The notes below the pieces were generated by a model that was not told the DNA's origin, ran no database searches, and saw only the letters and a program-made list of their open reading frames with translations. Source: Chitinophagaceae bacterium (GTDB lineage: Bacteria > Bacteroidota > Bacteroidia > Chitinophagales > Chitinophagaceae). From it: DNA of 64,000 bases. The translations under genes and the position numbers were made by a program. This document shows, one piece after another, positions 1-64,000 of this stretch (its first letter is position 1; every line of letters begins with the position of its first letter). The DNA is taken from contig JANWIJ010000062.1 in NCBI GenBank assembly GCA_025449935.1, positions 1 to 64,000 of the forward strand, written 5' to 3'.

Positions 1-1420
1 AAGATGATGTACTGTTTATTCCTGCAGGATCATCCTGTCCGTAGGTCATCGATACCACGTCTCCAAAGGGTGTCAGCAGAAGAGCTTTGCCATACCGGGA
101 GGAACCGAAATGCATTCCGCTACAGGACGGCAACCGAATCCAGCTCCCAGATAGTTGTTCCCAGGAAGGACTGCCGTCTTCATTTATTCCCCGTGTATGT
201 GCATACTGGGATGTTCCCTCGACCAGGTAGAATTTGTTTCCCTTTCCTGCAACATCTGCAATACCTGTCTGTGCGATATCCTGGAATTTGATCAGGGTTA
301 AATTATTATCGAAAAAACCTGCAGAAGGAGTGTTCGTCATGTATACCAGGAACGTGTTACCCGCCTTTGCAATACCCATCCTGAATACCGTAGAAGGGAG
401 ACTAAATGCCGTAGCCGTACGCTGAATCGTATTCCCGGCAGCATTCAGGCGCATAAGTATTAAGGAATCTGAAGGGCTGATTCGTTTCAGGGAACCGAAA
501 ACATATTCACCGTTCACTTCTATAAAATTCTGCGGGTCGCTCATAAAATCGGACTCGGGGAGCGTGTTATAGTTCCTTCTCCATAGCTCATTACCACTGG
601 CATCCAGTTTTACAAGTGCGGTGTGGAACCAGGTAGTGCCGGAAGGGCTTACATAGGTGATGTTGCCAATGGTGAGAATATCACCGTCACTGGTGCCGGC
701 CGCGTACACATTTTGTCCGGTCATACCGGCTATGAACTTTGTCCAGATCTCATCTCCCTGTGAATTGATTTTTGATACCGCGAACTGGTTTGTGTTTCCC
801 GTGGCATAGTTCCCGGCTGCAATGTAATTTCCGTCGCTTAACCTATCAATGTTTTCCAGCCTTTTTCCTGCACCCGGGATGATTTTCAAGGATTGTTGTT
901 TTAAAATACTATCTGTTTTAAGCAGTCCAAATTCCGGCACATCAGCAAAATTTTCAAAACGTTGCACCAGTGCCAGCAAACCGTTTGCATCTGCAGGTGC
1001 TACATCTATGGCATAGGTATATCTCTTGCCAGCCGATAATTGCTTTTGACCGATAATGACATGAACTCCTCTTGTGAAAGTATCCCTGGGAATGCCGTCA
1101 TACCTGGTCACCAGGGAAACAGTATAATAACCGGAGCGGGGATAAGTATGATCCGGACTGGTTTGGGAACTGGTAGTTCCGTCTCCGAAATTCCAGAGAT
1201 AGGTAATCAACTGCCCGGCATCTGAAAAATTGGTAAACCGGAATACCGAGTCGATGTAATTCACCGAATCAGTATTGAACTCCGTAACCATACACATTTG
1301 CCGGATCGTAAAAGCTGCCTGCACGTCAGGTAGTACAGGTTCCGGATCCTCTTTTTTGCACGCATAAAAAATTGATACACCTATGATAATCAGTAGATAG
1401 AATTTTAATCTGCTTTTCAA
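1..1420 (-). CDS. PKD-domain lipoprotein, 3' end beyond the window
   Basis: The frame is open from a TTG at 1420 down to base 1, so the C-terminus is missing. No ATG lies between this TTG and the in-frame stop upstream. The TTG start gives a basic N-terminus, a hydrophobic stretch and the lipobox FYAC followed by KKED, a typical Bacteroidota SpII lipoprotein start. Around residues 70-105 is a PKD domain with the hallmark WNFGDGT and a closing HTYPRSGYYTV. The rest has repeated short strands of the type 'DGNYIAAGNY', 'GDEIWTKF' and 'SGNELWRRNY', as in surface propeller-like proteins. The role is unknown; a surface-exposed binding or adhesion protein is inferred. A T9SS C-terminal domain could lie outside the window. 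Confidence 0.85.
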   Translation of the reverse strand, partial: MKSRLKFYLLIIIGVSIFYACKKEDPEPVLPDVQAAFTIRQMCMVTEFNTDSVNYIDSVFRFTNFSDAGQLITYLWNFGDGTTSSQTSPDHTYPRSGYYTVSLVTRYDGIPRDTFTRGVHVIIGQKQLSAGKRYTYAIDVAPADANGLLALVQRFENFADVPEFGLLKTDSILKQQSLKIIPGAGKRLENIDRLSDGNYIAAGNYATGNTNQFAVSKINSQGDEIWTKFIAGMTGQNVYAAGTSDGDILTIGNITYVSPSGTTWFHTALVKLDASGNELWRRNYNTLPESDFMSDPQNFIEVNGEYVFGSLKRISPSDSLILMRLNAAGNTIQRTATAFSLPSTVFRMGIAKAGNTFLVYMTNTPSAGFFDNNLTLIKFQDIAQTGIADVAGKGNKFYLVEGTSQYAHTRGINEDGSPSWEQLSGSWIRLPSCSGMHFGSSRYGKALLLTPFGDVVSMTYGQDDPAGINSTSS

Positions 1421-1849
1421 TTTTCCGGTTTTTGTGCGATCAAGATAAGCAATTTCGTGAAAGAGAATACGCGTCCTGTTTGTGTAGAAATTGAAATGAA
1501 CGTTTGATTTTTATTCCAACTTTCCATCATCCCCACTTTCAGTGAGTCATTTCCTGATTCCGGCGATTGTCTCCTTGCCGGTGCCAGGGCATCTTTGTCC
1601 GGTGATACAAAAAAATAAATAAAAAACATTAACCTCAAATTTTCCAGGATGAAAAAAGTAAAACAACTGTAAAAGACGCTATCGTTGCTTCACCATAAAA
1701 ATTATGCTCTGCGAAAAGTTGACCGTGCAGCCGGGAAATAACGGACAGATTTTTTCCACCGTACAACACTTTTGCTGAGAGTGATCACTGTTTTTCAAGC
1801 AACCCCACCGGTTATTTCTTCGTTTGTACTGGCATTCTAAACTAATTGT
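1421..1849. other. Intergenic region between divergent genes
   Basis: About 430 bases between the lipoprotein (-) and the barrel gene (+). A 73-codon frame on the - strand (1638 to 1417) ends in a TTGA overlap with the lipoprotein start. It has no recognisable domain and is not called as a gene. No exact TAnnTTTG box was found for either flanking gene; CATCTTTG near 1591 is one mismatch away. A perfect 10-base palindrome lies at 1780-1789. Confidence 0.5.
1780..1789. promoter_or_regulatory. Palindrome AGTGATCACT, possible operator
   Basis: A perfect 10-base palindrome about 60 bases before the start of the beta-barrel gene at 1850. The position fits an operator for that gene, but no second copy was seen in the window and palindromes this short can arise by chance. 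Confidence 0.25.
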
Positions 1850-2758
1850 ATGAAGACATTACATGTTGGCCTGTTTATGTTGGTTTCTGCAGCAGTTTCC
1901 GCGCAGGATACCACGAAAAAAAGACCGGTAGAAATATTTACTTCGCAGAAAGCCATTAACGCTACCACCACCGAGCTGGTCGGCAAAGGGAAAATGGATT
2001 TTAACGTGGTCCATCATTTCGGGGATATTGCGGGCAAGCAGGGTGGCCTGACCAACTTTTTTGGACTGGATAATGCTACCGATTACCGTATTGCATTTGA
2101 AATAGGGCTGGGCAAAAAACTGGATATCACATTTGCCCGTTACCGGGGGGCCTCTTTGCAGCAAAAACTGATAGAGATGAATATCAAATACCTGCTGATG
2201 CAGCAACTGGAGAACGATCCGTCACACCCCATATCTGTTTTGCTGTTTGCCAACGCCGTCATTGCCACCAGCAAATCATCCAAGATACCGGATACGGAAA
2301 ATTTTTTCGAGGATCTTTCCGCGAGGACCAGTAATGCGTTTCAGCTGGTGGTAGCAAAAAAAATAGGAAAGGTGAGCCTGCAGGTAAATCCCACGCTGGT
2401 TACGCGCGGTTATGCCATTTCTTATGATCAGAAAACAATCTTTGCCCTTGGCGGGGCTATTCGTTTCCCCCTTTCTGAAAACCTTAATTTTATTATCGAC
2501 TGGTTTCATCCCTTCCGTTCAGAAAGCAGCAAAGACTCTTTTGCGGTACAGTCTCCTCCCATAAAGTTTTATGACCCGTTGGGTTTTGGACTCGAAATCA
2601 TCAAAGGTCGCCACGTATTTCACCTCAATTTTACCAATTCGACTGAAATCGTCGAGAACCGGTTTATTCCCCGAACCGTTCATAGCTGGGGTAAGGGCCA
2701 GTTCCGCTGGGGCTTTACCATTGCCAGGCAATTTACGTTGTGGAAGGAGAAAAAATGA
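1850..2758 (+). CDS. Outer-membrane beta-barrel protein, DUF5777-like
   Basis: 302 residues with a short signal peptide (cleavage likely after VSAQ, about residue 19). The mature part starts with KKRPVEIFTSQKAINATTTE and carries alternating strands such as 'GKGKMDFNVVHHFGDIAG', 'DYRIAFEIGLGKKLDITFARY' and a final aromatic-rich strand. This matches my memory of the DUF5777 family of barrel proteins, often found beside cytochrome or redox lipoproteins. Function in the family is not established. It stands alone on the + strand, with a 58-base gap to the next gene. Confidence 0.75.
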   Translation: MKTLHVGLFMLVSAAVSAQDTTKKRPVEIFTSQKAINATTTELVGKGKMDFNVVHHFGDIAGKQGGLTNFFGLDNATDYRIAFEIGLGKKLDITFARYRGASLQQKLIEMNIKYLLMQQLENDPSHPISVLLFANAVIATSKSSKIPDTENFFEDLSARTSNAFQLVVAKKIGKVSLQVNPTLVTRGYAISYDQKTIFALGGAIRFPLSENLNFIIDWFHPFRSESSKDSFAVQSPPIKFYDPLGFGLEIIKGRHVFHLNFTNSTEIVENRFIPRTVHSWGKGQFRWGFTIARQFTLWKEKK

Positions 2759-2816
2759 ATGGCGAATTAAGAACAGTTTATTGCAACGAATCCGTATTGA
2801 CTGAAGTCATACTTGC

Positions 2817-3134
2817 GTGAAAGTTCGCATTAAAGAAAATTCTGCGCTTGCCAGGCTGGCGGCTGTCAAATTGAAAGCCCATAAAGCAGCAATTGTTTTT
2901 GGTAAAACAATTCACCTTCATCATATAAACCGGGAAGAATTCCTTGGTGACAGGGATTGGGTCTGTCATGAACTGAAACATGTGGAACAGTACCGGCAAA
3001 ATGGATTTGTGGGATTTATTGTTAAGTACCTGGTTGAATGGGTAAAAAAGGGTTATTTCAATAACCGGTTTGAAGTGGAAGCCAGGAAAAGCGAAAAAGA
3101 TTATTCTTTATACAGGGAAGTGGAGTTCATCTAA
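2817..3134 (+). CDS. Small DUF4157-like protein with an HELKH motif
   Basis: 105 residues from a GTG start. The core 'WVCHELKHVEQYRQNGFVGF' (residues 49-68) resembles the DUF4157 (eCIS core) signature, in which an HExxH helix is followed by an aromatic-rich segment. HELKH at 51-55 would supply two zinc ligands and a catalytic Glu. Glu residues in the 'FEVEARKSEKD' part could give the third ligand. The protein is shorter than most DUF4157 proteins, has no signal peptide and is essentially the bare domain. Whether it cleaves peptides is unknown. Its end overlaps the end of birA on the other strand by four bases. Confidence 0.65.
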   Translation: MKVRIKENSALARLAAVKLKAHKAAIVFGKTIHLHHINREEFLGDRDWVCHELKHVEQYRQNGFVGFIVKYLVEWVKKGYFNNRFEVEARKSEKDYSLYREVEFI

Positions 3135-3946
3135 ATTATCCACTCCAGCTCTCCAAAATCAAATTCTTCATCTATTGAATGTTGTAAAACTATTTTACCC
3201 GCGGGGGTGATACGCTTAATAACTGCCTCAAACACCCGGGTATCTTTCCTGAATTTTACTTTTTCATTCTTTTTATACAGGTGGAGGTTGTAATTCGCGA
3301 AAATGGTGTCGAAACCGGACCTGCCAAGTTCCTGTAAATTTTTTTCAACAACCGCACAAAACTCTGTTGCCAGCTGGAGGGTCTTGGAGTTTTTCCCGGT
3401 TATTTGCTGTAATGAAACGGGGTTGGGCAAATGTGGAGGAAAAGAAGTCTGATTGATATTAATTCCTACCCCAACAATCGCCCAGTTCCAGGCCCCCTTG
3501 TCCGGGAATTGAGTTCCCGATGGTGAACCCGGACTCGCTGCTTCGGACTCCCCGCTTCCCACAACCGACTCGATCAAAATCCCTCCTGCCTTTCTGTCCT
3601 GCCAGTATAGATCATTTGGCCATTTAATCCGGGTGTCATTGCCGGCATACCTGGAAAAAAACTCATGGGCAGCGAGCGCTATGCTGGCACTGAGTTGAAA
3701 CTGCTGTGCAAGCAGCAAGGGTTGAGGTTTCAAAATAATACTTAGGGCAATACTGTTACCTTTTTCAGATATCCATACCCGTCCCCGCTGGGCTTTCCCT
3801 GCTGTTTGCTCATGGGCAAAAATGACCATACCATGCTGTGCCAAACCCGCATGAATAAGATCCCGGGCATAGTTGTTGGTACTGTCAACAGATTGCAGTT
3901 CAATCAATGGCGTGCCGATGGGGTTTCTGAAACGGGGTTGTTGCAA
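3131..3946 (-). CDS. birA: Biotin--[acetyl-CoA-carboxylase] ligase
   Basis: 271 residues from a TTG start. The enzyme activates biotin with ATP and transfers it to the biotin carrier of acetyl-CoA carboxylase and related carboxylases in the cytoplasm. Visible motifs are the biotinyl-AMP loop GKAQRGR (50-56, family form GRGRRGR), KWPNDL (108-113), KAGGILIE (119-126) and a GVGININ strand near residue 156. There is no N-terminal helix-turn-helix, so this is the class I enzyme without repressor function. A Gly/Ser-rich stretch around residues 130-147 is longer than usual. It is divergent from rsfS, with 146 bases between the starts. Confidence 0.93.
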   Translation of the reverse strand: MQQPRFRNPIGTPLIELQSVDSTNNYARDLIHAGLAQHGMVIFAHEQTAGKAQRGRVWISEKGNSIALSIILKPQPLLLAQQFQLSASIALAAHEFFSRYAGNDTRIKWPNDLYWQDRKAGGILIESVVGSGESEAASPGSPSGTQFPDKGAWNWAIVGVGININQTSFPPHLPNPVSLQQITGKNSKTLQLATEFCAVVEKNLQELGRSGFDTIFANYNLHLYKKNEKVKFRKDTRVFEAVIKRITPAGKIVLQHSIDEEFDFGELEWII

Positions 3947-4092
3947 TTAATCGCTATTTTTGACAAAGTAAACTAGTTTCTGGCAGCTGGTAGGTTGTCC
4001 GGGTAAGAAATTGCTGCAAAAGACAGCTAATAACCGGCAATGAAACACCGGTAGCCGGTAACATATACAAAAAATTAAAATACTCTCAATAT

Positions 4093-4497
4093 TTGGAACA
4101 ATTGGCATTACTGACCAACCGTAAAAAGAAAAGTGCAGCACGGTTAACGAAGAATTCAAAAATCATCAAAACCATTATTGCAGCTATACAGGAGAAAAAA
4201 GGAGAGCATATTGTTTCTCTTGACCTTCGCAAAATAAATGAAGCTGTTGCCGATTTCTTTATTATTTGCGAAGCGGGAAGCCAGCCGCAGGTCAGGGCTA
4301 TCGCAGACAATGTGGAGCATCGGGTAAAAGAAAAATGTGATGAAGATCCTTATCACCATGAAGGATACCAGAACCTGCAGTGGGTGCTCAGCGATTATGT
4401 AAATGTGGTGGTGCATGTGATGTTATCCGAGACCCGCAAATTTTACAGGCTGGAAGAAATGTGGAGCGATGCCGCAACGGATAATCACAATGGGTAA
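4093..4497 (+). CDS. rsfS: Ribosomal silencing factor RsfS
   Basis: Up to 134 residues. RsfS (RsfA/DUF143) binds ribosomal protein uL14 and blocks subunit joining when nutrients are scarce. Seen here: the conserved fold start 'IIAAIQEKKGEHIVSLDLRKI', then 'VADFFIICEAGSQPQVRAIADNVE' and 'DYVNVVVHVMLSETRKFYRLEEMWSDA', all close to the family pattern. The start is uncertain: TTG at 4093 adds a Lys-rich leader before the conserved part, and another TTG follows at 4102. It lies 76 bases before ftsH, an order common in Bacteroidota. Confidence 0.93.
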   Translation: MEQLALLTNRKKKSAARLTKNSKIIKTIIAAIQEKKGEHIVSLDLRKINEAVADFFIICEAGSQPQVRAIADNVEHRVKEKCDEDPYHHEGYQNLQWVLSDYVNVVVHVMLSETRKFYRLEEMWSDAATDNHNG

Positions 4498-4573
4498 TGT
4501 TAAATATTCCAGGGTTCAGAACTTTTTATGCCAATAATTATTAATTAGCAGGAATACAGCGAGAAAAATATAT

Positions 4574-6661
4574 ATGTCACAAGATCCTTATAACAAAGAC
4601 GAAAAAAGACCGCCCCGATTTAATAACCGACCCGGCCCGGGCGATGATCCAAACCAGCCACTCAAGAAAGGTCCCCGGTTCAGCATTTACTGGATATATG
4701 CCATCATATTTGCCGTACTGATAGGGTTCCAGCTTTTTAGCCCTTTTTCGCCCAACATGGCAAAAATCAACGAGCTGGAATTCAAAACCATGATTGCAAA
4801 TGGAGAAGTCTCCAAATACACTATTATCGATAACCGCAAAACGGTGAAGGTTATCCTGACCCCGGACGCGAAAAAGAAATATGATCAGAAACTGAAAGAT
4901 GGTGTAACCGGCAAAGTAAGTGATAAGGGTCCCCATATGACCTTTAAGATCACGAGCGGGGAAGCATTTCAGAAAGAGATCAGCGAGTTTTACAAGGTCA
5001 ACCCAACTGTCAGGCAGGTGCCGTATGATGTAGACAATGAGCGGGACTGGTTTGGCGGCATTTTGCAATTCTTATTGCCGGTGCTTTTATTTGTTGGTCT
5101 CTGGATCTTATTGATGCGTAAGATGGGAGGTGGTGCCGGTGGCGGTGGCGGCCCGGGTGGTATCTTTAATATAGGTAAATCAAAAGCTACCCTGTTTGAT
5201 AAAGGAACAAAAGTGAACATCAACTTCGGCGATGTGGCTGGCCTGGATGAAGCAAAAGTGGAAGTGATGGAGATCGTCGATTTTTTAAAGAATCCAAAAA
5301 AATATACCAACCTCGGGGGTAAAATTCCAAAAGGTGCTTTGCTGATCGGCCCCCCCGGTACAGGAAAAACATTGCTGGCCAAGGCCGTGGCCGGTGAAGC
5401 ACAGGTTCCTTTCTTTAGCCTGAGCGGTTCTGACTTCGTGGAAATGTTTGTGGGTGTTGGTGCAAGCCGTGTAAGAGATTTATTTAAACAGGCAAGGGAA
5501 AAAGCGCCCTGTATCATATTTATTGATGAGATTGACGCCATCGGCCGGGCCAGGGGAAAGAATGTGATGATGAGTAATGATGAGCGGGAAAGTACCCTAA
5601 ACCAGTTGCTCGTGGAGATGGATGGTTTTGGAACAGATGTAGGTATTATTGTTCTGGCTGCTACCAATCGTCCCGATGTATTGGATACAGCCTTGCTTCG
5701 CCCGGGTCGCTTCGACCGTCAGATCACTATTGATAAGCCGGACCTCGTTGGTCGTGAAGCGATCTTTAAAGTACACCTGAAGCCAATCAAAATTTCCAAG
5801 ACCCTGGATATCCATAAACTGGCTGAACAAACACCGGGTTTTGCCGGCGCAGATATCGCGAATGTGTGTAATGAAGCTGCATTGATTGCTGCAAGGAAAA
5901 ACAAGGAAGCCGTTGATATGTCCGATTTCCAGGATGCAGTTGACCGGGTGATCGGGGGCCTGGAGAAAAAAAACAAGATCATTTCCCCGGAAGAAAAAAA
6001 GATTATTGCTTACCATGAAGCCGGTCATGCGATCTGTGGCTGGTACCTCGAACATGCCTATCCCTTACTCAAAGTAACCATTGTGCCCCGGGGAACCGCT
6101 GCACTGGGCTATGCCCAATACACACCCAAGGAACAATATTTGTACAACACGGATCAGCTAAGCGACCAGATCTGTATGACATTGGGTGGAAGAGCCAGTG
6201 AGGAAATCTTCTTCCATAAAATTTCTACCGGTGCCCAGAATGACCTCCAGCAGATCACCCGCATTGCTTATGCCATGGTCACTGTCTACGGGATGAATGA
6301 TAAGATCGGTAATATCAGTTTTTATGATCCCCAGCAGGAAAATACCTTCACCAAGCCTTATTCCGATGAAACGGCGAAAATGATTGACGAAGAAGTTCGG
6401 AAACTGATTGATGCGGCATACGAGAAAACAAAGAGCCTGCTGTCCGAAAAAAGAGCAGACGTCGAAAAACTCGCTAATGCATTGCTGGAGCGGGAAGTCT
6501 TGTTCCAAAGCGACGTAGAGGCGCTGATTGGGAGACGACCCTTTGAGGAAAAGAAATCACTGACGGAAGAGCCGGTAGAAGAATTGAAACCGGATACCGG
6601 TGAAATATCGGCAGGAGTTCCTCCCTATGATAGTGATGTAACCAACAAGTCGTTACCATGA
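4574..6661 (+). CDS. ftsH: ATP-dependent zinc metalloprotease FtsH
   Basis: 695 residues. A membrane-anchored AAA+ protease that unfolds and degrades damaged membrane proteins and short-lived regulators. It has a hydrophilic Pro-rich N-terminus (1-34), one membrane segment at about 37-56, a periplasmic domain, and a second membrane segment at about 160-182 followed by a Gly-rich linker. The AAA module carries Walker A GPPGTGKT (259-266), Walker B IIFIDEID (314-321) and the second region of homology ending in RPGRFDR (about 376-382). The peptidase carries HEAGH (481-485), the zinc site. The stop overlaps the next start as ATGA, so the two genes are likely translated together. Confidence 0.98.
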
Positions 6662-7293
6662 GTGTTTCTCCTTCGAAAGAAAATATCTTAAAAAAGATAC
6701 GCAAGGCGTTGAGTCATTCAACGCCTTTGCCTTTTCCTTCAAGCGAAGGCACACAACCGGTATTTCCCCCGCTTACCCAGGAAGCAGAAGTGGAATTTGC
6801 CGAACAGTTTACCAAACTCCAGGGCAAGTTTATCTATTGTATCAACCAGCAGGAATTTGCTTTCCAGTTAACCAGTTTGATAAAAAAACAGAACTGGAAT
6901 AAAGTTTATTGCCTGGAAGATAAGCTGGTTACACCGGTCGCCTCCCAATTGGCTGAAAGGCTGGTAAAAACTGACCTCGCCGGTTGCGATGTTTCGATTA
7001 CCGGCTGTGAATACCTGGTAGCCCGGACGGGTAGTATTGTGATGAGTACCGCACAAACAAGCGGTCGTACAGCCAGCGTATATGCACCCATTCATATCTG
7101 TGTAGCGTTTACCCACCAGTTAGTGTACGACCTGAAAGATGCATTGCAGGGACTAAAAAATAAATACGGCCAGAACCTTCCTTCCCTGTTCACATTTGCC
7201 ACCGGTCCCAGCCGTACGGCTGATATTGAAAAAACACTGGTCGTGGGCGTACACGGTCCCAGGGAAGTGTATTTATTTCTTCTTGAGTCATAA
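6658..7293 (+). CDS. LUD-domain protein (LutC/YkgG family)
   Basis: 211 residues. The second half shows the LUD-fold pattern 'CDVSITGCEYLVARTGSIVM' followed by 'SGRTASVYAPIHICVAF' and a C-terminal 'FATGPSRTADIEKTLVVGVHGP'. In lactate-using bacteria LutC works with LutA and LutB in L-lactate oxidation. No lutA or lutB is near, so that role is doubtful. The ATGA overlap with ftsH suggests the gene serves a housekeeping role in this operon, and I recall LUD genes following ftsH in many Bacteroidota. Exact function unknown. Confidence 0.88.
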   Translation: MSVSPSKENILKKIRKALSHSTPLPFPSSEGTQPVFPPLTQEAEVEFAEQFTKLQGKFIYCINQQEFAFQLTSLIKKQNWNKVYCLEDKLVTPVASQLAERLVKTDLAGCDVSITGCEYLVARTGSIVMSTAQTSGRTASVYAPIHICVAFTHQLVYDLKDALQGLKNKYGQNLPSLFTFATGPSRTADIEKTLVVGVHGPREVYLFLLES

Positions 7294-7321
7294 GTTCCCC
7301 CAGCTTTAGTACTTTTATGGT

Positions 7322-7747
7322 ATGTTAAACAATGCCGTTTATCATCTTTTTGTCTACGGCTCTCTCCGGAGTGGTTTTCATAGTCCTGCCTATGAATACA
7401 TCAGCCGGTTTTTTGTGCTGGTAGGTAATGCCAGCGCAAAGGGAAAGCTGATTGATATGGGCAGTTATCCGGCGGGTATTCCTTCTGCAGACGAAAGCGT
7501 AATCACCGGGGAACTTTACCGTATCCGGCATGAAAATGAATTTTCCTGGGCCATCGGGCAGCTGGATGACTATGAAGGGGTAGCGGTGGAACCTGATGAA
7601 ATCCAATTATACCGGAGAGAAATCACCACAGCTTCCTGTAATGAACAGCTTATCAATGCATGGATATACTGGTATAACGGGGAAGTCAGCGGGAAACCAG
7701 TCATTGCTTCCGGTGACATACTGGAATACCTGAGCAAAAAAATCTAA
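7322..7747 (+). CDS. Gamma-glutamylcyclotransferase (AIG2-like) family protein
   Basis: 141 residues. The N-terminus reads LFVYGSLRSG (residues 9-18), the phosphate- or substrate-binding YGSL motif of the GGCT/AIG2 fold. Later come 'GELYRI' and 'LDDYEGVAVEP', the usual place of the catalytic Glu. The family includes enzymes that form 5-oxoproline from gamma-glutamyl peptides, but many small bacterial members are untested. It lies 28 bases after the LUD gene and 3 bases before the next, so the three probably share a transcript. Confidence 0.85.
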   Translation: MLNNAVYHLFVYGSLRSGFHSPAYEYISRFFVLVGNASAKGKLIDMGSYPAGIPSADESVITGELYRIRHENEFSWAIGQLDDYEGVAVEPDEIQLYRREITTASCNEQLINAWIYWYNGEVSGKPVIASGDILEYLSKKI

Positions 7748-7750
7748 CGG

Positions 7751-8290
7751 ATGAACCGGCTATTATTCCTTCTTTTTTTTATTTCCTTTTTTTTTCTTCA
7801 ATCATGCAAATTCAGTTGCTCCATCGGCAATAAGGATGACAATAAACGAACAGCTGTTTTCAAGGATGGAATACGAATCAGCAATGACATCGAGCTGCAG
7901 GCAAACCGTATTAAAGTCGATAAAGCTTACCTGGTATTTGGGGACGGGGAGGCCGTACCCGAAGGGAACATTACGGATTTCAGTCAACCGGTAAAACTGG
8001 TGCTGGTGATAGAGAAGGGCTGGAAAGAACAAAATGGCAAAGTCAGCCTGGGGGCCTCTGAAAAAATAGAAGTGGAAACGGGCGAAATTCTATTGGAGGA
8101 AAAGGATCTCTTCGAATCCAACTACCCGGATGGCATGCCGGCCAATGATGCCAGGAGAATCACATTAACAGCGAGTATCAGGCTAAAGAAAGAAATCAAA
8201 CCACTTACCACTTTTTATGTTTCATTCCGTGTCTGGGACAAGCAGGGAGATGGTTTTATACAGGGTAGGTATAAGTTATATTCTAAATAA
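7751..8290 (+). CDS. Hypothetical lipoprotein
   Basis: 179 residues. A very hydrophobic, Phe-rich signal ends in LQSC, with Cys19 as the lipidated residue. The mature part is beta-rich ('IELQANRIKVDKAYLVFGDG', 'PVKLVLVIEKGWKE', 'LTTFYVSFRVWDKQGDG'), suggesting an Ig- or C2-like sandwich. I do not recognise the family. The three-base gap to the cyclotransferase gene suggests cotranscription. Confidence 0.75.
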   Translation: MNRLLFLLFFISFFFLQSCKFSCSIGNKDDNKRTAVFKDGIRISNDIELQANRIKVDKAYLVFGDGEAVPEGNITDFSQPVKLVLVIEKGWKEQNGKVSLGASEKIEVETGEILLEEKDLFESNYPDGMPANDARRITLTASIRLKKEIKPLTTFYVSFRVWDKQGDGFIQGRYKLYSK

Positions 8291-8322
8291 TTAATCAGTC
8301 GGATTGTTTCTGAAAATTCATC

Positions 8323-9093
8323 GTGGGTAACAAAATTTATTTTCTTTCTGATTTTCACCTGGGCGCACCGGACCATGCCAGCAGTCTCGAAAGAGAAAAG
8401 ATTATCGTGCAATTCCTGGAGGAGATCAGGCAGGATGCTGCTGAAATTTTCCTGGTGGGAGATATGTTCGATTTCTGGTATGAATACCGGAAAGTAGTCC
8501 CAAAAGGATATGTAAGATTGCTGGGAAAACTCGCCGAACTCTCCGATGCCGGTATCCCCATACATTTTTTTGTAGGCAATCATGATATGTGGATGCGGGA
8601 TTATTTTCAGCAGGAACTGAATATCCCGGTTTATTTTAAACCCGTGGAGTTTGAGCGGCACGGCAAGAAATTCCTGGTAGGTCATGGCGATGGATTGGGA
8701 CCGGGTGATCACCGTTACAAACGGCTGAAAAAAATTTTCCGTAATCCACTCAGTAAATGGTTTTTTGGGGTTTTGCCTCCGATCATAGGAATGGGCCTCG
8801 CGAATTACCTGAGCCGCCGCAGCCGCACCCAGACCGGAGCTTCAGAAGAAATTTTCTTTGGAGAGAACAAGGAATGGCTCATAATCTACTGTAAAGAGAT
8901 ACTCCGGGAAAAAAACATTGATTTTTTTGTGTTTGGACATAGACACCTTGCTATTGATTATCGTCTGAATGATACCAGCCGGTACATCAACCTGGGAGAC
9001 TGGATCAAATATTATACCTATGCAGTTTTTGACGGGAACAGTATGCTGCTGGCCTCTTACCGGGATAATGAAAACAAGATCATCCGCAATTAA
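8323..9093 (+). CDS. lpxH: UDP-2,3-diacylglucosamine diphosphatase
   Basis: 256 residues from a GTG start. LpxH hydrolyses UDP-2,3-diacylglucosamine to lipid X and UMP in the lipid A pathway, at the inner face of the inner membrane. The calcineurin-like metal motifs are all present: DFH (10-12), GDMFD (46-50), GNHD (85-88), GHGD (about 120-123) and GHRH (about 208-211). The length fits the Bacteroidota LpxH type. The stop codon is followed at once by the ATG of the next gene, so they are likely cotranscribed. Confidence 0.92.
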   Translation: MGNKIYFLSDFHLGAPDHASSLEREKIIVQFLEEIRQDAAEIFLVGDMFDFWYEYRKVVPKGYVRLLGKLAELSDAGIPIHFFVGNHDMWMRDYFQQELNIPVYFKPVEFERHGKKFLVGHGDGLGPGDHRYKRLKKIFRNPLSKWFFGVLPPIIGMGLANYLSRRSRTQTGASEEIFFGENKEWLIIYCKEILREKNIDFFVFGHRHLAIDYRLNDTSRYINLGDWIKYYTYAVFDGNSMLLASYRDNENKIIRN

Positions 9094-9903
9094 ATGAAGC
9101 GATTTCCTGTCATACTTCTTTTTACTCTATGCGGAGCATTTGCCGGCGCGCAGCCCGATACCAGCTTTAAGCTCATAAAGGTTATCCCGGGAGATATAAC
9201 CAGTTTTACCGTAGACAACCTTGATAATATTTATATATTGAGCAGCAGGAACCAACTGAAGAAACTGAATGCCAATGGTGATTCGGTGGCTGTGTTTAAT
9301 GACAGTAAAAAGTTCGGGCAGGCAACCCTGGTGGATGTTTCTAACCCGCTGAAAGTTTTATTATACTACAGGGATTTCGCGACCATTGTGGTGCTGGACC
9401 GTTTCCTGAATATCCGCAACAGCATTGACCTGCGCAGGCAAAATATCCTGCAGGCAAAAGCCATTGGCCAGTCTTATGATAATAAGATCTGGATCTACGA
9501 TGAACTGGAAAATAAGTTGAAAAAGATTGATGAGGAAGGCAAACTGTTACAGGAAACACCGGATTTCAGGTTATTACTGGGCCAGGCGGCGGTGCCATTG
9601 AAGATATTTGATGAAGACAAATATGTGTACCTGTATGATTCGCTCCGGGGGGTATATGTATTTGATTATTTCGGGGCCCTGAAAAATAATATCATGATCG
9701 ATCACTGGCAGAATTTCAAAGTGGCCGGTAAATTCATTTATGGCTCCCGGGCTGATACTTTATTACGGTACGAGATCAGTACATTCAGGCTGGACGATTG
9801 GAAGATGCCGGAAGCTATTTTCAAAAGCCGGGCCTTTAACTTTACATCATCCCGGTTATACGCATTGAAAAATGACAGGATCGAGATTTATTCTCTCCGG
9901 TAG
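9094..9903 (+). CDS. Hypothetical secreted propeller-like protein
   Basis: 269 residues with a clear signal peptide ending in AGAQ (about residue 19). The rest has repeated units with the pattern of an NHL- or WD-like propeller: 'ITSFTVDNLDNIYILSS', 'NQLKKLNANGD', 'NKIWIYDELENKLKKIDEEG', 'KYVYLYDSLRGVYVFDYFG'. I do not recognise a named family. It starts directly after the lpxH stop, with no gap, so an envelope-related role is possible but only inferred. Confidence 0.75.
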   Translation: MKRFPVILLFTLCGAFAGAQPDTSFKLIKVIPGDITSFTVDNLDNIYILSSRNQLKKLNANGDSVAVFNDSKKFGQATLVDVSNPLKVLLYYRDFATIVVLDRFLNIRNSIDLRRQNILQAKAIGQSYDNKIWIYDELENKLKKIDEEGKLLQETPDFRLLLGQAAVPLKIFDEDKYVYLYDSLRGVYVFDYFGALKNNIMIDHWQNFKVAGKFIYGSRADTLLRYEISTFRLDDWKMPEAIFKSRAFNFTSSRLYALKNDRIEIYSLR

Positions 9904-9905
9904 CT

Positions 9906-10430
9906 TTAATGTTTATCCATGGAACTGAGGATTTCTCCCAGGTCCATATCAAACATGCCGTATTTCCCAAACTCGACCACACGACCCATCTCTTTTCCAT
10001 TTTTCAACACAATCAGCGTCGGAACATTTTTTACATCCAACGCTTCGGCAAGATGGCTAAGTGTTTTTTTTGACCTGTCCACGCCGATCAGCGTTACCCT
10101 TTGTTTTGAAAAGCCGGCGGCATCCAGCAATGAATAAAATTTGGGAATGACAAAATGAGAATCTTCACACCAGGTTCCCATAAAGGCCAGCAGCTGAATT
10201 GAGTCGGCTTGTTTCTTTAATCCTTCAAGGGCCTTTGCATTGGGGCTGTATCCTTTAAGATTTTCAGCATACCATTTAAAAGAACTGTCATTTTCCAGCA
10301 CCTCCCGTGAAATAATGCCCTTCAGGGATTTTTCACCGGGTCTTTCAACCAGCACTTCGAACTGGTTTTGCGCAAATCCAGTATGGCTCAACAAAAGGGT
10401 AAGGACAAAAACGGGCAAAAGCTTCTTCAT
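9906..10430 (-). CDS. Thioredoxin-family protein with a WCEDS active site
   Basis: 174 residues from the ATG at 10430, which gives a clean signal peptide ending in GFAQ (residue 21). An in-frame upstream start at 10451 would add seven residues before it and is less likely. The thioredoxin fold is clear: 'QLLAFMGTWCEDSHFVIPKF' and a cis-Pro segment 'VKNVPTLIV'. The active site is WCEDS (87-91), so the second Cys of CxxC is replaced by Ser. Such monothiol forms cannot reduce disulfides by the usual two-Cys path. They may isomerise disulfides, react with glutathione-like thiols or act as a holder. Predicted periplasmic. Confidence 0.85.
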   Translation of the reverse strand: MKKLLPVFVLTLLLSHTGFAQNQFEVLVERPGEKSLKGIISREVLENDSSFKWYAENLKGYSPNAKALEGLKKQADSIQLLAFMGTWCEDSHFVIPKFYSLLDAAGFSKQRVTLIGVDRSKKTLSHLAEALDVKNVPTLIVLKNGKEMGRVVEFGKYGMFDMDLGEILSSMDKH

Positions 10431-10537
10431 GGATTCAAAATATAATGGCAAAAGTAAAAGGGTGCAGGCAAAAGATGAGGCGGGGATTGTTAAAGTTGCA
10501 AAGGCTGTCCGGCTTTAGCTTCCCTGCAGGCAGCGCT

Positions 10538-11077
10538 TCACAAATTAGCTTTCAGTTCAAGCAAAAAACCTTTGATTTTTTCCAGCGATTGGATCATCGC
10601 GAATTTTTCATCGGTTTTCCCTGTATTCTTTAAATACTCCTTGGCGCCTTCGATGGTGAATTTGCGGCGGCGGAGCAGGTCGTAAATGAGGACAAGGTTC
10701 TTAATATCAACCGGGCGGAAAAAACGGTCACCTTTCCGGTTCTTTTTTGGCTCCAGGATATCAAATTCTGTTTCCCAGTAGCGGATCAGGGATTGATTTT
10801 CCCGGAACATGGCAGCTACCTCACCGATAGAATAATACTGTTTCTTAAAAAGTATATCATCTTCAGGAACCTGGATCAGGTCAGCCGCAAGACCAACTTC
10901 TTTTAAGGAACGCCGGCCGCGGGTAGAAACAGGTTTTTCTTTTGTCGGGGACAAGGATATTTTTTCAGCGGGCATTTTTTGTGGGCTGCTGGAAATAACG
11001 GGAACCCCCACACGGCTATTTTTTGTTTCTTCAACAGCGGCAAAATCTAAGGTTGTTTGTGAATGCGGTTTTCCCAT
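10538..11077 (-). CDS. MerR-family transcriptional regulator
   Basis: 179 residues. The DNA-binding part is 'YYSIGEVAAMFRENQSLIRY' followed by WETEF and 'RFFRPVDIKNLVLIYDLLRR' (about residues 75-150), the MerR winged helix. A disordered, Ser/Pro/Lys-rich N-terminal extension of about 65 residues precedes it, and there is no long effector domain after it. That is the form common in Bacteroidota, where such genes often sit beside an M23 peptidase and alaS, as here. The ligand is unknown. It is the downstream neighbour of the M23 gene on the same strand. Confidence 0.88.
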   Translation of the reverse strand: MGKPHSQTTLDFAAVEETKNSRVGVPVISSSPQKMPAEKISLSPTKEKPVSTRGRRSLKEVGLAADLIQVPEDDILFKKQYYSIGEVAAMFRENQSLIRYWETEFDILEPKKNRKGDRFFRPVDIKNLVLIYDLLRRRKFTIEGAKEYLKNTGKTDEKFAMIQSLEKIKGFLLELKANL

Positions 11078-11145
11078 TGCCTGTAAAGATACAAAACAGT
11101 AGAAGAGGGAGAAGGCGGTTTGTGCTAATGTGGAAAAGTCAGTGT

Positions 11146-12117
11146 TTAATCGAAACTCTGGTTACTGGCCGCTGCTTTTTTTAATATCAGGTCAAACTGT
11201 TCCGGGGTCAGGTCATTATAGAAAAAATAGATCGGGTCTATTTTCTGGCCATTCTTATGTACCTCATAATGACAATGCGGCCCCGTTGATTTTCCCGTAC
11301 TGCCAACCCAGCCGATCACTTCCCCTCTTTTTACTGCCTGGCCGTTCCTGGCCTTCACCCTCACCATGTGACCATAGAGTGTTTCATAACCATAGCCGTG
11401 GTTGATGATAACATGATTTCCATACCCATTCCCGGTACTGCCTGCCGTGATTATATTTCCGTCAGCGGTTGCATAAATAGGTGTACCCTGCGGTGCCGAA
11501 AAATCAAGCCCCGCATGGAATTTCACCGTTTTATAAACCGGGTCGATCCGGTGCCCGTATCCTGAAGCAATGCGGTTAAGATCCTTATTACTGAGGGGTT
11601 GGATGGCCGGGGTATGTGCCAGTAATTTTTCTTTATCCTTCACGAGCTGGGCTACTTCTTCATATGATTTCTGTTGAGCGGTTACCCGGCTCTTCAGGTT
11701 ATTTAACGTATTCAGGATCGAAGAGGCCAACTGGTTATCCTTGATCTTTTGTACCGTGGCAATCTCCAGTTGATTTGCCAGCTCCCGGGCCCTGGCGCTG
11801 TCCGGTATCGGGTTAGCTTCAAAAATGGCGCGGTAAACGTCGTTATCCCTTTTTTCGAGTTCTTTCATCTGTTTGTCAAGCGACTCCAGTTCATCTCTCA
11901 GGTCGTAGTAATTGTCTTTTAATTGTTTGTTCTGTCGCTGGAGGATTCTTTCTTTGGGAGACCCGATAAACTGGAAGGCGATAAAGGAAATAATGGCCGC
12001 CGTAACCAATGCAGCCGCCAGGAATCCAAAGATACGCAGCAGTCTTACCCGCAGGGGGGTTTCCAGCTTTTCATAACGAAGCGTATGGGTATTATAGTAA
12101 TATTTGATTTTCTTCAT
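11146..12117 (-). CDS. M23-family metallopeptidase (murein hydrolase or division factor)
   Basis: 323 residues from the ATG at 12117, chosen because it begins with the conserved 'MKKIKYYYNTHTLRYEKLE'. One membrane segment (about 30-50) anchors it in the inner membrane. A coiled coil (about 55-165) leads to the LytM/M23 domain (about 195-295). The zinc ligands and catalytic residues are present: HAGLD (H201, D205) and HCH (281-283), so it is likely an active peptidoglycan endopeptidase rather than a degenerate EnvC/NlpD activator. It is divergent from alaS. Confidence 0.92.
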   Translation of the reverse strand: MKKIKYYYNTHTLRYEKLETPLRVRLLRIFGFLAAALVTAAIISFIAFQFIGSPKERILQRQNKQLKDNYYDLRDELESLDKQMKELEKRDNDVYRAIFEANPIPDSARARELANQLEIATVQKIKDNQLASSILNTLNNLKSRVTAQQKSYEEVAQLVKDKEKLLAHTPAIQPLSNKDLNRIASGYGHRIDPVYKTVKFHAGLDFSAPQGTPIYATADGNIITAGSTGNGYGNHVIINHGYGYETLYGHMVRVKARNGQAVKRGEVIGWVGSTGKSTGPHCHYEVHKNGQKIDPIYFFYNDLTPEQFDLILKKAAASNQSFD

Positions 12118-12167
12118 AGAGGCAAGCCTTAACCGTTTCCCGTCAAACAAATGCCACCCGAATATTT

Positions 12168-12175
12168 TACCTTTG
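12168..12175 (+). promoter_or_regulatory. Promoter -7 box TACCTTTG for alaS
   Basis: An exact match to the Bacteroidota -7 consensus TAnnTTTG, 72 bases before the alaS start, followed by a GC-rich stretch. No TTTG at -33 was seen. Confidence 0.55.
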
Positions 12176-12195
12176 CCCCGCTTTCACGGGGAAAA

Positions 12196-12203
12196 CAAAT
12201 ATA
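12196..12203 (-). promoter_or_regulatory. Promoter -7 box TATATTTG for the M23 gene
   Basis: An exact TAnnTTTG on the - strand, 79 bases before the M23 start. A TTG (12224-12226 on the complement) lies 20 bases upstream, the usual -33 spacing. It faces the alaS box, so the two transcripts would overlap at their starts. Confidence 0.6.
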
Positions 12204-12246
12204 GTCTCTAAAAAAGCAAAAATCAACCCCATACACCGCAGTATTT

Positions 12247-14874
12247 ATGATGACCAGCGCAGATATACGACAGGCTTTCCTTGATTTTTTCCGTTCAAAG
12301 GGGCATACCATTGTTCCATCGGCGCCGATTGTGGTAAAAGATGATCCCACCCTGATGTTTACCAATGCGGGCATGAACCAGTTCAAGGATTATTTTCTTG
12401 GAAATAAGCAGCCTCTTTATCCAAGGGTAGCTGATACACAGAAATGTTTGCGGGTCAGCGGGAAACACAATGACCTTGAAGAGGTGGGCGTAGATACCTA
12501 CCATCACACCATGTTTGAAATGCTGGGCAACTGGAGCTTTGGTGATCCTGCTCAACCGGCAGGCGGGTATTTCAAAAAAGAAGCGATAGCCTGGAGCTGG
12601 GAACTGCTGACTGAACAATATAAAATAGATAAGGACAGGTTATATGTTACCATTTTTGAAGGGGATGCAAAGGAAGGATTGCCAAAAGATGAAGAAGCCT
12701 GTAACGAATGGAAGAAAGTTATAGATGAGCACCGAATAATCATGGGCAATAAAAAAGATAATTTCTGGGAAATGGGTGATACAGGTCCCTGCGGTCCCTG
12801 CACGGAAATACATGTGGATTGCCGCCCGGACGCCGAACGAATTAAAACAGATGGAAAAACACTTGTGAACAATGATCATCCCCAGGTGATCGAGATATGG
12901 AATAATGTCTTTATACAGTTCAACCGCCTGAAAAATGGAGACCTGGAACCTTTACCTGCCAAACATGTGGATACAGGAATGGGGCTGGAAAGACTGGTGA
13001 GGGTATTACAGGGAAAACAGAGTAATTACGATACAGATGTTTTTACGGGTACCATCACGGCCATTGAAAAAATTTCCGGTAAGAAGTATGATTACGGGGA
13101 TTCCAAACAGGCGGTGGCATTCCGGGTAATAGCCGATCATATCCGCGCTATCAGTTTTACCGTTGCTGACGGGCAATTGCCTGCCAATACGGGGGCCGGG
13201 TACGTGATCCGCCGCATTCTCCGCCGGGCTGTCCGCTATTATTATTCATACCTGGATCATAAAGAACCCCTGCTTTATCAACTCGTGCCGGTGCTTGCAA
13301 AACAGTTTGAAAATGTTTTTCCCGAACTAAAGAAACAGGTTGATTTTGTAGGGAGAGTTATCAAAGAAGAAGAAGAGGCTTTTTTGAGAACACTCGACAA
13401 AGGGTTGAAAAGAGTTGACGATTTGATTAACCAGGGAAACATCTCTGCCAAAGACTCATTTGAATTGTATGATACATTTGGTTTCCCATTCGATCTGACC
13501 CGCCTGATTGCCGCAGAGAATAAACTGAATGTCGATGAACAGGGTTTTAAGCTTGAAATGCAACTACAAAAAGACCGTTCACGTGCAGCCACCGTAGTTG
13601 ATGCAGGTGACTGGATCGTCCTGAAAGAGGGTGCCAGCAAATTTATAGGCTACGATTCCCTGCAATCCAAAGCCGCGGTGTTAAAATACAGGAAGGTAAA
13701 AGCCAAAGGCCGGGAAGGTTATCAGATTGTGTTAGACACAACACCTTTCTATGCCGAAAGTGGTGGACAGGTGGGCGACCGGGGTGAACTCACGATTCAT
13801 GATTCGCGGTTTCCTGTTATTGATACCAAAAAAGACAATGACCTTATTATTCATTTTGCGGAAACCATTCCGGCTGATCTGTCTGGCGATGTAGTCGCCC
13901 GGGTGGATGCCGGAAAAAGAAAGAATACTGAACTGCATCATACCGGCACACACCTGCTGCATGCTGCATTGCGGAAAGTATTGGGTAACCATGTTACCCA
14001 AAAAGGATCCCTGGTCAATGAAGAACATCTTCGTTTTGACTTCGCTCATTTTGCCCGGCTCACCGGTGAAGAAATAGCAACGGTGGAGGCCCTGGTGAAT
14101 GAAAAAATAAGAGCCAATATCCCGGTTGTGATCAAAGAGATGCCAAAGGAAGAAGCGATGAAACTGGGAGCTATGGCCTTGTTTGGTGAAAAATATGGAG
14201 ATATTGTACGGGTGGTGATCATTGATGCCGGCTATTCAGTGGAGTTATGCGGAGGTACCCATGTTGGTGCTACCGGGGAATTAGGATTGTTCAAACTTAC
14301 CAGTGAATCTGCCGTGGCTGCCGGCGTCCGCCGTGTGGAAGCAATCTGTGGCAGACCGGCGGAAGAATATGTGAATGAGCAGTTCAGACTGCTTGACGGA
14401 ATCCGGGAAACATTCAAGAATCCAAAAGACCTTCAGAAGGTTATCGAAAGCCTGCAGGCAGAAAATATTGAACTAAAAAAGCATGCAGAATCTATGGAAG
14501 CCAGGCAGCTGGTGGTTATCCGGAATGAGCTGCTGCAGAAAGATGAGATCATAAATGGGGTAAACTTCGTTGGGGATATTGTGGAAGTGAGCAACCCCGA
14601 GGCACTGAAAAAACTTTGTTTTGATTTAAAGAATCATTTGCGGGATCATGTTGCCGTATTATGTGTGAACATTAATGGAAAACCATTCGTGGCACTCGGA
14701 ATTTCCGAGACCGTAGTGGCAGCCAGGAAGCTGGATGCATCAAAAATCATAAAAGAACAGGTGGCTCCATTAATAAAAGGCGGAGGTGGTGGGCAAAAAA
14801 CGCTGGCAACTGCAGGAGGACAGGAGGTGGGCAATCTTCAACAGGTGATTGACCTGGTCAGAGCCCTGTTATAA
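12247..14874 (+). CDS. alaS: Alanine--tRNA ligase
   Basis: 875 residues, full length for AlaRS. It charges tRNA-Ala in the cytoplasm and clears mischarged Ser/Gly-tRNA. The catalytic N-terminus shows 'ADIRQAFLDFFRSKGHTIV' and the class II motif region 'DPTLMFTNAGMNQFKDYFLG'. The editing domain has 'HHTGTHLLHAALRKVLG' (HxxxH) and CGGTHVGATGELG, which together bind zinc. The C-terminal DHHA1 part contains the Gly-rich 'LIKGGGGGQKTLATAGGQ'. The start is ATGATG; either ATG is possible. Its last six bases overlap a small - strand gene. Confidence 0.98.
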   Translation: MMTSADIRQAFLDFFRSKGHTIVPSAPIVVKDDPTLMFTNAGMNQFKDYFLGNKQPLYPRVADTQKCLRVSGKHNDLEEVGVDTYHHTMFEMLGNWSFGDPAQPAGGYFKKEAIAWSWELLTEQYKIDKDRLYVTIFEGDAKEGLPKDEEACNEWKKVIDEHRIIMGNKKDNFWEMGDTGPCGPCTEIHVDCRPDAERIKTDGKTLVNNDHPQVIEIWNNVFIQFNRLKNGDLEPLPAKHVDTGMGLERLVRVLQGKQSNYDTDVFTGTITAIEKISGKKYDYGDSKQAVAFRVIADHIRAISFTVADGQLPANTGAGYVIRRILRRAVRYYYSYLDHKEPLLYQLVPVLAKQFENVFPELKKQVDFVGRVIKEEEEAFLRTLDKGLKRVDDLINQGNISAKDSFELYDTFGFPFDLTRLIAAENKLNVDEQGFKLEMQLQKDRSRAATVVDAGDWIVLKEGASKFIGYDSLQSKAAVLKYRKVKAKGREGYQIVLDTTPFYAESGGQVGDRGELTIHDSRFPVIDTKKDNDLIIHFAETIPADLSGDVVARVDAGKRKNTELHHTGTHLLHAALRKVLGNHVTQKGSLVNEEHLRFDFAHFARLTGEEIATVEALVNEKIRANIPVVIKEMPKEEAMKLGAMALFGEKYGDIVRVVIIDAGYSVELCGGTHVGATGELGLFKLTSESAVAAGVRRVEAICGRPAEEYVNEQFRLLDGIRETFKNPKDLQKVIESLQAENIELKKHAESMEARQLVVIRNELLQKDEIINGVNFVGDIVEVSNPEALKKLCFDLKNHLRDHVAVLCVNINGKPFVALGISETVVAARKLDASKIIKEQVAPLIKGGGGGQKTLATAGGQEVGNLQQVIDLVRALL

Positions 14875-15024
14875 TCGCCTGCGGCGGATTTTTTTAAGTT
14901 CATCCTCATCGGGGTCCATTTTTTTTGGTTGCATTTTACGGGTCTCTTTAAGTATCCGGAGCCCGATAATAATGACTATGATGCACATAAAAACAATGAT
15001 GCCGGCAATGATATAACTCTCCAT
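14869..15024 (-). CDS. Small membrane protein, 51 residues
   Basis: Read directly from the - strand between alaS and the GNAT gene. It starts with ATG at 15024 and ends with TAA at 14869-14871. The protein is MESYIIAG, then one hydrophobic segment (about residues 4-22), then a charged tail ending 'DEDELKKIRRRRL'. This layout fits a real single-pass inner-membrane protein with a cytoplasmic basic tail. Its stop lies within the last codons of alaS on the other strand. No family is recognised. Coding status rests on composition and topology only. Confidence 0.6.
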   Translation of the reverse strand: MESYIIAGIIVFMCIIVIIIGLRILKETRKMQPKKMDPDEDELKKIRRRRL

Positions 15025-15125
15025 AAGCGTAGATTCCTGGGTTTGCTGCCAACTCCAAAAATCAGCTTTTAATTAAATCTCACAATACCATATTAGTGTT
15101 AGTAAAAATACTGACCCGACTTATT

Positions 15126-15641
15126 ATGAATGTCATATTTGAAACCGATCGCCTGTTGTTCCGCACTTTTACCATAGAAGATGCCCCCCTTGTGTTTGAA
15201 CTAAACCTTGACCCTGACGTGATCCGTTATACAGGGGATCCTATAAAGGATATTGATCATGCCAGGAAGGTGCTCGAGCAAACCATCCTTCCACAATATG
15301 CTTTATATAATCACGGCCGCTGGGCTGTTCACACTAAACCCGGTCTTGAATTCATCGGCTGGTGTGGTTTAAAAACAAGACCGGAAAGAAATGAGATCGA
15401 CCTGGGTTACAGGTTCATGAAAGAAGCCTGGGGAAAAGGATATGCAACCGAGGCCGCTTTCGCCACTATCAGATACGGGTTTGAAAAGCTGGGATTAAAA
15501 AGGATCGTGGGACGGGCAATGCCCCAAAACCTGGCCTCACTCCGGGTATTGGAAAAGTGCGGGATGGATTATGTAGGCGAGGAAATAGTGGATGACCATC
15601 CTGCCAGGACCTATGAAGCCATTAATCCATTTATCCCTTAA
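15126..15641 (+). CDS. GNAT-family N-acetyltransferase (RimJ/RimL type)
   Basis: 171 residues from the ATG at 15126, where the family pattern 'FETDRLLFRTFTIEDAP' begins. A GTG at 15096 is a less likely start. The acetyl-CoA loop is 'EAWGKGYATEAAFATIRYGF', followed by 'RIVGRAMPQNLASLRVLEKCG', the usual motif B and C-terminal strand. It probably acetylates a protein N-terminus, an amino acid or a small amine; the target cannot be told from sequence. It appears to be a single-gene unit. Confidence 0.88.
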   Translation: MNVIFETDRLLFRTFTIEDAPLVFELNLDPDVIRYTGDPIKDIDHARKVLEQTILPQYALYNHGRWAVHTKPGLEFIGWCGLKTRPERNEIDLGYRFMKEAWGKGYATEAAFATIRYGFEKLGLKRIVGRAMPQNLASLRVLEKCGMDYVGEEIVDDHPARTYEAINPFIP

Positions 15642-15707
15642 AACTGCCTTTTAAAAACATACTTGTTTTAACATTTCCGAAACATTTCGTATTTCAGAAA
15701 ATGTCTT

Positions 15708-15715
15708 TATATTTG
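15708..15715 (+). promoter_or_regulatory. Promoter -7 box TATATTTG for the PDZ gene
   Basis: An exact TAnnTTTG match 43 bases before the start. TTTC at 15685-15688 lies 19 bases upstream, one mismatch from the -33 TTTG. Confidence 0.6.
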
Positions 15716-15757
15716 GTCTACGAAACTTAACGTAGATAAAATTATAAATCAAAATTT

Positions 15758-16792
15758 ATGAAACAAAACTGGTTGAGAATTTCAGCTTTTGCTTTCGCCG
15801 CAGCCCTGGTATTCCCGGTCTCCATGCTGGCACAAAAAGAGGACAAGGATAAAGAGGTAAAAGAGAAAAAAGACGTGGAACAAATTATTATTACCCGGAA
15901 AGGGGAGAATAAAGAAAAAGTAGTGGTTGAGATTGTTGGCGATAAGATTACCATCAATGGAAAGCCGATAGAAGAATACAAGGATAATGAAGGGAATGTG
16001 AGTGTCAGAAAAAGCAGGTACAAGAATGATTATGAAAGCCTGTTGAACCTGGCCCGCAGTCCAAAAGCCGGGGGCTGGAATCTCGGCAGTGATGATGCAT
16101 TCACCATGTTCAATGTTGATTCAAACCGGGCTATGCTGGGTGTTAACACAGAAACAACCGATGAGGGAGTGAGGGTAACAGAGGTAAACAAGGAAACGGC
16201 AGCTGAAAAAATCGGTCTCAAAGAAGGCGATATCATCACGCGGATCGATGATGTGAAAATTGAGGATGGAGATGATCTTTCCAAAGCTATCCGTAATCAT
16301 AAAGCCGGCGATAAAGTGATTATCACTTACCTGCGGGATAAAAAAGAGCAAAAAGCTACGGCTGAGCTAACCAAATGGAAAGGAATCCATAACTGGGCGT
16401 ATGGCCCGGACACTAATTTCAAGTTTAACCTTGAAGATTTGAAAGCAATGCCCAGGATCCAGGCAACACCCCTGTTCAAAACACCAGGTCATAACTGGAG
16501 TTGGGAAGGTGGTTCACCCAAACTGGGATTGTCAGTACAGGATACTGATGATGGCAAAGGAGTTAAAGTAATAGAAGTGGATGAGGAAAGTAATGCAGCG
16601 AAAGCGGGGATAAAGGAAAATGATGTGATAACAGAAGTAGATGGCAAAGCTGTTAACGGAACAGATGCCATGGTTAAAATGATCCGGGAAAGCAAAGAAA
16701 AAACTTCCCTTATGGTTAAGCTGCAACGCGGGGGTAAAACACAGAATATAGAAGTAAAAATGCCAAGAAAAATAAAGACTGCTGACCTCTGA
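15758..16792 (+). CDS. Exported protein with two PDZ domains
   Basis: 344 residues. A signal peptide ends in SMLAQ (about residue 26), followed by a Lys/Asp/Glu-rich stretch. Two PDZ domains follow: the first at about 124-205 ('MLGVNTETTDEGVRVTEVNK', 'AAEKIGLKEGDIITRID'), the second at about 253-338 ('LGLSVQDTDDGKGVKVIEVD', 'AAKAGIKENDVITEVDGKAV'). No protease domain is present, so this is not DegP. It probably binds C-termini or scaffolds envelope proteins. It has its own promoter and terminator, so it is a single-gene unit. Confidence 0.88.
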   Translation: MKQNWLRISAFAFAAALVFPVSMLAQKEDKDKEVKEKKDVEQIIITRKGENKEKVVVEIVGDKITINGKPIEEYKDNEGNVSVRKSRYKNDYESLLNLARSPKAGGWNLGSDDAFTMFNVDSNRAMLGVNTETTDEGVRVTEVNKETAAEKIGLKEGDIITRIDDVKIEDGDDLSKAIRNHKAGDKVIITYLRDKKEQKATAELTKWKGIHNWAYGPDTNFKFNLEDLKAMPRIQATPLFKTPGHNWSWEGGSPKLGLSVQDTDDGKGVKVIEVDEESNAAKAGIKENDVITEVDGKAVNGTDAMVKMIRESKEKTSLMVKLQRGGKTQNIEVKMPRKIKTADL

Positions 16793-16812
16793 CAGGCTCA
16801 GTTAAATTTCAG

Positions 16813-16854
16813 AATACCCCATCCTGCACAAGCCGCGATGGGGTATTTGCTTTT
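16813..16854 (+). terminator. Intrinsic terminator of the PDZ gene
   Basis: An 11-base perfect stem (AATACCCCATC with GATGGGGTATT), a 13-base loop and a short T-rich tail (TTGCTTTT), 20 bases after the stop. Confidence 0.7.
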
Positions 16855-16889
16855 AACGAAATCAGTAATGGCTGCTGCCTTAAATGGGC

Positions 16890-16897
16890 TATTTTTG
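16890..16897 (+). promoter_or_regulatory. Promoter -7 box TATTTTTG for gatB
   Basis: An exact TAnnTTTG match ending 13 bases before the gatB ATG and followed by CCGCC. A start site 5-7 bases downstream would leave a leader of under ten bases. Confidence 0.5.
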
Positions 16898-16910
16898 CCG
16901 CCTTAACATC

Positions 16911-18383
16911 ATGTCCGAACAAGATCAATACGAGGTGGTGGTGGGACTCGAAGTACACGCCCAGTTACTAACCAGGAGCAAACTTTTCTGTGGCGATAGC
17001 ATAGCATTCGGCGCAGCTCCCAACACGCATGTAAGCCCTGTAACCTTAGGCCATCCAGGTACATTGCCCAAAATGAACCGGAAAGCAATTGAATTTGCAG
17101 TTAAAATGGGACTGGCCTGCCATTGTGAGATAGAAAGACAGAACTATTTTGCCCGGAAGAATTATTTCTATCCTGACCTGCCAAAAGGGTACCAGGTATC
17201 TCAGCATACTACCCCGGTTTGTAAAGGAGGATATATCACCATTAAAACGGGACAAGGAGAAAAAAAGGTCCAGCTCAACCGGATTCACCTCGAAGAAGAT
17301 GCCGGGAAAAGCCTGCATGATATAGATGAGTCTGCAACCTGCATCGATTACAATCGTGCGGGAACTCCCCTGATCGAAATGGTGACAGAGCCGGACCTCA
17401 GGAGCGGGGAAGAAGCTTTTGCTTATTTGACGGAAGTGCGAAAGCTGGTCCGATACCTGGATATATGCGATGGTAATATGGAAGAGGGAAGCCTGCGGTG
17501 CGATGCGAATATTTCAGTTCGTAAAAAAGGTGATGGTAAACTGGGAACTAAAGTGGAAGTGAAGAATCTTAATTCCATTCGTAATGTGAAAAGAGCCATT
17601 GAAGCGGAAGCGGCGCGGCTGATCGGGATACAAATAAAAGGCGGAACGGTCATACAGCAGACAAGGGGCTTTGATGCGGGTAATGGGACAACTTTTTCTA
17701 TCAGGGAAAAAGAAGATGCAGATGATTACCGGTATTTTGCCGAGCCAGACTTAACCCCTTTTCATTTAACCGGCGATTTTATTGATGCTGTCCGGCAAAG
17801 TATCCCGGCCCTGCAGGGACAACGGGAAAAAAAATATACATCCGAACTGAATCTTTCTGCTTACGATGCCGCGGTGCTGACAGAAGAACGGTCTTTCGCA
17901 GATTACTTTGAACAATTGATTGCTTCTTCCGCGGAAAATGAACAGGCGAGGGTTGCCCCTAAAGCAGCAGCGAACTGGATGCTGGGCCCGGTTAAATCAT
18001 GGCTCAATGAGCAGAATAAGGATATTATAGATTTTCCCGTTTCTCCATCCCGGCTTGCCTCCCTCATCAGCCTGGTTGATGCCGGTAAGATCAGTTTCTC
18101 AATCGCATCAACAAAAATATTTTCAGCGTTGCTGGAAGATCCTTTACTGGATCCGGTACAGGTGGCCGGGGACCAAAACCTGCTGCAGCAATCGGATGTG
18201 TCGGCTATCGGTCCACTTATTGACCAGGTACTGCAGAAATATGCCGATAAGGTAACAGAATATAAAAAAGGGAAGAAGGGATTGCTTTCTTTGTTCGTGG
18301 GAGAAGTGATGAAGCAATCAAAGGGTAAGGCCGACCCTAAAATTACCAATGAACTATTACTGGAAAAATTAAAATCTTCATAA
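16911..18383 (+). CDS. gatB: Asp-tRNA(Asn)/Glu-tRNA(Gln) amidotransferase subunit B
   Basis: 490 residues from ATG 16911, before 'SEQDQYEVVVGLEVHAQL'. GatB is the kinase and tRNA-binding part of GatCAB, which converts misacylated Glu-tRNA(Gln) or Asp-tRNA(Asn) using ammonia from GatA. Hallmarks are VVGLEVHAQL, 'YFYPDLPKGYQVSQHTTPVC', 'RIHLEEDAGKSLHD', 'DYNRAGTPLIEMVTEPDLRS' and the tail/YqeY domain at the C-terminus. gatA and gatC are not nearby, as is usual in Bacteroidota. A lipoprotein gene follows after 14 bases. Confidence 0.97.
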   Translation: MSEQDQYEVVVGLEVHAQLLTRSKLFCGDSIAFGAAPNTHVSPVTLGHPGTLPKMNRKAIEFAVKMGLACHCEIERQNYFARKNYFYPDLPKGYQVSQHTTPVCKGGYITIKTGQGEKKVQLNRIHLEEDAGKSLHDIDESATCIDYNRAGTPLIEMVTEPDLRSGEEAFAYLTEVRKLVRYLDICDGNMEEGSLRCDANISVRKKGDGKLGTKVEVKNLNSIRNVKRAIEAEAARLIGIQIKGGTVIQQTRGFDAGNGTTFSIREKEDADDYRYFAEPDLTPFHLTGDFIDAVRQSIPALQGQREKKYTSELNLSAYDAAVLTEERSFADYFEQLIASSAENEQARVAPKAAANWMLGPVKSWLNEQNKDIIDFPVSPSRLASLISLVDAGKISFSIASTKIFSALLEDPLLDPVQVAGDQNLLQQSDVSAIGPLIDQVLQKYADKVTEYKKGKKGLLSLFVGEVMKQSKGKADPKITNELLLEKLKSS

Positions 18384-18397
18384 AGAAAAAATTACTA

Positions 18398-19558
18398 ATG
18401 AAAAAAGTACTGGTTGTATTAATGGCGGTTATTGCCCTCGGCTCCTGTAAAAGCAAATCGTCGGTGAAAAAATTTGTGGTAAAAGGTGTGATCACCAATA
18501 ACCCCGCGAAAATGATCTACCTCGAAGAAATTCCCATGACAACCATGCAGCGAACTATTGTAGATTCTGCGGCATTACGAAAAGACGGGAAGTATGAATT
18601 GTCAACAGGAACTTCCGAAGCCAGGGCTTATACGATTCGCCTTGACCAAAACCCCTATCCGCTGGTAGCTATTATCAATGACGCGTCAACCATCACGGTT
18701 AATGGAAATTTCAGCAACGAAAACAAGCAGTTCCCCGACAGCTTTGATGTAATAGGTTCAACCGCCAGCAGCCAGCTAAAAGAATATATGCTCCGGTTTA
18801 ATACTAAACTGCAGGAAATTTTTTCTCATCTCAGGGAGGGAGATAGCCTGAACAAACTAAATGCGCCGGATAGCCAGTTGATGATCCTCGAAGGGAAAAT
18901 TGCCTTTGCCGCCGCCGCCGCCAAAAACCTTACAACAGCGTCTTTCAAGAATAGCAGTAATCCTGCCTTGACTATGTTCATCCTGGGGTATTATCAAACC
19001 ACAGCCAACCAGCAGGGAATCGGTCTGCAACCACTGGATAAATCCGAAGTAAAAAAAGTAATTGATGAGGCTGCTGCAAAATACCCCGCGCACCCGGGCC
19101 TGGCCTCCATTAAATCATCATTGGAAGGCTGGTTGGGAAAACAGGCTCCCGAAATCAGCTTGCCCGATCCAACTGGTAAGGAAATAAAACTTAGTTCATT
19201 CAGGGGAAAATATGTGTTGGTAGATTTCTGGGCCAGCTGGTGTAAGCCCTGCCGCGATGAGAATCCAAACCTGGTCCGGGCCTATGATAAATACAAGGAT
19301 AAAAACTTTACCATACTTGGGGTATCGCTTGACCGGCCGGGCGGAAAAGAGGCCTGGATGAATGCCATTATGAAAGATAATCTTACGTGGCCCCAGGTAA
19401 GTGATTTGAAAGAATGGGACAGTGAAGTCGTTTCAGTCTATGGTTTTGGGGAAACGGGTATTCCTTACAACATATTGGTTGATCCGCAGGGAAAGATTAT
19501 TGCCGAAAGACTGAGAGGCGCGGAGCTGGAAGCCAGGTTAAGCGAGGTGCTAAAATAA
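18398..19558 (+). CDS. TlpA-like thiol-disulfide oxidoreductase lipoprotein
   Basis: 386 residues. Signal peptide with lipobox ALGSC (Cys17). The N-terminal part (about 25-120) fits DUF4369, the beta domain fused to many Bacteroidota thioredoxins. A helical Ala-rich linker follows, then a TlpA/redoxin domain (about 248-385) with 'VLVDFWASWCKPCRDENPNL'; the active site WCKPC is at 281-285. The cis-Pro region is 'GETGIPYNILVDPQGKI'. It likely reduces disulfides in exported proteins on the periplasmic side of a membrane. It may be cotranscribed with gatB, 14 bases upstream. Confidence 0.92.
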   Translation: MKKVLVVLMAVIALGSCKSKSSVKKFVVKGVITNNPAKMIYLEEIPMTTMQRTIVDSAALRKDGKYELSTGTSEARAYTIRLDQNPYPLVAIINDASTITVNGNFSNENKQFPDSFDVIGSTASSQLKEYMLRFNTKLQEIFSHLREGDSLNKLNAPDSQLMILEGKIAFAAAAAKNLTTASFKNSSNPALTMFILGYYQTTANQQGIGLQPLDKSEVKKVIDEAAAKYPAHPGLASIKSSLEGWLGKQAPEISLPDPTGKEIKLSSFRGKYVLVDFWASWCKPCRDENPNLVRAYDKYKDKNFTILGVSLDRPGGKEAWMNAIMKDNLTWPQVSDLKEWDSEVVSVYGFGETGIPYNILVDPQGKIIAERLRGAELEARLSEVLK

Positions 19559-19603
19559 TATACGGTTTCAGGGCGCTGATTTGGATATTTATTAAATTTA
19601 TAG

Positions 19604-21544
19604 ATGCGCCTTGTCATTTTTCTGCGGCCTTTTCTTGTTGCGGGCTTCTTATCCTTATATTCAGTCGCATGGGGAGGCCAGTTTTTAGGGGGAGAATTAA
19701 GTTACCGGTACATCAGCCGGAACGGGAATGAGTTTTTGTATGAGCTTACCTTTAAACTGTACCGCGAATGCCTGAACCCTGCCGACCTGGACGACCCGGT
19801 TATCCGGATCATCAATTCAACCGACCTCACAAAGAATATTCATCCTGTATTGTACCGCGAGGAAGTGCTCGATAACCCGGTGATCTCGAACCTCCCTTTT
19901 TCATGGAAAGATTATTGTTCCGTGAATGATCCACGGGATTGTTATGAATTAAGAACCTACACCCGGCTCGTGACGCTTCCCTACAGTCCGGAGGGATATA
20001 CATTTTATTATACCAGTTGCTGCCGGAATGGGATGACTAACCTGCAGAATCATTCGTGGAATGCAGGGATTGAATGGATCAATGGCGCTGTACCAGTGCC
20101 GGGGCAGGGATTAACCTATGTTACCAGGATGCCATCACACGACAGTATTCCCCAGAACAGCAGTCCTGTGTCTGTCAATGATTCAATTATTTATGCCTGT
20201 ATAGATAAGCCATTTAATTACCGGTTCCGGTTTTACGACCCCGATGGAGATTCATTGGTTTATAAACTGGCCACATCACTGGCAAAAACAGATGCCGCAA
20301 ATACTTATTACGATCCCATTTTTTTTATTAACGGGTTTACAGCATTACATCCCATGCAGGGATCACCGCTCATATCACTGGATGAGGCTACGGGGGTATT
20401 CAGCGGCTCACCTGATGTAACGGGTCATTTTACCGTGGCATTTTTCATTGAAGAATACCGGGATGGGAAACTGATTGCCCAGGGACGCAAAGATTTCCAG
20501 GTGAACGTGACGGAATGCAATATTCAACGACCGCCGGATATTTTTAATTGCTCCGATAATATTGCCCAGTTTTCAAATGCTAATAATCCCGCCAATATAT
20601 TTCACTGGGATTTTGGTGTTCCGCTTATTAATGATGACACTTCCAATATTCCCGTTCCCATTTACCAGTATCCCCAAAGCGGCACATTTTCCGTGAAGCT
20701 GGTCATTATTAACCCTGCCGGCTGTGCCGACTCGGTGTTCAGTACGGCTAACGTCTATCCCGGAAGCCTGCAGTTGAACTTCGACTGGACCGGGGAACAG
20801 TGCGCGGGCGAACCACTGACATTTACCGACAGAACAGCTTTCCCACTGGGTGTTATTCAAAAGTGGACCTGGAAAATCTTAAACAACAATACTATTATTT
20901 CAACCGAAGCTTCGGTAACCTATACGCACCTGGTTTCTGGTACCATGCCATACCCCTTGGCCGTTCAGCTGTCAGTTGAATCTGATCTTGGCTGCAGGGA
21001 TGTACTGGTGAAAGATATCCTGATCTATGATAATGTTAAGGCAGATGCCGGGCCCGACCGGATACTGGCATTCGGGCAGGTATACCAGATGCAGGGGAAT
21101 AGTTCAGCAACAGGCGTTTCTTATAACTGGTCACCTTCATTTGGTCTGAGTGATCCTTTTATAAGGCACCCGGAACTGAGGGCCGACAGGGATATTGAAT
21201 ATACTTTGACGGTGAGTAACGAAGCAGGTTGTGTTGATTCCGACAAAGTAGCATTCAGGTATATGAAAGGTCCGGATATTTATGTGGCGACCGGCTTTAC
21301 ACCAAATGGTGATGGCGTAAATGATGTCCTGCATTTTTTCCCCGTAGCGATGGAGAAAGCAACCCTGACAATCTACAACCGCTGGGGGGCCACGGTTTTT
21401 TCAAGCTCAGATATTACGAAAGGCTGGGATGGAAAATTAAGAGGCCTGTTGCAGGATACGGGCATTTTCGTTTGGATGGTGAAAGCAACTGATTTGAATG
21501 GGGAGCCTATTATGAAAAAAGGAACCGTCCTGCTGATCAGGTGA
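19604..21544 (+). CDS. Secreted PKD protein with gliding-type T9SS C-terminal domain
   Basis: 646 residues with a signal peptide at the N-terminus. The first 200 residues read 'GGELSYRYISRNGNEFLYEL' and 'YRECLNPADLDDP', a beginning common in large Bacteroidota surface proteins. A PKD-like segment ('FHWDFGVPLINDD', 'YQYPQSGTFSVKLVI') lies mid-protein. The C-terminus is the type B sorting domain: GFTPNGDGVNDVLHFFP, 'LTIYNRWGATVF', 'GWDGKLRGLLQDTGIFVWMV'. The protein is therefore predicted to cross the outer membrane through the type IX system, probably needing a PorP/SprF-type partner not seen here. Cargo role unknown. Confidence 0.9.
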   Translation: MRLVIFLRPFLVAGFLSLYSVAWGGQFLGGELSYRYISRNGNEFLYELTFKLYRECLNPADLDDPVIRIINSTDLTKNIHPVLYREEVLDNPVISNLPFSWKDYCSVNDPRDCYELRTYTRLVTLPYSPEGYTFYYTSCCRNGMTNLQNHSWNAGIEWINGAVPVPGQGLTYVTRMPSHDSIPQNSSPVSVNDSIIYACIDKPFNYRFRFYDPDGDSLVYKLATSLAKTDAANTYYDPIFFINGFTALHPMQGSPLISLDEATGVFSGSPDVTGHFTVAFFIEEYRDGKLIAQGRKDFQVNVTECNIQRPPDIFNCSDNIAQFSNANNPANIFHWDFGVPLINDDTSNIPVPIYQYPQSGTFSVKLVIINPAGCADSVFSTANVYPGSLQLNFDWTGEQCAGEPLTFTDRTAFPLGVIQKWTWKILNNNTIISTEASVTYTHLVSGTMPYPLAVQLSVESDLGCRDVLVKDILIYDNVKADAGPDRILAFGQVYQMQGNSSATGVSYNWSPSFGLSDPFIRHPELRADRDIEYTLTVSNEAGCVDSDKVAFRYMKGPDIYVATGFTPNGDGVNDVLHFFPVAMEKATLTIYNRWGATVFSSSDITKGWDGKLRGLLQDTGIFVWMVKATDLNGEPIMKKGTVLLIR

Positions 21545-21556
21545 AAAGAGGAAATA

Positions 21557-21583
21557 AAAAACCCTCCCGGAAAGGAGGGTTTT
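21557..21583. terminator. Bidirectional intrinsic terminator
   Basis: ACCCTCC and GGAGGGT form the core stem with loop CGGAAA, flanked by an A run and a T run. It lies between the convergent gliding-domain gene (+) and susD-like gene (-) and can serve both. Confidence 0.85.
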
Positions 21584-21605
21584 GATTTATTCAGATCAAA
21601 CCGGT

Positions 21606-23213
21606 TTAATAACCCGGGTTCTGGTCATAATTCGGATTCTGTTGTGTTTCCTCGATTGGGATCGGCCAGAGAAAGCGGAAATTCGAATAAGCAATAGCCG
21701 GAACCGACCTCGTGAAAACGGCGCCAGCGCAATTAAACATGGCAGCTGTTGCTCCACCTGAACCAATCTTAGAAGGAATACCGCCACCGGTAACCGGGGC
21801 AAAATCAGGATCAAGTGCCAAACGGTGAATATCACCCCAGCGTTTTCCTTCGGCAAGAAATTCAATTCTTCTTTCCTTTAATATAGCGGCGATCAGGGCG
21901 TTTTTGTTGGCAAAACTGGCTACCGTAAACTGGTCAGCCGGTGCTGTAACAGCCCTGTTCCTGACGGCATTCAATAAAGCAACTCCTCTTGTTGAAACAC
22001 CCGCGGCCACCCTCGCCTCTGCTTCGGCCAGCGTTAATAACACTTCAGCGTATCTTATTTGCACAGCTGCATCAGATGAAGTAGCGTAATCCCGGTATTT
22101 CACTGTATACACCGCGTTGACAGGGTTTCCGCCTGTGCGGTATAAAACAGTACGACGGAGATCTGTACACAACCACTGCGGATCGCTCCAGATAATCGGA
22201 CTCACAACTAAAAGACCCCTTGCACCGAGGGCTGGATCTCCCATCATTTGGGGAAGGGCGCCATTTACCTGTGGATTATCCGTTGCATCATTCTTTATAG
22301 AAAATATATTTTCGTTTGTTGTGGCACTTCCGAAAGCTCCGTCAACTGTTGCGTTCAGGGTCCACCCGCCGATCGGGCTTACAAACGGGGCAGCTGCCGG
22401 GACAAGTTTATTTCCTTCCGCGATTACGCCGGCCCAATCACCTTTATGCATTTTAACACGCATCTTTAAAGCGATAGCCGCTGCTTTGGTGGCCCTGAAA
22501 GTTTTGATAGCTGTACCGGCAGTATTTATTATGGATGTGGCGGGGAGATTTGTTTCTGCAAAATCCAGGTCAGCCAGGATTTTGGCATACGTATCAGCCA
22601 CCGTAAAACTGGAGCGCTTGATTGCTTTTGCCTGGTCTGCGGTAGCCGCATCTTTTACAGCAAAATCACGGTAGATAATGCCAGGCTGACTTCCGTTTCC
22701 TTCCGCGTAGGGTCTTGCAAAGTTCAGCACCAGTTCATGATGCCCCCAGGCTCTTAAGAACCGGCATTCTCCTTCGTATTGAAGAGCAGATGCACCGGAA
22801 ATAATACCCTTGGCACCCGCACCCTGTACGCCTTCAATGGTGAGGTTGGCCTTGTTCACCATCGAATAAATGGTCTGGAACATGAAACCATTATTAGGAG
22901 AGGCGTTGTTGTAAGTGGCTTCATAGGTGATCTGGTAGAAAGCCGCTACATTCAGCATATCCTCACCACGGGCATCACCCTGTTCCACATTGGCCGCGCC
23001 AAAGGGATAACCCCGCACAGCACCGCCGGCATAAAATCCTGATTGGGCAGCATCATAGACGCCATACATGGATAACTGAACAGCATCAGGGTTAGCAAAA
23101 GCCGACTCATCTGACGGGCTCGAAAATGATTGAAGGTCCAGCACCTTTTTTTGACAGGAGCTGACTAATAATGCCCCCGCCATAACTACTGTTGATATTA
23201 TTTTGATTTTCAT
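21606..23213 (-). CDS. RagB/SusD-family nutrient-binding lipoprotein
   Basis: 535 residues with lipobox LVSSC (Cys20). SusD proteins cap a SusC barrel and bind the glycan or peptide to be imported. Seen here are the TPR-like helical part ('ALQYEGECRFLRAWGHHELV'), the mid-protein 'KAAAIALKMRVKMHKGDWAG' and the C-terminal signature 'IRYAEVLLTLAEAEARVAAG', 'LLNAVRNRA', 'ILKERRIEFLAEGKRWGDIH'. It is 23 bases downstream of the SusC gene. No glycoside hydrolase or peptidase is beside the pair, so the substrate cannot be inferred. Confidence 0.96.
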   Translation of the reverse strand: MKIKIISTVVMAGALLVSSCQKKVLDLQSFSSPSDESAFANPDAVQLSMYGVYDAAQSGFYAGGAVRGYPFGAANVEQGDARGEDMLNVAAFYQITYEATYNNASPNNGFMFQTIYSMVNKANLTIEGVQGAGAKGIISGASALQYEGECRFLRAWGHHELVLNFARPYAEGNGSQPGIIYRDFAVKDAATADQAKAIKRSSFTVADTYAKILADLDFAETNLPATSIINTAGTAIKTFRATKAAAIALKMRVKMHKGDWAGVIAEGNKLVPAAAPFVSPIGGWTLNATVDGAFGSATTNENIFSIKNDATDNPQVNGALPQMMGDPALGARGLLVVSPIIWSDPQWLCTDLRRTVLYRTGGNPVNAVYTVKYRDYATSSDAAVQIRYAEVLLTLAEAEARVAAGVSTRGVALLNAVRNRAVTAPADQFTVASFANKNALIAAILKERRIEFLAEGKRWGDIHRLALDPDFAPVTGGGIPSKIGSGGATAAMFNCAGAVFTRSVPAIAYSNFRFLWPIPIEETQQNPNYDQNPGY

Positions 23214-23236
23214 TTTTTCAATTTTTTGGTTGTTAA

Positions 23237-26200
23237 TTAGAAACCAATGTTTATACCAAATGATACGGTCCTGGCCGGGGGTATTGTGTTATAATCCAAA
23301 CCTCTTTCATCAATATTGTCAGGATCAATACCGGTATAATCAGTAATTACAAACAGGTTCTGTGCCTGTATAAAGAATCGGAATGATTTAACCGCATTTT
23401 TAAGAAGACGGCCCAGCAGATCAGGACTGACATTATAACTGACTGAAAGATTATCAAAGCGGATAAAATCGCCGTCTTCAATAAACCGGGTAGAGGCCTG
23501 CTGGTTGAGGTTGGTAAAATTATCACGGTTATACCAAAGCCTGGGAACATTGGTTACATCACCGGGTTTTTGCCACCTGTTCAGAATCTCCCTGCCGTTA
23601 TTCATAAAGCCCTGGTTCATTAAAGATTCCTGTTTAGTGATGTTCATGATTTTGTTACCGCCGGAAAACCTGAATAACATATCAGCCGTAAATTGTTTAA
23701 AACGGATCGTACTGGTAATACCTCCAAAATAAGTGGGCAATGCGCTGCCAAGTATACCACGGTCGGTTCCTGCCAGGCTTCCCGCAGCACCCTGGATGGG
23801 ACTGTTGAGGTCTGAGATAACGAAGTAAGATGAATTAGTGATATTGCCCATCAGCAGTGTCCCATCTGCTTTAATATAAACCGGGTTACCGTTTGAGGAA
23901 TTCACACCGGCATACTGGTAACCGTATAAAGCATTTACAGGTTGCCCAACTCGCTGGATATTATAATTACCCGTTCCGTTTGAAACGATGATATCATTTC
24001 CACCCGGAAGGGAAAGTACCTTATTTTTTTGATGCGTGTAGTTGAACCCTACATCAATACCCAGGTCTTTGTTTTTTATGATAGCTACATTAAGGGAGAG
24101 TTCGATGCCCTTATTTTCCATGTCCCCGATATTCTGGAAAATCTGGTTGTTCGGGATACCGAGGGAAGGAGGATAGGGAACTCCGAATACAAGGTCATTG
24201 TTTTTATTTTTAAAATAATCAAAAACAATATTTACCCGGTCTTTCCACAATGAAAGGTCTACACCGACATCAATTTTTTCATTGGTTTCCCATTGCAGTG
24301 CCGCATTACCGGATTGTGAAGCCGCGATACCACTGATGGCTCCATAAGGGGCAACACCGTATAAATTCTGGAAAGGAAAGTTTCCACCGGCAATATTAGC
24401 ATTACCCACTTTTGCCCAGGAGGCTCTTATTTTAAAGTCGCTGAAAATTTTGTCAAATCCACCGCCACTCCAGAAGTCTTCCTGGGAAACTCTCCAGCCA
24501 ATAGAACCGCCGGGGAAAGAACCAAACCTGTTCTCCTTGGCAAACCTGGATAAACCGTCTCTCCTGAAACTAGCCTGGATAAAGTATTTTCCCCTGTAGT
24601 CATAATTAATACGACCGAAGTAAGAAAAGATCCCGGGGCCCTCAGAATAACCACCACCGGAAAGCTGTGTTACATAGCTTCCGCTGATAACATTTTGTTG
24701 CTGGAAAAAGGCATCAGCCACATTGGTACCCGAGGCAGAAAAACTATTATTTTCCTGGTTCGCAGCTTCAATCCCAACTGTTAAATTGAACGCATGTCTT
24801 CCAAATACCTTAGCAGCATTGACATATTCCTGGGCTGTCCAGCGCAACGTGTTGGCAGCCTGGTTGCTTACCCTGCCCAATACACTTCTGCCATCTCCAT
24901 GTTTTGCATCCTGGCGGAAGAACTCATCCAGCGTGATATAATCAATACCAACTTTAATATTATTTGTCAGCCAGCTGGTGGGTTTAATTTCTATCCCAAA
25001 ATTGTTGATCACCCTGTGTTTTTTGGAACGGAATTTATTCTTGGCCAGTACATAACCAATATTCACATAGTTGTTCTCAATCGTTCTTGTATTGGCATCT
25101 CTTCCCAGGGCTGCACCATCCGGCGTGATATTATAGAAATCAAATTGCGGGAGCGCAGGATTCTTCAGCCTTACATTGGGTAAAGCCCTGAGGGCAGCCG
25201 CTACACTTCCTGAAAGAGCGTTACCTCCATTATTCTGATCCTTATCAAAACTGCGGGCCAGTGTAATGTAGTTGGTGATTTTAAGCCATTTGTTGACTTT
25301 GTGTTCAAAATTGGCCCTGATATTATAATTCTCTGTTGTATTTGTTAAGACTAACCCCTCCTGGTAACGATAATTAAAAGAAAGGAAATACGTGGTACGA
25401 TCGTTACCGCCATCCATCGAAAGGTTGTGCGTGGTGGCTTGGGAAGTAGGCCTGAAAACTACATCCTGCCAGTCAGTCGTGGAATTATCCGCGTTCGGGA
25501 ATGCGCCATTCGCAAGGCTGGCCGCAGATAATTTGGCATTGGCAATGGTAATAAATTCATTCGCATTCAGCAGGTCAAAACGACTAAGCGGTTTTGAGAA
25601 GCCAAAAACGGTACTGTAATTAAAGTTCTGACGACCTGCCCTGCCTTTTTTTGTAGTGATCATTATTACACCATTGGATGCCTGGGAACCATAAATGGCC
25701 GTGGCGCTTCCATCCTTTAATACATCAATTGACTCGATATCTAAAGGGTTGATATTGGCCAACAGGTTATCATTGGTAAAACCGGCAAAGCCTCCTGAAA
25801 AAGTAGGGATGCCATCCAATACGATAAGTGGTCCGCGGCCGCCGCTGATTGAGTTTACACCCCTGATACGAATGCGCGGAGGTTCATTAACCAGTCCCGT
25901 AGGATTTGTAACCAATACACCTGCGGTGCGGCCACCTAATTGTTTATCGATACTGGCACTCACGAGCGGCGCGATGTTGGTGGGATCAATTTTGCCGATA
26001 GCTGCGGTTGCCTCTTTTTTCTTTTGTGTGCCATATCCTACCACCACAACTTCCTGCATTATTTTGTCCTCGTTTTTCAGCACTACGTCGATGGAAGACT
26101 GTGACCCGATATTCAGTTCTTGTGTCAGCATGTCTACCGAAGAGACAATCAAAACTCTTGCGTTTGCCGGTACGGCGAGACTATAAGCCCCACTGGCGTT

Positions 26201-26356
26201 CGTAGTGGTACCGGTCGTGGTGCCTTTGACCATCACCGATGCATTTGCAACCGGGCTTCCTTTGTCGTCGATCACCTTACCGGAGATGGTACGTTGTGCC
26301 AATGCCTGGGTGGCAAGAAACACAACTCCAAACAGGAGTAAAAACAGTTTTCTCAT
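23237..26356 (-). CDS. SusC/RagA TonB-linked outer-membrane transporter
   Basis: 1039 residues. A signal peptide ends in ALAQ (about residue 20). Next is a carboxypeptidase-regulatory-like domain ('TISGKVIDDKGSPVANASVM', about 22-100), then the TonB box and plug: 'EVVVVGYGTQKKKEATAAI', 'IRIRGVNSISGGRGPLIVLD', 'IESIDVLKDGSATAIYGSQA', 'NGVIMITTKKG'. The rest is a 22-strand barrel ending in a C-terminal Phe (TVSFGINIGF). It takes up large nutrients with its SusD partner, using energy from TonB. No sigma/FecR pair lies directly beside it. Confidence 0.97.
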   Translation of the reverse strand: MRKLFLLLFGVVFLATQALAQRTISGKVIDDKGSPVANASVMVKGTTTGTTTNASGAYSLAVPANARVLIVSSVDMLTQELNIGSQSSIDVVLKNEDKIMQEVVVVGYGTQKKKEATAAIGKIDPTNIAPLVSASIDKQLGGRTAGVLVTNPTGLVNEPPRIRIRGVNSISGGRGPLIVLDGIPTFSGGFAGFTNDNLLANINPLDIESIDVLKDGSATAIYGSQASNGVIMITTKKGRAGRQNFNYSTVFGFSKPLSRFDLLNANEFITIANAKLSAASLANGAFPNADNSTTDWQDVVFRPTSQATTHNLSMDGGNDRTTYFLSFNYRYQEGLVLTNTTENYNIRANFEHKVNKWLKITNYITLARSFDKDQNNGGNALSGSVAAALRALPNVRLKNPALPQFDFYNITPDGAALGRDANTRTIENNYVNIGYVLAKNKFRSKKHRVINNFGIEIKPTSWLTNNIKVGIDYITLDEFFRQDAKHGDGRSVLGRVSNQAANTLRWTAQEYVNAAKVFGRHAFNLTVGIEAANQENNSFSASGTNVADAFFQQQNVISGSYVTQLSGGGYSEGPGIFSYFGRINYDYRGKYFIQASFRRDGLSRFAKENRFGSFPGGSIGWRVSQEDFWSGGGFDKIFSDFKIRASWAKVGNANIAGGNFPFQNLYGVAPYGAISGIAASQSGNAALQWETNEKIDVGVDLSLWKDRVNIVFDYFKNKNNDLVFGVPYPPSLGIPNNQIFQNIGDMENKGIELSLNVAIIKNKDLGIDVGFNYTHQKNKVLSLPGGNDIIVSNGTGNYNIQRVGQPVNALYGYQYAGVNSSNGNPVYIKADGTLLMGNITNSSYFVISDLNSPIQGAAGSLAGTDRGILGSALPTYFGGITSTIRFKQFTADMLFRFSGGNKIMNITKQESLMNQGFMNNGREILNRWQKPGDVTNVPRLWYNRDNFTNLNQQASTRFIEDGDFIRFDNLSVSYNVSPDLLGRLLKNAVKSFRFFIQAQNLFVITDYTGIDPDNIDERGLDYNTIPPARTVSFGINIGF

Positions 26357-26546
26357 GTGCGTTTAGTTTTAGTATATAAATGAAATCAACCCCCCTGGTT
26401 AAAAGGGACTTGAAATTAATTAACCTAAGGCGAAAAAATGAAAAAATCTTAAGATCGGGAATAAGAGCCTGCCCCGTGATGATAAACCTTAACCTGTCTT
26501 AAAACCACTCAATTATAGTGACAATCCGTACTGGTCATTTGCTGCA

Positions 26547-26554
26547 CAAATGTA
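26547..26554 (-). promoter_or_regulatory. Possible promoter -7 box TACATTTG for the SusC-SusD operon
   Basis: An exact TAnnTTTG on the - strand, about 190 bases before the SusC start. No TTTG was found at the normal -33 distance, so support is partial. It would give a long 5' leader. Confidence 0.4.
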
Positions 26555-26567
26555 CAGAGTTGGACCG

Positions 26568-28886
26568 CTACTTCTTGATCCTGACAAAGGAAATTAAGAT
26601 GGCCGGAAGGAGTACCAGGTTAGTAAAAGTGGCGGTAACCAGGGTAAGGGAGGTGAGCCAGCCAAGCGCCTTGGTGCCGTCAAATCCGCTAAAGCAAAAA
26701 ATGACAAATCCCGCGATCAAAACCATCGATGTATAGATAATGCTTATGCCGGTGCTGTGAATAGTTTCAATCACCGTTGTTTTCATGTCATAATTATTGC
26801 GGGGCAACTCTTGTTTGTAATTGATAAGAAAGCGGATGGTTACATCTATAGCGATCCCAAGGGCCACACTGAAAACCAATACGGTAGAGGGCTTCAATGG
26901 AATACCGGTCCAGCCCATCAGGCCGGCCGTGATCAGCAGTGGTATAATATTGGGGATCAGGGAGCAAAACAGGATACGGGCAGACCGGAACAGGTATAAC
27001 ATACAGAGTGCGATCAAAACAAAGGCCCAGATAATACTGTCTTTCAAGCCATTTATGATATAATGGCTTCCCTCCAGGAAGGTCACACTGGTGCCGGTTA
27101 GCTGAACATCATATTTGGTCTTGTCAAAAAGCTCCTCCGCCCGGTTGGAAATGCTGTCGAGCATCAGGGGGAGCCGGTTACTCCCTACATCTGCCATGCT
27201 TACACTGATACGGGCCTGCTGTTTGGAGCTGTCCATAAATGTACTGACCAGTTTGGCAAAAGAATTCCGGGGGTTCCCTGAATCTCCTTTCATGCTTAAA
27301 TATTGAGAAAGAGCGGGCAGGTCATAGGCGGATGGCATGGAATAACTATTAGTGTCACCCTCGAAAAAAGCCTGCTTGGCAAATTTCAAACCTTCAGTAA
27401 TGCTCAATGGCCGGGCAATGCCGGGCATGCCGGCGAGAAATTGTGACAGGGAATCTATTCGTTCCAGGTTGTTCAGGTTCAGAACACCACGCTTCTTTTT
27501 TGTATCGACTACTATTTCCAATGGCATCACCCCTTTGAAGTTGGATTCAAAAAAGCGCAGGTCCGTATAAATTTTATCTTCCTTTGGCAGGTCGTCGACA
27601 ATAAAGCCCCGTGTCTTTAACTTAAATATACCGGCTATGGATATAGCCACAATTCCGAGTGTTACCGCATAAATCAACCTGCGGTGATTGAGCGACCATC
27701 TCTCCAGCCGGTCCAGCCAGCGCTTCAGCCGGGCATTATCAAGATATTTGGTATGCCGGGATTTGGGAGGAGGCAAAAAACTAAGTACTGCCGGGATAAA
27801 AAGCAGGGAGATGAAAAACAGGGCCATGATATTGATGCCGGCCACCACCCCAAATTCTTTTAATATCTGGCTCTGCGTAAGTGCAAATACCGCGAACCCG
27901 ATAGCGGCCGCGAGGTTGCAGAATAATGTCACCACGCCCATACGGTCTACCATCATCACGAGTGACTTTTTTTTATCGCCTGTTTCATTCCAGGCCGTAT
28001 GAAATTTATTGAGAAAATAAATACAGTTCGGAATACCGATCACCACGATTAACGGGGGAATCAGGGCATTCAGCACACTTATTTTATAACCACAGAGGTG
28101 GATCGTGGCAAAGCTCCATATGACGCCAATAAAGACCACGGCGAGGGATAACCACATGGCCGTTAATGAACGGAAAAAAATTAATAAGATGAGGGCCGAA
28201 AGAATAATCGAGGCCAGGATGAACATCCTCATTTCATTAACGATCCGGACAGACAATTCAGTGCGGATATGCGGTAACCCGCTTTTATAAACTGTAAGGT
28301 TATTCGCTGAGCCAAATTCATCTGCCAGCTGATTAATGTTCTGAACAATACCAATGCGGCCTTTGGATGCCATCAGGTCCTTATTGATGCGCACACCCAT
28401 CAGCCAGGCATGCGTATCCCGGTTATACAAAAGACCCCGGTAAAAAGGAAGGCTTAAAAATACAGCGGCTCCGCTGTCTATTTCGCTTTGCGAAAGTGCC
28501 CGTTCCGGGAAAATAGTATCGGCTCTTAATTTTTCAGTTTCGGGGATCTTGACCAGGTTGACGGCGGTAGGGATACTGATAATATCATCAACTCCTTTTA
28601 TTTTTTTCAGGTTGCGTTGTAAAGAAGCGTACGAATTGAACAATTCCTGGTCAAACAGTTTTTGAGTTTGTATACCGATCACAAGCAGGTTGCCATCCTC
28701 GCCAAATTTTTTCCGGAATTCCTGGTACTCCTTGTATTTGGGATTGTTGACCGGAATGGCCCTGGCAAAATCATAACTCAATTCTACTTTACTGGCCTGG
28801 TACCCCATGAAAACTGTAAGACCTGCAAGAAGAAGTAAGAGGGGAAGCCTGTATTTTATAATAAACCGACCTAGACTTTGCCACAT
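26568..28886 (-). CDS. MMPL/RND-family exporter
   Basis: 772 residues from the ATG at 28886, where 'MWQSLGRFIIKYRLPLLLLL' starts with the usual basic turn before the first membrane helix; a longer frame begins at 28991. The architecture is 12 membrane segments in two sets of six, each after a large periplasmic loop. The first sterol-sensing-like set has 'LNALIPPLIVVIGIPNCIYF' and the second 'LKPSTVLVFSVALGIAIDVT'. Such proteins export lipids or hopanoid-like molecules in other bacteria; substrate unknown here. The gene stands alone, divergent from porZ. Confidence 0.9.
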   Translation of the reverse strand: MWQSLGRFIIKYRLPLLLLLAGLTVFMGYQASKVELSYDFARAIPVNNPKYKEYQEFRKKFGEDGNLLVIGIQTQKLFDQELFNSYASLQRNLKKIKGVDDIISIPTAVNLVKIPETEKLRADTIFPERALSQSEIDSGAAVFLSLPFYRGLLYNRDTHAWLMGVRINKDLMASKGRIGIVQNINQLADEFGSANNLTVYKSGLPHIRTELSVRIVNEMRMFILASIILSALILLIFFRSLTAMWLSLAVVFIGVIWSFATIHLCGYKISVLNALIPPLIVVIGIPNCIYFLNKFHTAWNETGDKKKSLVMMVDRMGVVTLFCNLAAAIGFAVFALTQSQILKEFGVVAGINIMALFFISLLFIPAVLSFLPPPKSRHTKYLDNARLKRWLDRLERWSLNHRRLIYAVTLGIVAISIAGIFKLKTRGFIVDDLPKEDKIYTDLRFFESNFKGVMPLEIVVDTKKKRGVLNLNNLERIDSLSQFLAGMPGIARPLSITEGLKFAKQAFFEGDTNSYSMPSAYDLPALSQYLSMKGDSGNPRNSFAKLVSTFMDSSKQQARISVSMADVGSNRLPLMLDSISNRAEELFDKTKYDVQLTGTSVTFLEGSHYIINGLKDSIIWAFVLIALCMLYLFRSARILFCSLIPNIIPLLITAGLMGWTGIPLKPSTVLVFSVALGIAIDVTIRFLINYKQELPRNNYDMKTTVIETIHSTGISIIYTSMVLIAGFVIFCFSGFDGTKALGWLTSLTLVTATFTNLVLLPAILISFVRIKK

Positions 28887-29022
28887 AATAAGAAGTAGAA
28901 ATGGTAAATGGGGCAAAGAAACGCAAAAAAAAGGCAGGTGAATCAAATAGTGTGGGGAATAAACAGGACATATATGATTACCTGGCTGCATGACATTAGC
29001 TACTTTGGAATATTTTTGAGGA

Positions 29023-31323
29023 GTGAGATATTGCTTTCTTGTTATAGGCTTGTTTTATGGAGTGTTTACAACCGGGCAGCCGTCAATACCGCCGATAGGT
29101 CAGTGGCGGGAGCATTTGCCTTACAATAGCGCGATGGATGTAACGGCTGGTGATGGAAGAGTCTATTGCGCCACACCCTACAGCTTGTTTACGGTGAATG
29201 TTGCTGATAATCTCATCAATCGATGGAGCCGGGTGACGGGATTAAATGAAACAGGGATCAGTGCCATCCGGTATGATGATGTGAATGACAAACTCTTTAT
29301 TGCCTACACCAACAGCAATGTTGATATCATTTACCGGAATGATATTTACAATATCCCGGATATCAAAAGGGATAATATCGCCGGGGACAAGAGTATTTAT
29401 AATATTTACCCGCTGGGCCAGCACTACTATTTATCGTCCGGGCTCGGTGTTATTGTTATTGACGGGAACAAACATGAAGTAAAAGATTCCTGGTTTATTG
29501 GCAATGGTGGCAACCAGGTCAAAGTAAACGGATTTACCAGCGATGGAAGTTTTTTTTATGCCGCCACGGAAGAAGGATTGAAAAAAGCTCCGGTGAATTC
29601 CCCCAACCTTGCCAATCATGCTAACTGGCAACTGCTAAGTGGGAGTAATGGTTTATCCCCGGGTGGCTGTAAGAATGTGGTCAATGTCCAGGACAAAATT
29701 GTGGTACAGAAAAATGACTCGTTGTTTGTACAGGGTCCGGCAGGCTGGTCGTTGTTTTATACCGATGGCTGGCCCATTGTTAGCAGCAATTCAACTGAAA
29801 ATAAGATACAGCTATGCGAACGGCAGGTCACCGGGATCAGCAGGGTTATTATCTTAAACCATGATGCCACTGTTTACCGGGCATTGGCAAATGTTGGGGT
29901 GGTATCATTTCCGCGAAAAGCAATCCTGTACAACAATGATCCCTGGGTAGCAGACCAGTTTGCCTGTTTGTCGCATTTTGGATCTTCACAGGCATACGAG
30001 CAATATAGTTTGAATTCACCCCAGGGAATTGCCAGCGGGGAACTGTTTGTTTACAACCGTGTTTTCTCTGCTGCTGCCGGCGAAGTGAATGATGCCTGGA
30101 ATTACCAGTTCAACGGAAATGGTATTTACAGTTTCAAAGAAGGCAGCTGGAATAACATTAACCGGTACAGGTACCAGCCAATTGATTCTTTGCTCGACTA
30201 CCTGGCTATTGCCATTGATCCCCGTGATGAAACAATCTGGGCCGGATCCTATGGGGGCGGGTTACTACATGTTAGTCCCGGTCCGGTGTTTGAAATTTTC
30301 AAACAAAACTATATTGAGCCCACTGTTGGAGACCCCGCAAGTTACCGGGTAGCCGGTTTGGCATTTGACAAGGAAAACAACCTGTGGATATCCAATTTCG
30401 GCGCCACACACCCATTAAAAGTCCGGAAGAGTGATGGCAGCTGGAAAAATTTCGCGGTTCCTTTTTCTTTGTTTGAAAATGCCGTGAGTCAGATACTGGT
30501 TGATAATAATAATTTCAAATGGATCGTTTCCCCGCTGGGCAGCGGCCTGGTTTGTTTCGATCATGGAAATGATATAGATAATACCGGCGACGACCGCTGG
30601 CGCCGGTTCCGGGGTGGTGCCGGCAACGGGGGACTTCCGAACAGCGAAATATTCTGTGTGGCAAAAGATAAAGCTGGGTTTATCTGGGTGGGAACCACGG
30701 ATGGGGTGGGGGTTATACAATGCACGCAGGAAATTTTCAGTTCTTTGGCCTGTGAAGCAATTTTACCAATTGTCCCAAATGGAAATTTTGCCGGATACCT
30801 TTTTAAGGGGCAGGAAGTAAGAAGCATTGCTGTGGATGGGGCCGACCGGAAATGGGTGGCGACAAAAAGTGGTGTGTTCCTGGTGAGTGCTGGCGGGGAA
30901 AAAGTTATTTACCAGTTTACACAGGATAATAGCCCCTTACTCAGCAACGATGTAAAAAAAATAGCAATTGATGGCAGAACCGGGGAAGTCTATTTTGCTA
31001 CGCTGAAAGGCATTTGTTCGTTCCGCAGTACGGCGACAGAGGGAGGCGAAGTAAATGAAGAGGTGCTGGTATTCCCCAATCCGGTGCCGCCTGGTTTCAC
31101 GGGAACGATCGGGATCCGTGGACTCGCCAATAATTCAATTGTAAAAATTACTGAACTGGATGGCAGGCTGGTGTACCAGACAAGGGCATCGGGCGGCCAG
31201 GCAGTATGGGATGGAAGAAATTATAAAGGACAACGAATATCCAGCGGTGTTTACCTGGTGCTGGTGAGTGACGATGGGAAAAAGGAAAGGGCAGCAACGA
31301 AGATATTTTTCATAAGTAAATAA
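29023..31323 (+). CDS. porZ: PorZ-like type IX secretion beta-propeller protein
   Basis: 766 residues from a GTG start with a signal peptide. The mature start 'QWREHLPYNSAMDVTAGDGR' followed by VYCATPYSLF matches the beginning of PorZ proteins. Many propeller blades follow ('ETIWAGSYGGGLLHVS', 'NLWISNFGATHPLKV', 'GFIWVGTTDGVGVIQC', 'RKWVATKSGVFLVS'). The C-terminus is a type A T9SS sorting domain: VFPNPVPPG, 'GLANNSIVKITELDGRLVYQ', 'YKGQRISSGVYLVLV'. PorZ is part of the surface attachment complex that handles T9SS cargo and A-LPS in Porphyromonas gingivalis. The assignment is by overall pattern; a two-component-regulator-type propeller is the alternative. Confidence 0.85.
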   Translation: MRYCFLVIGLFYGVFTTGQPSIPPIGQWREHLPYNSAMDVTAGDGRVYCATPYSLFTVNVADNLINRWSRVTGLNETGISAIRYDDVNDKLFIAYTNSNVDIIYRNDIYNIPDIKRDNIAGDKSIYNIYPLGQHYYLSSGLGVIVIDGNKHEVKDSWFIGNGGNQVKVNGFTSDGSFFYAATEEGLKKAPVNSPNLANHANWQLLSGSNGLSPGGCKNVVNVQDKIVVQKNDSLFVQGPAGWSLFYTDGWPIVSSNSTENKIQLCERQVTGISRVIILNHDATVYRALANVGVVSFPRKAILYNNDPWVADQFACLSHFGSSQAYEQYSLNSPQGIASGELFVYNRVFSAAAGEVNDAWNYQFNGNGIYSFKEGSWNNINRYRYQPIDSLLDYLAIAIDPRDETIWAGSYGGGLLHVSPGPVFEIFKQNYIEPTVGDPASYRVAGLAFDKENNLWISNFGATHPLKVRKSDGSWKNFAVPFSLFENAVSQILVDNNNFKWIVSPLGSGLVCFDHGNDIDNTGDDRWRRFRGGAGNGGLPNSEIFCVAKDKAGFIWVGTTDGVGVIQCTQEIFSSLACEAILPIVPNGNFAGYLFKGQEVRSIAVDGADRKWVATKSGVFLVSAGGEKVIYQFTQDNSPLLSNDVKKIAIDGRTGEVYFATLKGICSFRSTATEGGEVNEEVLVFPNPVPPGFTGTIGIRGLANNSIVKITELDGRLVYQTRASGGQAVWDGRNYKGQRISSGVYLVLVSDDGKKERAATKIFFISK

Positions 31324-31406
31324 CCGACCTGGTCCCTGCCAGCAGAGAGACCAGAAGGTTCCGATCAATGGTACTGATTTATTCATGTATGTTTTAACAA
31401 ACACAC

Positions 31407-32153
31407 TTGCCGGACAAACTCCATAAAACCAAAGGCATTGTATTGCGTACTGTAAAGTATGGAGAAACGAGTATCATCGTAACGGTATTCACTGAATTGT
31501 TTGGTGTGCAGGCCTACCTGGTGAATGGAGTCAGGACTTCTTCAAAGAAAGGACCGGGGAAAGCTAATTTATTCCAGCCGTCTGTTATTCTTGACCTGGT
31601 GGTTTACCATAATGAACTGAAGCAACTGAACCGTATCAAAGAATTCAGGTGGGACTATTTATACCAGCACATACTTTCTGATGTCCGGAAGAATGCGGTT
31701 GCATTGTTTATGGTGGAGTTGCTGACCAAATGCTTAAAACAACCGGAAAGCAATCCCGATCTTTTTCATTTTGTTGAAGATGCATTTCTGCACCTCGACG
31801 AAAGCAGTGACGCAGTGACCGCGAATCTCCCCCTGTTCTTTTCCCTGCACCTCACTCATTTTTTTGGTTTCCGGATAGATGATAATTATAGTAAGAAGAA
31901 TTTGTTCCTGGATATGCAGGAAGGATGTTTTGTGCATGAACAACCACGGCACCCGGATTTTTTGGAAGAAAAGCAAGCAGCTGTTACGTCCCGGTTGTTA
32001 AAAGTAATGCGACCCGGGGAACTGGCGGATATCCCGCTCCACCATGATTCCCGCCGGGATCTTTTAGTGGCATACCAAACTTATTATGCCCTGCATATCC
32101 ATGATTTCGGAACCATGAGAACATTGCCGGTACTGCGGGAGATACTGAGTTAA
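31407..32153 (+). CDS. recO: DNA repair protein RecO
   Basis: 248 residues from a TTG start. RecO anneals single strands and, with RecR, loads RecA at gaps. The OB-fold N-terminus is visible: 'LHKTKGIVLRTVKYGETSII' and 'TVFTELFGVQAYLVNGVRTS'. The helical C-terminal part has 'FFSLHLTHFFGFRIDDNYSK' and 'LDMQEGCFV'. It lacks the C4 zinc-finger Cys set found in some RecO proteins. It is 83 bases after porZ and its last four bases overlap the end of the - strand nuclease-like gene. Confidence 0.93.
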   Translation: MPDKLHKTKGIVLRTVKYGETSIIVTVFTELFGVQAYLVNGVRTSSKKGPGKANLFQPSVILDLVVYHNELKQLNRIKEFRWDYLYQHILSDVRKNAVALFMVELLTKCLKQPESNPDLFHFVEDAFLHLDESSDAVTANLPLFFSLHLTHFFGFRIDDNYSKKNLFLDMQEGCFVHEQPRHPDFLEEKQAAVTSRLLKVMRPGELADIPLHHDSRRDLLVAYQTYYALHIHDFGTMRTLPVLREILS

Positions 32154-32863
32154 ATATCAAATGTTACTATTAAGGGGGTATGGTCACTAAGTTTATTCCA
32201 GCGACGATGCTGGCCAACTTCAACAAGGGTTATTTTCTCAATAAGTTCTGTGGATGCAAAGCAATAATCAATATGATAGGGTTTGTCTTTATGCCGGTAC
32301 ATGAATAACGTATTATGTTTCTCCTGCCCCTGGTGTTGATTAAAGAACCTGTGATAAGTGCTAAGAATCCTTTTGCTTTCCAATAATGCTACGACGTCAG
32401 AGTGATTGCCTGCACGCCGTGGTCTGTCCCAAATAGTATTGCTGTTAAAGTCTCCGGCAATTATTATTTTATGATTTTTTAATAAAAGCGTATAGTAATT
32501 GATGGCTTTCCAGACCTGCCCGATATATTGATAACTGCGATCCGCGGGATTGTTAGCCCATACGGCAAATAAAATAAAGTCAAACTTTCCACCAGTTACA
32601 AGTAAAGGAAGTATGGTACGAAATTCAGGATTAAACTCCTGAACTACCTGAAATCTATAATGGCTGTAAGAGAATACGCCGAGTCCTTTATTTAGATTAT
32701 GGCCATGCCAGGTAATATCCTCAGGCGGCAAGGTCCCTGGTTTAAATTTTAATTTATCAGGATGTTCACATTCGGGAATCACAACGATGTCGGGCTGAAG
32801 GGAAAGGATATAGCTGGCTTTATTTCTATATGCCATATTGCAATTCCAGGTAATTATTTTCAA
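32150..32863 (-). CDS. Endonuclease/exonuclease/phosphatase-family protein
   Basis: 237 residues. The fold signature is complete: 'MKIITWNCNMAYRNKASYIL' (catalytic Asn), 'LQPDIVVIPECEHPDKL' (metal-binding Glu), 'KIIIAGDFNSNTIWD' (Asp/Asn pair) and 'WNKLSDHTPLIVTFDI' (Asp-His). It resembles the small ExoIII-like branch of the superfamily. Whether it acts on DNA, RNA or a phosphoester lipid cannot be told. It is convergent with recO, overlapping it by four bases, and 31 bases downstream of the amidohydrolase gene, possibly in one transcript. Confidence 0.88.
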   Translation of the reverse strand: MKIITWNCNMAYRNKASYILSLQPDIVVIPECEHPDKLKFKPGTLPPEDITWHGHNLNKGLGVFSYSHYRFQVVQEFNPEFRTILPLLVTGGKFDFILFAVWANNPADRSYQYIGQVWKAINYYTLLLKNHKIIIAGDFNSNTIWDRPRRAGNHSDVVALLESKRILSTYHRFFNQHQGQEKHNTLFMYRHKDKPYHIDYCFASTELIEKITLVEVGQHRRWNKLSDHTPLIVTFDI

Positions 32864-32894
32864 AACAGCTTGGTTCTTTAACGGGCGTTAGTGT

Positions 32895-34070
32895 TTATTG
32901 TATTCTTCTGGAAAAGGTATACAGGGTATCTGTCAGCACCACTCCGGGCTTCTTCCCTTTTTCAAAACTCCCCAGCAAAGTGTCCATTTGTAAAGCTTTT
33001 GCCCCATTACTGGTTGCCCATTTAAACATCGTTTCCATTTCAATGTGGGGAAAATGCCTGCGCATGGTTTTAATTTCTCCGAGGATGTTCAGTTGGTGAT
33101 TGGACGCCAGGCTGTCTGTTCCCAGCACTATTTCACAATCATGTTTCATTAACAGATCAACTGGGGGTAACTGGCGGGTAATATAATGGTTTGCATTCGG
33201 GCATAAGCACCATTGAATTTTTTGCCCACTGTTTTTTGCAAAAACGATATCTTCTTCGGAGGTATGCACGTTGTGTACCAGTATCAGCGATTGGTTATCC
33301 AGGAATTTTGGTAAGTAGGTCTGCAAACTGCTTTTACCGGAGGCGTGGAAAAACGACGTGTCAATATTCATTTTACCGTACAGGTTTGTCAGTTCTCCCA
33401 GCTTATGCCTGAACCATTCATTTTCCCCGGCTGTTTCCTGGTTGTGAATAGTGAACAGGTGATTCCCCGGGAACCCGATGATCAGGTCCCAGAGCTCATC
33501 AGCCACTGAGTAGGGAGCATGGGGCACTATTGAATTGGAATCGATGGGGATCGAATAATTTTTTCCATACTCCCTGAAAAAATTAACGCTGCGCTGGAAG
33601 CGTTCCGCCGCAATTTGCGGGTTGAACCCACTGGCTTCAATAAAATTGTGATAATAGATGCGGCCTTTTGTTTTTTGAGGAATGGTTAATCCGTTATTAC
33701 AAATATCCCCGGTGGCGACAATGCCATTTGCCAGCATTTCATCTTCTGCTTTTTGTATGGCTTCTGAAATCTCTTCTTCGGCGAACCCTGCCTGGCGCCC
33801 CGGGTGACGTTGTTCCACTACATCAAGCACAAATTTTACCAGCCCTGTTCCTTCCGGGATCATCCCTTTCATGTGGCTGAGTTCAAGATGGCAATGGCAA
33901 TTAATAAAACCGGGGCTGAGGATGCCGCTGAACTGCTGTACATCATCGCCGGCTTCACTTCTACTGACAATATCCTGGATTATTCCGTCTTTGTCAGTGA
34001 TCAAAACTTTTTCATCAAGAAAGCGATACCCGTCAAACAGCTTATCCGCCCCGAATTTTCTGTATGCCAT
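32895..34070 (-). CDS. Amidohydrolase-family protein
   Basis: 391 residues. TIM-barrel hydrolase with 'LSPGFINCHCHLELSHMKGM' (metal-binding HxH near residue 60), HNVHTSEED (later His), and LGTDSLASN, where the Asp is the catalytic residue. This is the subgroup of chlorohydrolase-like deaminases (Amidohydro_1), acting on nucleobase-like or guanidine-like substrates. No menaquinone-futalosine genes are near, so a role as aminodeoxyfutalosine deaminase is not supported. Cytoplasmic. Confidence 0.9.
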   Translation of the reverse strand: MAYRKFGADKLFDGYRFLDEKVLITDKDGIIQDIVSRSEAGDDVQQFSGILSPGFINCHCHLELSHMKGMIPEGTGLVKFVLDVVEQRHPGRQAGFAEEEISEAIQKAEDEMLANGIVATGDICNNGLTIPQKTKGRIYYHNFIEASGFNPQIAAERFQRSVNFFREYGKNYSIPIDSNSIVPHAPYSVADELWDLIIGFPGNHLFTIHNQETAGENEWFRHKLGELTNLYGKMNIDTSFFHASGKSSLQTYLPKFLDNQSLILVHNVHTSEEDIVFAKNSGQKIQWCLCPNANHYITRQLPPVDLLMKHDCEIVLGTDSLASNHQLNILGEIKTMRRHFPHIEMETMFKWATSNGAKALQMDTLLGSFEKGKKPGVVLTDTLYTFSRRIQ

Positions 34071-34156
34071 GTTGTAAAATTAGACAGCATAAGGGAAATA
34101 TGTTTGTGGGAAAGGAATATTCACAATCCACCTGAGGGGGTTGGAGGCTAAATCGC

Positions 34157-34164
34157 TAAATTTG
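34157..34164 (+). promoter_or_regulatory. Promoter -7 box TAAATTTG for prfA
   Basis: An exact TAnnTTTG, ending 18 bases before the prfA ATG and followed by CCGCCC. No clear -33 element. Confidence 0.5.
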
Positions 34165-34182
34165 CCGCCCGAGAATAATAAT

Positions 34183-35247
34183 ATGCTTGACAGATTAGAA
34201 GCCATAAAAGCCAGGTTCGACCAATTGGGCGTGGCACTGACCAACCCGGAGATTGTAGGAAACAATAAGAAATTTGCGGAGACCAGCAAGGAATACCGCA
34301 GTCTGGAAAAAATTGTAGTGGCCTATAATGACTATCAAAGAATCCTGGAGGATCTTGATTTTTATAAGGAGGCGCTGGAAGGGGATGATGCGGAAATGAG
34401 GGAATTGGCCAAAATGGAAAACCCGGCCCTGGAAGAGAAGAAAACACAGGCGGAGTCCTATATCCGCCAGTTACTGATACCGAAGGATCCGCAAGATGAA
34501 AAAAATGCTATCCTGGAGATCAGGGCAGGCACAGGAGGGGATGAAGCAAGCCTGTTTGCCGGCGACTTACTCAGGATGTATGTAAGGTATTGCGAAAGAC
34601 GGGGATGGAAAACTGCGGTTTTGAGTGAAAATGAAGGAACGGTAGGCGGTTATAAGGAAGTGCAACTGGAAGTAACGGGTGATGATGTATACGGGATACT
34701 TAAATTTGAAAGTGGTGTACACCGGGTCCAGCGGGTGCCCGATACAGAAACCTCCGGCAGGGTGCATACTTCTGCAGCCACCGTAGCCGTGATGCCGGAA
34801 GCGGAGGAAGTAGATTTCGAACTTAACCCGGCGGATGTGAAAATGGAGACCGCAAGGAGTGGAGGGGCCGGCGGACAGAATGTAAATAAAGTGGAAACAA
34901 AAGTCCTCCTTACCCATATTCCCACCGGGACAGTGGTTGTGTGCCAGACCGAGCGATCGCAGTTGGGGAACAGGGAAAAAGCCATGCAGATGCTTCGTAC
35001 CAGGTTGTATGAAGAGCAGGTAAGAAAACAGGAAGATGAAATTGCCCGGCACCGGAAAAGCCTGGTGAGTACCGGCGACCGGAGCGCCAAAATCAGGACC
35101 TATAATTTTCCGCAGGGACGGGTAACAGACCACCGGATCGGACTTACTCTTTATAACCTGGATGCTGTTCTAAACGGTGATATCCAGGAATTGATTGACG
35201 CTTTGCAATTTGCTGAAAATTCTGAGAAACTGGCTAACCAGCATTAA
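34183..35247 (+). CDS. prfA: Peptide chain release factor 1
   Basis: 354 residues from the ATG at 34183, before '[15 protein letters not shown]'. It recognises UAA and UAG stop codons and releases the finished peptide. The GGQ motif is at 230-232 ('[15 protein letters not shown]'). The codon-reading tripeptide is PDT (186-188, in '[10 protein letters not shown]'), the RF1 PxT form, not the SPF of RF2. No programmed frameshift is present, as expected for RF1. It is transcribed alone after the divergent amidohydrolase. Confidence 0.97.
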
Positions 35248-35303
35248 TTAATGGGGAAACAGTCTCTGGATTAAATGAGCTACCTTTCACTAAACTCAAA
35301 AAC

Positions 35304-35957
35304 ATGTTAGATCAACTTTTTAACCTGGTGAAGCAATTCGGGAAAGATACAGTGGTTGATAACCCCGAAGTACCCAACGAGTATAATGAAGAGATAATGG
35401 CCGATGCTACAAAAACTGTTGGAAGCGGTTTGCAGAATATCATGTCCGGCGGCGGTTTCCAGAGTATACTTGATCTTTTTAAAGGAGGTGCGAATAAGTC
35501 CGGAAGCAATGGCGGCGGTATCGGGGGACTTCTCAAAAACCCGATCGTTACGATGATGGTTGGTTATTTCATCAGCAAACTGGTGGGCAAGTATAAAATG
35601 AACGCATCTTCCGCCAGTAATGTGGCGAATAATCTTATACCGAACGTCCTCAATGGTCTTATTTCCCGTACTGCCAGCACAGCTCCCGAAAATGATGCTT
35701 TTGACTTCAATGACCTGATTGGATCGCTTACCGGCGGAAAAGTCCCCACTTCCGAATCAAGCAGCAATGGGTTTGATTTCCAGGGACTGCTGAATCAATT
35801 CACCGGAGGCGGCCAAAGCGGCTCAAAAGAGGGTAATGGATTCAATATACAGGATATCGTCAGCCAGGTAACCCGGGGAGCCCAGGAAAACAATGAACAG
35901 CAAACCAGCGGCGGTGGAGGATTAATGGACATGATCAAAGGACTTATGTCCCGTTAA
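35304..35957 (+). CDS. Glycine-rich conserved protein, DUF937-like
   Basis: 217 residues. The N-terminal half has 'MLDQLFNLVKQFGKDTVVDN' and a repeat-like 'GLQNIMSGGGFQSILDLFKG', then a hydrophobic stretch ('IVTMMVGYFISKLVGKYKMN', about 77-96). Two Gly/Asn/Ser-rich segments of the form 'GFDFQGLLNQFTGGGQSG' follow. This pattern of short amphipathic helices between Gly-rich parts resembles the DUF937/YidB group, but the match is from memory only. No signal peptide. Function unknown. Confidence 0.7.
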   Translation: MLDQLFNLVKQFGKDTVVDNPEVPNEYNEEIMADATKTVGSGLQNIMSGGGFQSILDLFKGGANKSGSNGGGIGGLLKNPIVTMMVGYFISKLVGKYKMNASSASNVANNLIPNVLNGLISRTASTAPENDAFDFNDLIGSLTGGKVPTSESSSNGFDFQGLLNQFTGGGQSGSKEGNGFNIQDIVSQVTRGAQENNEQQTSGGGGLMDMIKGLMSR

Positions 35958-36280
35958 TCTGCTTGTATTATAAAAACCCTTCCCGGAAAAGCTCAATAAC
36001 TTTTTCTTTCGCCGAATAATTTTTGGCATGAAATTTCGCTTGTAGTAACGTGAACAGTTACTTTAAGTGACTTGAGATCTTTGTTTGTTGATTGTCAGTT
36101 GTTAATGGAATTACAGTTATGCCGGTATTGATTAAACGAATTGGCAGGTTGTAAATTCTTGAACCAGTCATCGTAAAGCTTACGATTGTTAGCGGAAGTT
36201 TTACCAGGAAATAAATAGGGGTAATTACCGGGTCGGGCCTTTTATACTTTCATTAACAGCAAGTTTAATACTATCGGCAG
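35958..36280. other. Intergenic region with a dyad
   Basis: AT-rich, about 320 bases with no convincing frame on either strand. It holds a 7-base inverted repeat ATCGTAA-AGC-TTACGAT at 36170-36186, which could be an operator or a weak hairpin. The following unit starting at 36281 is listed separately. Confidence 0.5.
36170..36186. promoter_or_regulatory. Inverted repeat ATCGTAA-AGC-TTACGAT
   Basis: A perfect 7-base dyad with a 3-base centre, about 110 bases before the -7 box at 36281. It could be an operator for the unit downstream, but no protein is known to bind it. Confidence 0.3.
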
Positions 36281-36288
36281 TAAATTTG
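36281..36288 (+). promoter_or_regulatory. Promoter -7 box TAAATTTG of an orphan transcript
   Basis: An exact TAnnTTTG followed by CG in a gene-free region. No open reading frame of useful size follows it on the + strand before the terminator at 36356. Confidence 0.45.
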
Positions 36289-36293
36289 CGTTA

Positions 36294-36386
36294 TACTGTT
36301 ACAAATCTTATTATAAAAGCAGTCAATTTTCTCATAAGCAGTTAGTTTTGGTTGCGACCCCTGTTTCCACAGGGGTCTATTTTTTT
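36294..36386 (+). ncRNA. Candidate small RNA, about 90 bases
   Basis: Between the -7 box at 36281-36288 and a very strong intrinsic terminator at 36356-36386 there is no reading frame, and the flanking genes are the end of a + gene over 300 bases upstream and the 3' end of a - strand gene. A promoter-terminator pair of this kind defines a small transcript. The 5' part is AT-rich with little structure; the 3' part is the terminator hairpin. It does not match tRNA, tmRNA, SRP or RNase P RNA. The start site is inferred from the box. Confidence 0.4.
36356..36386 (+). terminator. Strong intrinsic terminator
   Basis: A 9-base perfect stem (GACCCCTGT with ACAGGGGTC), a TTCC tetraloop, then TATTTTTTT. 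It works on the + strand only, since there is no T run on the - side. The next gene downstream is on the - strand. Confidence 0.85.
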
Positions 36387-36760
36387 ATATACCTCCTGGT
36401 ACTAAAAATCACTCCCAGTAAAGAGCCTGCAGCATCTGCCAGTATATCCCCGGCATCAAAAGACCTGTTTGGAATAAAATTCCCCTGGACCAGCTCCATC
36501 GTAATCCCATATAAGAGACATCCGACACCGATGATATAGAATGTTTGTTTGTTTTTCCGGGATAGCCCCCTGCACCAAAGCCACGCAAGAAGTGCAAACA
36601 GGAGGATATGCACCCATTTATCGAACCATATTTTACTCAGCCAGTCTTCCTTTGGAAACTGTGAACCAGGCAGGGTTAATAAAACAGTAGAGATTATTAA
36701 CCACAAAATGGCAGGAATAAACGTCGGCTTTGGTTCTTTCAACGCTAAAAATTTCAGCAA
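36377..36760 (-). CDS. VanZ-like membrane protein
   Basis: About 127 residues from the TTG at 36760. Other in-frame TTG codons lie at 36742 and 36820; the one at 36820 is inside a hairpin and is disfavoured. Four membrane segments are visible: 'FIPAILWLIISTVLLTLP', 'KWVHILLFALLAWLWCRG', 'TFYIIGVGCLLYGITMEL' and 'AGDILADAAGSLLGVIF'. The conserved 'MELVQGNFIPNRSFDAGDIL' is the VanZ-family signature (ExxQ and R-x-D). The founding VanZ gives low-level teicoplanin resistance; the usual role is unknown. The stop overlaps the terminator stem of the unit on the other strand. Confidence 0.88.
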   Translation of the reverse strand: MLKFLALKEPKPTFIPAILWLIISTVLLTLPGSQFPKEDWLSKIWFDKWVHILLFALLAWLWCRGLSRKNKQTFYIIGVGCLLYGITMELVQGNFIPNRSFDAGDILADAAGSLLGVIFSTRRYIKK

Positions 36761-36810
36761 TATTAATGGTAAGATGCGGGATTCCGGCCCGGGTATTTTA
36801 TTAATTGAAA

Positions 36811-36830
36811 GGAGCCCCAAAAGGGGCCCC
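36811..36830 (-). terminator. Hairpin after the anti-sigma gene
   Basis: On the - strand GGGGCCCC-TTTT-GGGGCTCC folds into an 8-base stem with one G-U pair and a TTTT loop, followed by only a short T run. It lies between the anti-sigma gene and the VanZ gene and could end or attenuate the sigma operon transcript. Confidence 0.5.
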
Positions 36831-36930
36831 TTGTTTAACCAACTATAGAACCAAACTCCTATAGCAATATAGGTGCACGCGTCAAATACGGCGAAACAAG
36901 ATGGCCAGATTGAAAAGCTGAGTAAGAATC

Positions 36931-37698
36931 TTAAAGATTGCCCAGTACATACATGGTGCCCTGGGGAATGGACACATCGGGACGATCCTTTTTTTCAAGC
37001 GTAATAGCGAATGCCTGGGCATTTTGCACATTCTTCGCTTTAACCAGCAGGCGTGTTTCTTTGATGAAATAGTCATTGTCAATTAAACCCACATCAATGG
37101 GTTTGCCATCCATCAAAGCCCAAAGCTGGTATTGCCTGTCAGAGGGCGGCTTCGGAAGATTATTCAGCATCAGGTACACATCATGGGAAGTCGTATCCCA
37201 GTAAACCGTAGCATAGGATTGCGGAGAAGGATCAAGTCCCTTCATTGAAGCCATTTTTACATTTGGATTATTGGTGATCAGCTGAATCTCATTCTCTATT
37301 TCATCCAGCTTCGCTACCGTATTAGTATAATCCACCTTCAGTTTTTTGTTCTTATTGTACAAAGAAATATTCCAGTACAGGCTGCCAGCCAGGAGAATAA
37401 AACAGGCAGCTGCAGCATATTTCAGCCAGTTCAGGTATTTTACCGGTGCAGAGTTCCCGGAAAGCTGATTACCGCTTTGGCGGATCTGTTCAAATATTTT
37501 ATTCTTCAGGCCCGGGTCAGGTGCAAGGGCGTTGTTGAGGGCCTGCTTCTCCATGGCCACCTCAAATTCAACCCTGGCCTGGAGCACTTCAGGATATTGC
37601 AGACACATGCTCTCAAACTCCCTTCTTTCTTCAGCTGAAGCAAGACCGAGAACATAACTCTCAACAATTCCACTTGATATGTATTCCTGTGTATTCAC
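36931..37698 (-). CDS. Anti-sigma factor (RskA-like)
   Basis: 255 residues. The N-terminus 'IVESYVLGLASAEERREFES' is the zinc-free anti-sigma domain seen in RskA-like proteins. One membrane helix lies at about residues 91-108 ('YAAAACFILLAGSLYWNISL'), then a coiled segment and a C-terminal periplasmic domain of the anti-sigma-K type ('QYQLWALMDGKPIDVGLID', 'DVSIPQGTMYVLG'). It should hold the ECF sigma factor at the membrane until a signal releases it. Its ATG directly follows the sigma stop codon, with no gap. Confidence 0.92.
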   Translation of the reverse strand: MNTQEYISSGIVESYVLGLASAEERREFESMCLQYPEVLQARVEFEVAMEKQALNNALAPDPGLKNKIFEQIRQSGNQLSGNSAPVKYLNWLKYAAAACFILLAGSLYWNISLYNKNKKLKVDYTNTVAKLDEIENEIQLITNNPNVKMASMKGLDPSPQSYATVYWDTTSHDVYLMLNNLPKPPSDRQYQLWALMDGKPIDVGLIDNDYFIKETRLLVKAKNVQNAQAFAITLEKKDRPDVSIPQGTMYVLGNL

Positions 37699-38235
37699 TT
37701 ATTGTATCATGGTTCTTAACTGTATCAATGCACTGCGTATTCTTGTTTTTACTGTTCCTAAAGGTATATTCAATGCTTTGGAAATTTCCTCGTGGGTGAA
37801 TCCCTGGAAATAAGAAAGATCAACCAGGATTCGTAACTCCCCCTTTAACCTGGTCAATACTTTCCGGAGCCCCACATCATCCACCGCCGGGCCCGTGACA
37901 GCACCTGTATCTACGTTTTCGCTCAGGGACTGGTTTTTCTGCGAATCCCTGAAACCCTTTGATCTGACTTCATCTATCGCCGCATTTCTCGCAATATTCA
38001 GCATCCACGTAAACAGGCGCCCTTTGGCCGGGTCATACGATTCTATCTTCCTCCAGATATTCACAAAAACATTCTGAAGGACATCATTTGCTATTTCCTT
38101 ATCAGTAACAATGGAATTTACAATACCGTACAAAGCGCCGGAATAATTGTCATACAAGTAGCCAAAGGCTTTTTCATTGCGCTGCTGCAACGAAGTCACC
38201 AGCTCATGCTCGCTGTATGTGATTTTGGAGTTCAA
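37699..38235 (-). CDS. ECF RNA polymerase sigma factor
   Basis: 178 residues from a TTG start that comes right after an in-frame TGA. Region 2 is 'FGYLYDNYSGALYGIVNSIV', 'ANDVLQNVFVNIWRKIESYD', 'GRLFTWMLNIARNAAIDEVR'; region 4 is 'LSYFQGFTHEEISKALNIPL' followed by GTVKTRIRSAL. It directs RNA polymerase to a regulon that cannot be named from this window. Cotranscription with the anti-sigma gene is near certain given their contact. Confidence 0.95.
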   Translation of the reverse strand: MNSKITYSEHELVTSLQQRNEKAFGYLYDNYSGALYGIVNSIVTDKEIANDVLQNVFVNIWRKIESYDPAKGRLFTWMLNIARNAAIDEVRSKGFRDSQKNQSLSENVDTGAVTGPAVDDVGLRKVLTRLKGELRILVDLSYFQGFTHEEISKALNIPLGTVKTRIRSALIQLRTMIQ

Positions 38236-38309
38236 TCAGTTGGTTAAGATACAATGATCAAAAAAATAATTGTACCGGTTCTATGTACGTGAACAGCTTA
38301 CATCCGGAT

Positions 38310-38687
38310 TTAACCCACTACTGCTTCATAACCCGAAGCATCCAGTAAAGCCTCCACATCAGCGGGCTTTTTTACAGTCATTTTCACCATCCAGCCCTTA
38401 CCATATGGATCATTGTTTACAGATTCAGGCTCGTTGGCGAGGGCAGGGTTCAATTCAGTAATGGTGCCGCTCACCGGTAAAAAAAGATCAGAGACTGTTT
38501 TTACGGCTTCGACTGTGCCAAATACAGCCCCGGCTTCTAATTCTTTGCCGATGGTGTCAACCTCTACATAAACAATATCTCCTAACTCTCTTTGCGCAAA
38601 ATCGGTAATACCAATAGTGGCTGTATTGCCTTCAAGACTGACCCACTCATGATCTTTGGTGTAGCGAAGATTTGATGGAAAATTCAT
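38310..38687 (-). CDS. gcvH: Glycine cleavage system H protein
   Basis: 125 residues from ATG 38687; a longer frame to 38864 is unlikely because the conserved protein begins at '[20 protein letters not shown]'. It carries the aminomethyl group between the P, T and L proteins on a lipoyl-lysine. The lipoylation site is the Lys of '[19 protein letters not shown]' (about residue 64). The last part '[16 protein letters not shown]' is also typical. The other gcv genes are elsewhere. It is divergent from the barrel gene at 38876. Confidence 0.96.
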
Positions 38688-38840
38688 AAATAAACTTTTG
38701 AGGCACAAATATGCACAAAACGAGTTGAGAATGAACAGCGCAGGATTTTTTTTTCGCAGTTCACCGGAAATTTCGAGCCGTTCATAGCGAGTTTTACGCC
38801 ATTGGTCGGTTAACGCTTTTACAAATGCGTGACAGAAGGT

Positions 38841-38848
38841 TATCTTTG
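38841..38848 (+). promoter_or_regulatory. Promoter -7 box TATCTTTG for the barrel gene
   Basis: An exact TAnnTTTG ending 27 bases before the ATG at 38876, with a T-rich -33 region (TTTT at 38817-38820) 20 bases upstream. Confidence 0.6.
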
Positions 38849-38875
38849 CGGTATAAATTACCAAAAAGCTTAATA

Positions 38876-41347
38876 ATGAGAAAGTTATCTGTGTTTTTAG
38901 GAATGTTTGGCTTATTTTTTTCGGTGGCCCAGGGCCAAAAAATCACCGGTGTAGTCAATGATGACCAGGGCAAGGCAATAGCCAAATCCACGGTGTCGCT
39001 TTTGCGTGCTAAAGACTCATCAGTTGTTAAATTATCCGTTACAGGAAATGATGGCAATTATACAATAGTGGCAGCTGCAGGCAAGTACTTAATTAGTGTA
39101 TCCCACGTGGGGTATAGCACAATGTATGCGGCACCTTTCGAAGTAGCCGGTGATGTTACAGTGCCGGTAATCAGTCTTCAAAAAGCTTCAAGTAGCCTGG
39201 CGGGTGTTACGGTTACCGCGCAAAAACCAATGATTGAAGTAAAAGCAGACAAGATCATTCTCAATGTAGAAAATACGATCAATGCTGTTGGGTATGACGC
39301 GCTGGAATTGTTGCGCAGGAGCCCTGGTGTGATGATTGATAAGGATGACAATGTGAGTCTTGCCGGTAAGAACGGTGTCCAGGTATTTATTGACGGAAAA
39401 CCTTCCCCGCTGGCAGGTGCCGACCTGGCCAATTACCTGAAGAGCCTCCAGTCCGCACAGATTGAACTGATCGAGATCATCACGAATCCTTCTGCCCGCT
39501 TTGAAGCAGCCGGGAATGCCGGCATCATCAACATCAGGCTGAAAAAAAATAAAACGATTGGTACGAACGGTTCGGCAAACCTGGGTTATGTGCAGGGATT
39601 TTATCCGAAAATCAATGGTGGAATAAACCTCAACTACAGGAATAAGAGCATTAACGTATTTGGAAACTACAACTACAATTACGGTAAGCACCTGATGAAA
39701 ATAAATTTAAACAAAGAGCAATTTGACAGCCTTTTCATCCAGCAAAACCGGATGGTCTTTACAAACAATACACATGGTTTCAAAACAGGTCTTGATTATT
39801 TCATTAACCAGAAGAGTACGATTGGTGTGGTCGTGAACGGCAACATTGCCAATAACGATTTCAATACACAGGGCCCGATGGATGTGTATCAGAAGTCAAC
39901 CGGGTTGCCTGCCTATACACTCCGCGCGGCAAATACAAATGACATGGGACGTAAGAATGTGAACACGAACCTGAACTACCGCTCTTCTGTGGCAGGTGGA
40001 ACCGATTTCAGTATTGACGCAGACTATGGGTATTTCAAAATAAGATCAAATCAAAACCTGGGTAGCTATTATTTCCTTCCCGATGGTGTAACGGAGTATA
40101 ACCGGAATGTCAACGATATGATTACCGGCACAGATATCGACCTCTATTCACTTAAGGTAGATTATGAAAGGAATTTCAAAGGAGGAAGGCTGGCACTCGG
40201 TGGTAAAATCGGTATTGTAAATACGGATAATGACCTGAAACGATACGATGTGTTCAGCTCAAATGACAAGATACTGGATACGGCCAAAAGTAACCGGTTC
40301 GAATACAAAGAGAATATCAATGCGCTTTATGTAAATTATAACAAACAACTGAAGAAAGGAATTATGATCCAGTTTGGCCTGCGGATGGAGAACACCCATT
40401 CAAATGGTAACTCTACCGGCTTTCAAAGGGATAATGACTTCAGCCCCTGGGAAAGTTATGATTCCACTATCAAGCGTGATTACACCGACCTGTTCCCGAG
40501 TGGCGCACTTACCTTCAACAAGAACCCGATGAACCAGTGGACCCTCGCGTATAGCCGCCGTATCGACCGCCCGGCTTACCAGGATCTGAACCCATTCGAG
40601 TTCAAACTGAACGACTATACGTTCATGCGTGGAAATACAGACCTGAAGCCACAATACACCAATAGCTTCAGCCTCACCAACATTTTCAAATACAAGCTGA
40701 CCACCAAACTGAATTACAGTCATGTAAAAGATATATTCGCGCAGATACCGGATACAGTTTCGGGCGAACCTACCAAAGGTTTCCTCCAAAAAAGAAACCT
40801 GGCTACCCAGGATGTATTCAGCCTGAGTGTGAGTTATCCGTTCCAGTACAAGTGGTATAGTTTCTTTGCAACAACCAATGCGAATTACTCCCACTACCAG
40901 GCAGACTATGGCGGATCAGACCGGAAGGTTAACCTGAAAGTATTCTCTTACACTTATTTCATGCAGAACAGCTTTAACCTTGGCAAAGGCTGGACGGGTG
41001 AACTGAGCGGGTTATTTATTTCTCCTTCAGTATGGCAGGGAATTATCAAATCAAAAGCCATGGGTACCGTGGATATGGGTCTGCAGAAAATATTGTTCAA
41101 AGGGCAGGGTAGCGTGAAGTTTGCTGTGAGCGATGTATTCCAGACTATGAAGTGGGGTGGCACGTCCAACTTCACAGGTGTTTCCAGTACATTCAAAGGC
41201 CAGGGTGAAATGCCACAGTTCAAAATTAATTTCAATTACCGCTTTGGCAGCAACCAGATCAAAGCTGCCCGCCAGCGTAAATCAGCGATAGAAGAAGAGT
41301 CAAAGCGTACGGAAGGTGGAAACCAGGGCGGAATGGGCAATCAATAA
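38876..41347 (+). CDS. Outer-membrane beta-barrel protein with carboxypeptidase-like N-terminus
   Basis: 823 residues from ATG 38876, which places the signal peptide correctly ('[20 protein letters not shown]'). A carboxypeptidase-regulatory domain follows (about 20-100), then a TonB-plug-like region ('[20 protein letters not shown]', '[20 protein letters not shown]') and a large barrel ('[20 protein letters not shown]', '[20 protein letters not shown]'). This is the 'outer membrane beta-barrel family protein' group of TonB-receptor relatives, often without a proven substrate. The Arg/Glu/Gly-rich tail after the barrel is unusual for a receptor that should end in a strand. A terminator follows. 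Confidence 0.9.
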
Positions 41348-41370
41348 ATTCTGTTTCAGAACTTTCAAAT

Positions 41371-41400
41371 AAAAACCCTGCAATTCGCAGGGTTTTTTTA
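41371..41400. terminator. Bidirectional intrinsic terminator
   Basis: CCCTGC and GCAGGG with a 5-base loop, flanked by AAAAA and TTTTTTT. It lies between the convergent barrel gene (+) and cyclophilin gene (-). Confidence 0.85.
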
Positions 41401-41406
41401 TAGCTC

Positions 41407-42102
41407 TTATTTCCTTTTTCGTTTCACCAGTTTAGCACGGATGATCCTGACGTCCGTCAGCGGCCTGTCGAGGTCAGCTGCTTTGCTGGTTGGAACAACT
41501 TCGATGCTGTCGAGTACTTCCATTCCGCGCACCAATTCGCCAAACACCGTATAATTCTGATCGAGTTGAGGTGTGCCACCGACGGTCTTATATATTTCCC
41601 TGTGTTCGGCGGGTAATTTTCTTTTAAGCCTTCTGGTTTCAATAGAGTCGAGTCCTGCCTCGGACCATATTTTCCCGTGAACGATATAAAACTGGCTGCC
41701 GCTGCTCGCCTTTTCGGGGTTATTATCCCTCGCCGCAGCGATCACTCCTTTCTTGTGTAACAAGGAGGGACGGAATTCTGCAGGAACCCGGTATGCAGGT
41801 CCTCCGTTTCCAAGGGGTATCCCTGGTCCTGCAGTTTTACTGATTGGATCTCCGCCCTGGATCATAAAATCTTTGATGATGCGGTGAAAAAGAACGCTGT
41901 CATAATATCCGACCTTTACGAGCTTCAGAAAATTATCACGGTGCAAAGGCGTGGAGTCTGAAAGCCTGACTACCATATCACCCATGGTTGTTTGGATCAG
42001 AATGTCGCGTTTGCGGTCCTTCTTCTTCAGGGTTGAATCTTTTTGTGCCAGCATGGCCATGGGGATAGCCACCAGGAAAATTAATGTAAAGGATCTTTTC
42101 AT
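41407..42102 (-). CDS. Peptidyl-prolyl cis-trans isomerase, cyclophilin type
   Basis: 231 residues with a signal peptide ending in AMLAQ (about residue 20), so it acts in the periplasm. The cyclophilin fold is clear: 'DNFLKLVKVGYYDSVLFHRI', 'DFMIQGGDPISKTAGPGIP', 'NPEKASSGSQFYIVHG' and 'YTVFGELVRGMEVLDSIEVV'. FHRI and GSQFYI supply the Arg and Gln used in catalysis. An insert between about residues 145 and 175 ('LDSIETRRLKRKLPAEHREI') is typical of Bacteroidota forms. Nine bases separate it from the gene upstream, so they are likely cotranscribed. Confidence 0.92.
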   Translation of the reverse strand: MKRSFTLIFLVAIPMAMLAQKDSTLKKKDRKRDILIQTTMGDMVVRLSDSTPLHRDNFLKLVKVGYYDSVLFHRIIKDFMIQGGDPISKTAGPGIPLGNGGPAYRVPAEFRPSLLHKKGVIAAARDNNPEKASSGSQFYIVHGKIWSEAGLDSIETRRLKRKLPAEHREIYKTVGGTPQLDQNYTVFGELVRGMEVLDSIEVVPTSKAADLDRPLTDVRIIRAKLVKRKRK

Positions 42103-42111
42103 ATTACTTGT

Positions 42112-42459
42112 TTAGCCAAAATCATTTTCTTCAAAATAAAGAAGTATATGATCTTTCAGGAAATTTTCCTGTTCGGGCATGTTCATGTCAGGTACCGCTT
42201 TTAATTGTTTAAAATGAGGCCACCCATCTTTGTCTTTCCCTTCCAGTTCATAGTAACCGCCTGGCAACAATAAACTGCAAACAGCGACATGGATCATATC
42301 CTGTTTTTGTTCTTTGGTTATTTTCTCTTTCAGAAAACCAGTTTCCTGGAGCCCGATAAGAAACAGGATGGCTTCCATATCCGGTTTCTTCCCAAACCGC
42401 TCCACCAACCTTGCTTCCAGGTTCCACCACCGTTGTTGCAGATCATCATACGCTAACAT
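42112..42459 (-). CDS. Conserved hypothetical protein
   Basis: 115 residues from ATG 42459; a longer frame runs to 42537 but would start upstream of the -7 box at 42464-42471. The protein is acidic, with 'MLAYDDLQQRWWNLEARLVE' at the N-terminus and 'DMIHVAVCSLLLPGGYYELE' mid-protein. No membrane segment or signal. I do not recognise the family. It lies between serS (divergent) and a cyclophilin gene (same strand, nine bases downstream). Confidence 0.75.
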   Translation of the reverse strand: MLAYDDLQQRWWNLEARLVERFGKKPDMEAILFLIGLQETGFLKEKITKEQKQDMIHVAVCSLLLPGGYYELEGKDKDGWPHFKQLKAVPDMNMPEQENFLKDHILLYFEENDFG

Positions 42460-42463
42460 GGCG

Positions 42464-42471
42464 CAAAGATA
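42464..42471 (-). promoter_or_regulatory. Promoter -7 box TATCTTTG, - strand
   Basis: An exact TAnnTTTG ending only four bases before the ATG at 42459. A start site 5-7 bases downstream would coincide with the ATG, giving a leaderless or nearly leaderless message. Confidence 0.5.
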
Positions 42472-42512
42472 AGTGCTGGAGCTGTGTACCTTGCAGCTTG
42501 TGCCTTCTCCTT

Positions 42513-42520
42513 TATCTTTG
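42513..42520 (+). promoter_or_regulatory. Promoter -7 box TATCTTTG for serS
   Basis: An exact TAnnTTTG followed by CGGC, with TTG at 42491-42493 19 bases upstream, the normal -33 spacing. The box ends 18 bases before the serS ATG. Confidence 0.65.
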
Positions 42521-42538
42521 CGGCAAATTGATAACAAG

Positions 42539-43810
42539 ATGTTGCAGCTACAGGTATTGCGGCAGAATCCGCAGGCAGTAAAAGAAAGATTGGGAGTAAA
42601 ACATTTTGCTGAACCGCAGTTAGTGGATGAAATAATAGTCCTGGATGATCAACGGAAGAAAATTCAACTCGAATTCGACAACAACCAGGCAAAAGTGAAC
42701 AGCCTGTCTAAAGAAATTGGCGGCCTGATGGCCAAAGGTCACAAAGACGAAGCAGAAGCAAAAAAAAAGGAAGTAGCCGCATTAAAGTCTTCCCTGCAAC
42801 CCATTTCTGAGAAATTGGCTGTTGTTGAAAAACAATTGCATGATGAATTGGTCAAACTGCCAAACCTGCCGTCTGATCAGGTACCTGTTGGCAAAACCCC
42901 GGCTGAAAATGTGGAAATAAAAGAGGGAGGAAAAAAGCCATCCCTGTCGCCCGGTGCCGTACCGCACTGGGACCTGGTAAAAAAATACGACATCGTGGAT
43001 TTTGAAACCGGTGCTAAAATTACCGGGAGTGGTTTTGCATTATTTAAAGGCAATGGAGCCAGGCTGCAACGGGGATTGATCCAGTATTTCCTGGATTATA
43101 ATACTGCGGCCGGATATACCGAATATCATCCTCCTTTTATGGTCAATGAAGCTTCAGCGTATGGTACTGGCCAGCTTCCCGATAAGGAGGGACAGATGTA
43201 TTACATGCCGGAAGATAAGTTTTATATGATTCCAACATCGGAAGTACCGGTTACCAATATTTACCGGGATGAAATACTGAAAGAAGAACAATTGCCCATA
43301 AAGATGACTGCATATTCTCCCTGCTTCCGCCGGGAAGCGGGAAGTTTTGGAAAGGATGTTCGCGGTTTGAACCGGGTACACCAGTTTGAAAAAGTAGAAA
43401 TTGTTCAACTGGTTCATCCGGGCAGGAGTTATGAAGTGCTGGATGAAATGGTGGGGCATATTGAAAAGCTGTTAAACAGCCTGGAGCTTCCCTACCGTAT
43501 CTTACGATTATGTGGCGGCGATATGGGTTTTGCCTCTGCCATTACCTATGATTTTGAAGTATACAGTGCTGCACAGGAGAAATGGCTCGAAGTAAGTTCG
43601 GTGACCAATTTTGAAACTTTTCAAAGTAACCGGATGAAGATCCGTTACAAGGACACCGGCGGTAAAACACAATTGGTTCATACCTTAAACGGCAGTTCGC
43701 TGGCCCTGCCAAGAATCATTGCCTGCCTGCTGGAAAATAACCAAACCCCGGACGGAATTAAACTTCCCAAATCAATCCATTCATATTTTGGTGCTGCCAC
43801 GCTTCAATAG
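42539..43810 (+). CDS. serS: Serine--tRNA ligase
   Basis: 423 residues from ATG 42539 ('MLQLQVLRQNPQAVKERLG'), the family start; a longer frame upstream is discarded. An N-terminal coiled-coil arm (about 30-110) binds the long variable arm of tRNA-Ser. The class II core has motif 2 'SPCFRREAGSFGKDVRGLNR' with the following VHQFEKVE, and motif 3 'NGSSLALPRIIACLLENNQ'. It also charges tRNA-Sec where present. A small cytochrome gene follows after seven bases. Confidence 0.97.
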   Translation: MLQLQVLRQNPQAVKERLGVKHFAEPQLVDEIIVLDDQRKKIQLEFDNNQAKVNSLSKEIGGLMAKGHKDEAEAKKKEVAALKSSLQPISEKLAVVEKQLHDELVKLPNLPSDQVPVGKTPAENVEIKEGGKKPSLSPGAVPHWDLVKKYDIVDFETGAKITGSGFALFKGNGARLQRGLIQYFLDYNTAAGYTEYHPPFMVNEASAYGTGQLPDKEGQMYYMPEDKFYMIPTSEVPVTNIYRDEILKEEQLPIKMTAYSPCFRREAGSFGKDVRGLNRVHQFEKVEIVQLVHPGRSYEVLDEMVGHIEKLLNSLELPYRILRLCGGDMGFASAITYDFEVYSAAQEKWLEVSSVTNFETFQSNRMKIRYKDTGGKTQLVHTLNGSSLALPRIIACLLENNQTPDGIKLPKSIHSYFGAATLQ

Positions 43811-43817
43811 ATACAGT

Positions 43818-44138
43818 ATGAAGAAATTGGCAGTAGGGGTGATTGCCATTGTATTAATATTTTTTTCCTGCCATAAAAAGTCGGTTCCTGTAATCACTGA
43901 CAGAACAACACAACCCTCTAGGCCTGTTACGTCTTCGGGAACAATACTGCCGGATACAATTGCGGGGAAACAAATTTTTACCAGCCATTGCGGGCGATGT
44001 CATGGATTGCCCGAACCGGCTAAGTATACGGGAGCCCGTTGGGAAAACATCTTGTCTTACATGATGCCAAGAGCCAGACTTACGAATGAACAGGGTATTC
44101 ACGTTACTGCTTATTTGAGAGCCCATGCACAGAACTGA
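43818..44138 (+). CDS. Small c-type cytochrome lipoprotein
   Basis: 106 residues from ATG 43818. The signal ends in FFSC (Cys18), so it is a lipoprotein. After a Pro/Thr-rich linker comes one heme site, CGRCH (58-62, in 'FTSHCGRCHGLPEP'). 'NILSYMMPRARLTN' offers Met82 or Met83 as the sixth ligand. It is a minimal cytochrome c domain of about 60 residues. Likely an electron carrier on the periplasmic side. No oxidase or reductase is adjacent; it sits only seven bases after serS. Confidence 0.85.
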   Translation: MKKLAVGVIAIVLIFFSCHKKSVPVITDRTTQPSRPVTSSGTILPDTIAGKQIFTSHCGRCHGLPEPAKYTGARWENILSYMMPRARLTNEQGIHVTAYLRAHAQN

Positions 44139-44240
44139 ATCGGTGCATGATTTTAGTCTTTTGCATCATTCTTCTATCCCCATCCAGGATGCTGTTGTAC
44201 ATTTCCGGAAGAGATTTTTTAAAGCCTGCAAAAAGCTGAT

Positions 44241-45284
44241 TTATTTTCCCAACGCTTTTATCCGGCGGTTCATGACATAAAACCAGGCGGGTGGTATCAA
44301 TGAAAGAATCATCATGCCGGGATAACCAGTTGGCATCTGCGGGGAGTCATCGTGGTGCCTGAGGACCTGGTATTTTCGGCTGGCAAGATAATGATGATCA
44401 CTGTGGCGGCTGAGTTCAAAGAGCATTAACCGCCCGATAACATGATCACTGTTCCAGCTGTGTTCCGGCATGGCCCGTTCATATTTTCCTTCACTTACCT
44501 GTTTACGCTGGAGTCCATAATGTTCAATGTAATTCACTGTTTCAAGCAATAAGATGCCGATGCTGGCAGCTGCCAGGAAATAAAGTGTAACTAACCAGCC
44601 AAAAACAAAAAAAACTAATGCCAGGAAGGCAAGTTCAATGAGGGTAAACTGTATCATTTCGTTTTGCCACGAGAAAATACTTTTACCTTGTTTCCTAACC
44701 TCAGCATTGCTTATCTGCCAGGCACTGATATAACTGAAAATGATAGTGCGGATATAAAAACTATAAACCGGCTCACCATACCTGGCGCTGCTGGGATCTT
44801 CCGGGGTAGCGACTCTTTTATGGTGCCCTTTGTTATGCTCGGTAAAAAAATGCATGTAGAGAGAGGTAAGCAGCAGTGCCTTCGCCAGTGTTTGCTCAAA
44901 ATGGTTTACACGGTGCCCCAGCTCATGCCCTACATTGATCCCAAACGTACCGCATAACAAACCCATGACCCAGATGCGCCCCATAATATCCAGCCAGGTC
45001 ATCTCATCCTCTTTCATGGCGAAAAAGAATTTTACCAGCAGGGAATATTGAAGGATAACGATCAGGTATAATAAAAAGTCATATGTTTTATCTTTTCTGG
45101 CCAACTCCTCCTCGGCCTCGCTCATATTGGCGGGCACGGGCTTTATCGCCAGTTCTGCCAGGGGAATAATTACCCAGGCCCATGCCAGTGGCATCCATAC
45201 TTCCCCGCCCGTCACACTACACGAATGGAAGGCGCCGATATAACTAATGAGTGGAGCAAGATATTTCAATGCCCGGATGCTCAT
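44241..45284 (-). CDS. alkB: Alkane 1-monooxygenase (AlkB type)
   Basis: 347 residues from ATG 45284; an ATG at 45302 is possible, but a -7-like box CAAAAATA (complement) at 45304-45311 would start transcription inside it. The enzyme hydroxylates the terminal carbon of alkanes in the inner membrane. All di-iron His motifs are present: HELGH (about 120-124), EHNKGHH (149-155), 'NYIEHYGLQR' and 'HSDHHYLASRKYQVLRH'. Six hydrophobic segments surround them. No rubredoxin gene, needed to supply electrons, is in the window. It may hydroxylate a fatty-acyl or other chain instead. Confidence 0.93.
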   Translation of the reverse strand: MSIRALKYLAPLISYIGAFHSCSVTGGEVWMPLAWAWVIIPLAELAIKPVPANMSEAEEELARKDKTYDFLLYLIVILQYSLLVKFFFAMKEDEMTWLDIMGRIWVMGLLCGTFGINVGHELGHRVNHFEQTLAKALLLTSLYMHFFTEHNKGHHKRVATPEDPSSARYGEPVYSFYIRTIIFSYISAWQISNAEVRKQGKSIFSWQNEMIQFTLIELAFLALVFFVFGWLVTLYFLAAASIGILLLETVNYIEHYGLQRKQVSEGKYERAMPEHSWNSDHVIGRLMLFELSRHSDHHYLASRKYQVLRHHDDSPQMPTGYPGMMILSLIPPAWFYVMNRRIKALGK

Positions 45285-45410
45285 ATTAATATTCCTGATC
45301 ATTCAAAAATAGAAAATAACCTCACTTTTTTGGCGTTTTGTTTGATATTGCTGTGTAGCCATTTTAAACTTACTACCTTCATAATGGTCTGAAACTAAAA
45401 TGTTAGCCCC

Positions 45411-46895
45411 ATGCCGTTGACTAACCAAGCAAAGAACCAGCACCTGATGTGGCGTGCAGGTTTTGGCCCTGCCGTTGAACAACTAAATGATCTTTCCAAA
45501 TACAGCCCCAGGCAGTTTTATACTGCCCTCTTAAAAGCATCCGCTAAAAAACCCGGTTATATCGATGTGGCAGACGACTATCTCAAGGGGCTTTTTATGG
45601 GTATTGAAGAAATTGGTCGCCAGCAGAAGAAAGAGCTAGACAAGGATGAGCGGAAGAAGATCCAGCAGAAAAACCGGGAAGGCGTACGCAACCTGAATAT
45701 GTACTGGATGCATGAAATGGTAAACAGTGCCGCACAATTGAGAGAGAAGATGGCTTTTTTCTGGCATGGACACTTTGCCTGCCGGAACCTGAATGTTTTT
45801 TACCAGCAGGGATTGCTGGACGTTATACGAAGAAACGCACTGGGTAATTTCGGCACTATGCTGAAAGAGGTTTCGAAATCAGCCGCCATGCTGAATTTTT
45901 TGAATAACCAGCAAAACCGGAAAGATCACCCGAACGAAAATTTCGCCAGGGAAGTAATGGAATTATTTACGTTGGGAAGAGGCAATTATTCGGAGCGGGA
46001 TATAAAAGATGCTGCCAGGGCTTTTACAGGATGGAGTTCCAATGTTAAGGGTGAATTTGTTTTCCGGCGGTTTCAACATGATTTTGGCAGCAAAACGGTT
46101 TTGGGACGAACCGGAAATTTTGACGGGGGAGAAGTGCTTGATATTTTGCTGGAAGAGAAACAAACTGCCAAATACCTCACGCAAAAAATTTACCGGTTTT
46201 TTGTAAATGAAAAATTGGATAATGACCGGGTGGAATGGCTGGCTGAAAGATTTTACAAGAATAACTACGAGATAAGCAAACTGCTCGAAGACATTTTTAC
46301 GAGTGAATGGTTCTACGAGGAAAAAAATATTGGATCACAGATAAAATCACCGGTGGAACTGTTGGCCGGCATCCAACGGATGCTGCCCATGAAACTGGAA
46401 AACGAAGAGGCCCTGATGGTCCTGCAAAGAGTGCTTGGTCAGTTATTATTCTATCCCCCGAACGTAGCCGGCTGGCCCGTGGGAAAGGCCTGGATTGACA
46501 GTTCCTCGCTGATGATGCGGATGCGTATACCAAAACTGATCAACGATGTGGATGAGATGAATGTTAGCCCCAAAGATGATGATGATACCATGATGGGGAT
46601 GAAAGATGGTGATGATAAAGCTGTTAAGAAACCCGGCAGTCAGCAATCCATGGGTTATGCAGGTATGAAAAAGCAGCAAATTAATGCCAATGTGGACTGG
46701 AGTCCTTATGTCAGACATTACGAAAGCGTACCAAGAGAAAATCTGGCGGAGACTATTTCAAAGATTCTCTTGCAAACCAAAAGTGGAGTGGACCTGGACC
46801 TGATCAAACAATACGCAGACCAGACGGGAAGGGAGAACTTTATAAAAACAGCTACCATGCAGATCATGAGTACGCCGGAATATCAACTATGTTAA
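45411..46895 (+). CDS. DUF1800-family protein
   Basis: 494 residues. The family pattern is complete: HLMWRAGFGPA near the start, 'REKMAFFWHGHFACRNLNVF' (mid), 'NFAREVMELFTLGRGNYSER' followed by DIKDAARAFTGW, and 'LGQLLFYPPNVAGWPVGKAW'. No signal peptide. Around residues 385-410 there is a Met/Asp-rich insert ('DDDDTMMGMKDGDD') not part of the core. DUF1800 genes nearly always precede a DUF1501 gene, as here, so the products probably act together. Biochemical role unknown. Confidence 0.93.
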   Translation: MPLTNQAKNQHLMWRAGFGPAVEQLNDLSKYSPRQFYTALLKASAKKPGYIDVADDYLKGLFMGIEEIGRQQKKELDKDERKKIQQKNREGVRNLNMYWMHEMVNSAAQLREKMAFFWHGHFACRNLNVFYQQGLLDVIRRNALGNFGTMLKEVSKSAAMLNFLNNQQNRKDHPNENFAREVMELFTLGRGNYSERDIKDAARAFTGWSSNVKGEFVFRRFQHDFGSKTVLGRTGNFDGGEVLDILLEEKQTAKYLTQKIYRFFVNEKLDNDRVEWLAERFYKNNYEISKLLEDIFTSEWFYEEKNIGSQIKSPVELLAGIQRMLPMKLENEEALMVLQRVLGQLLFYPPNVAGWPVGKAWIDSSSLMMRMRIPKLINDVDEMNVSPKDDDDTMMGMKDGDDKAVKKPGSQQSMGYAGMKKQQINANVDWSPYVRHYESVPRENLAETISKILLQTKSGVDLDLIKQYADQTGRENFIKTATMQIMSTPEYQLC

Positions 46896-46950
46896 AAATA
46901 TGGCCCGTAGCTGTCAGGGGTGCTAACATCTATAAGCTAAAAAGCTTCTT

Positions 46951-48150
46951 ATGCTAATTAAAAGAAAACAATTCATCCAAATCGGTTCACTGGCGACCGC
47001 CTCATTGATGGTGCCCAAATTCCTCAAGGCTTTTGAAGGACCGGGCCTGGTTTTACCCGGCAATAAAGTGGTAGTGATTTTACAGCTTAGCGGTGGTAAT
47101 GATGGTTTGAACACCGTGATACCGGTAAGAAACGATCTTTATTACAAAGCACGACCAAAACTGGGTATTGCAAAAGACAAAGCAATGCTGGTAAATGACG
47201 AAGTTGGTTTGCACCCTGCCCTGAAAGGATTTAAGGAACTCCACGACGATGGCAGTCTCGCTATTTTAAACAGTGTGGGTTATCCCAACCCCGATCGCTC
47301 ACATTTTCGCAGTATGGACATCTGGCATACCGCCAGCCAGAGTAATGAGTATTGGACGAATGGGTGGGTGGGCCGTTACCTGGATGCACAATGCAAAGGA
47401 TGTGATAAACCCACGCAGGCGATTGAAATTGATGATGTATTAAGTCTCGCCTTAAAAGGTGAAACCATAAAAGGTATTGCTGTGAAGGATCCCAGGCGTT
47501 TATATGGCACCGCCAATGAAAAATTCTTCCGCGATGTTATGAAGAATCACAAGGACGAAGCCGGGGAGCAACCAGTCGATTACTTATACAAAACAATGGC
47601 CGAAACGCTTTCTTCTGCTGATTATATATTCCGGCAAAGCCGTATGCACCCGACCAATGCAGAATATCCCAAAACAGAACTGGGAAACAGTCTCAAAACC
47701 ATTGCCTCCCTGATTTTTTCTGAGATCAATACAAAGGTTTATTATGTATCGCTCGGAAGTTTTGATACGCACATTAACCAGGAGGCGCAGCAAAATCGTT
47801 TGTTTACCGAAATGAACGATGCAGTAAAATCATTTGTAAAAGATCTCAGGGACCAGCACCGGTTTGAGGATGTAATGCTGTTTACTTTCTCCGAATTTGG
47901 AAGAAGAGTGGCCCAAAACGCCAGTGCGGGAACAGACCATGGTACGGCCAACAACATGTTCCTGGTCAGTGGCGGGCTGAAACAAAAAGGTGTTTTGAAT
48001 GCGATGCCTGATCTCGGCGACCTGAATGAAGGAGATTTAAAATACCATGTAGATTTTAAAAATGTTTACGCGACAGTGCTCAACAAATGGCTGAAAGCTG
48101 ACGACAAATCCATCCTGTCCGGGCAATACCAATACCTCAATTTTATTTAA
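46951..48150 (+). CDS. DUF1501-family protein
   Basis: 399 residues. The N-terminus 'MLIKRKQFIQIGSLATASLM' looks like a Tat- or Sec-type leader (KRKQF). The core belongs to the alkaline-phosphatase/sulfatase-like fold: 'VVILQLSGGNDGLNTVIPVR', 'GYPNPDRSHFRSMDIWHTAS', 'FSEFGRRVAQNASAGTDHG' and a metal-binding His. It is predicted to be exported and hydrolytic, though no substrate is proven in the family. It is 55 bases after the DUF1800 gene. A terminator follows. Confidence 0.93.
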   Translation: MLIKRKQFIQIGSLATASLMVPKFLKAFEGPGLVLPGNKVVVILQLSGGNDGLNTVIPVRNDLYYKARPKLGIAKDKAMLVNDEVGLHPALKGFKELHDDGSLAILNSVGYPNPDRSHFRSMDIWHTASQSNEYWTNGWVGRYLDAQCKGCDKPTQAIEIDDVLSLALKGETIKGIAVKDPRRLYGTANEKFFRDVMKNHKDEAGEQPVDYLYKTMAETLSSADYIFRQSRMHPTNAEYPKTELGNSLKTIASLIFSEINTKVYYVSLGSFDTHINQEAQQNRLFTEMNDAVKSFVKDLRDQHRFEDVMLFTFSEFGRRVAQNASAGTDHGTANNMFLVSGGLKQKGVLNAMPDLGDLNEGDLKYHVDFKNVYATVLNKWLKADDKSILSGQYQYLNFI

Positions 48151-48180
48151 GATACACTAATCCGTAACCGGAAACTGAAA

Positions 48181-48208
48181 CGGTCCCGCCGCAGGCGGGA
48201 CCGTTTTT
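48181..48208. terminator. Bidirectional intrinsic terminator
   Basis: A 10-base stem CGGTCCCGCC with GGCGGGACCG, loop GCA, flanked by AAA and TTTTT. It separates the convergent DUF1501 gene (+) and OPT gene (-). Confidence 0.88.
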
Positions 48209-48219
48209 ATATAAATTTA

Positions 48220-50286
48220 TTATAAAGGCTTTCGCCGGTTGATGGCAATGCGGTACAAGACGTACCCCATAAATGCGAAGAACGCAACACCTAACCATTT
48301 ATAACCTTCACCTCCCAGACTACTTGTCAGGCTATGCTCTGCATTTACTGCTCCCAGCTTTGTGTTAACGCTGTCAATGGAAGATAGTATGGCTACCAGT
48401 ACACCGGCCAGCGCCCCGCCTGCTACCAGCCCGGTTGCGAATAAGTTGCCTTTGCCCAGGTCTTCCTCCTCCGGGGCAATATGAATTTTTTTCCTTTTTT
48501 GTCTCCATTCAACAATACCACGAATAGCACCACCGATGAAAATGGGGAGGGTGGTGGATAGGGGAAGATAAATTCCGATGGCAAAACTCAAAGCTTTAAT
48601 TCCGCAGAGTTCCATGACAATGGCGATAAAGACCCCCACCAAAACAAACTGCCAGTCCAGGTTAAAAGAAAGGATGCCTTTTATTAGTGTTGCCATCAGT
48701 GTTCCCTGTGGCGCAGGATATTTATCAGTGCCAATGGCGTGCTGGATACCCTGGGCAGCCATTTCAGCTGTTGGCTGATCAAGTATTTTTATGGTAGCAC
48801 CGATTGCTAAGGAAGAAACGATTGCTCCCACAAACAATGCTATCTGCTGGTACCTGGGAGTGGCGCCTACCAGGTAACCGGTTTTTAAATCCTGCGAAGT
48901 TGCTCCCGCATTGGCAGCAGCAATACAGATCATCCCACCCACCACCAAAGCCATCGGCTCGTATACATGCCCGGTCCATTTTACAGCAATAAATATTAAA
49001 CAGGTTCCCATCAGTGTGGCAATGGTCATACCGCTGATCGGACTGTTGGAGGAGCCAATCAGACCAACAATACGCGAAGCAACGGTTACAAAGAATGCCC
49101 CGAAGATGATAACGAGCAATCCCAGAAGTAATTTACTGCCGATATTCGTTCCCGGGATCAGCGTGTTCGGCAACAGCGCAATCACCAGCAATAACATAAG
49201 ACTTCCGATACCCACTACTTTTATCGAAAGGTCTCTTTCAGTCCTGGGGACCTGTTCAGCCGCATTTGTTCCTCCTTTTTTCAGGGAGCCCATGCTTCCT
49301 TTAAAGGAAGATATGATGGTCGGGATTGTTTTTATCAAAGTAATAAAGCCACCGGCTGCGACAGCACCAGCGCCAATTTGCCGGATGTATGCCCGGTAGA
49401 TCGCGGAAGACCAGTCAGCAAAATCATGGGTCACAGGATCCCAGGTTCCGGCATTGCCCGGACCTTGCTTGGCCAGGTCTGTTATGTATCCCAGCTTATG
49501 CAGTTGCGCTGCAATTACATCAGCACTTACTACTGATGATAAAAGGGGAATTAATACAAACCAGCTTAACACCCCACCGGCTACCAGGATACCGCCGATC
49601 TTAGGACCGATGATATAACCAACACCTAAATATTCAGGGGTAATTTCACCACTGACCCGGGCGGATGGAAAAATTTTATTTGTTTGCCGGGTAAAAAAGG
49701 CGGGCACTTCAGCAATTACATGAAATATCTTTTGCAGTATGGCATAACCAAATGCAAAACCCAATCCCATAAACGCAGTTTTAGCAAAATCGCCACCTTT
49801 TTCTCCCGCTTTCAACACGGAAGCACAGGCTGTGCCTTCGGGATATGGCAACGTCCCATGTTCCTGCACAATCAGGGAACGACGCAGCGGGATCATCATT
49901 AGCGTTCCCAATATCCCGCCAAAGATGGCCAGTACAAGAATAGTAAAGTAGTTGAAGTAATTGGCACTGTTAGGATCACTTAAAAACAAAAAACCGGGGA
50001 GGGTAAATACTACTCCTGCTGCAATACTTTCTCCGGCCGAACCCGTGGTTTGAATAATGTTATTTTCAAGAATAGTGGTCTTTAAAAATCTTCTGCCTAA
50101 GGTGATCGCAATTACCGCGATAGGGATGGAGGCGGAAACGGTCAGTCCTGCTTTAAGCGCCAGGTAAACCGTGGAGGCACCAAATATGATTCCGAATATG
50201 GCCCCGGTAATGATAGACTTGATGGTGAATTCAGCCATCTTTGTCTCGGCCGGTACAAATGGTTTGAAGCTGGGTTGGTCTGCCAT
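48220..50286 (-). CDS. OPT-family oligopeptide transporter
   Basis: 688 residues with about 14-16 membrane segments. The N-terminal 'EFTIKSIITGAIFGIIFGAS' and 'YLALKAGLTVSASIPIAVIA', then 'TGSAGESIAAGVVFTLPGFL' and 'IPLRRSLIVQEHGTLPYPEG' are classic OPT motifs. These proton-coupled carriers import peptides or metal-chelate peptides across the inner membrane. It is followed on the same strand by two POT transporters upstream, so this block is a peptide-uptake neighbourhood. It is separated from the POT gene by a repeat. Confidence 0.93.
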   Translation of the reverse strand: MADQPSFKPFVPAETKMAEFTIKSIITGAIFGIIFGASTVYLALKAGLTVSASIPIAVIAITLGRRFLKTTILENNIIQTTGSAGESIAAGVVFTLPGFLFLSDPNSANYFNYFTILVLAIFGGILGTLMMIPLRRSLIVQEHGTLPYPEGTACASVLKAGEKGGDFAKTAFMGLGFAFGYAILQKIFHVIAEVPAFFTRQTNKIFPSARVSGEITPEYLGVGYIIGPKIGGILVAGGVLSWFVLIPLLSSVVSADVIAAQLHKLGYITDLAKQGPGNAGTWDPVTHDFADWSSAIYRAYIRQIGAGAVAAGGFITLIKTIPTIISSFKGSMGSLKKGGTNAAEQVPRTERDLSIKVVGIGSLMLLLVIALLPNTLIPGTNIGSKLLLGLLVIIFGAFFVTVASRIVGLIGSSNSPISGMTIATLMGTCLIFIAVKWTGHVYEPMALVVGGMICIAAANAGATSQDLKTGYLVGATPRYQQIALFVGAIVSSLAIGATIKILDQPTAEMAAQGIQHAIGTDKYPAPQGTLMATLIKGILSFNLDWQFVLVGVFIAIVMELCGIKALSFAIGIYLPLSTTLPIFIGGAIRGIVEWRQKRKKIHIAPEEEDLGKGNLFATGLVAGGALAGVLVAILSSIDSVNTKLGAVNAEHSLTSSLGGEGYKWLGVAFFAFMGYVLYRIAINRRKPL

Positions 50287-50325
50287 AGCAGGTTGAGTTT
50301 TGTATTGGGAAGATAACGAATTTGA

Positions 50326-50417
50326 TGATTTGGTGATTTGGAAATTAGATAGCGTCCTTAATTTGAATCTTATTTTTCAAAATTCCCGCAACTTCGCATC
50401 ACCAAATCTCCAAATCA
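50326..50417. repeat. GATTTGG inverted repeat
   Basis: Two arms, TGATTTGGTGATTTGG (50326-50341) and its near-complement CCAAATCTCCAAATCA (50402-50417), match at 15 of 16 bases, with about 60 bases between. Each arm is itself two tandem GATTTGG units, and further CAAATC units follow in the right arm up to 50432, into the end of the POT gene. It could form a long hairpin. Confidence 0.6.
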
Positions 50418-50430
50418 CCCAATTTCCAAA

Positions 50431-52062
50431 TCAACTCACACCTTTCTCTTTCATGATCCTGTTCAGCCATTTCAGCATGGCGAAACACATAATGGTAGCG
50501 ACCATCAGTAATCCGAAATTCAGCCAGAAGAATCCTGCTTTGTGATTGTACTGGTCCCACATGCTTGACAATACACCTGAAAGCTTGTTACCAATGGAGG
50601 TTGCAAGAAACCATCCCCCCATCATCAGAGAGGTGATGCGGACGGGGCTGAGTTTCGATACAAGCGAGAGTCCCATCGGGCTCAGCAGCAACTCCCCGAT
50701 CGTGATCACACCATAGCTGGAGATCAGCCATAATACACTGGCCTTCTCACCTCCGTTATTGCTGGCATATACGGCCCCTACCATGACCATTGCAGAAAGC
50801 GCAGAGATAAAAAGTCCAAAGGCGATCTTGGTAGCTGTTGAAGGTTCTTTATTTCTTCTTCTCAACCAGGTAAAGAATGCTACGACCAATGGGGTCAGCA
50901 GGATCACCCACCCGGGATTGATGGATTGGCTGAGATTTGTCGCCCACAAACTGACAGCTTCCCCTTCCGCAGGTTTTTTATCTGCAGGTATATTCCTGAA
51001 ATAAACAGGGTAATTCACTTCTTTTACCACAACACCGTTCTCTTTCTGGAGCCGGAACTGGTCATCATATTTTGCAACGGAATCCTGCGTATAGGTTACA
51101 GACTGCGCGAAGTTCAGTTTATCAAAAACTTTTTGGGTGGTACCGGTCACTTCCCTGTTCGTATAGCGGTCGGCCCAGGTATTGAGTGCCGAACCGTTCT
51201 GTTTGAATACGGCCCAGAACATCACGACGACCGCAAAGATGGCCAGCAGCGCAGCAATTGGTCTTTTTTCCTGCTTTTCTGCGCTGAAATAAAGTGACGT
51301 ATAAAAATATATAACGGGAAGACACGCAAACAGGAATGCGTCTGTGGAATCGGAACCCACAAGGTTACCCGGTATCATCCAGCCCAGGATACCTGCAATA
51401 ACGGAAGGCACGAATATCGTAAGCACGATACGTGTCATCGACATATCTGTTGCGGTAACACCTTTCTTTATGTCGAACGCTTTATAGTGCTTTGTGCCCG
51501 TGATAAAAATGATAACTCCCAGGAACATGCCCACACCTGCTGCCATAAATGCGGCGCCCCAGCCATATACAATATAGAGTGCGGCCCCAAAGAAATTACA
51601 GATAAAGGCGCCAATGTTGATACCCATGTAAAAGATATTATAGCCATCATCTTTTTGTTTCAGGTATTGCGGTGTTGTATAAACGTTCCCAAGCAGGGTG
51701 GAGATATTGGGTTTAAAAAATCCATTGCCCACGATCACCAGCGTCATGGAGATATACAGCATCGGAAGATTATGAACAGACATCAGGCAATAGCCGGCAC
51801 CCATCATCAATCCACCCATGATGATAGACTTGCGGTAGCCGAGGTAACGATCTGCAAGCAGACCACCGATAAAAGGTGTCAGGAAGACGAGGGCGATAAA
51901 GGTTCCATAGAGGTCCGCGGATTCGGCCTCGGTCATAGCATAACCTGCCTTTACGTCTTTCAGGTAAAGCGTAAAAATGCCAATCATCAGGTAATAACCA
52001 AACCGCTCCCACATTTCAGAGAAAAATAAAAACGGCAACGCTTTTGGGTGTTTCTTCCACAT
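50431..52062 (-). CDS. POT-family peptide MFS transporter (copy 1)
   Basis: 543 residues, 12-14 membrane segments. The first helices carry the POT signature 'FFSEMWERFGYYLMIGIFTL' (ExxER-like region) and 'GNGFFKPNISTLLGNVYTTP'. These carriers import di- and tripeptides with protons. A long loop at about residues 285-370 ('GSALNTWADRYTNREVTGTT') contains hydrophilic sequence typical of the Bacteroidota type. It is a tandem paralogue of the next gene, with a terminator between, so they are likely separate transcripts. Confidence 0.93.
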   Translation of the reverse strand: MWKKHPKALPFLFFSEMWERFGYYLMIGIFTLYLKDVKAGYAMTEAESADLYGTFIALVFLTPFIGGLLADRYLGYRKSIIMGGLMMGAGYCLMSVHNLPMLYISMTLVIVGNGFFKPNISTLLGNVYTTPQYLKQKDDGYNIFYMGINIGAFICNFFGAALYIVYGWGAAFMAAGVGMFLGVIIFITGTKHYKAFDIKKGVTATDMSMTRIVLTIFVPSVIAGILGWMIPGNLVGSDSTDAFLFACLPVIYFYTSLYFSAEKQEKRPIAALLAIFAVVVMFWAVFKQNGSALNTWADRYTNREVTGTTQKVFDKLNFAQSVTYTQDSVAKYDDQFRLQKENGVVVKEVNYPVYFRNIPADKKPAEGEAVSLWATNLSQSINPGWVILLTPLVVAFFTWLRRRNKEPSTATKIAFGLFISALSAMVMVGAVYASNNGGEKASVLWLISSYGVITIGELLLSPMGLSLVSKLSPVRITSLMMGGWFLATSIGNKLSGVLSSMWDQYNHKAGFFWLNFGLLMVATIMCFAMLKWLNRIMKEKGVS

Positions 52063-52111
52063 GGCAATTTATTTAAGGAGGTAAGATAATAAAACCTTCG
52101 TTAGAGAAAAT

Positions 52112-52136
52112 AAAAAAGGTGGCCGTAAGAGCCACC
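52112..52136 (-). terminator. Intrinsic terminator of POT copy 2
   Basis: On the - strand GGTGGC-TCTTACG-GCCACC is followed by a run of six T (complement of 52112-52117). It lies 24 bases after the stop of the gene at 52160. Confidence 0.8.
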
Positions 52137-52159
52137 CTTTGTACCAACGGTTTAAACAG

Positions 52160-53836
52160 TTAATCGAAACCCGTTTTATCCTTGACAATTTTATTCAGCG
52201 ATTTGATCCTGGAATAAATCAGTATACCGCCGATAAAAGCCGCTACAACAAGAATGAGGAAGAAAATTTTCTTGTCAGTAAAATCATCCCAGAAGCTCGT
52301 CATTACCCCGGCTACTTTACCACCGATAGAAGTGGAAAGAAACCAACCTCCCATCATCAATGCCGTTAACCTGGCCGGTGCTAATTTTGAAACCAGTGAT
52401 AATCCCATCGGGCTTAAGAAAATTTCACTGATGGTAAAAACGAAATAAGTAAGCCATAGCCATATCGCGGAAGATTTATGTGTATAAATGGAAGGCACAG
52501 ACATGATCGCAAATACCATCACTAATGCCGATAAGCCGGAAATAAAAAGGGCCATTCCAAATTTCGACATGGTCGTAGGCTCTTTCCCTTTCGTTCTCAG
52601 CCAGCTGAAAAAAGGTACAAAAAACAGGGTGAGCAATACAATAAACAAGGGATTGATGGATTGAAACAATTCTGTGTTGGTGAGCTTTACTTCTTTTCCC
52701 TGTGGCCATTGATCTTTTGGCACATTTACAAAGTAAGGATCAGCCCCCATTTCCTGAATAACATTTCCGCTGTCATCTTTTACTTCCCTCATGTAGGGAT
52801 CCAGTTTATTTACCAGGCGTGGCGTGTCGGTCACTTTTTGCATGGGGAAAATGGCACCGGTTATCCGCGCGGTCGTTGGTGAAGCGACCCTGTCCGTGTG
52901 TTTTTCTGCCCATAAGGTCAGTCCTGTCGCATTTTGGTTATAGATGGTCCAGAAAGCTATCGCAATGGCGAAAATGAACAATAAGGCCCCAATCCCTTTT
53001 TTATCCTGGCCCTTGGCTTTAACCCATAGTGATATATAAAATGCGATAATGGGTAAACAGGCAAAAATAAAAGCATCATTTGCCTGGGTTCCCATAATGG
53101 GCGAACCAAACATCTTTGTCGGTAAAAACCATCCAATGACAGCAGCTATAATGGCCGGTAAGAAAACGGTCGAGAAAATTTTACCCAGGGACATATCCTC
53201 TGCCTGGACTGGCTTTTTGATATCCGCTTCCTTTATATCCTTATTTTTTAAAGACGTGGAGAGGATAATAAGTCCAATAATAAGTCCTACACCAGCTGCA
53301 GCAAAAGCATATCCCCAACCATAGGCATTGCGCAGATAGGCGGCAACAAAATTGCAAACAAAGGCACCTATATTAATCCCCATATAAAAGATGTTGTATG
53401 CATTATCTTTTAAAGGTTTTAAGTCTGCCCGGTTATAGATATTACCCAATAAAGTTGAAATATTAGGTTTAAAGAAACCATTACCAACAATTATAAGAGC
53501 CAGCGATACAAACATGGCCGTATCACCCGGCAGGGATAGCCCGATATAGCCGGCTGCCATTAAAGTACCTCCGATAAAAATTGATTTGATATATCCCAGG
53601 TATCTGTCGGCAATCAACCCGCCAATAAATGGTGTCAGGTACACAAGTGCAATAAAACTACCTACGATGTCAGCCCCAATTTTCCCGGAAAAACCTTTTC
53701 CGCCGGTCGTGCTGTCCGTCATATATATAAATAAAATGCCTACCATAAGATAGTAAGCAAATCGTTCCCACATTTCGGTGAAGAACAAAACATACAAGGC
53801 TTTTGGGTGGCTGCCGGTTTTTGCAGGTTGATTCAT
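52160..53836 (-). CDS. POT-family peptide MFS transporter (copy 2)
   Basis: 558 residues, paralogue of the gene downstream. Motifs are 'FFTEMWERFAYYLMVGILFI' and 'GNGFFKPNISTLLGNIYNRA', with the conserved 'LFIVLLTLFFVPFFSWLRTK' near residue 385. Substrate di- and tripeptides. Differences from copy 1 are concentrated in the extended periplasmic loop and at the C-terminus ('SRIKSLNKIVKDKTGFD'), which may change specificity. It stands as a single unit with its own terminator and is divergent from purD. Confidence 0.93.
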   Translation of the reverse strand: MNQPAKTGSHPKALYVLFFTEMWERFAYYLMVGILFIYMTDSTTGGKGFSGKIGADIVGSFIALVYLTPFIGGLIADRYLGYIKSIFIGGTLMAAGYIGLSLPGDTAMFVSLALIIVGNGFFKPNISTLLGNIYNRADLKPLKDNAYNIFYMGINIGAFVCNFVAAYLRNAYGWGYAFAAAGVGLIIGLIILSTSLKNKDIKEADIKKPVQAEDMSLGKIFSTVFLPAIIAAVIGWFLPTKMFGSPIMGTQANDAFIFACLPIIAFYISLWVKAKGQDKKGIGALLFIFAIAIAFWTIYNQNATGLTLWAEKHTDRVASPTTARITGAIFPMQKVTDTPRLVNKLDPYMREVKDDSGNVIQEMGADPYFVNVPKDQWPQGKEVKLTNTELFQSINPLFIVLLTLFFVPFFSWLRTKGKEPTTMSKFGMALFISGLSALVMVFAIMSVPSIYTHKSSAIWLWLTYFVFTISEIFLSPMGLSLVSKLAPARLTALMMGGWFLSTSIGGKVAGVMTSFWDDFTDKKIFFLILVVAAFIGGILIYSRIKSLNKIVKDKTGFD

Positions 53837-53983
53837 ACAGTAATTTTTAGTTTATAAATCAGAGTCCTTAATCGTTAGAACAACCAAAATACAGAAATTT
53901 GCCCATCAAAAAATTTTTCGGATTATCTTTATCAGATGTACCCGATATTCGCAAGTCACTAAAATCCAACAACCAAATCGACC

Positions 53984-55264
53984 ATGCGTATCCTTTTGTT
54001 AGGCTCAGGTGGCAGAGAACATGCACTGGCCTTTAAGCTATCACAAAGCCCGCTTTGTGACAGTCTTTTTATTGCTCCCGGTAATGCAGGTACCGCGCAG
54101 TGCGGGACCAACCTGGATTTTGGAGTGCTTGATTTTGATTCAATAAAAACTTTTTGCGTTGACGAAAAAATTGACCTGCTCATTGTGGGACCAGAAGAGC
54201 CGCTTGTAAAAGGAATAACTGACCACCTTACCAGCGACCCGGCATTAAAAAACATCCAGGTCATAGGACCTGGAAAGGACGCGGCCCGGCTAGAGGGCAG
54301 CAAAGCCTTTGCCAAGGGCTTTATGATGCGGCACAACATTCCGACAGCTTCTTATAAGGAGTTCACACTCGAAAACTACCAGGAAGGAGTTAGTTATTTA
54401 CAAACCCACTCAATGCCGGTGGTCCTGAAAGCAGATGGCCTGGCCGCGGGCAAAGGAGTGGTTATCTGTGAAAACCACCTGGAAGCCATTGCGGAATTTG
54501 ACTTAATGATTCAACGTGCAAAATTTGGAGAAGCCAGTAAGAGAGTGGTGGTCGAACAGTTTCTCAACGGGATAGAAATATCCGTGTTTGTACTGACGGA
54601 TGGGAAAAACTATGTGCTGCTGCCGGAAGCCAAAGATTATAAACGAATCGGGGAAGGAGACGCCGGTCCCAATACAGGAGGTATGGGCGCCATCAGCCCC
54701 GTTCCTTTTGCTGACAAAACACTAATGAAAAAAATTGAGCAGAAAGTAATTAAACCAACGGTAGAGGGATTAAAAATGGAGGGGCTCGAGTATTGCGGAT
54801 TTATTTTCTTCGGGCTGATGATTACAGACAACGAGCCCTATATGATTGAATATAACTGCAGGATGGGAGACCCGGAAACAGAAGTAGTAATTCCCCGGTT
54901 AAAAAACGACCTGGTTGAGCTATTTACCGCCGCGGCGAAACAACAACTGGATAAAATAACCATTGAGACTGACGCCAGAACTGCGTGTACCATTGTAGCT
55001 GTAAGCGGGGGTTATCCCGGGGAGTATAAAAAAGAGTATGAAATTAAAGGGATGAATGAAATCAATCCCGCAGACAGCATCTTATTTCACATGGGCACCA
55101 CGGTGCAGGGTGGAAAAGTAGTTACCAATGGTGGCCGGGTTTTTTGTTTAACCTCTTACGGGAAATCGGTTTTTGATGCTGTCGAAATATCTAAAGAAGA
55201 AATAGAAAAAGTCTCCTTTACCGGTATGGAATACCGCCGGGATATTGGATTTGAGTTTAACTAA
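53984..55264 (+). CDS. purD: Phosphoribosylamine--glycine ligase
   Basis: 426 residues. It joins glycine to phosphoribosylamine in step two of purine synthesis. The family motifs are 'MRILLLGSGGREHALAFKLS', 'VVLKADGLAAGKGVVICE' (ATP-grasp loop), 'LPEAKDYKRIGEGDAGPNTG' and 'YNCRMGDPETEVVIPRL' (metal-binding). Domain order is N domain, ATP-grasp, C domain; length normal. TATCTTTA at 53924-53931 is one mismatch from a -7 box. The other pur genes are elsewhere. Confidence 0.97.
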   Translation: MRILLLGSGGREHALAFKLSQSPLCDSLFIAPGNAGTAQCGTNLDFGVLDFDSIKTFCVDEKIDLLIVGPEEPLVKGITDHLTSDPALKNIQVIGPGKDAARLEGSKAFAKGFMMRHNIPTASYKEFTLENYQEGVSYLQTHSMPVVLKADGLAAGKGVVICENHLEAIAEFDLMIQRAKFGEASKRVVVEQFLNGIEISVFVLTDGKNYVLLPEAKDYKRIGEGDAGPNTGGMGAISPVPFADKTLMKKIEQKVIKPTVEGLKMEGLEYCGFIFFGLMITDNEPYMIEYNCRMGDPETEVVIPRLKNDLVELFTAAAKQQLDKITIETDARTACTIVAVSGGYPGEYKKEYEIKGMNEINPADSILFHMGTTVQGGKVVTNGGRVFCLTSYGKSVFDAVEISKEEIEKVSFTGMEYRRDIGFEFN

Positions 55265-55336
55265 CCCAGGTTACTCCTGCGAAAAGCAATTATCGCTAAT
55301 TTGCATGCATTCGTTTCAACCGGCGAAAACTGGCAC

Positions 55337-56371
55337 ATGGAAGTACATTACCACGATTACCTGCAACTGGATAAAATACTGAATGCACAATTCCCGGAAA
55401 GTGAGCGGCATCAATTACCGGCCCATGATGAAATGCTTTTCATCGTCATTCACCAGGCTTATGAACTCTGGTTCAAGCAGCTTCATTATGAAGTGGATTC
55501 TATGGCGGTCATTATGGGCAAGCCGGCCCTGAATGATAATTCGCCGGAATTGCAAACCGTAGTTCACCGCTTAAACAGGTGTATTACCATTTTAAGGGTA
55601 TTGGTTCACCAGATCGATATCATGGAGACGATGACCCCGATGGATTTCCTCGATTTCAGGGATATGTTGCGACCGGCGTCGGGATTTCAAAGCTGGCAAT
55701 TCAAAGAGCTGGAAGCCAAACTGGGTTTAAAATTTGAACACCGCCACGGTAAGGAATACTATACTGCCCAATTAAGACCCCGGCAGGTTGAAATAATAAA
55801 AAAGGCTGAAAGCAGTAAATCCTTGCTGCAATTACTGAACGGCTGGCTGGAGAGAATGCCTTTTTTCGAAGAGAGCGATCAATGGAAAAATTTTGTCACC
55901 CACGATCCAACCCCAACACTTCACTCATTTTGGTCTGAATACCGTTACCAATATACCGGGAGTCTTGCCGAAGCAGAAAAAAATAATAAAGAAGTTTTTG
56001 ATGAAGTATTTATGAATCCCGCCAGCCCGGAAAGGACTATTTCTTCAAAAGCTTCAAGGGCTGCTTTATTTATCATGTTGTACCGGGGTTATCCCATGTT
56101 ACAACTGCCGTTTCAATTGTTGAATGCATTGCTGGAAATTGATGAACAACTAAGTTCCTGGCGGTACCGCCATATGAATATGGTTCACCGGATGATCGGT
56201 GCCAGGATAGGTACGGGCGGAAGCACCGGTAAGGATTACCTCAAAGCAGCAGCCGACAAACATTATATTTTTAAGGAAATCGCCCAGCTCAATAGTTTTC
56301 TTATTGAAAGGAGAAAACTCCCATCACTTCCTGCCGGGATCGAAAAAAGATTAGGATTTGTTACAAGCTAA
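55337..56371 (+). CDS. kynA: Tryptophan 2,3-dioxygenase
   Basis: 344 residues from ATG 55337; a TTG at 55301 would add 12. It opens the indole ring of tryptophan to N-formylkynurenine, a heme enzyme of the kynurenine route. Family motifs are 'MEVHYHDYLQLDKIL' (substrate His), 'HDEMLFIVIHQAYELWFKQL', 'FLDFRDMLRPASGFQSWQFK' and 'MVHRMIGARIGTGGSTGKDY' (heme-ligand His). No other kynurenine genes are in the window, although purD lies 72 bases upstream. Cytoplasmic. Confidence 0.94.
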   Translation: MEVHYHDYLQLDKILNAQFPESERHQLPAHDEMLFIVIHQAYELWFKQLHYEVDSMAVIMGKPALNDNSPELQTVVHRLNRCITILRVLVHQIDIMETMTPMDFLDFRDMLRPASGFQSWQFKELEAKLGLKFEHRHGKEYYTAQLRPRQVEIIKKAESSKSLLQLLNGWLERMPFFEESDQWKNFVTHDPTPTLHSFWSEYRYQYTGSLAEAEKNNKEVFDEVFMNPASPERTISSKASRAALFIMLYRGYPMLQLPFQLLNALLEIDEQLSSWRYRHMNMVHRMIGARIGTGGSTGKDYLKAAADKHYIFKEIAQLNSFLIERRKLPSLPAGIEKRLGFVTS

Positions 56372-56578
56372 ATAAGCCCTGGATTAGTGGCTTCTCCATC
56401 TCCTGCACTTCATACGCGGTGATTCTAATTTAACTGTTGTCGTATTGCCTGAGTAGTTTGGGCCTATTTTATCAGGAAAAAACGGATAGAATTGTTTTTT
56501 CTCCCGCATACTAATTGGAAAAACACAGTCATTTTTGAGTCAGCTCTTGCGAATCGGAAAGATAATCCGGGGAGATTT

Positions 56579-56601
56579 ATCCTTCCTATTCAGGAAAGGA
56601 T
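56579..56601 (+). terminator. Possible weak terminator or stem-loop
   Basis: ATCCTTCCT and AGGAAAGGAT pair with one bulged base around an ATTC loop, followed by CTTGTTTTC. The T tract is broken, so termination is uncertain. Confidence 0.35.
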
Positions 56602-56647
56602 CTTGTTTTCATGTTTGTTTTCTCATGGCGACACTTATAGCCGCGGG

Positions 56648-56655
56648 TAGATTTG
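56648..56655 (+). promoter_or_regulatory. Promoter -7 box TAGATTTG for the exported trio
   Basis: An exact TAnnTTTG 73 bases before the lipoprotein start at 56729. No TTTG at the right -33 distance. Confidence 0.45.
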
Positions 56656-56728
56656 GTTCAACATTGGCCAATGCTCCGGGTATGCCGAAAACCGGGAAAA
56701 GAGTAAGCATCAATTAAACTCAACAAAC

Positions 56729-57832
56729 ATGAAAAAGATTTTGCCGGTGCTGGGCGCCATTGTCCTCTTTTTTTCTGCCTGTAAAAAAACCATGCAGGAC
56801 AAAAACATAATACAAGGGCTCAATACTGTTCCTCCCCGGGTTACTGTTGAAAACGGTCACCTGAGTTTTCGAACGGCCGCCACTTATGAGGCATTTATTG
56901 AGGACGGAAGCCATCAAAATTTTGTTAAAGGCCTTCCGGGTGGTAATGATTTTACTAGCTTCAGTGATAAAAATAAGTTGATGAGCAGCCAACCATCCCG
57001 CGTAATTAATAATTGTGATGTGCCGGATGAGCTTATTGAAAACAACCCGGTATTTTTCGGGATGATCAATGAGGAGGGAATTGTAGAAATTGAAGGAACA
57101 TTATACCGTTATGACTATTGTAATGAAAAAGTATGGGTCATTTCCGTTGGCGACAGCCATAACGCTGAATATTACGCCAGTTTTATGAATGGGATAGAAA
57201 TACCAGGAAAGGTTGGTTGGTTCTTTACCTACGTTGACGCCATTGAAGCCGTAGCCCAGGGTTATAAAACCATGCCGGAAGAAACTACGGTATCGGGGAT
57301 TGAACTATTTGAAAAAGTAACCGTCGGAGCAAGAGCCGTCGAGTATTTCTATATAAAAAACGATCCCAAGCAGCCAAACAAGGAAAATGTCTTAATGGAT
57401 GGAAATCTCCAGTACGATAAGTTTGCGGTTTATTTTCATTTTTATGGAAAAGAAAAATACCGTACTCCCTGCATGTTTAACTGGTGTACTTCTTCCGGAG
57501 GTAACAGGGAATGGAAAGTGTCCTTTTCCTACACTTATCACCGCAAGGGGCAAAATAATCCGCAATCGGGTAGTGCAACTATAATTCCACCATCGTCGGG
57601 AGACAACAAAGCAGACAAAACATTTTATGAAGGCAGCCGGGGTTTGCGGAAAGACCTGAACTCTGCGCGGTGGAATGTAAATAATGTTTACACCCGGAGC
57701 GTAAGAGTATTAAGAGGGGAGAATCCCGGAGGATTATTCCTGGTAGGGTCCTATTCAATTCCTACGTACCAGTATAAGAATAATTACCAGTTTCCCGGCA
57801 GCATTGATAAACCGTATGTAATCCGATTTTAA
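56729..57832 (+). CDS. Hypothetical lipoprotein of the exported trio
   Basis: 367 residues with lipobox FFSAC (Cys18). The N-terminal third contains 'NGHLSFRTAATYEAFIEDGS', a pattern I recall from uncharacterised Bacteroidota lipoproteins. The middle has 'GIVEIEGTLYRYDYCNEKVW', beta-rich and aromatic. The C-terminal part is basic and polar ('SVRVLRGENPGGLFLVGSYS'). It contains several Cys residues. No enzyme motif is seen. It is followed after seven bases by two barrel-type genes on the same strand. Confidence 0.75.
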   Translation: MKKILPVLGAIVLFFSACKKTMQDKNIIQGLNTVPPRVTVENGHLSFRTAATYEAFIEDGSHQNFVKGLPGGNDFTSFSDKNKLMSSQPSRVINNCDVPDELIENNPVFFGMINEEGIVEIEGTLYRYDYCNEKVWVISVGDSHNAEYYASFMNGIEIPGKVGWFFTYVDAIEAVAQGYKTMPEETTVSGIELFEKVTVGARAVEYFYIKNDPKQPNKENVLMDGNLQYDKFAVYFHFYGKEKYRTPCMFNWCTSSGGNREWKVSFSYTYHRKGQNNPQSGSATIIPPSSGDNKADKTFYEGSRGLRKDLNSARWNVNNVYTRSVRVLRGENPGGLFLVGSYSIPTYQYKNNYQFPGSIDKPYVIRF

Positions 57833-57839
57833 GTTTCGA

Positions 57840-58661
57840 ATGATGCGGAAGTTTCTTATTTCTTATATTTTATCCGCCTGCAGCCTTATTGCAAACGGGC
57901 AAACATATTATCCCCGGCTTGATCTGAAGCTGGGGATATCTCAGTCATTGGTTTCACCGCGCATATCCGAAGGTGATTTTTATAAGATTGCTTACCGGGG
58001 TCTGTCTCCGCTGCCGGTAATGGGTTTGGAATACAGCAGGCCAGTTTGGAAAGACCAGGCTCTTTTTTTTGCAGGAGTATCGCTTGAATTTCAAAAATTT
58101 GGTTCAGGGATGACCGCTAAAAATCTCCGGCAATTTTCCGGGTCAGGCGGGCAGCTGCAATCCGGGACAGGGGTCATCAAGCTTTATGCAGGAATAGAAA
58201 AAAGACTAACGAAGGATCTGCGATTAAATAAGAATTATTTTACCCTGTTTGGTGGGTTGGGCATTACCCTGAACCTTCAACAATATGGCGCTCCATTTGG
58301 CGGGACGATCAGTGGATATGGAATAACACATGCAGGCCAGGAGTTTATTGGTGGGGTTTACCGGGAGTTTCCCCATAATTCTGGACAGTATGAATATTTA
58401 TCCGAGTTTGATTTTGGCAGGGTGCACCGTTTTTCACCCACCGTTTTGTCGGGGGCCCGCTGGCATATACTCAATAAAAAAGGAATCAATGTGCTGACGC
58501 TTGAACTCCAGGTCACCTATGGCCTGACACGGTATCATAATATTTCTGCCGCCTATACCCTGGATGGAATAGAAAGGAAAGATTACCTGGGAGAAAAAGG
58601 AATCAGTGTTCAATTGAACTTTTTGATACCCCTCAGGAATTTTGGAAAAAGAAAAAAATAA
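57840..58661 (+). CDS. Outer-membrane barrel-like protein of the exported trio
   Basis: 273 residues. A signal peptide ends in ANGQ (about residue 21); the start is ATGATG. The rest has regularly spaced amphipathic strands ending in aromatic residues ('YPRLDLKLGISQSLVSPRIS', 'ALFFAGVSLEFQKFGSGMTA', 'YFTLFGGLGITLNLQQYGAP', 'NVLTLELQVTYGLTRYHNIS'), typical of a porin-like barrel of 10-12 strands. No family recognised. The next ATG is one base past the stop, so the two barrels are coupled. Confidence 0.75.
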   Translation: MMRKFLISYILSACSLIANGQTYYPRLDLKLGISQSLVSPRISEGDFYKIAYRGLSPLPVMGLEYSRPVWKDQALFFAGVSLEFQKFGSGMTAKNLRQFSGSGGQLQSGTGVIKLYAGIEKRLTKDLRLNKNYFTLFGGLGITLNLQQYGAPFGGTISGYGITHAGQEFIGGVYREFPHNSGQYEYLSEFDFGRVHRFSPTVLSGARWHILNKKGINVLTLELQVTYGLTRYHNISAAYTLDGIERKDYLGEKGISVQLNFLIPLRNFGKRKK

Positions 58662-58662
58662 A

Positions 58663-59277
58663 ATGAAAAGAAAAGCTCCATGCTTTTTAGCATTTGTTTT
58701 AATTCCTTTTTTATGCCTGCAGTCACAAATCGTGTTGCCAAACAACCTGATGGGTAAAAGGGAATTTGAAGTAAATGCGTCTTTCCTGGGCAGCAATTAT
58801 TCTGAAATCGTGCCGGCAGAGTTTATCTGCCGGTTCCCGGTAAGCCGGACAGTCAAAATAGGAGGAGGCGCAAAATTAATTTTTGGTGGCCTGAATACAT
58901 CAAAAACCCGGTGGCAGCCCGCTTTTTTGGTTGACATAGCAAAATTTATCGGCGGACGTCAAAAGTGGAGTATAAATGTGCAACCAGGTTACGAGTTTTA
59001 TAAAAATACCTCAGGGATATACTCCGGCTATGACCCGGTGGCGGGGCCCTATGATTATTACTTAAAAGAAAAGATGGGTTTTTATTTCCTGGTTGGTGGA
59101 AATCACCGGGCCATCATTTCGAAAAAATTTCAGCTGGTAACCGGTATTTTTAATTCTTTCCAGGATGTAAGAAATCAGTATTTTATAACCTACCAGTCAA
59201 GCCCCGGCCTGGGGAAACAAAATAATGACAAGAAATTGAATATCGGGATCGGATTTAAGATCGGGATCATTTTTTAA
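58663..59277 (+). CDS. Second outer-membrane barrel-like protein of the exported trio
   Basis: 204 residues from ATG 58663; an earlier in-frame start at 58642 would overlap the previous gene and lacks a proper signal. The signal peptide ends near LQSQ (about residue 22). Strand-like segments are 'EVNASFLGSNYSEIVPAEFI', 'GGGAKLIFGGLNTSKTRW' and a C-terminal 'KLNIGIGFKIGIIF' ending in Phe, as outer-membrane barrels do. Partner of the preceding gene by position. Function unknown. Confidence 0.75.
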   Translation: MKRKAPCFLAFVLIPFLCLQSQIVLPNNLMGKREFEVNASFLGSNYSEIVPAEFICRFPVSRTVKIGGGAKLIFGGLNTSKTRWQPAFLVDIAKFIGGRQKWSINVQPGYEFYKNTSGIYSGYDPVAGPYDYYLKEKMGFYFLVGGNHRAIISKKFQLVTGIFNSFQDVRNQYFITYQSSPGLGKQNNDKKLNIGIGFKIGIIF

Positions 59278-59307
59278 TTTCCGCTGGAACCTCCTGCCCG
59301 GTAAAAC

Positions 59308-60192
59308 CTAGAAAAACCTTCCTTCACCCTCAATTACCCTGTAGGGGTTGGAGAAGAAACGATCTACTACCTTATTAAAATCATCTTTATAAACAACAGG
59401 AGTGCTGTGGCCGGAGCCGGGCATAATCCATAAATAGGCCCTGGGAATGTTTTTGTAAATGAGCATCGTATGTTCTTCCCTGATCACATCGTGATCACCA
59501 CCGATCACTAATGACGGGCAGCTTATCGTGTGCAAATCAGAAAGAGGAATATGGGGCTGTTCTGCCAGCAAACGAAATAATTTGAGACTATTTTTTTCGG
59601 GATCAGTCTTCCCGGGCTTATTTTTTAATTCTGTAAGGACCGGCATCACCATATCCCATATTTGCTGTGGTACTGCCGTGGTATCCGGGACAAGATTGGC
59701 GCCCGTAATGGCCAGTTTTTTTACTTTTCCCGGGTGACGAATGGCCAATAACAAGCCGTTTATACCCCCATCACTCCACCCGATAACGTTGGCTGAATCG
59801 ATTTTCAGTTGGTCCAGCAAAGCAGCATAGTCATCCGCCATCATTTCATAGGTGAGGCTGTCACCCTTATCAGTTGATTTTCCCTGCGCCCGGCTATCCG
59901 CGATGATAACTTTATACTTCTTGCTGAAATAAGGGATCTGGTAAATAAAATTATTGATGGAACCCCCATTCCCGTGAATGATCAGAAGTGGTTCTCCTTT
60001 GCCATATACCTCGCAGTACATTTTAAAACCACGGATATCATAAAACTTGCCCGTTATTTTATTATTTCCATAGGGGCTTTTGGGGTCATTCATTGACTTT
60101 TGAAAGTCCGCGGAGATTTTTTTTATATCCTGTCCCCATAAACTTATTGTAATAAACAGGGTTGAAACAAGAAGGGGGAGATGCTTTCTCAT
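59308..60192 (-). CDS. Exported alpha/beta hydrolase
   Basis: 294 residues from ATG 60192, giving the signal peptide 'MRKHLPLLVSTLFITISLWG'. A longer frame to 60342 is not supported. The catalytic triad is visible: nucleophile Ser in GWSDGG, Asp in GGDHD and His in GSGHS. 'GEPLLIIHGNGGSINNF' forms the oxyanion hole strand. The best guess is an esterase, lipase or peptidase-like hydrolase acting in the periplasm. Convergent with the exported trio. Confidence 0.88.
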   Translation of the reverse strand: MRKHLPLLVSTLFITISLWGQDIKKISADFQKSMNDPKSPYGNNKITGKFYDIRGFKMYCEVYGKGEPLLIIHGNGGSINNFIYQIPYFSKKYKVIIADSRAQGKSTDKGDSLTYEMMADDYAALLDQLKIDSANVIGWSDGGINGLLLAIRHPGKVKKLAITGANLVPDTTAVPQQIWDMVMPVLTELKNKPGKTDPEKNSLKLFRLLAEQPHIPLSDLHTISCPSLVIGGDHDVIREEHTMLIYKNIPRAYLWIMPGSGHSTPVVYKDDFNKVVDRFFSNPYRVIEGEGRFF

Positions 60193-60214
60193 ATCCGATT
60201 TTTGGCCAAGGTAT

Positions 60215-60248
60215 AAAAAAGAACGGGGTCTGCACTTAGAACCCCGTT
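60215..60248 (-). terminator. Intrinsic terminator of the small barrel gene
   Basis: On the - strand AACGGGGT pairs with ACCCCGTT across an 11-base loop and is followed by a run of T (complement of 60215-60220). It lies 27 bases after the stop at 60275 and before the hydrolase gene. Confidence 0.75.
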
Positions 60249-60274
60249 TCCCTGATAAAAAGAGAGCATATATA

Positions 60275-60742
60275 TTAGAAAGTGTACCTGATACCCAAAC
60301 CACCCCAATTGCCATAAAAGCCCCTGTTATCCCCAAATTCAAATGAAGGCTGCCAGTCGAGCGACATATTAATAGGAGCTCCCCTGAATTTATAATCTAA
60401 ACCCAGCACACCGTCAATTCCAATAAAAGCACCATCCCCGTTTTTAGAATTATAAAATCCGATATGGGCCCCGGGACCGATATACCATTGCAAACCTGTT
60501 GCACCGTTAATGGGACCATGAATTTCATAGAGACCGGTGATCCGTGTGCCCCTGTTCCAGAAATAGCCAATTAGTTCCAGGGCATTGTTACCATGTATGA
60601 AATGCTTGAAGGAGATACCTGCGCCATCCCAGACTTTCACACCCAATGCGGTTTTGTAAGAGGAACTATTGGTACTTTTGCTTTGAGCGAAGGAAGAGGA
60701 AACAACAAAAGCAGCAAATAAGGCAAAAAGGATTTTTTTCAT
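60275..60742 (-). CDS. Small outer-membrane barrel protein
   Basis: 155 residues with a signal peptide ending in SSFAQ (about residue 20). Strands such as 'ALGVKVWDGAGISFKHFIHG', 'GLQWYIGPGAHIGFYNSKNG' and 'YKFRGAPINMSLDWQPSFEF', with a C-terminal 'GNWGGLGIRYTF', indicate a compact 8-strand barrel (OmpW/OmpA-like size). Function unknown; possibly structural or a small porin. Confidence 0.82.
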   Translation of the reverse strand: MKKILFALFAAFVVSSSFAQSKSTNSSSYKTALGVKVWDGAGISFKHFIHGNNALELIGYFWNRGTRITGLYEIHGPINGATGLQWYIGPGAHIGFYNSKNGDGAFIGIDGVLGLDYKFRGAPINMSLDWQPSFEFGDNRGFYGNWGGLGIRYTF

Positions 60743-60821
60743 GATAGTCGTTTAAGTTGGAATGATATATTATACTTTCTTACTATTTCTGTGCCAAAAA
60801 ATGGGGTCGTGCAAAAAGATG

Positions 60822-62030
60822 CTATTGGGGTTGTTTGTCTTTGATTCTCAATAAAAAGAAAACAAGGACAATAATAGCAATTGCCGAGGTGCTGATAAAA
60901 GTGTAAAAACTCCCGTAATTGTCCCAAACAAACCCCGCAATGATGCTTGCCAGCAACGTACAGATACTCTGGCAGGAGGTATAGAAGCCAATTGCGGTTG
61001 CGGTATTCTTGTTGTGGGCGATATTGGTGACCCAGGCTTTGGTAACTCCATCGGTGGCGGCAGCATAGATCCCGTATACAACAAACAGGCTGAATATACC
61101 GGCTATGGAAGGATTGAAGGCGAATCCGGAATAAACCACCGCAAACAGAACCAACCCGCCAAGAAACACTTTTTTGAAGCCAAGCCTGTCGGCAAGGATA
61201 CCCATCGGGTAGCAGGCCAGCGCAAAAACAAGGTTGTAGAAAACATAGGCAGCAATGGTAATGGTATCACTGTTAAAAGTGGTTCCCAGGAAACGAAGGG
61301 TATCGTCGCCGATGGCTTCTTTAGTTTTTAATAATAGAAAAACATCAGAACTGTTGAACAGTGCAAATAATAATAAACCCTTTATTAGTGTTTTGTATTC
61401 CCCGCCGGCGATTTTCCAGTAGTTGAAAAAGGAAAAAAAATTTCCTTTACCCATCGTGGACATGGGCTGTTTTTTCTCTTTCAATAAAAAGATGAACAGG
61501 ACACTGATCAGCCCGGGAATAAAGGCGATATAAAAAAGCGTTTTGTACTCACCCGGGTAAAAAAGAAGAAAAATCAATGCCAGTGCCGGGCCGATCGTAG
61601 CTCCCGTGGTATCCAGTCCACGGTTGAAACCAAACACCCTGCCCTTGGTTTCCCTGGTCGACTCGCCGGACAACATCGCATCTTTTGCTGCCACCCGTAC
61701 TCCTTTTCCCAGCCGGTCCAGTGTCCGTACAAAAAAGATCCAGGCAGGGGCCACAAAAAAACCAATCAGTGGTTTTGAAACCGCACTCAGCAAATATCCC
61801 AATTTGATAAAAGGCAGGCGTAAACCTTTTTCATCGCTTAATTTTCCAAAATACCCTTTGCTGATGCCGGCGGTAAAATTGACAAATCCTTCAAGCACTC
61901 CTATCCATAAAACAGAGAAACCGATATCTTTCAGGTAAACAGGAATAATCGGGTATAACATTTCGCTTGCTATGTCTGCAAACAAACTGACCAATGAAAG
62001 AATCAAGACTGTTCTCGTAATGATCCGCAT
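60822..62030 (-). CDS. MFS transporter
   Basis: 402 residues, 12 membrane segments. The N-terminal 'FADIASEMLYPIIPVYLKDI' and 'GLDTTGATIGPALALIFLLF', with loop 'RTLDRLGKGVRVAAKDAML', are the general MFS pattern; the 'DRLGKGVR' motif recalls the family that includes multidrug and sugar-phosphate efflux members. Substrate not inferable. Its promoter region carries a TTCCGG repeat. It is divergent from mreB. Confidence 0.9.
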   Translation of the reverse strand: MRIITRTVLILSLVSLFADIASEMLYPIIPVYLKDIGFSVLWIGVLEGFVNFTAGISKGYFGKLSDEKGLRLPFIKLGYLLSAVSKPLIGFFVAPAWIFFVRTLDRLGKGVRVAAKDAMLSGESTRETKGRVFGFNRGLDTTGATIGPALALIFLLFYPGEYKTLFYIAFIPGLISVLFIFLLKEKKQPMSTMGKGNFFSFFNYWKIAGGEYKTLIKGLLLFALFNSSDVFLLLKTKEAIGDDTLRFLGTTFNSDTITIAAYVFYNLVFALACYPMGILADRLGFKKVFLGGLVLFAVVYSGFAFNPSIAGIFSLFVVYGIYAAATDGVTKAWVTNIAHNKNTATAIGFYTSCQSICTLLASIIAGFVWDNYGSFYTFISTSAIAIIVLVFFLLRIKDKQPQ

Positions 62031-62075
62031 GGAATGAAGTTAATTGAATTGTTTTTTATCGGTGTAAGCAATGAC

Positions 62076-62123
62076 CGGAACATATTCCGGCCGGCATGAC
62101 AGAGCGTACGCTATATTCCGGAA
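62076..62123. promoter_or_regulatory. TTCCGG operator-like inverted repeats
   Basis: CCGGAA-CATA-TTCCGG at 62076-62091 is a perfect 6-base dyad, and a second palindrome TTCCGGAA lies at 62116-62123. Both are in the gap between the MFS gene (-) and mreB (+), nearer the MFS start. Confidence 0.45.
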
Positions 62124-62262
62124 GAATACAACCGTAAAAATTCTTTTAACCACAATTTCTCAGAATTGACAAGTCAAAAAAAATCCTTGCCAGCCGGGGT
62201 TTTGCTTTGTAAATTCAAATTATTTCCTCCACCTTTGCTCACAATAAATCCGATATAAATTA

Positions 62263-63288
62263 ATGGGACTTTTTAACTGGTTTACACAAGAAATAGCCAT
62301 CGACCTGGGTACCGCCAATACCCTGATAATACACAATGATGAAGTAGTGGTAAATGAACCGAGCATTATAGCCCTGAACCGCAATAATCCCAAGGAGGTG
62401 CTTGCCGTTGGTAAAAAGGCCCTGATGATGCATGAAAAAACCCACGAGAGTATCCGAACAGTTCGCCCGCTGAAAGACGGTGTGATCGCTGATTTCAATG
62501 CAGCCGAGTTAATGATCCGGGAGCTTATCAAGCTTGTTTACCCCAAAAAGCCCTTATTTCCCCCCAGCTGGCGGATGATGATTTGCATTCCCTCTTCGAT
62601 TACCGAAGTGGAGAAAAGGGCTGTCCGGGACAGCGCCGAACAGGCTGGCGCCAAAGAAGTGTACCTGATTCATGAACCAATGGCTGCGGCCCTGGGTATC
62701 GGAATAGATGTAGAAGAACCGGTGGGTAATATGATCATTGACATTGGCGGTGGAACAACCGGTATTACGGTAATCGCCCTCGCCGGTATTGTTTGTGACC
62801 AGTCAATACGAATTGCGGGAGATGAGTTTACCGCTGATATAATGGAAGCGCTCCGCCGTTATCATAGCTTATTGATCGGTGAGCGAACGGCTGAACAGAT
62901 CAAAATCCAGGTGGGAGCAGGGATGAAAGAAATTGACAACCCACCCGATGACTTCCCCGTCAATGGACGGGACCTGGTGACAGGTATTCCCAAGCAAATA
63001 ATGGTGAGTTACCAGGAGATTGCCGAAGCGCTGGACAAAAGCATTTTTAAAATTGAAGAAGCCATTCTCAAGGCGCTGGAGCAAACACCACCCGAACTGG
63101 CTGCAGATATTTACCGCCGCGGCTTGTATATAACCGGCGGGGGAGCCTTGCTGAGAGGTCTTGACAAACGGTTAAGCAACAAAATCAAACTGCCGGTGCA
63201 TGTAGCCGATGACCCGCTGAAGAGTGTCGTAAGGGGAACAGGCATTGCACTGAAAAACTACGACAGGTATCCTTTTGTAATGAGATAA
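62263..63288 (+). CDS. mreB: Rod shape-determining protein MreB
   Basis: 341 residues. Actin-like filament protein under the inner membrane that directs cell-wall growth. Seen: the amphipathic N-terminus 'MGLFNWFTQEIAIDLGTANT' (phosphate 1 at residues 11-19), 'VYLIHEPMAAALGIGIDVEE', phosphate 2 'MIIDIGGGTTGITVIAL', and 'GLYITGGGALLRGLDKRLS' (adenosine). The order mreB-mreC is kept. CACCTTTG at 62230-62237 is one mismatch from a -7 box. The window ends before mreD. Confidence 0.97.
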   Translation: MGLFNWFTQEIAIDLGTANTLIIHNDEVVVNEPSIIALNRNNPKEVLAVGKKALMMHEKTHESIRTVRPLKDGVIADFNAAELMIRELIKLVYPKKPLFPPSWRMMICIPSSITEVEKRAVRDSAEQAGAKEVYLIHEPMAAALGIGIDVEEPVGNMIIDIGGGTTGITVIALAGIVCDQSIRIAGDEFTADIMEALRRYHSLLIGERTAEQIKIQVGAGMKEIDNPPDDFPVNGRDLVTGIPKQIMVSYQEIAEALDKSIFKIEEAILKALEQTPPELAADIYRRGLYITGGGALLRGLDKRLSNKIKLPVHVADDPLKSVVRGTGIALKNYDRYPFVMR

Positions 63289-63374
63289 ACCGGGTCAGGA
63301 TCCAGGAAAGTAAAATGGCTGCCCGTAAAATTTGCTGATTTCTGGTACCCGGATCTGAATTCAAACTTACTCCG

Positions 63375-64000
63375 TTGCGTAACATATTTCTTTTTATTCG
63401 CAGGTATATAACTTTTTTCACTTTCCTGGTATTACAGGTGGTGGCTTTGTGGTTTTTGTTTAATTATAATCGTTTTCACCGGGCCAAATTCCTCGGCGTG
63501 GCCAACGAAATGACAGGCCGGGTAAATACCCAATACAATAAGGTGGAAGATTATTTTACGCTGAAAGCGGAAAACCAGCGGTTAAACCGGTATAATGACT
63601 CCTTGCTCAATCTTTTGCCCTTCAATTTCGTAAACAGGGATACCACGGCCACATTGCTGAAAGACTCTGTTCCGTTTGATACCCTGGGCACTTACCGTCA
63701 ATACCTGTGGCGGGATGCTAAAGTGGTCTATAATACAATCAACCTGGAGAAAAATTATATCCAGTTAAACAGGGGAGCTGCGCAGGGAATAAAAGACAAT
63801 ATGTCTGTCATCAGCTCGGATGGCAGCGCCGTGGGAATCGTGATAAATGTCAGCCCTAATTTTAGCGTGGTCATGAGTTTGCTCCATGTTCAGAGTAAAA
63901 GAAGTGTGATCGTAAAGAGAACCGGCAGTATGGGTACGGTGGAGTGGGATGGTAAGAACCCTTTATTTCTTACCTTAAGAAATATTCCCAAATCTGATTC
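63375..64000 (+). CDS. mreC: Rod shape-determining protein MreC, 3' end beyond the window
   Basis: The frame is open from a TTG at 63375 to the end, at least 208 residues. It begins 'MRNIFLFIRRYITFFTFLVL' followed by 'QVVALWFLFNYNRFHRAKFL', a short cytoplasmic part and one membrane helix. A coiled coil around residues 55-75 and the MreC beta domain ('IQLNRGAAQGIKDNMSVISS', 'GSAVGIVINVSPNFSVVMSL') follow. MreC links MreB to the wall synthases RodA/PBP2. It lies 86 bases after mreB. Confidence 0.93.
   Translation, partial: MRNIFLFIRRYITFFTFLVLQVVALWFLFNYNRFHRAKFLGVANEMTGRVNTQYNKVEDYFTLKAENQRLNRYNDSLLNLLPFNFVNRDTTATLLKDSVPFDTLGTYRQYLWRDAKVVYNTINLEKNYIQLNRGAAQGIKDNMSVISSDGSAVGIVINVSPNFSVVMSLLHVQSKRSVIVKRTGSMGTVEWDGKNPLFLTLRNIPKSD

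Follow-up and report, generated by a model that had tools for sequence, protein, structure and literature searches.

Positions 36281 to 36386 on the plus strand of the window, that is, of the whole 64,000-nt stretch of Chitinophagaceae DNA analyzed here, are likely to hold a stand-alone small RNA (sRNA) gene with a product of about 93 nt, a putative member of a multi-copy, trans-acting sRNA family of the Chitinophagaceae. Each copy of the element consists of a nearly invariant core, UUCUCAUAAGCAGUU(A/G)GUUUUGGUU, followed by a terminator hairpin, the stem of which covaries. The RNA itself was taken as the product, acting in trans, because the module occurs both with and without a host mRNA, and the RNA family probably regulates other genes. 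An earlier note, made from the letters of this DNA, had proposed a candidate small RNA between an orphan promoter and a terminator; at the level of sequence, conserved promoter elements, a conserved core, and a covarying terminator support that reading.

Organization of the predicted sRNA gene

The unit and its neighbors comprise the following features.

36239..36390, plus strand: whole conserved unit (promoter, RNA gene, and terminator), delimited by the conservation profile and by the long genome matches, most of which begin at query position 7 to 11 (about 36239)
36253..36258, plus strand: TTAACA, putative -33-like element; 116 of 123 class A sequences contain TTAAC
36281..36288, plus strand: -7 box TAAATTTG, from the sequence; of the 123 class A sequences, 62 have TAnnTT(T/C)(G/A)CGTT and 50 have the exact TAnnTTTG
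36294..36386, plus strand: predicted sRNA of about 93 nt, with the 5' end placed from the -7 box and the 3' end from the T run
36315..36330, plus strand: AAAAGCAGTCAATTTT, partial direct repeat of the core, from the sequence, mainly in class A; its bin is 0.89 conserved
36327..36353, plus strand: core TTTTCTCATAAGCAGTTAGTTTTGGTT, proposed seed on account of its near-invariance across copies
36356..36377, plus strand: terminator hairpin GACCCCTGT-TTCC-ACAGGGGTC, perfect over 9 bp, supported by covariation
36380..36386, plus strand: T tract (seven T), from the sequence; predicted transcript end
36377..36820, minus strand: VanZ-like gene (PF04892, by Pfam), convergent neighbor, whose stop codon reaches into the sRNA unit at its 3' end (36377)
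35304..35957, plus strand: upstream same-strand gene from the ORF list, without a Pfam match, tentatively labeled DUF937

From 5' to 3', the unit runs through TTAACA, TAAATTTG, a variable AU-rich stretch, AAAAGCAGTCAATTTT, the core TTTTCTCATAAGCAGTTAGTTTTGGTT, GC, the 9-bp hairpin, TA, and seven T. The exact -7 box starting at 36281 and the perfect 9-base hairpin with a TTCC loop and seven T, both described in the earlier note, were found at the positions listed above. The interval between box and hairpin had been said to lack a reading frame; indeed, no open reading frame (ORF) of at least 40 amino acids (aa) lies wholly inside it, and no ATG was seen there. A 63-aa ORF from a TTG begins at 36348, crosses the hairpin, and runs antisense into the VanZ-like gene, which lies on the minus strand as claimed. 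The nearest same-strand gene, said to have ended over 300 bases earlier, does end at 35957, 324 nt ahead of the box. Judged by its sequence, the unit has the makeup of a trans-acting sRNA gene, namely, a promoter and a terminator of its own and no ORF.

Consensus matching alone was not above chance, with 2 terminator-like sites in 1.2 kb versus 1.7 in shuffled sequences. The unit was judged real because its conservation exceeds that of its surroundings and not because of consensus scans. The predicted RNA fold had a z score of -3.2; the core was unpaired in the centroid fold and partly paired in a weak hairpin in the minimum-energy fold.

Conservation at the locus

When the window was aligned with 19 loci of the same genus, identity per 20-nt bin was 0.81 to 1.0 across 36251-36390, except for 0.66 at 36291-36310, which corresponds to the variable 5' part. 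The bin with most of the core reached 1.0, and all 27 core nucleotides were identical in 19 of the 19 loci aligned to the window. In the same alignment, identity was 0.14 to 0.54 in 36111-36230 and 0.32 to 0.73 in nearby coding bins; the value of 0.01 in the last bin of the profile is an edge effect. With 36230-36395 as the query, matches were obtained in 40 of 42 same-genus genomes, the window's own included, and in all 33 of the 33 good-quality ones. These genomes typically had one best match, to which most added one to three short ones. The span from TTAAC to CGTT was 39 to 40 nt in 63 of the 123 distinct class A sequences. Alignment with relatives had been proposed beforehand as a check on the small RNA reading, and its outcome was favorable: the core and terminator are conserved, the stem covaries, and the -7-like box recurs in class A at the frequency listed above.

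The earlier note had also raised the concern that the unit might merely be the trailing part of the upstream 35304 gene, namely, a long 3' untranslated region (UTR) with its terminator. The two do share a strand, and the scan detected no terminator-like plus-strand site between 35957 and 36356. However, the 324 nt between the gene and the box is poorly conserved DNA, after which a conserved promoter follows. Moreover, six small-genome loci carry the unit after prfA without a 35304-type gene. At these loci, the distance from the prfA stop to the core is 80 to 141 nt, so that read-through is possible there. For the window, a mere 3' UTR of the 35304 gene is hardly tenable.

Core and terminator hairpin across copies

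When up to 3 mismatches were allowed, the core matches in 20 of 21 genomes were perfect or differed only at the A/G site, apart from two with 2 and 3 mismatches; the aligned sequences were picked by their core, and part of the core's invariance reflects the selection. In the stems of 57 sequences, likewise picked by their core, 98.2% of cells were paired, and 7 of 9 pairs had changed on both sides. Seven both-side pairs were reached in 2 of 500 shuffles, and the covariation score was reached in 0 of 500. The hairpin tip, GT-TTCN-AC, is nearly fixed in genome copies, while the stem letters differ.

A general terminator feature was considered and rejected, since 464 kb of DNA from the window's own genome held 113 terminator candidates, of which 2 had GTT(A/G)GTTTTGG ahead of them, and both of these belong to this sRNA family. 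The shorter TTGGTT was found before 22 of 200 terminators versus 2.5% of random stretches, in a mixed sample with orthologues left in and with part of the signal coming from a second motif. Such a second recurring 3'-end motif, CTATAG-GAGTTTGGTT-CTATAG-TTGGTTAA, was seen by eye before a GGGGCC terminator at 36813-36890 on the minus strand, between an anti-sigma gene and the VanZ gene. Related forms with GTTTTGGTTCTATAGTTGGTTAA stand before terminators in 8 loci (L005, L006, L015, L018, L110, L112, L120 [partial], and L263).

Distribution and genomic contexts

The window's own genome has three strong copies, one in the window, one at C39:657-716 after a small-peptide gene, and one at C97:74875-74936 after hsp20; the core is common to all three except for one A/G position. 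Beside an apparent tRNA gene of the same genome, a shortened form consisting of TTTTCTCAGTTAGTTTTGGT and a terminator was observed by eye (L138, C35:64171-64219).

Model R1 of the element matched 236 of 294 family genomes at an E value of ≤1e-3 and 207 of 294 at a best E value of ≤1e-8; the 29 of 236 matching genomes with a best E value of >1e-8 may represent ordinary terminators, and the window's own genome has two such matches as well. At the order level, 10 of 119 sampled genomes matched at ≤1e-7, including one weak match in another family. At the phylum level, 6 of 247 sampled genomes matched at ≤1e-8, all within the window's own family. Exact-core records among the matches listed (at least 119 stretches) included ones named Sediminibacterium, Niabella, Segetibacter, and Terrimonas, with the culturable species Sediminibacterium salmoneum, Segetibacter koreensis, and Terrimonas ferruginea among them, in addition to MAGs with other labels. 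From these named records, Chitinophagaceae would be the host family of the element.

Genomic contexts were collected for 249 copies chosen by their core (up to 3 substitutions), with some loci repeated: 139 were at the prfA/VanZ locus, 52 in an hsp20 3' UTR, 11 close to the genes that accompany the C39 copy, 4 in the vicinity of hsp20, and 43 elsewhere. For the copies in hsp20 3' UTRs, the core was located 6 to 35 nt past the stop in 41 distinct cases, and a divergent disulphide-isomerase gene (PF06491) flanks hsp20 in 49 of the 52 hsp20 contexts. The element also occurs beside the disulphide-isomerase gene with no hsp20 in the fetched locus, in 13 distinct loci from 13 genomes of 1.5 to 2.1 Mb; this set amounts to 19 rows of the 43 contexts elsewhere, 6 of them repeats, and the absence of hsp20 applies at the locus level. 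We read the persistence of the element at these loci as pointing to selection for the RNA rather than for an hsp20 tail.

In small genomes such as those of L051 and L058, a GAGAACTTTCACAA-like block and CGTCTA lie between the disulphide-isomerase gene and the element, at most about 90 nt upstream of the core. They are possibly a promoter left from hsp20.

Copies on viral contigs

In IMG/VR, the exact core was present on 20 stretches and a looser core at 28 places on 27 contigs, some of which are near-identical. All 28 viral copies, which were found by their core, match the model, and one of them is cut off by the contig end. All 9 of the stem pairs had changed on both sides in a model-fitted alignment of 38 matches, of which 33 were distinct and some were weak. 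There was no blastn match among the annotated phages and plasmids of INPHARED and PLSDB; thus, the phage evidence comes from the IMG/VR contigs. One 48-kb viral contig holds two copies, L460 and L462, with different hairpins.

Proteins beside a copy or within 2 kb were compared with PHROGs for L449 to L454, L456 to L458, L460, L461, and L463 to L468. Portal proteins were found directly upstream of the copy in L453 and L458, one gene away in L450, and 1.8 kb away in L456. Other matches were to a tail spike or fiber (L457, weak), Mu Gam (L452), a terminase (L461), a DNA methyltransferase (L466), a nucleotide kinase (L451), and families of unknown function (L449 and L464). The tested proteins of L454, L460, L463, L465, L467, and L468 had no PHROGs match.

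The core lies 4 to 11 nt past a stop codon in 13 of the 28 viral copies. In four more (L456, L459, L460, and L462), an ORF ends on a TAA inside the core (CATAAG), and the core would overlap the gene end; in L456, the gene ending in this way matches a PHROGs lipoprotein family. In L460 and L470, TAnnTTTG ends 3 to 4 nt ahead of the core, and with this -7-like box just before it, the transcript could begin at the core.

The positions close to stop codons, together with the 52 (redundant) hsp20 3' UTR contexts among the 249, are what would be expected of a cis-acting 3'-end cassette, that is, an mRNA stabilizer or an improved terminator for hsp20 and phage genes. However, many of the 139 contexts at the prfA/VanZ locus have their own promoter and so offer such a cassette no mRNA to serve. 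The element also stays at the 13 loci without hsp20, and the -7 box directly precedes the core in L460 and L470. A cis-acting cassette is quite unlikely, and the trans-acting sRNA is preferred.

Candidate targets of the core

As a trans-acting sRNA, the module would be produced either from its own promoter or as the 3'-terminal part of an mRNA, and the RNA would act through its core. One candidate target lies 10 kb from the unit.

23240..26356, minus strand: SusC/RagA-type TonB-dependent receptor gene (TIGR04056, 768 bits; PF07715 and PF13715), candidate target
26348..26370, minus strand: candidate target site in the start region of the SusC-like gene, with in-register core complementarity AAAACTAA-6 nt-ATGAGAAAA and a duplex energy of -22.8 kcal/mol

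The predicted pairing of the core with this start region is suggestive. Ungapped pairing of the 25-nt core was scored against the start regions of 1132 genes of the family, which were unselected for SusC or for the element. The best of these was the window's SusC-like gene, with 20.5 of 25, a score reached by 11 of 500 shuffled cores. Three starts scored at least 19 versus 0.38 expected (5 of 500) and seven at least 18 versus 2.5 expected (14 of 500), with no excess among the 1132 at a score of at least 17 (18 versus 13.75 expected, 99 of 500). An excess was also present in 301 starts outside the family, with 4 versus 0.95 at a score of at least 18 (10 of 500) and 11 versus 5.2 at a score of at least 17 (14 of 500). 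Homologous receptors in two genus relatives (53 to 57% over the N terminus) pair better, with 22.0 in L098 and 21.5 in L085; these and other loci were fetched for resemblance to the RNA and are left out of the 1132-start test.

In raw counts, the gapped pattern AAAACTAA-8 to 30 nt-ATGAGAAA showed no enrichment, with 105 matches in 66 of 147 genomes versus 334 in 124 of 147 for the ATGAAAAA control; the pattern omits the 6-nt gap, so in-register targets are uncounted, and at least 2 of the 105 (L431 and L438) are divergent copies of the element. The ATGAGAAA:ATGAAAAA match ratio of 0.31 equals the 40:132 ratio of these starts. Because of the excess outside the family and the lack of enrichment of the gapped pattern, the receptor target is given modest weight.

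Further pairing tests gave no clear signal. Of 20 shuffled cores, 3 outdid the real core in the mean duplex energy of the 20 best hits and 6 in that of the single best hit, and the summed 8-mer excess was reached by 70 of 500 shuffles. AAACTAA was found before 4 of 20 ATGAGAAAA starts versus 70 of 2911 (P = 0.001), a difference that was lost on k-mer correction, and L040, one of these four, had been retrieved because it resembles the RNA. No long complementary (antisense) partner of the core was found in 21 genomes. Self-pairing at hsp20 was considered as well and was rejected as not conserved, with AAAACTAA before hsp20 in just 14 of 41 distinct starts.

The weak pairing tests would be in keeping with a different role, in which the core binds a protein, the RNA serves as a titrating decoy, and the 3' UTR copies bring that protein to the hsp20 and phage mRNAs. 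At about 25 nt, the near-invariant stretch exceeds the usual length of a seed and would fit a protein-binding site as well, and the tip of the hairpin is nearly fixed in genome copies. The window's own genome encodes four RRM_1 proteins, and in Bacteroides an RRM protein, RbpB, binds the FopS sRNAs (PMC11697453). On the other hand, a site that is either A or G would be compatible with pairing to U. In addition, pairing and protein binding are not exclusive, since FopS does both. We regard the decoy as unlikely and retain the trans-acting sRNA as the preferred reading.

With less support, the core of the trans-acting sRNA may pair with the start regions of some outer-membrane receptor mRNAs, for example, that of the SusC-like gene at 26356. 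Such pairing might block receptor translation, perhaps together with an RRM protein, as is the case for the FopS sRNAs with RbpB in Bacteroides. A family-wide receptor-silencing RNA common to host and phages is very unlikely. If it did exist, stand-alone and heat-shock-coupled copies in the host would turn down SusC/TonB-type surface receptors, and phages would carry the same RNA, driven by genes or promoters of their own, as a means of silencing surface receptors during infection.

Comparison with known sRNAs

The unit had no match at the gathering threshold among the 4227 families of Rfam 15, and five sub-threshold matches appeared at a permissive threshold. PyrR (RF00515) and MicX (RF01808) were matched over the full length, terminator included, but weakly, with 22.7 bits versus a gathering score of 54 and 19.5 bits versus 75, respectively; the unit is a member of neither. 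The sole Rfam match of the window is a DUF805b RNA motif (RF02914) at 56675-56709 on the plus strand, which, at 39.1 bits, is above its gathering score. A literature search found nothing on this RNA.

The well-studied Bacteroidota sRNAs met here come from Bacteroides. An RNA that is present in 207 of the 294 sampled family genomes, is often coupled to hsp20, persists in streamlined genomes at a locus lacking hsp20, and occurs on viral contigs would open a way into RNA regulation in this large group of environmental bacteria, and with its near-invariant core, one probe or pull-down should be usable across genera.

Several of the sRNAs OmrA/B, Qrr, and LhrC of other phyla are linked to Hfq. In these seed-sharing paralogous sRNAs, which are named in PMC11697453, several gene copies share sequence and targets.

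Among known systems, FopS of Bacteroides comes closest. It is a group of paralogous sRNAs, related to GibS, in which a terminator is combined with a seed that is single-stranded; these sRNAs repress susC mRNAs and bind RbpB, in a genus that lacks the classical RNA chaperones (PMC11697453). The family predicted here resembles FopS in having multiple sRNA copies within a lineage of the Bacteroidota, here too one that would lack these chaperones. Both have a conserved 5' part that is single-stranded (by prediction in the present RNA), a Rho-independent terminator, and housekeeping-type promoters; for FopS as well, one copy is derived from a 3' UTR and the sequence is reported in a phage. FopS acts at susC start regions, and a SusC-like start is the candidate target here. 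The comparison was made by described features and not by seed letters, and it also reveals differences: FopS belongs to the Bacteroidaceae, whereas the present RNA belongs to the Chitinophagaceae; 14 copies are reported for B. thetaiotaomicron versus three strong copies in the window's own genome; viral copies are more numerous here; and the target and the RRM partner here are candidates. In general, this is a new sRNA family of a known kind, and what is surprising about it is its reach, its persistence without hsp20 at the locus, and its presence on viral contigs.
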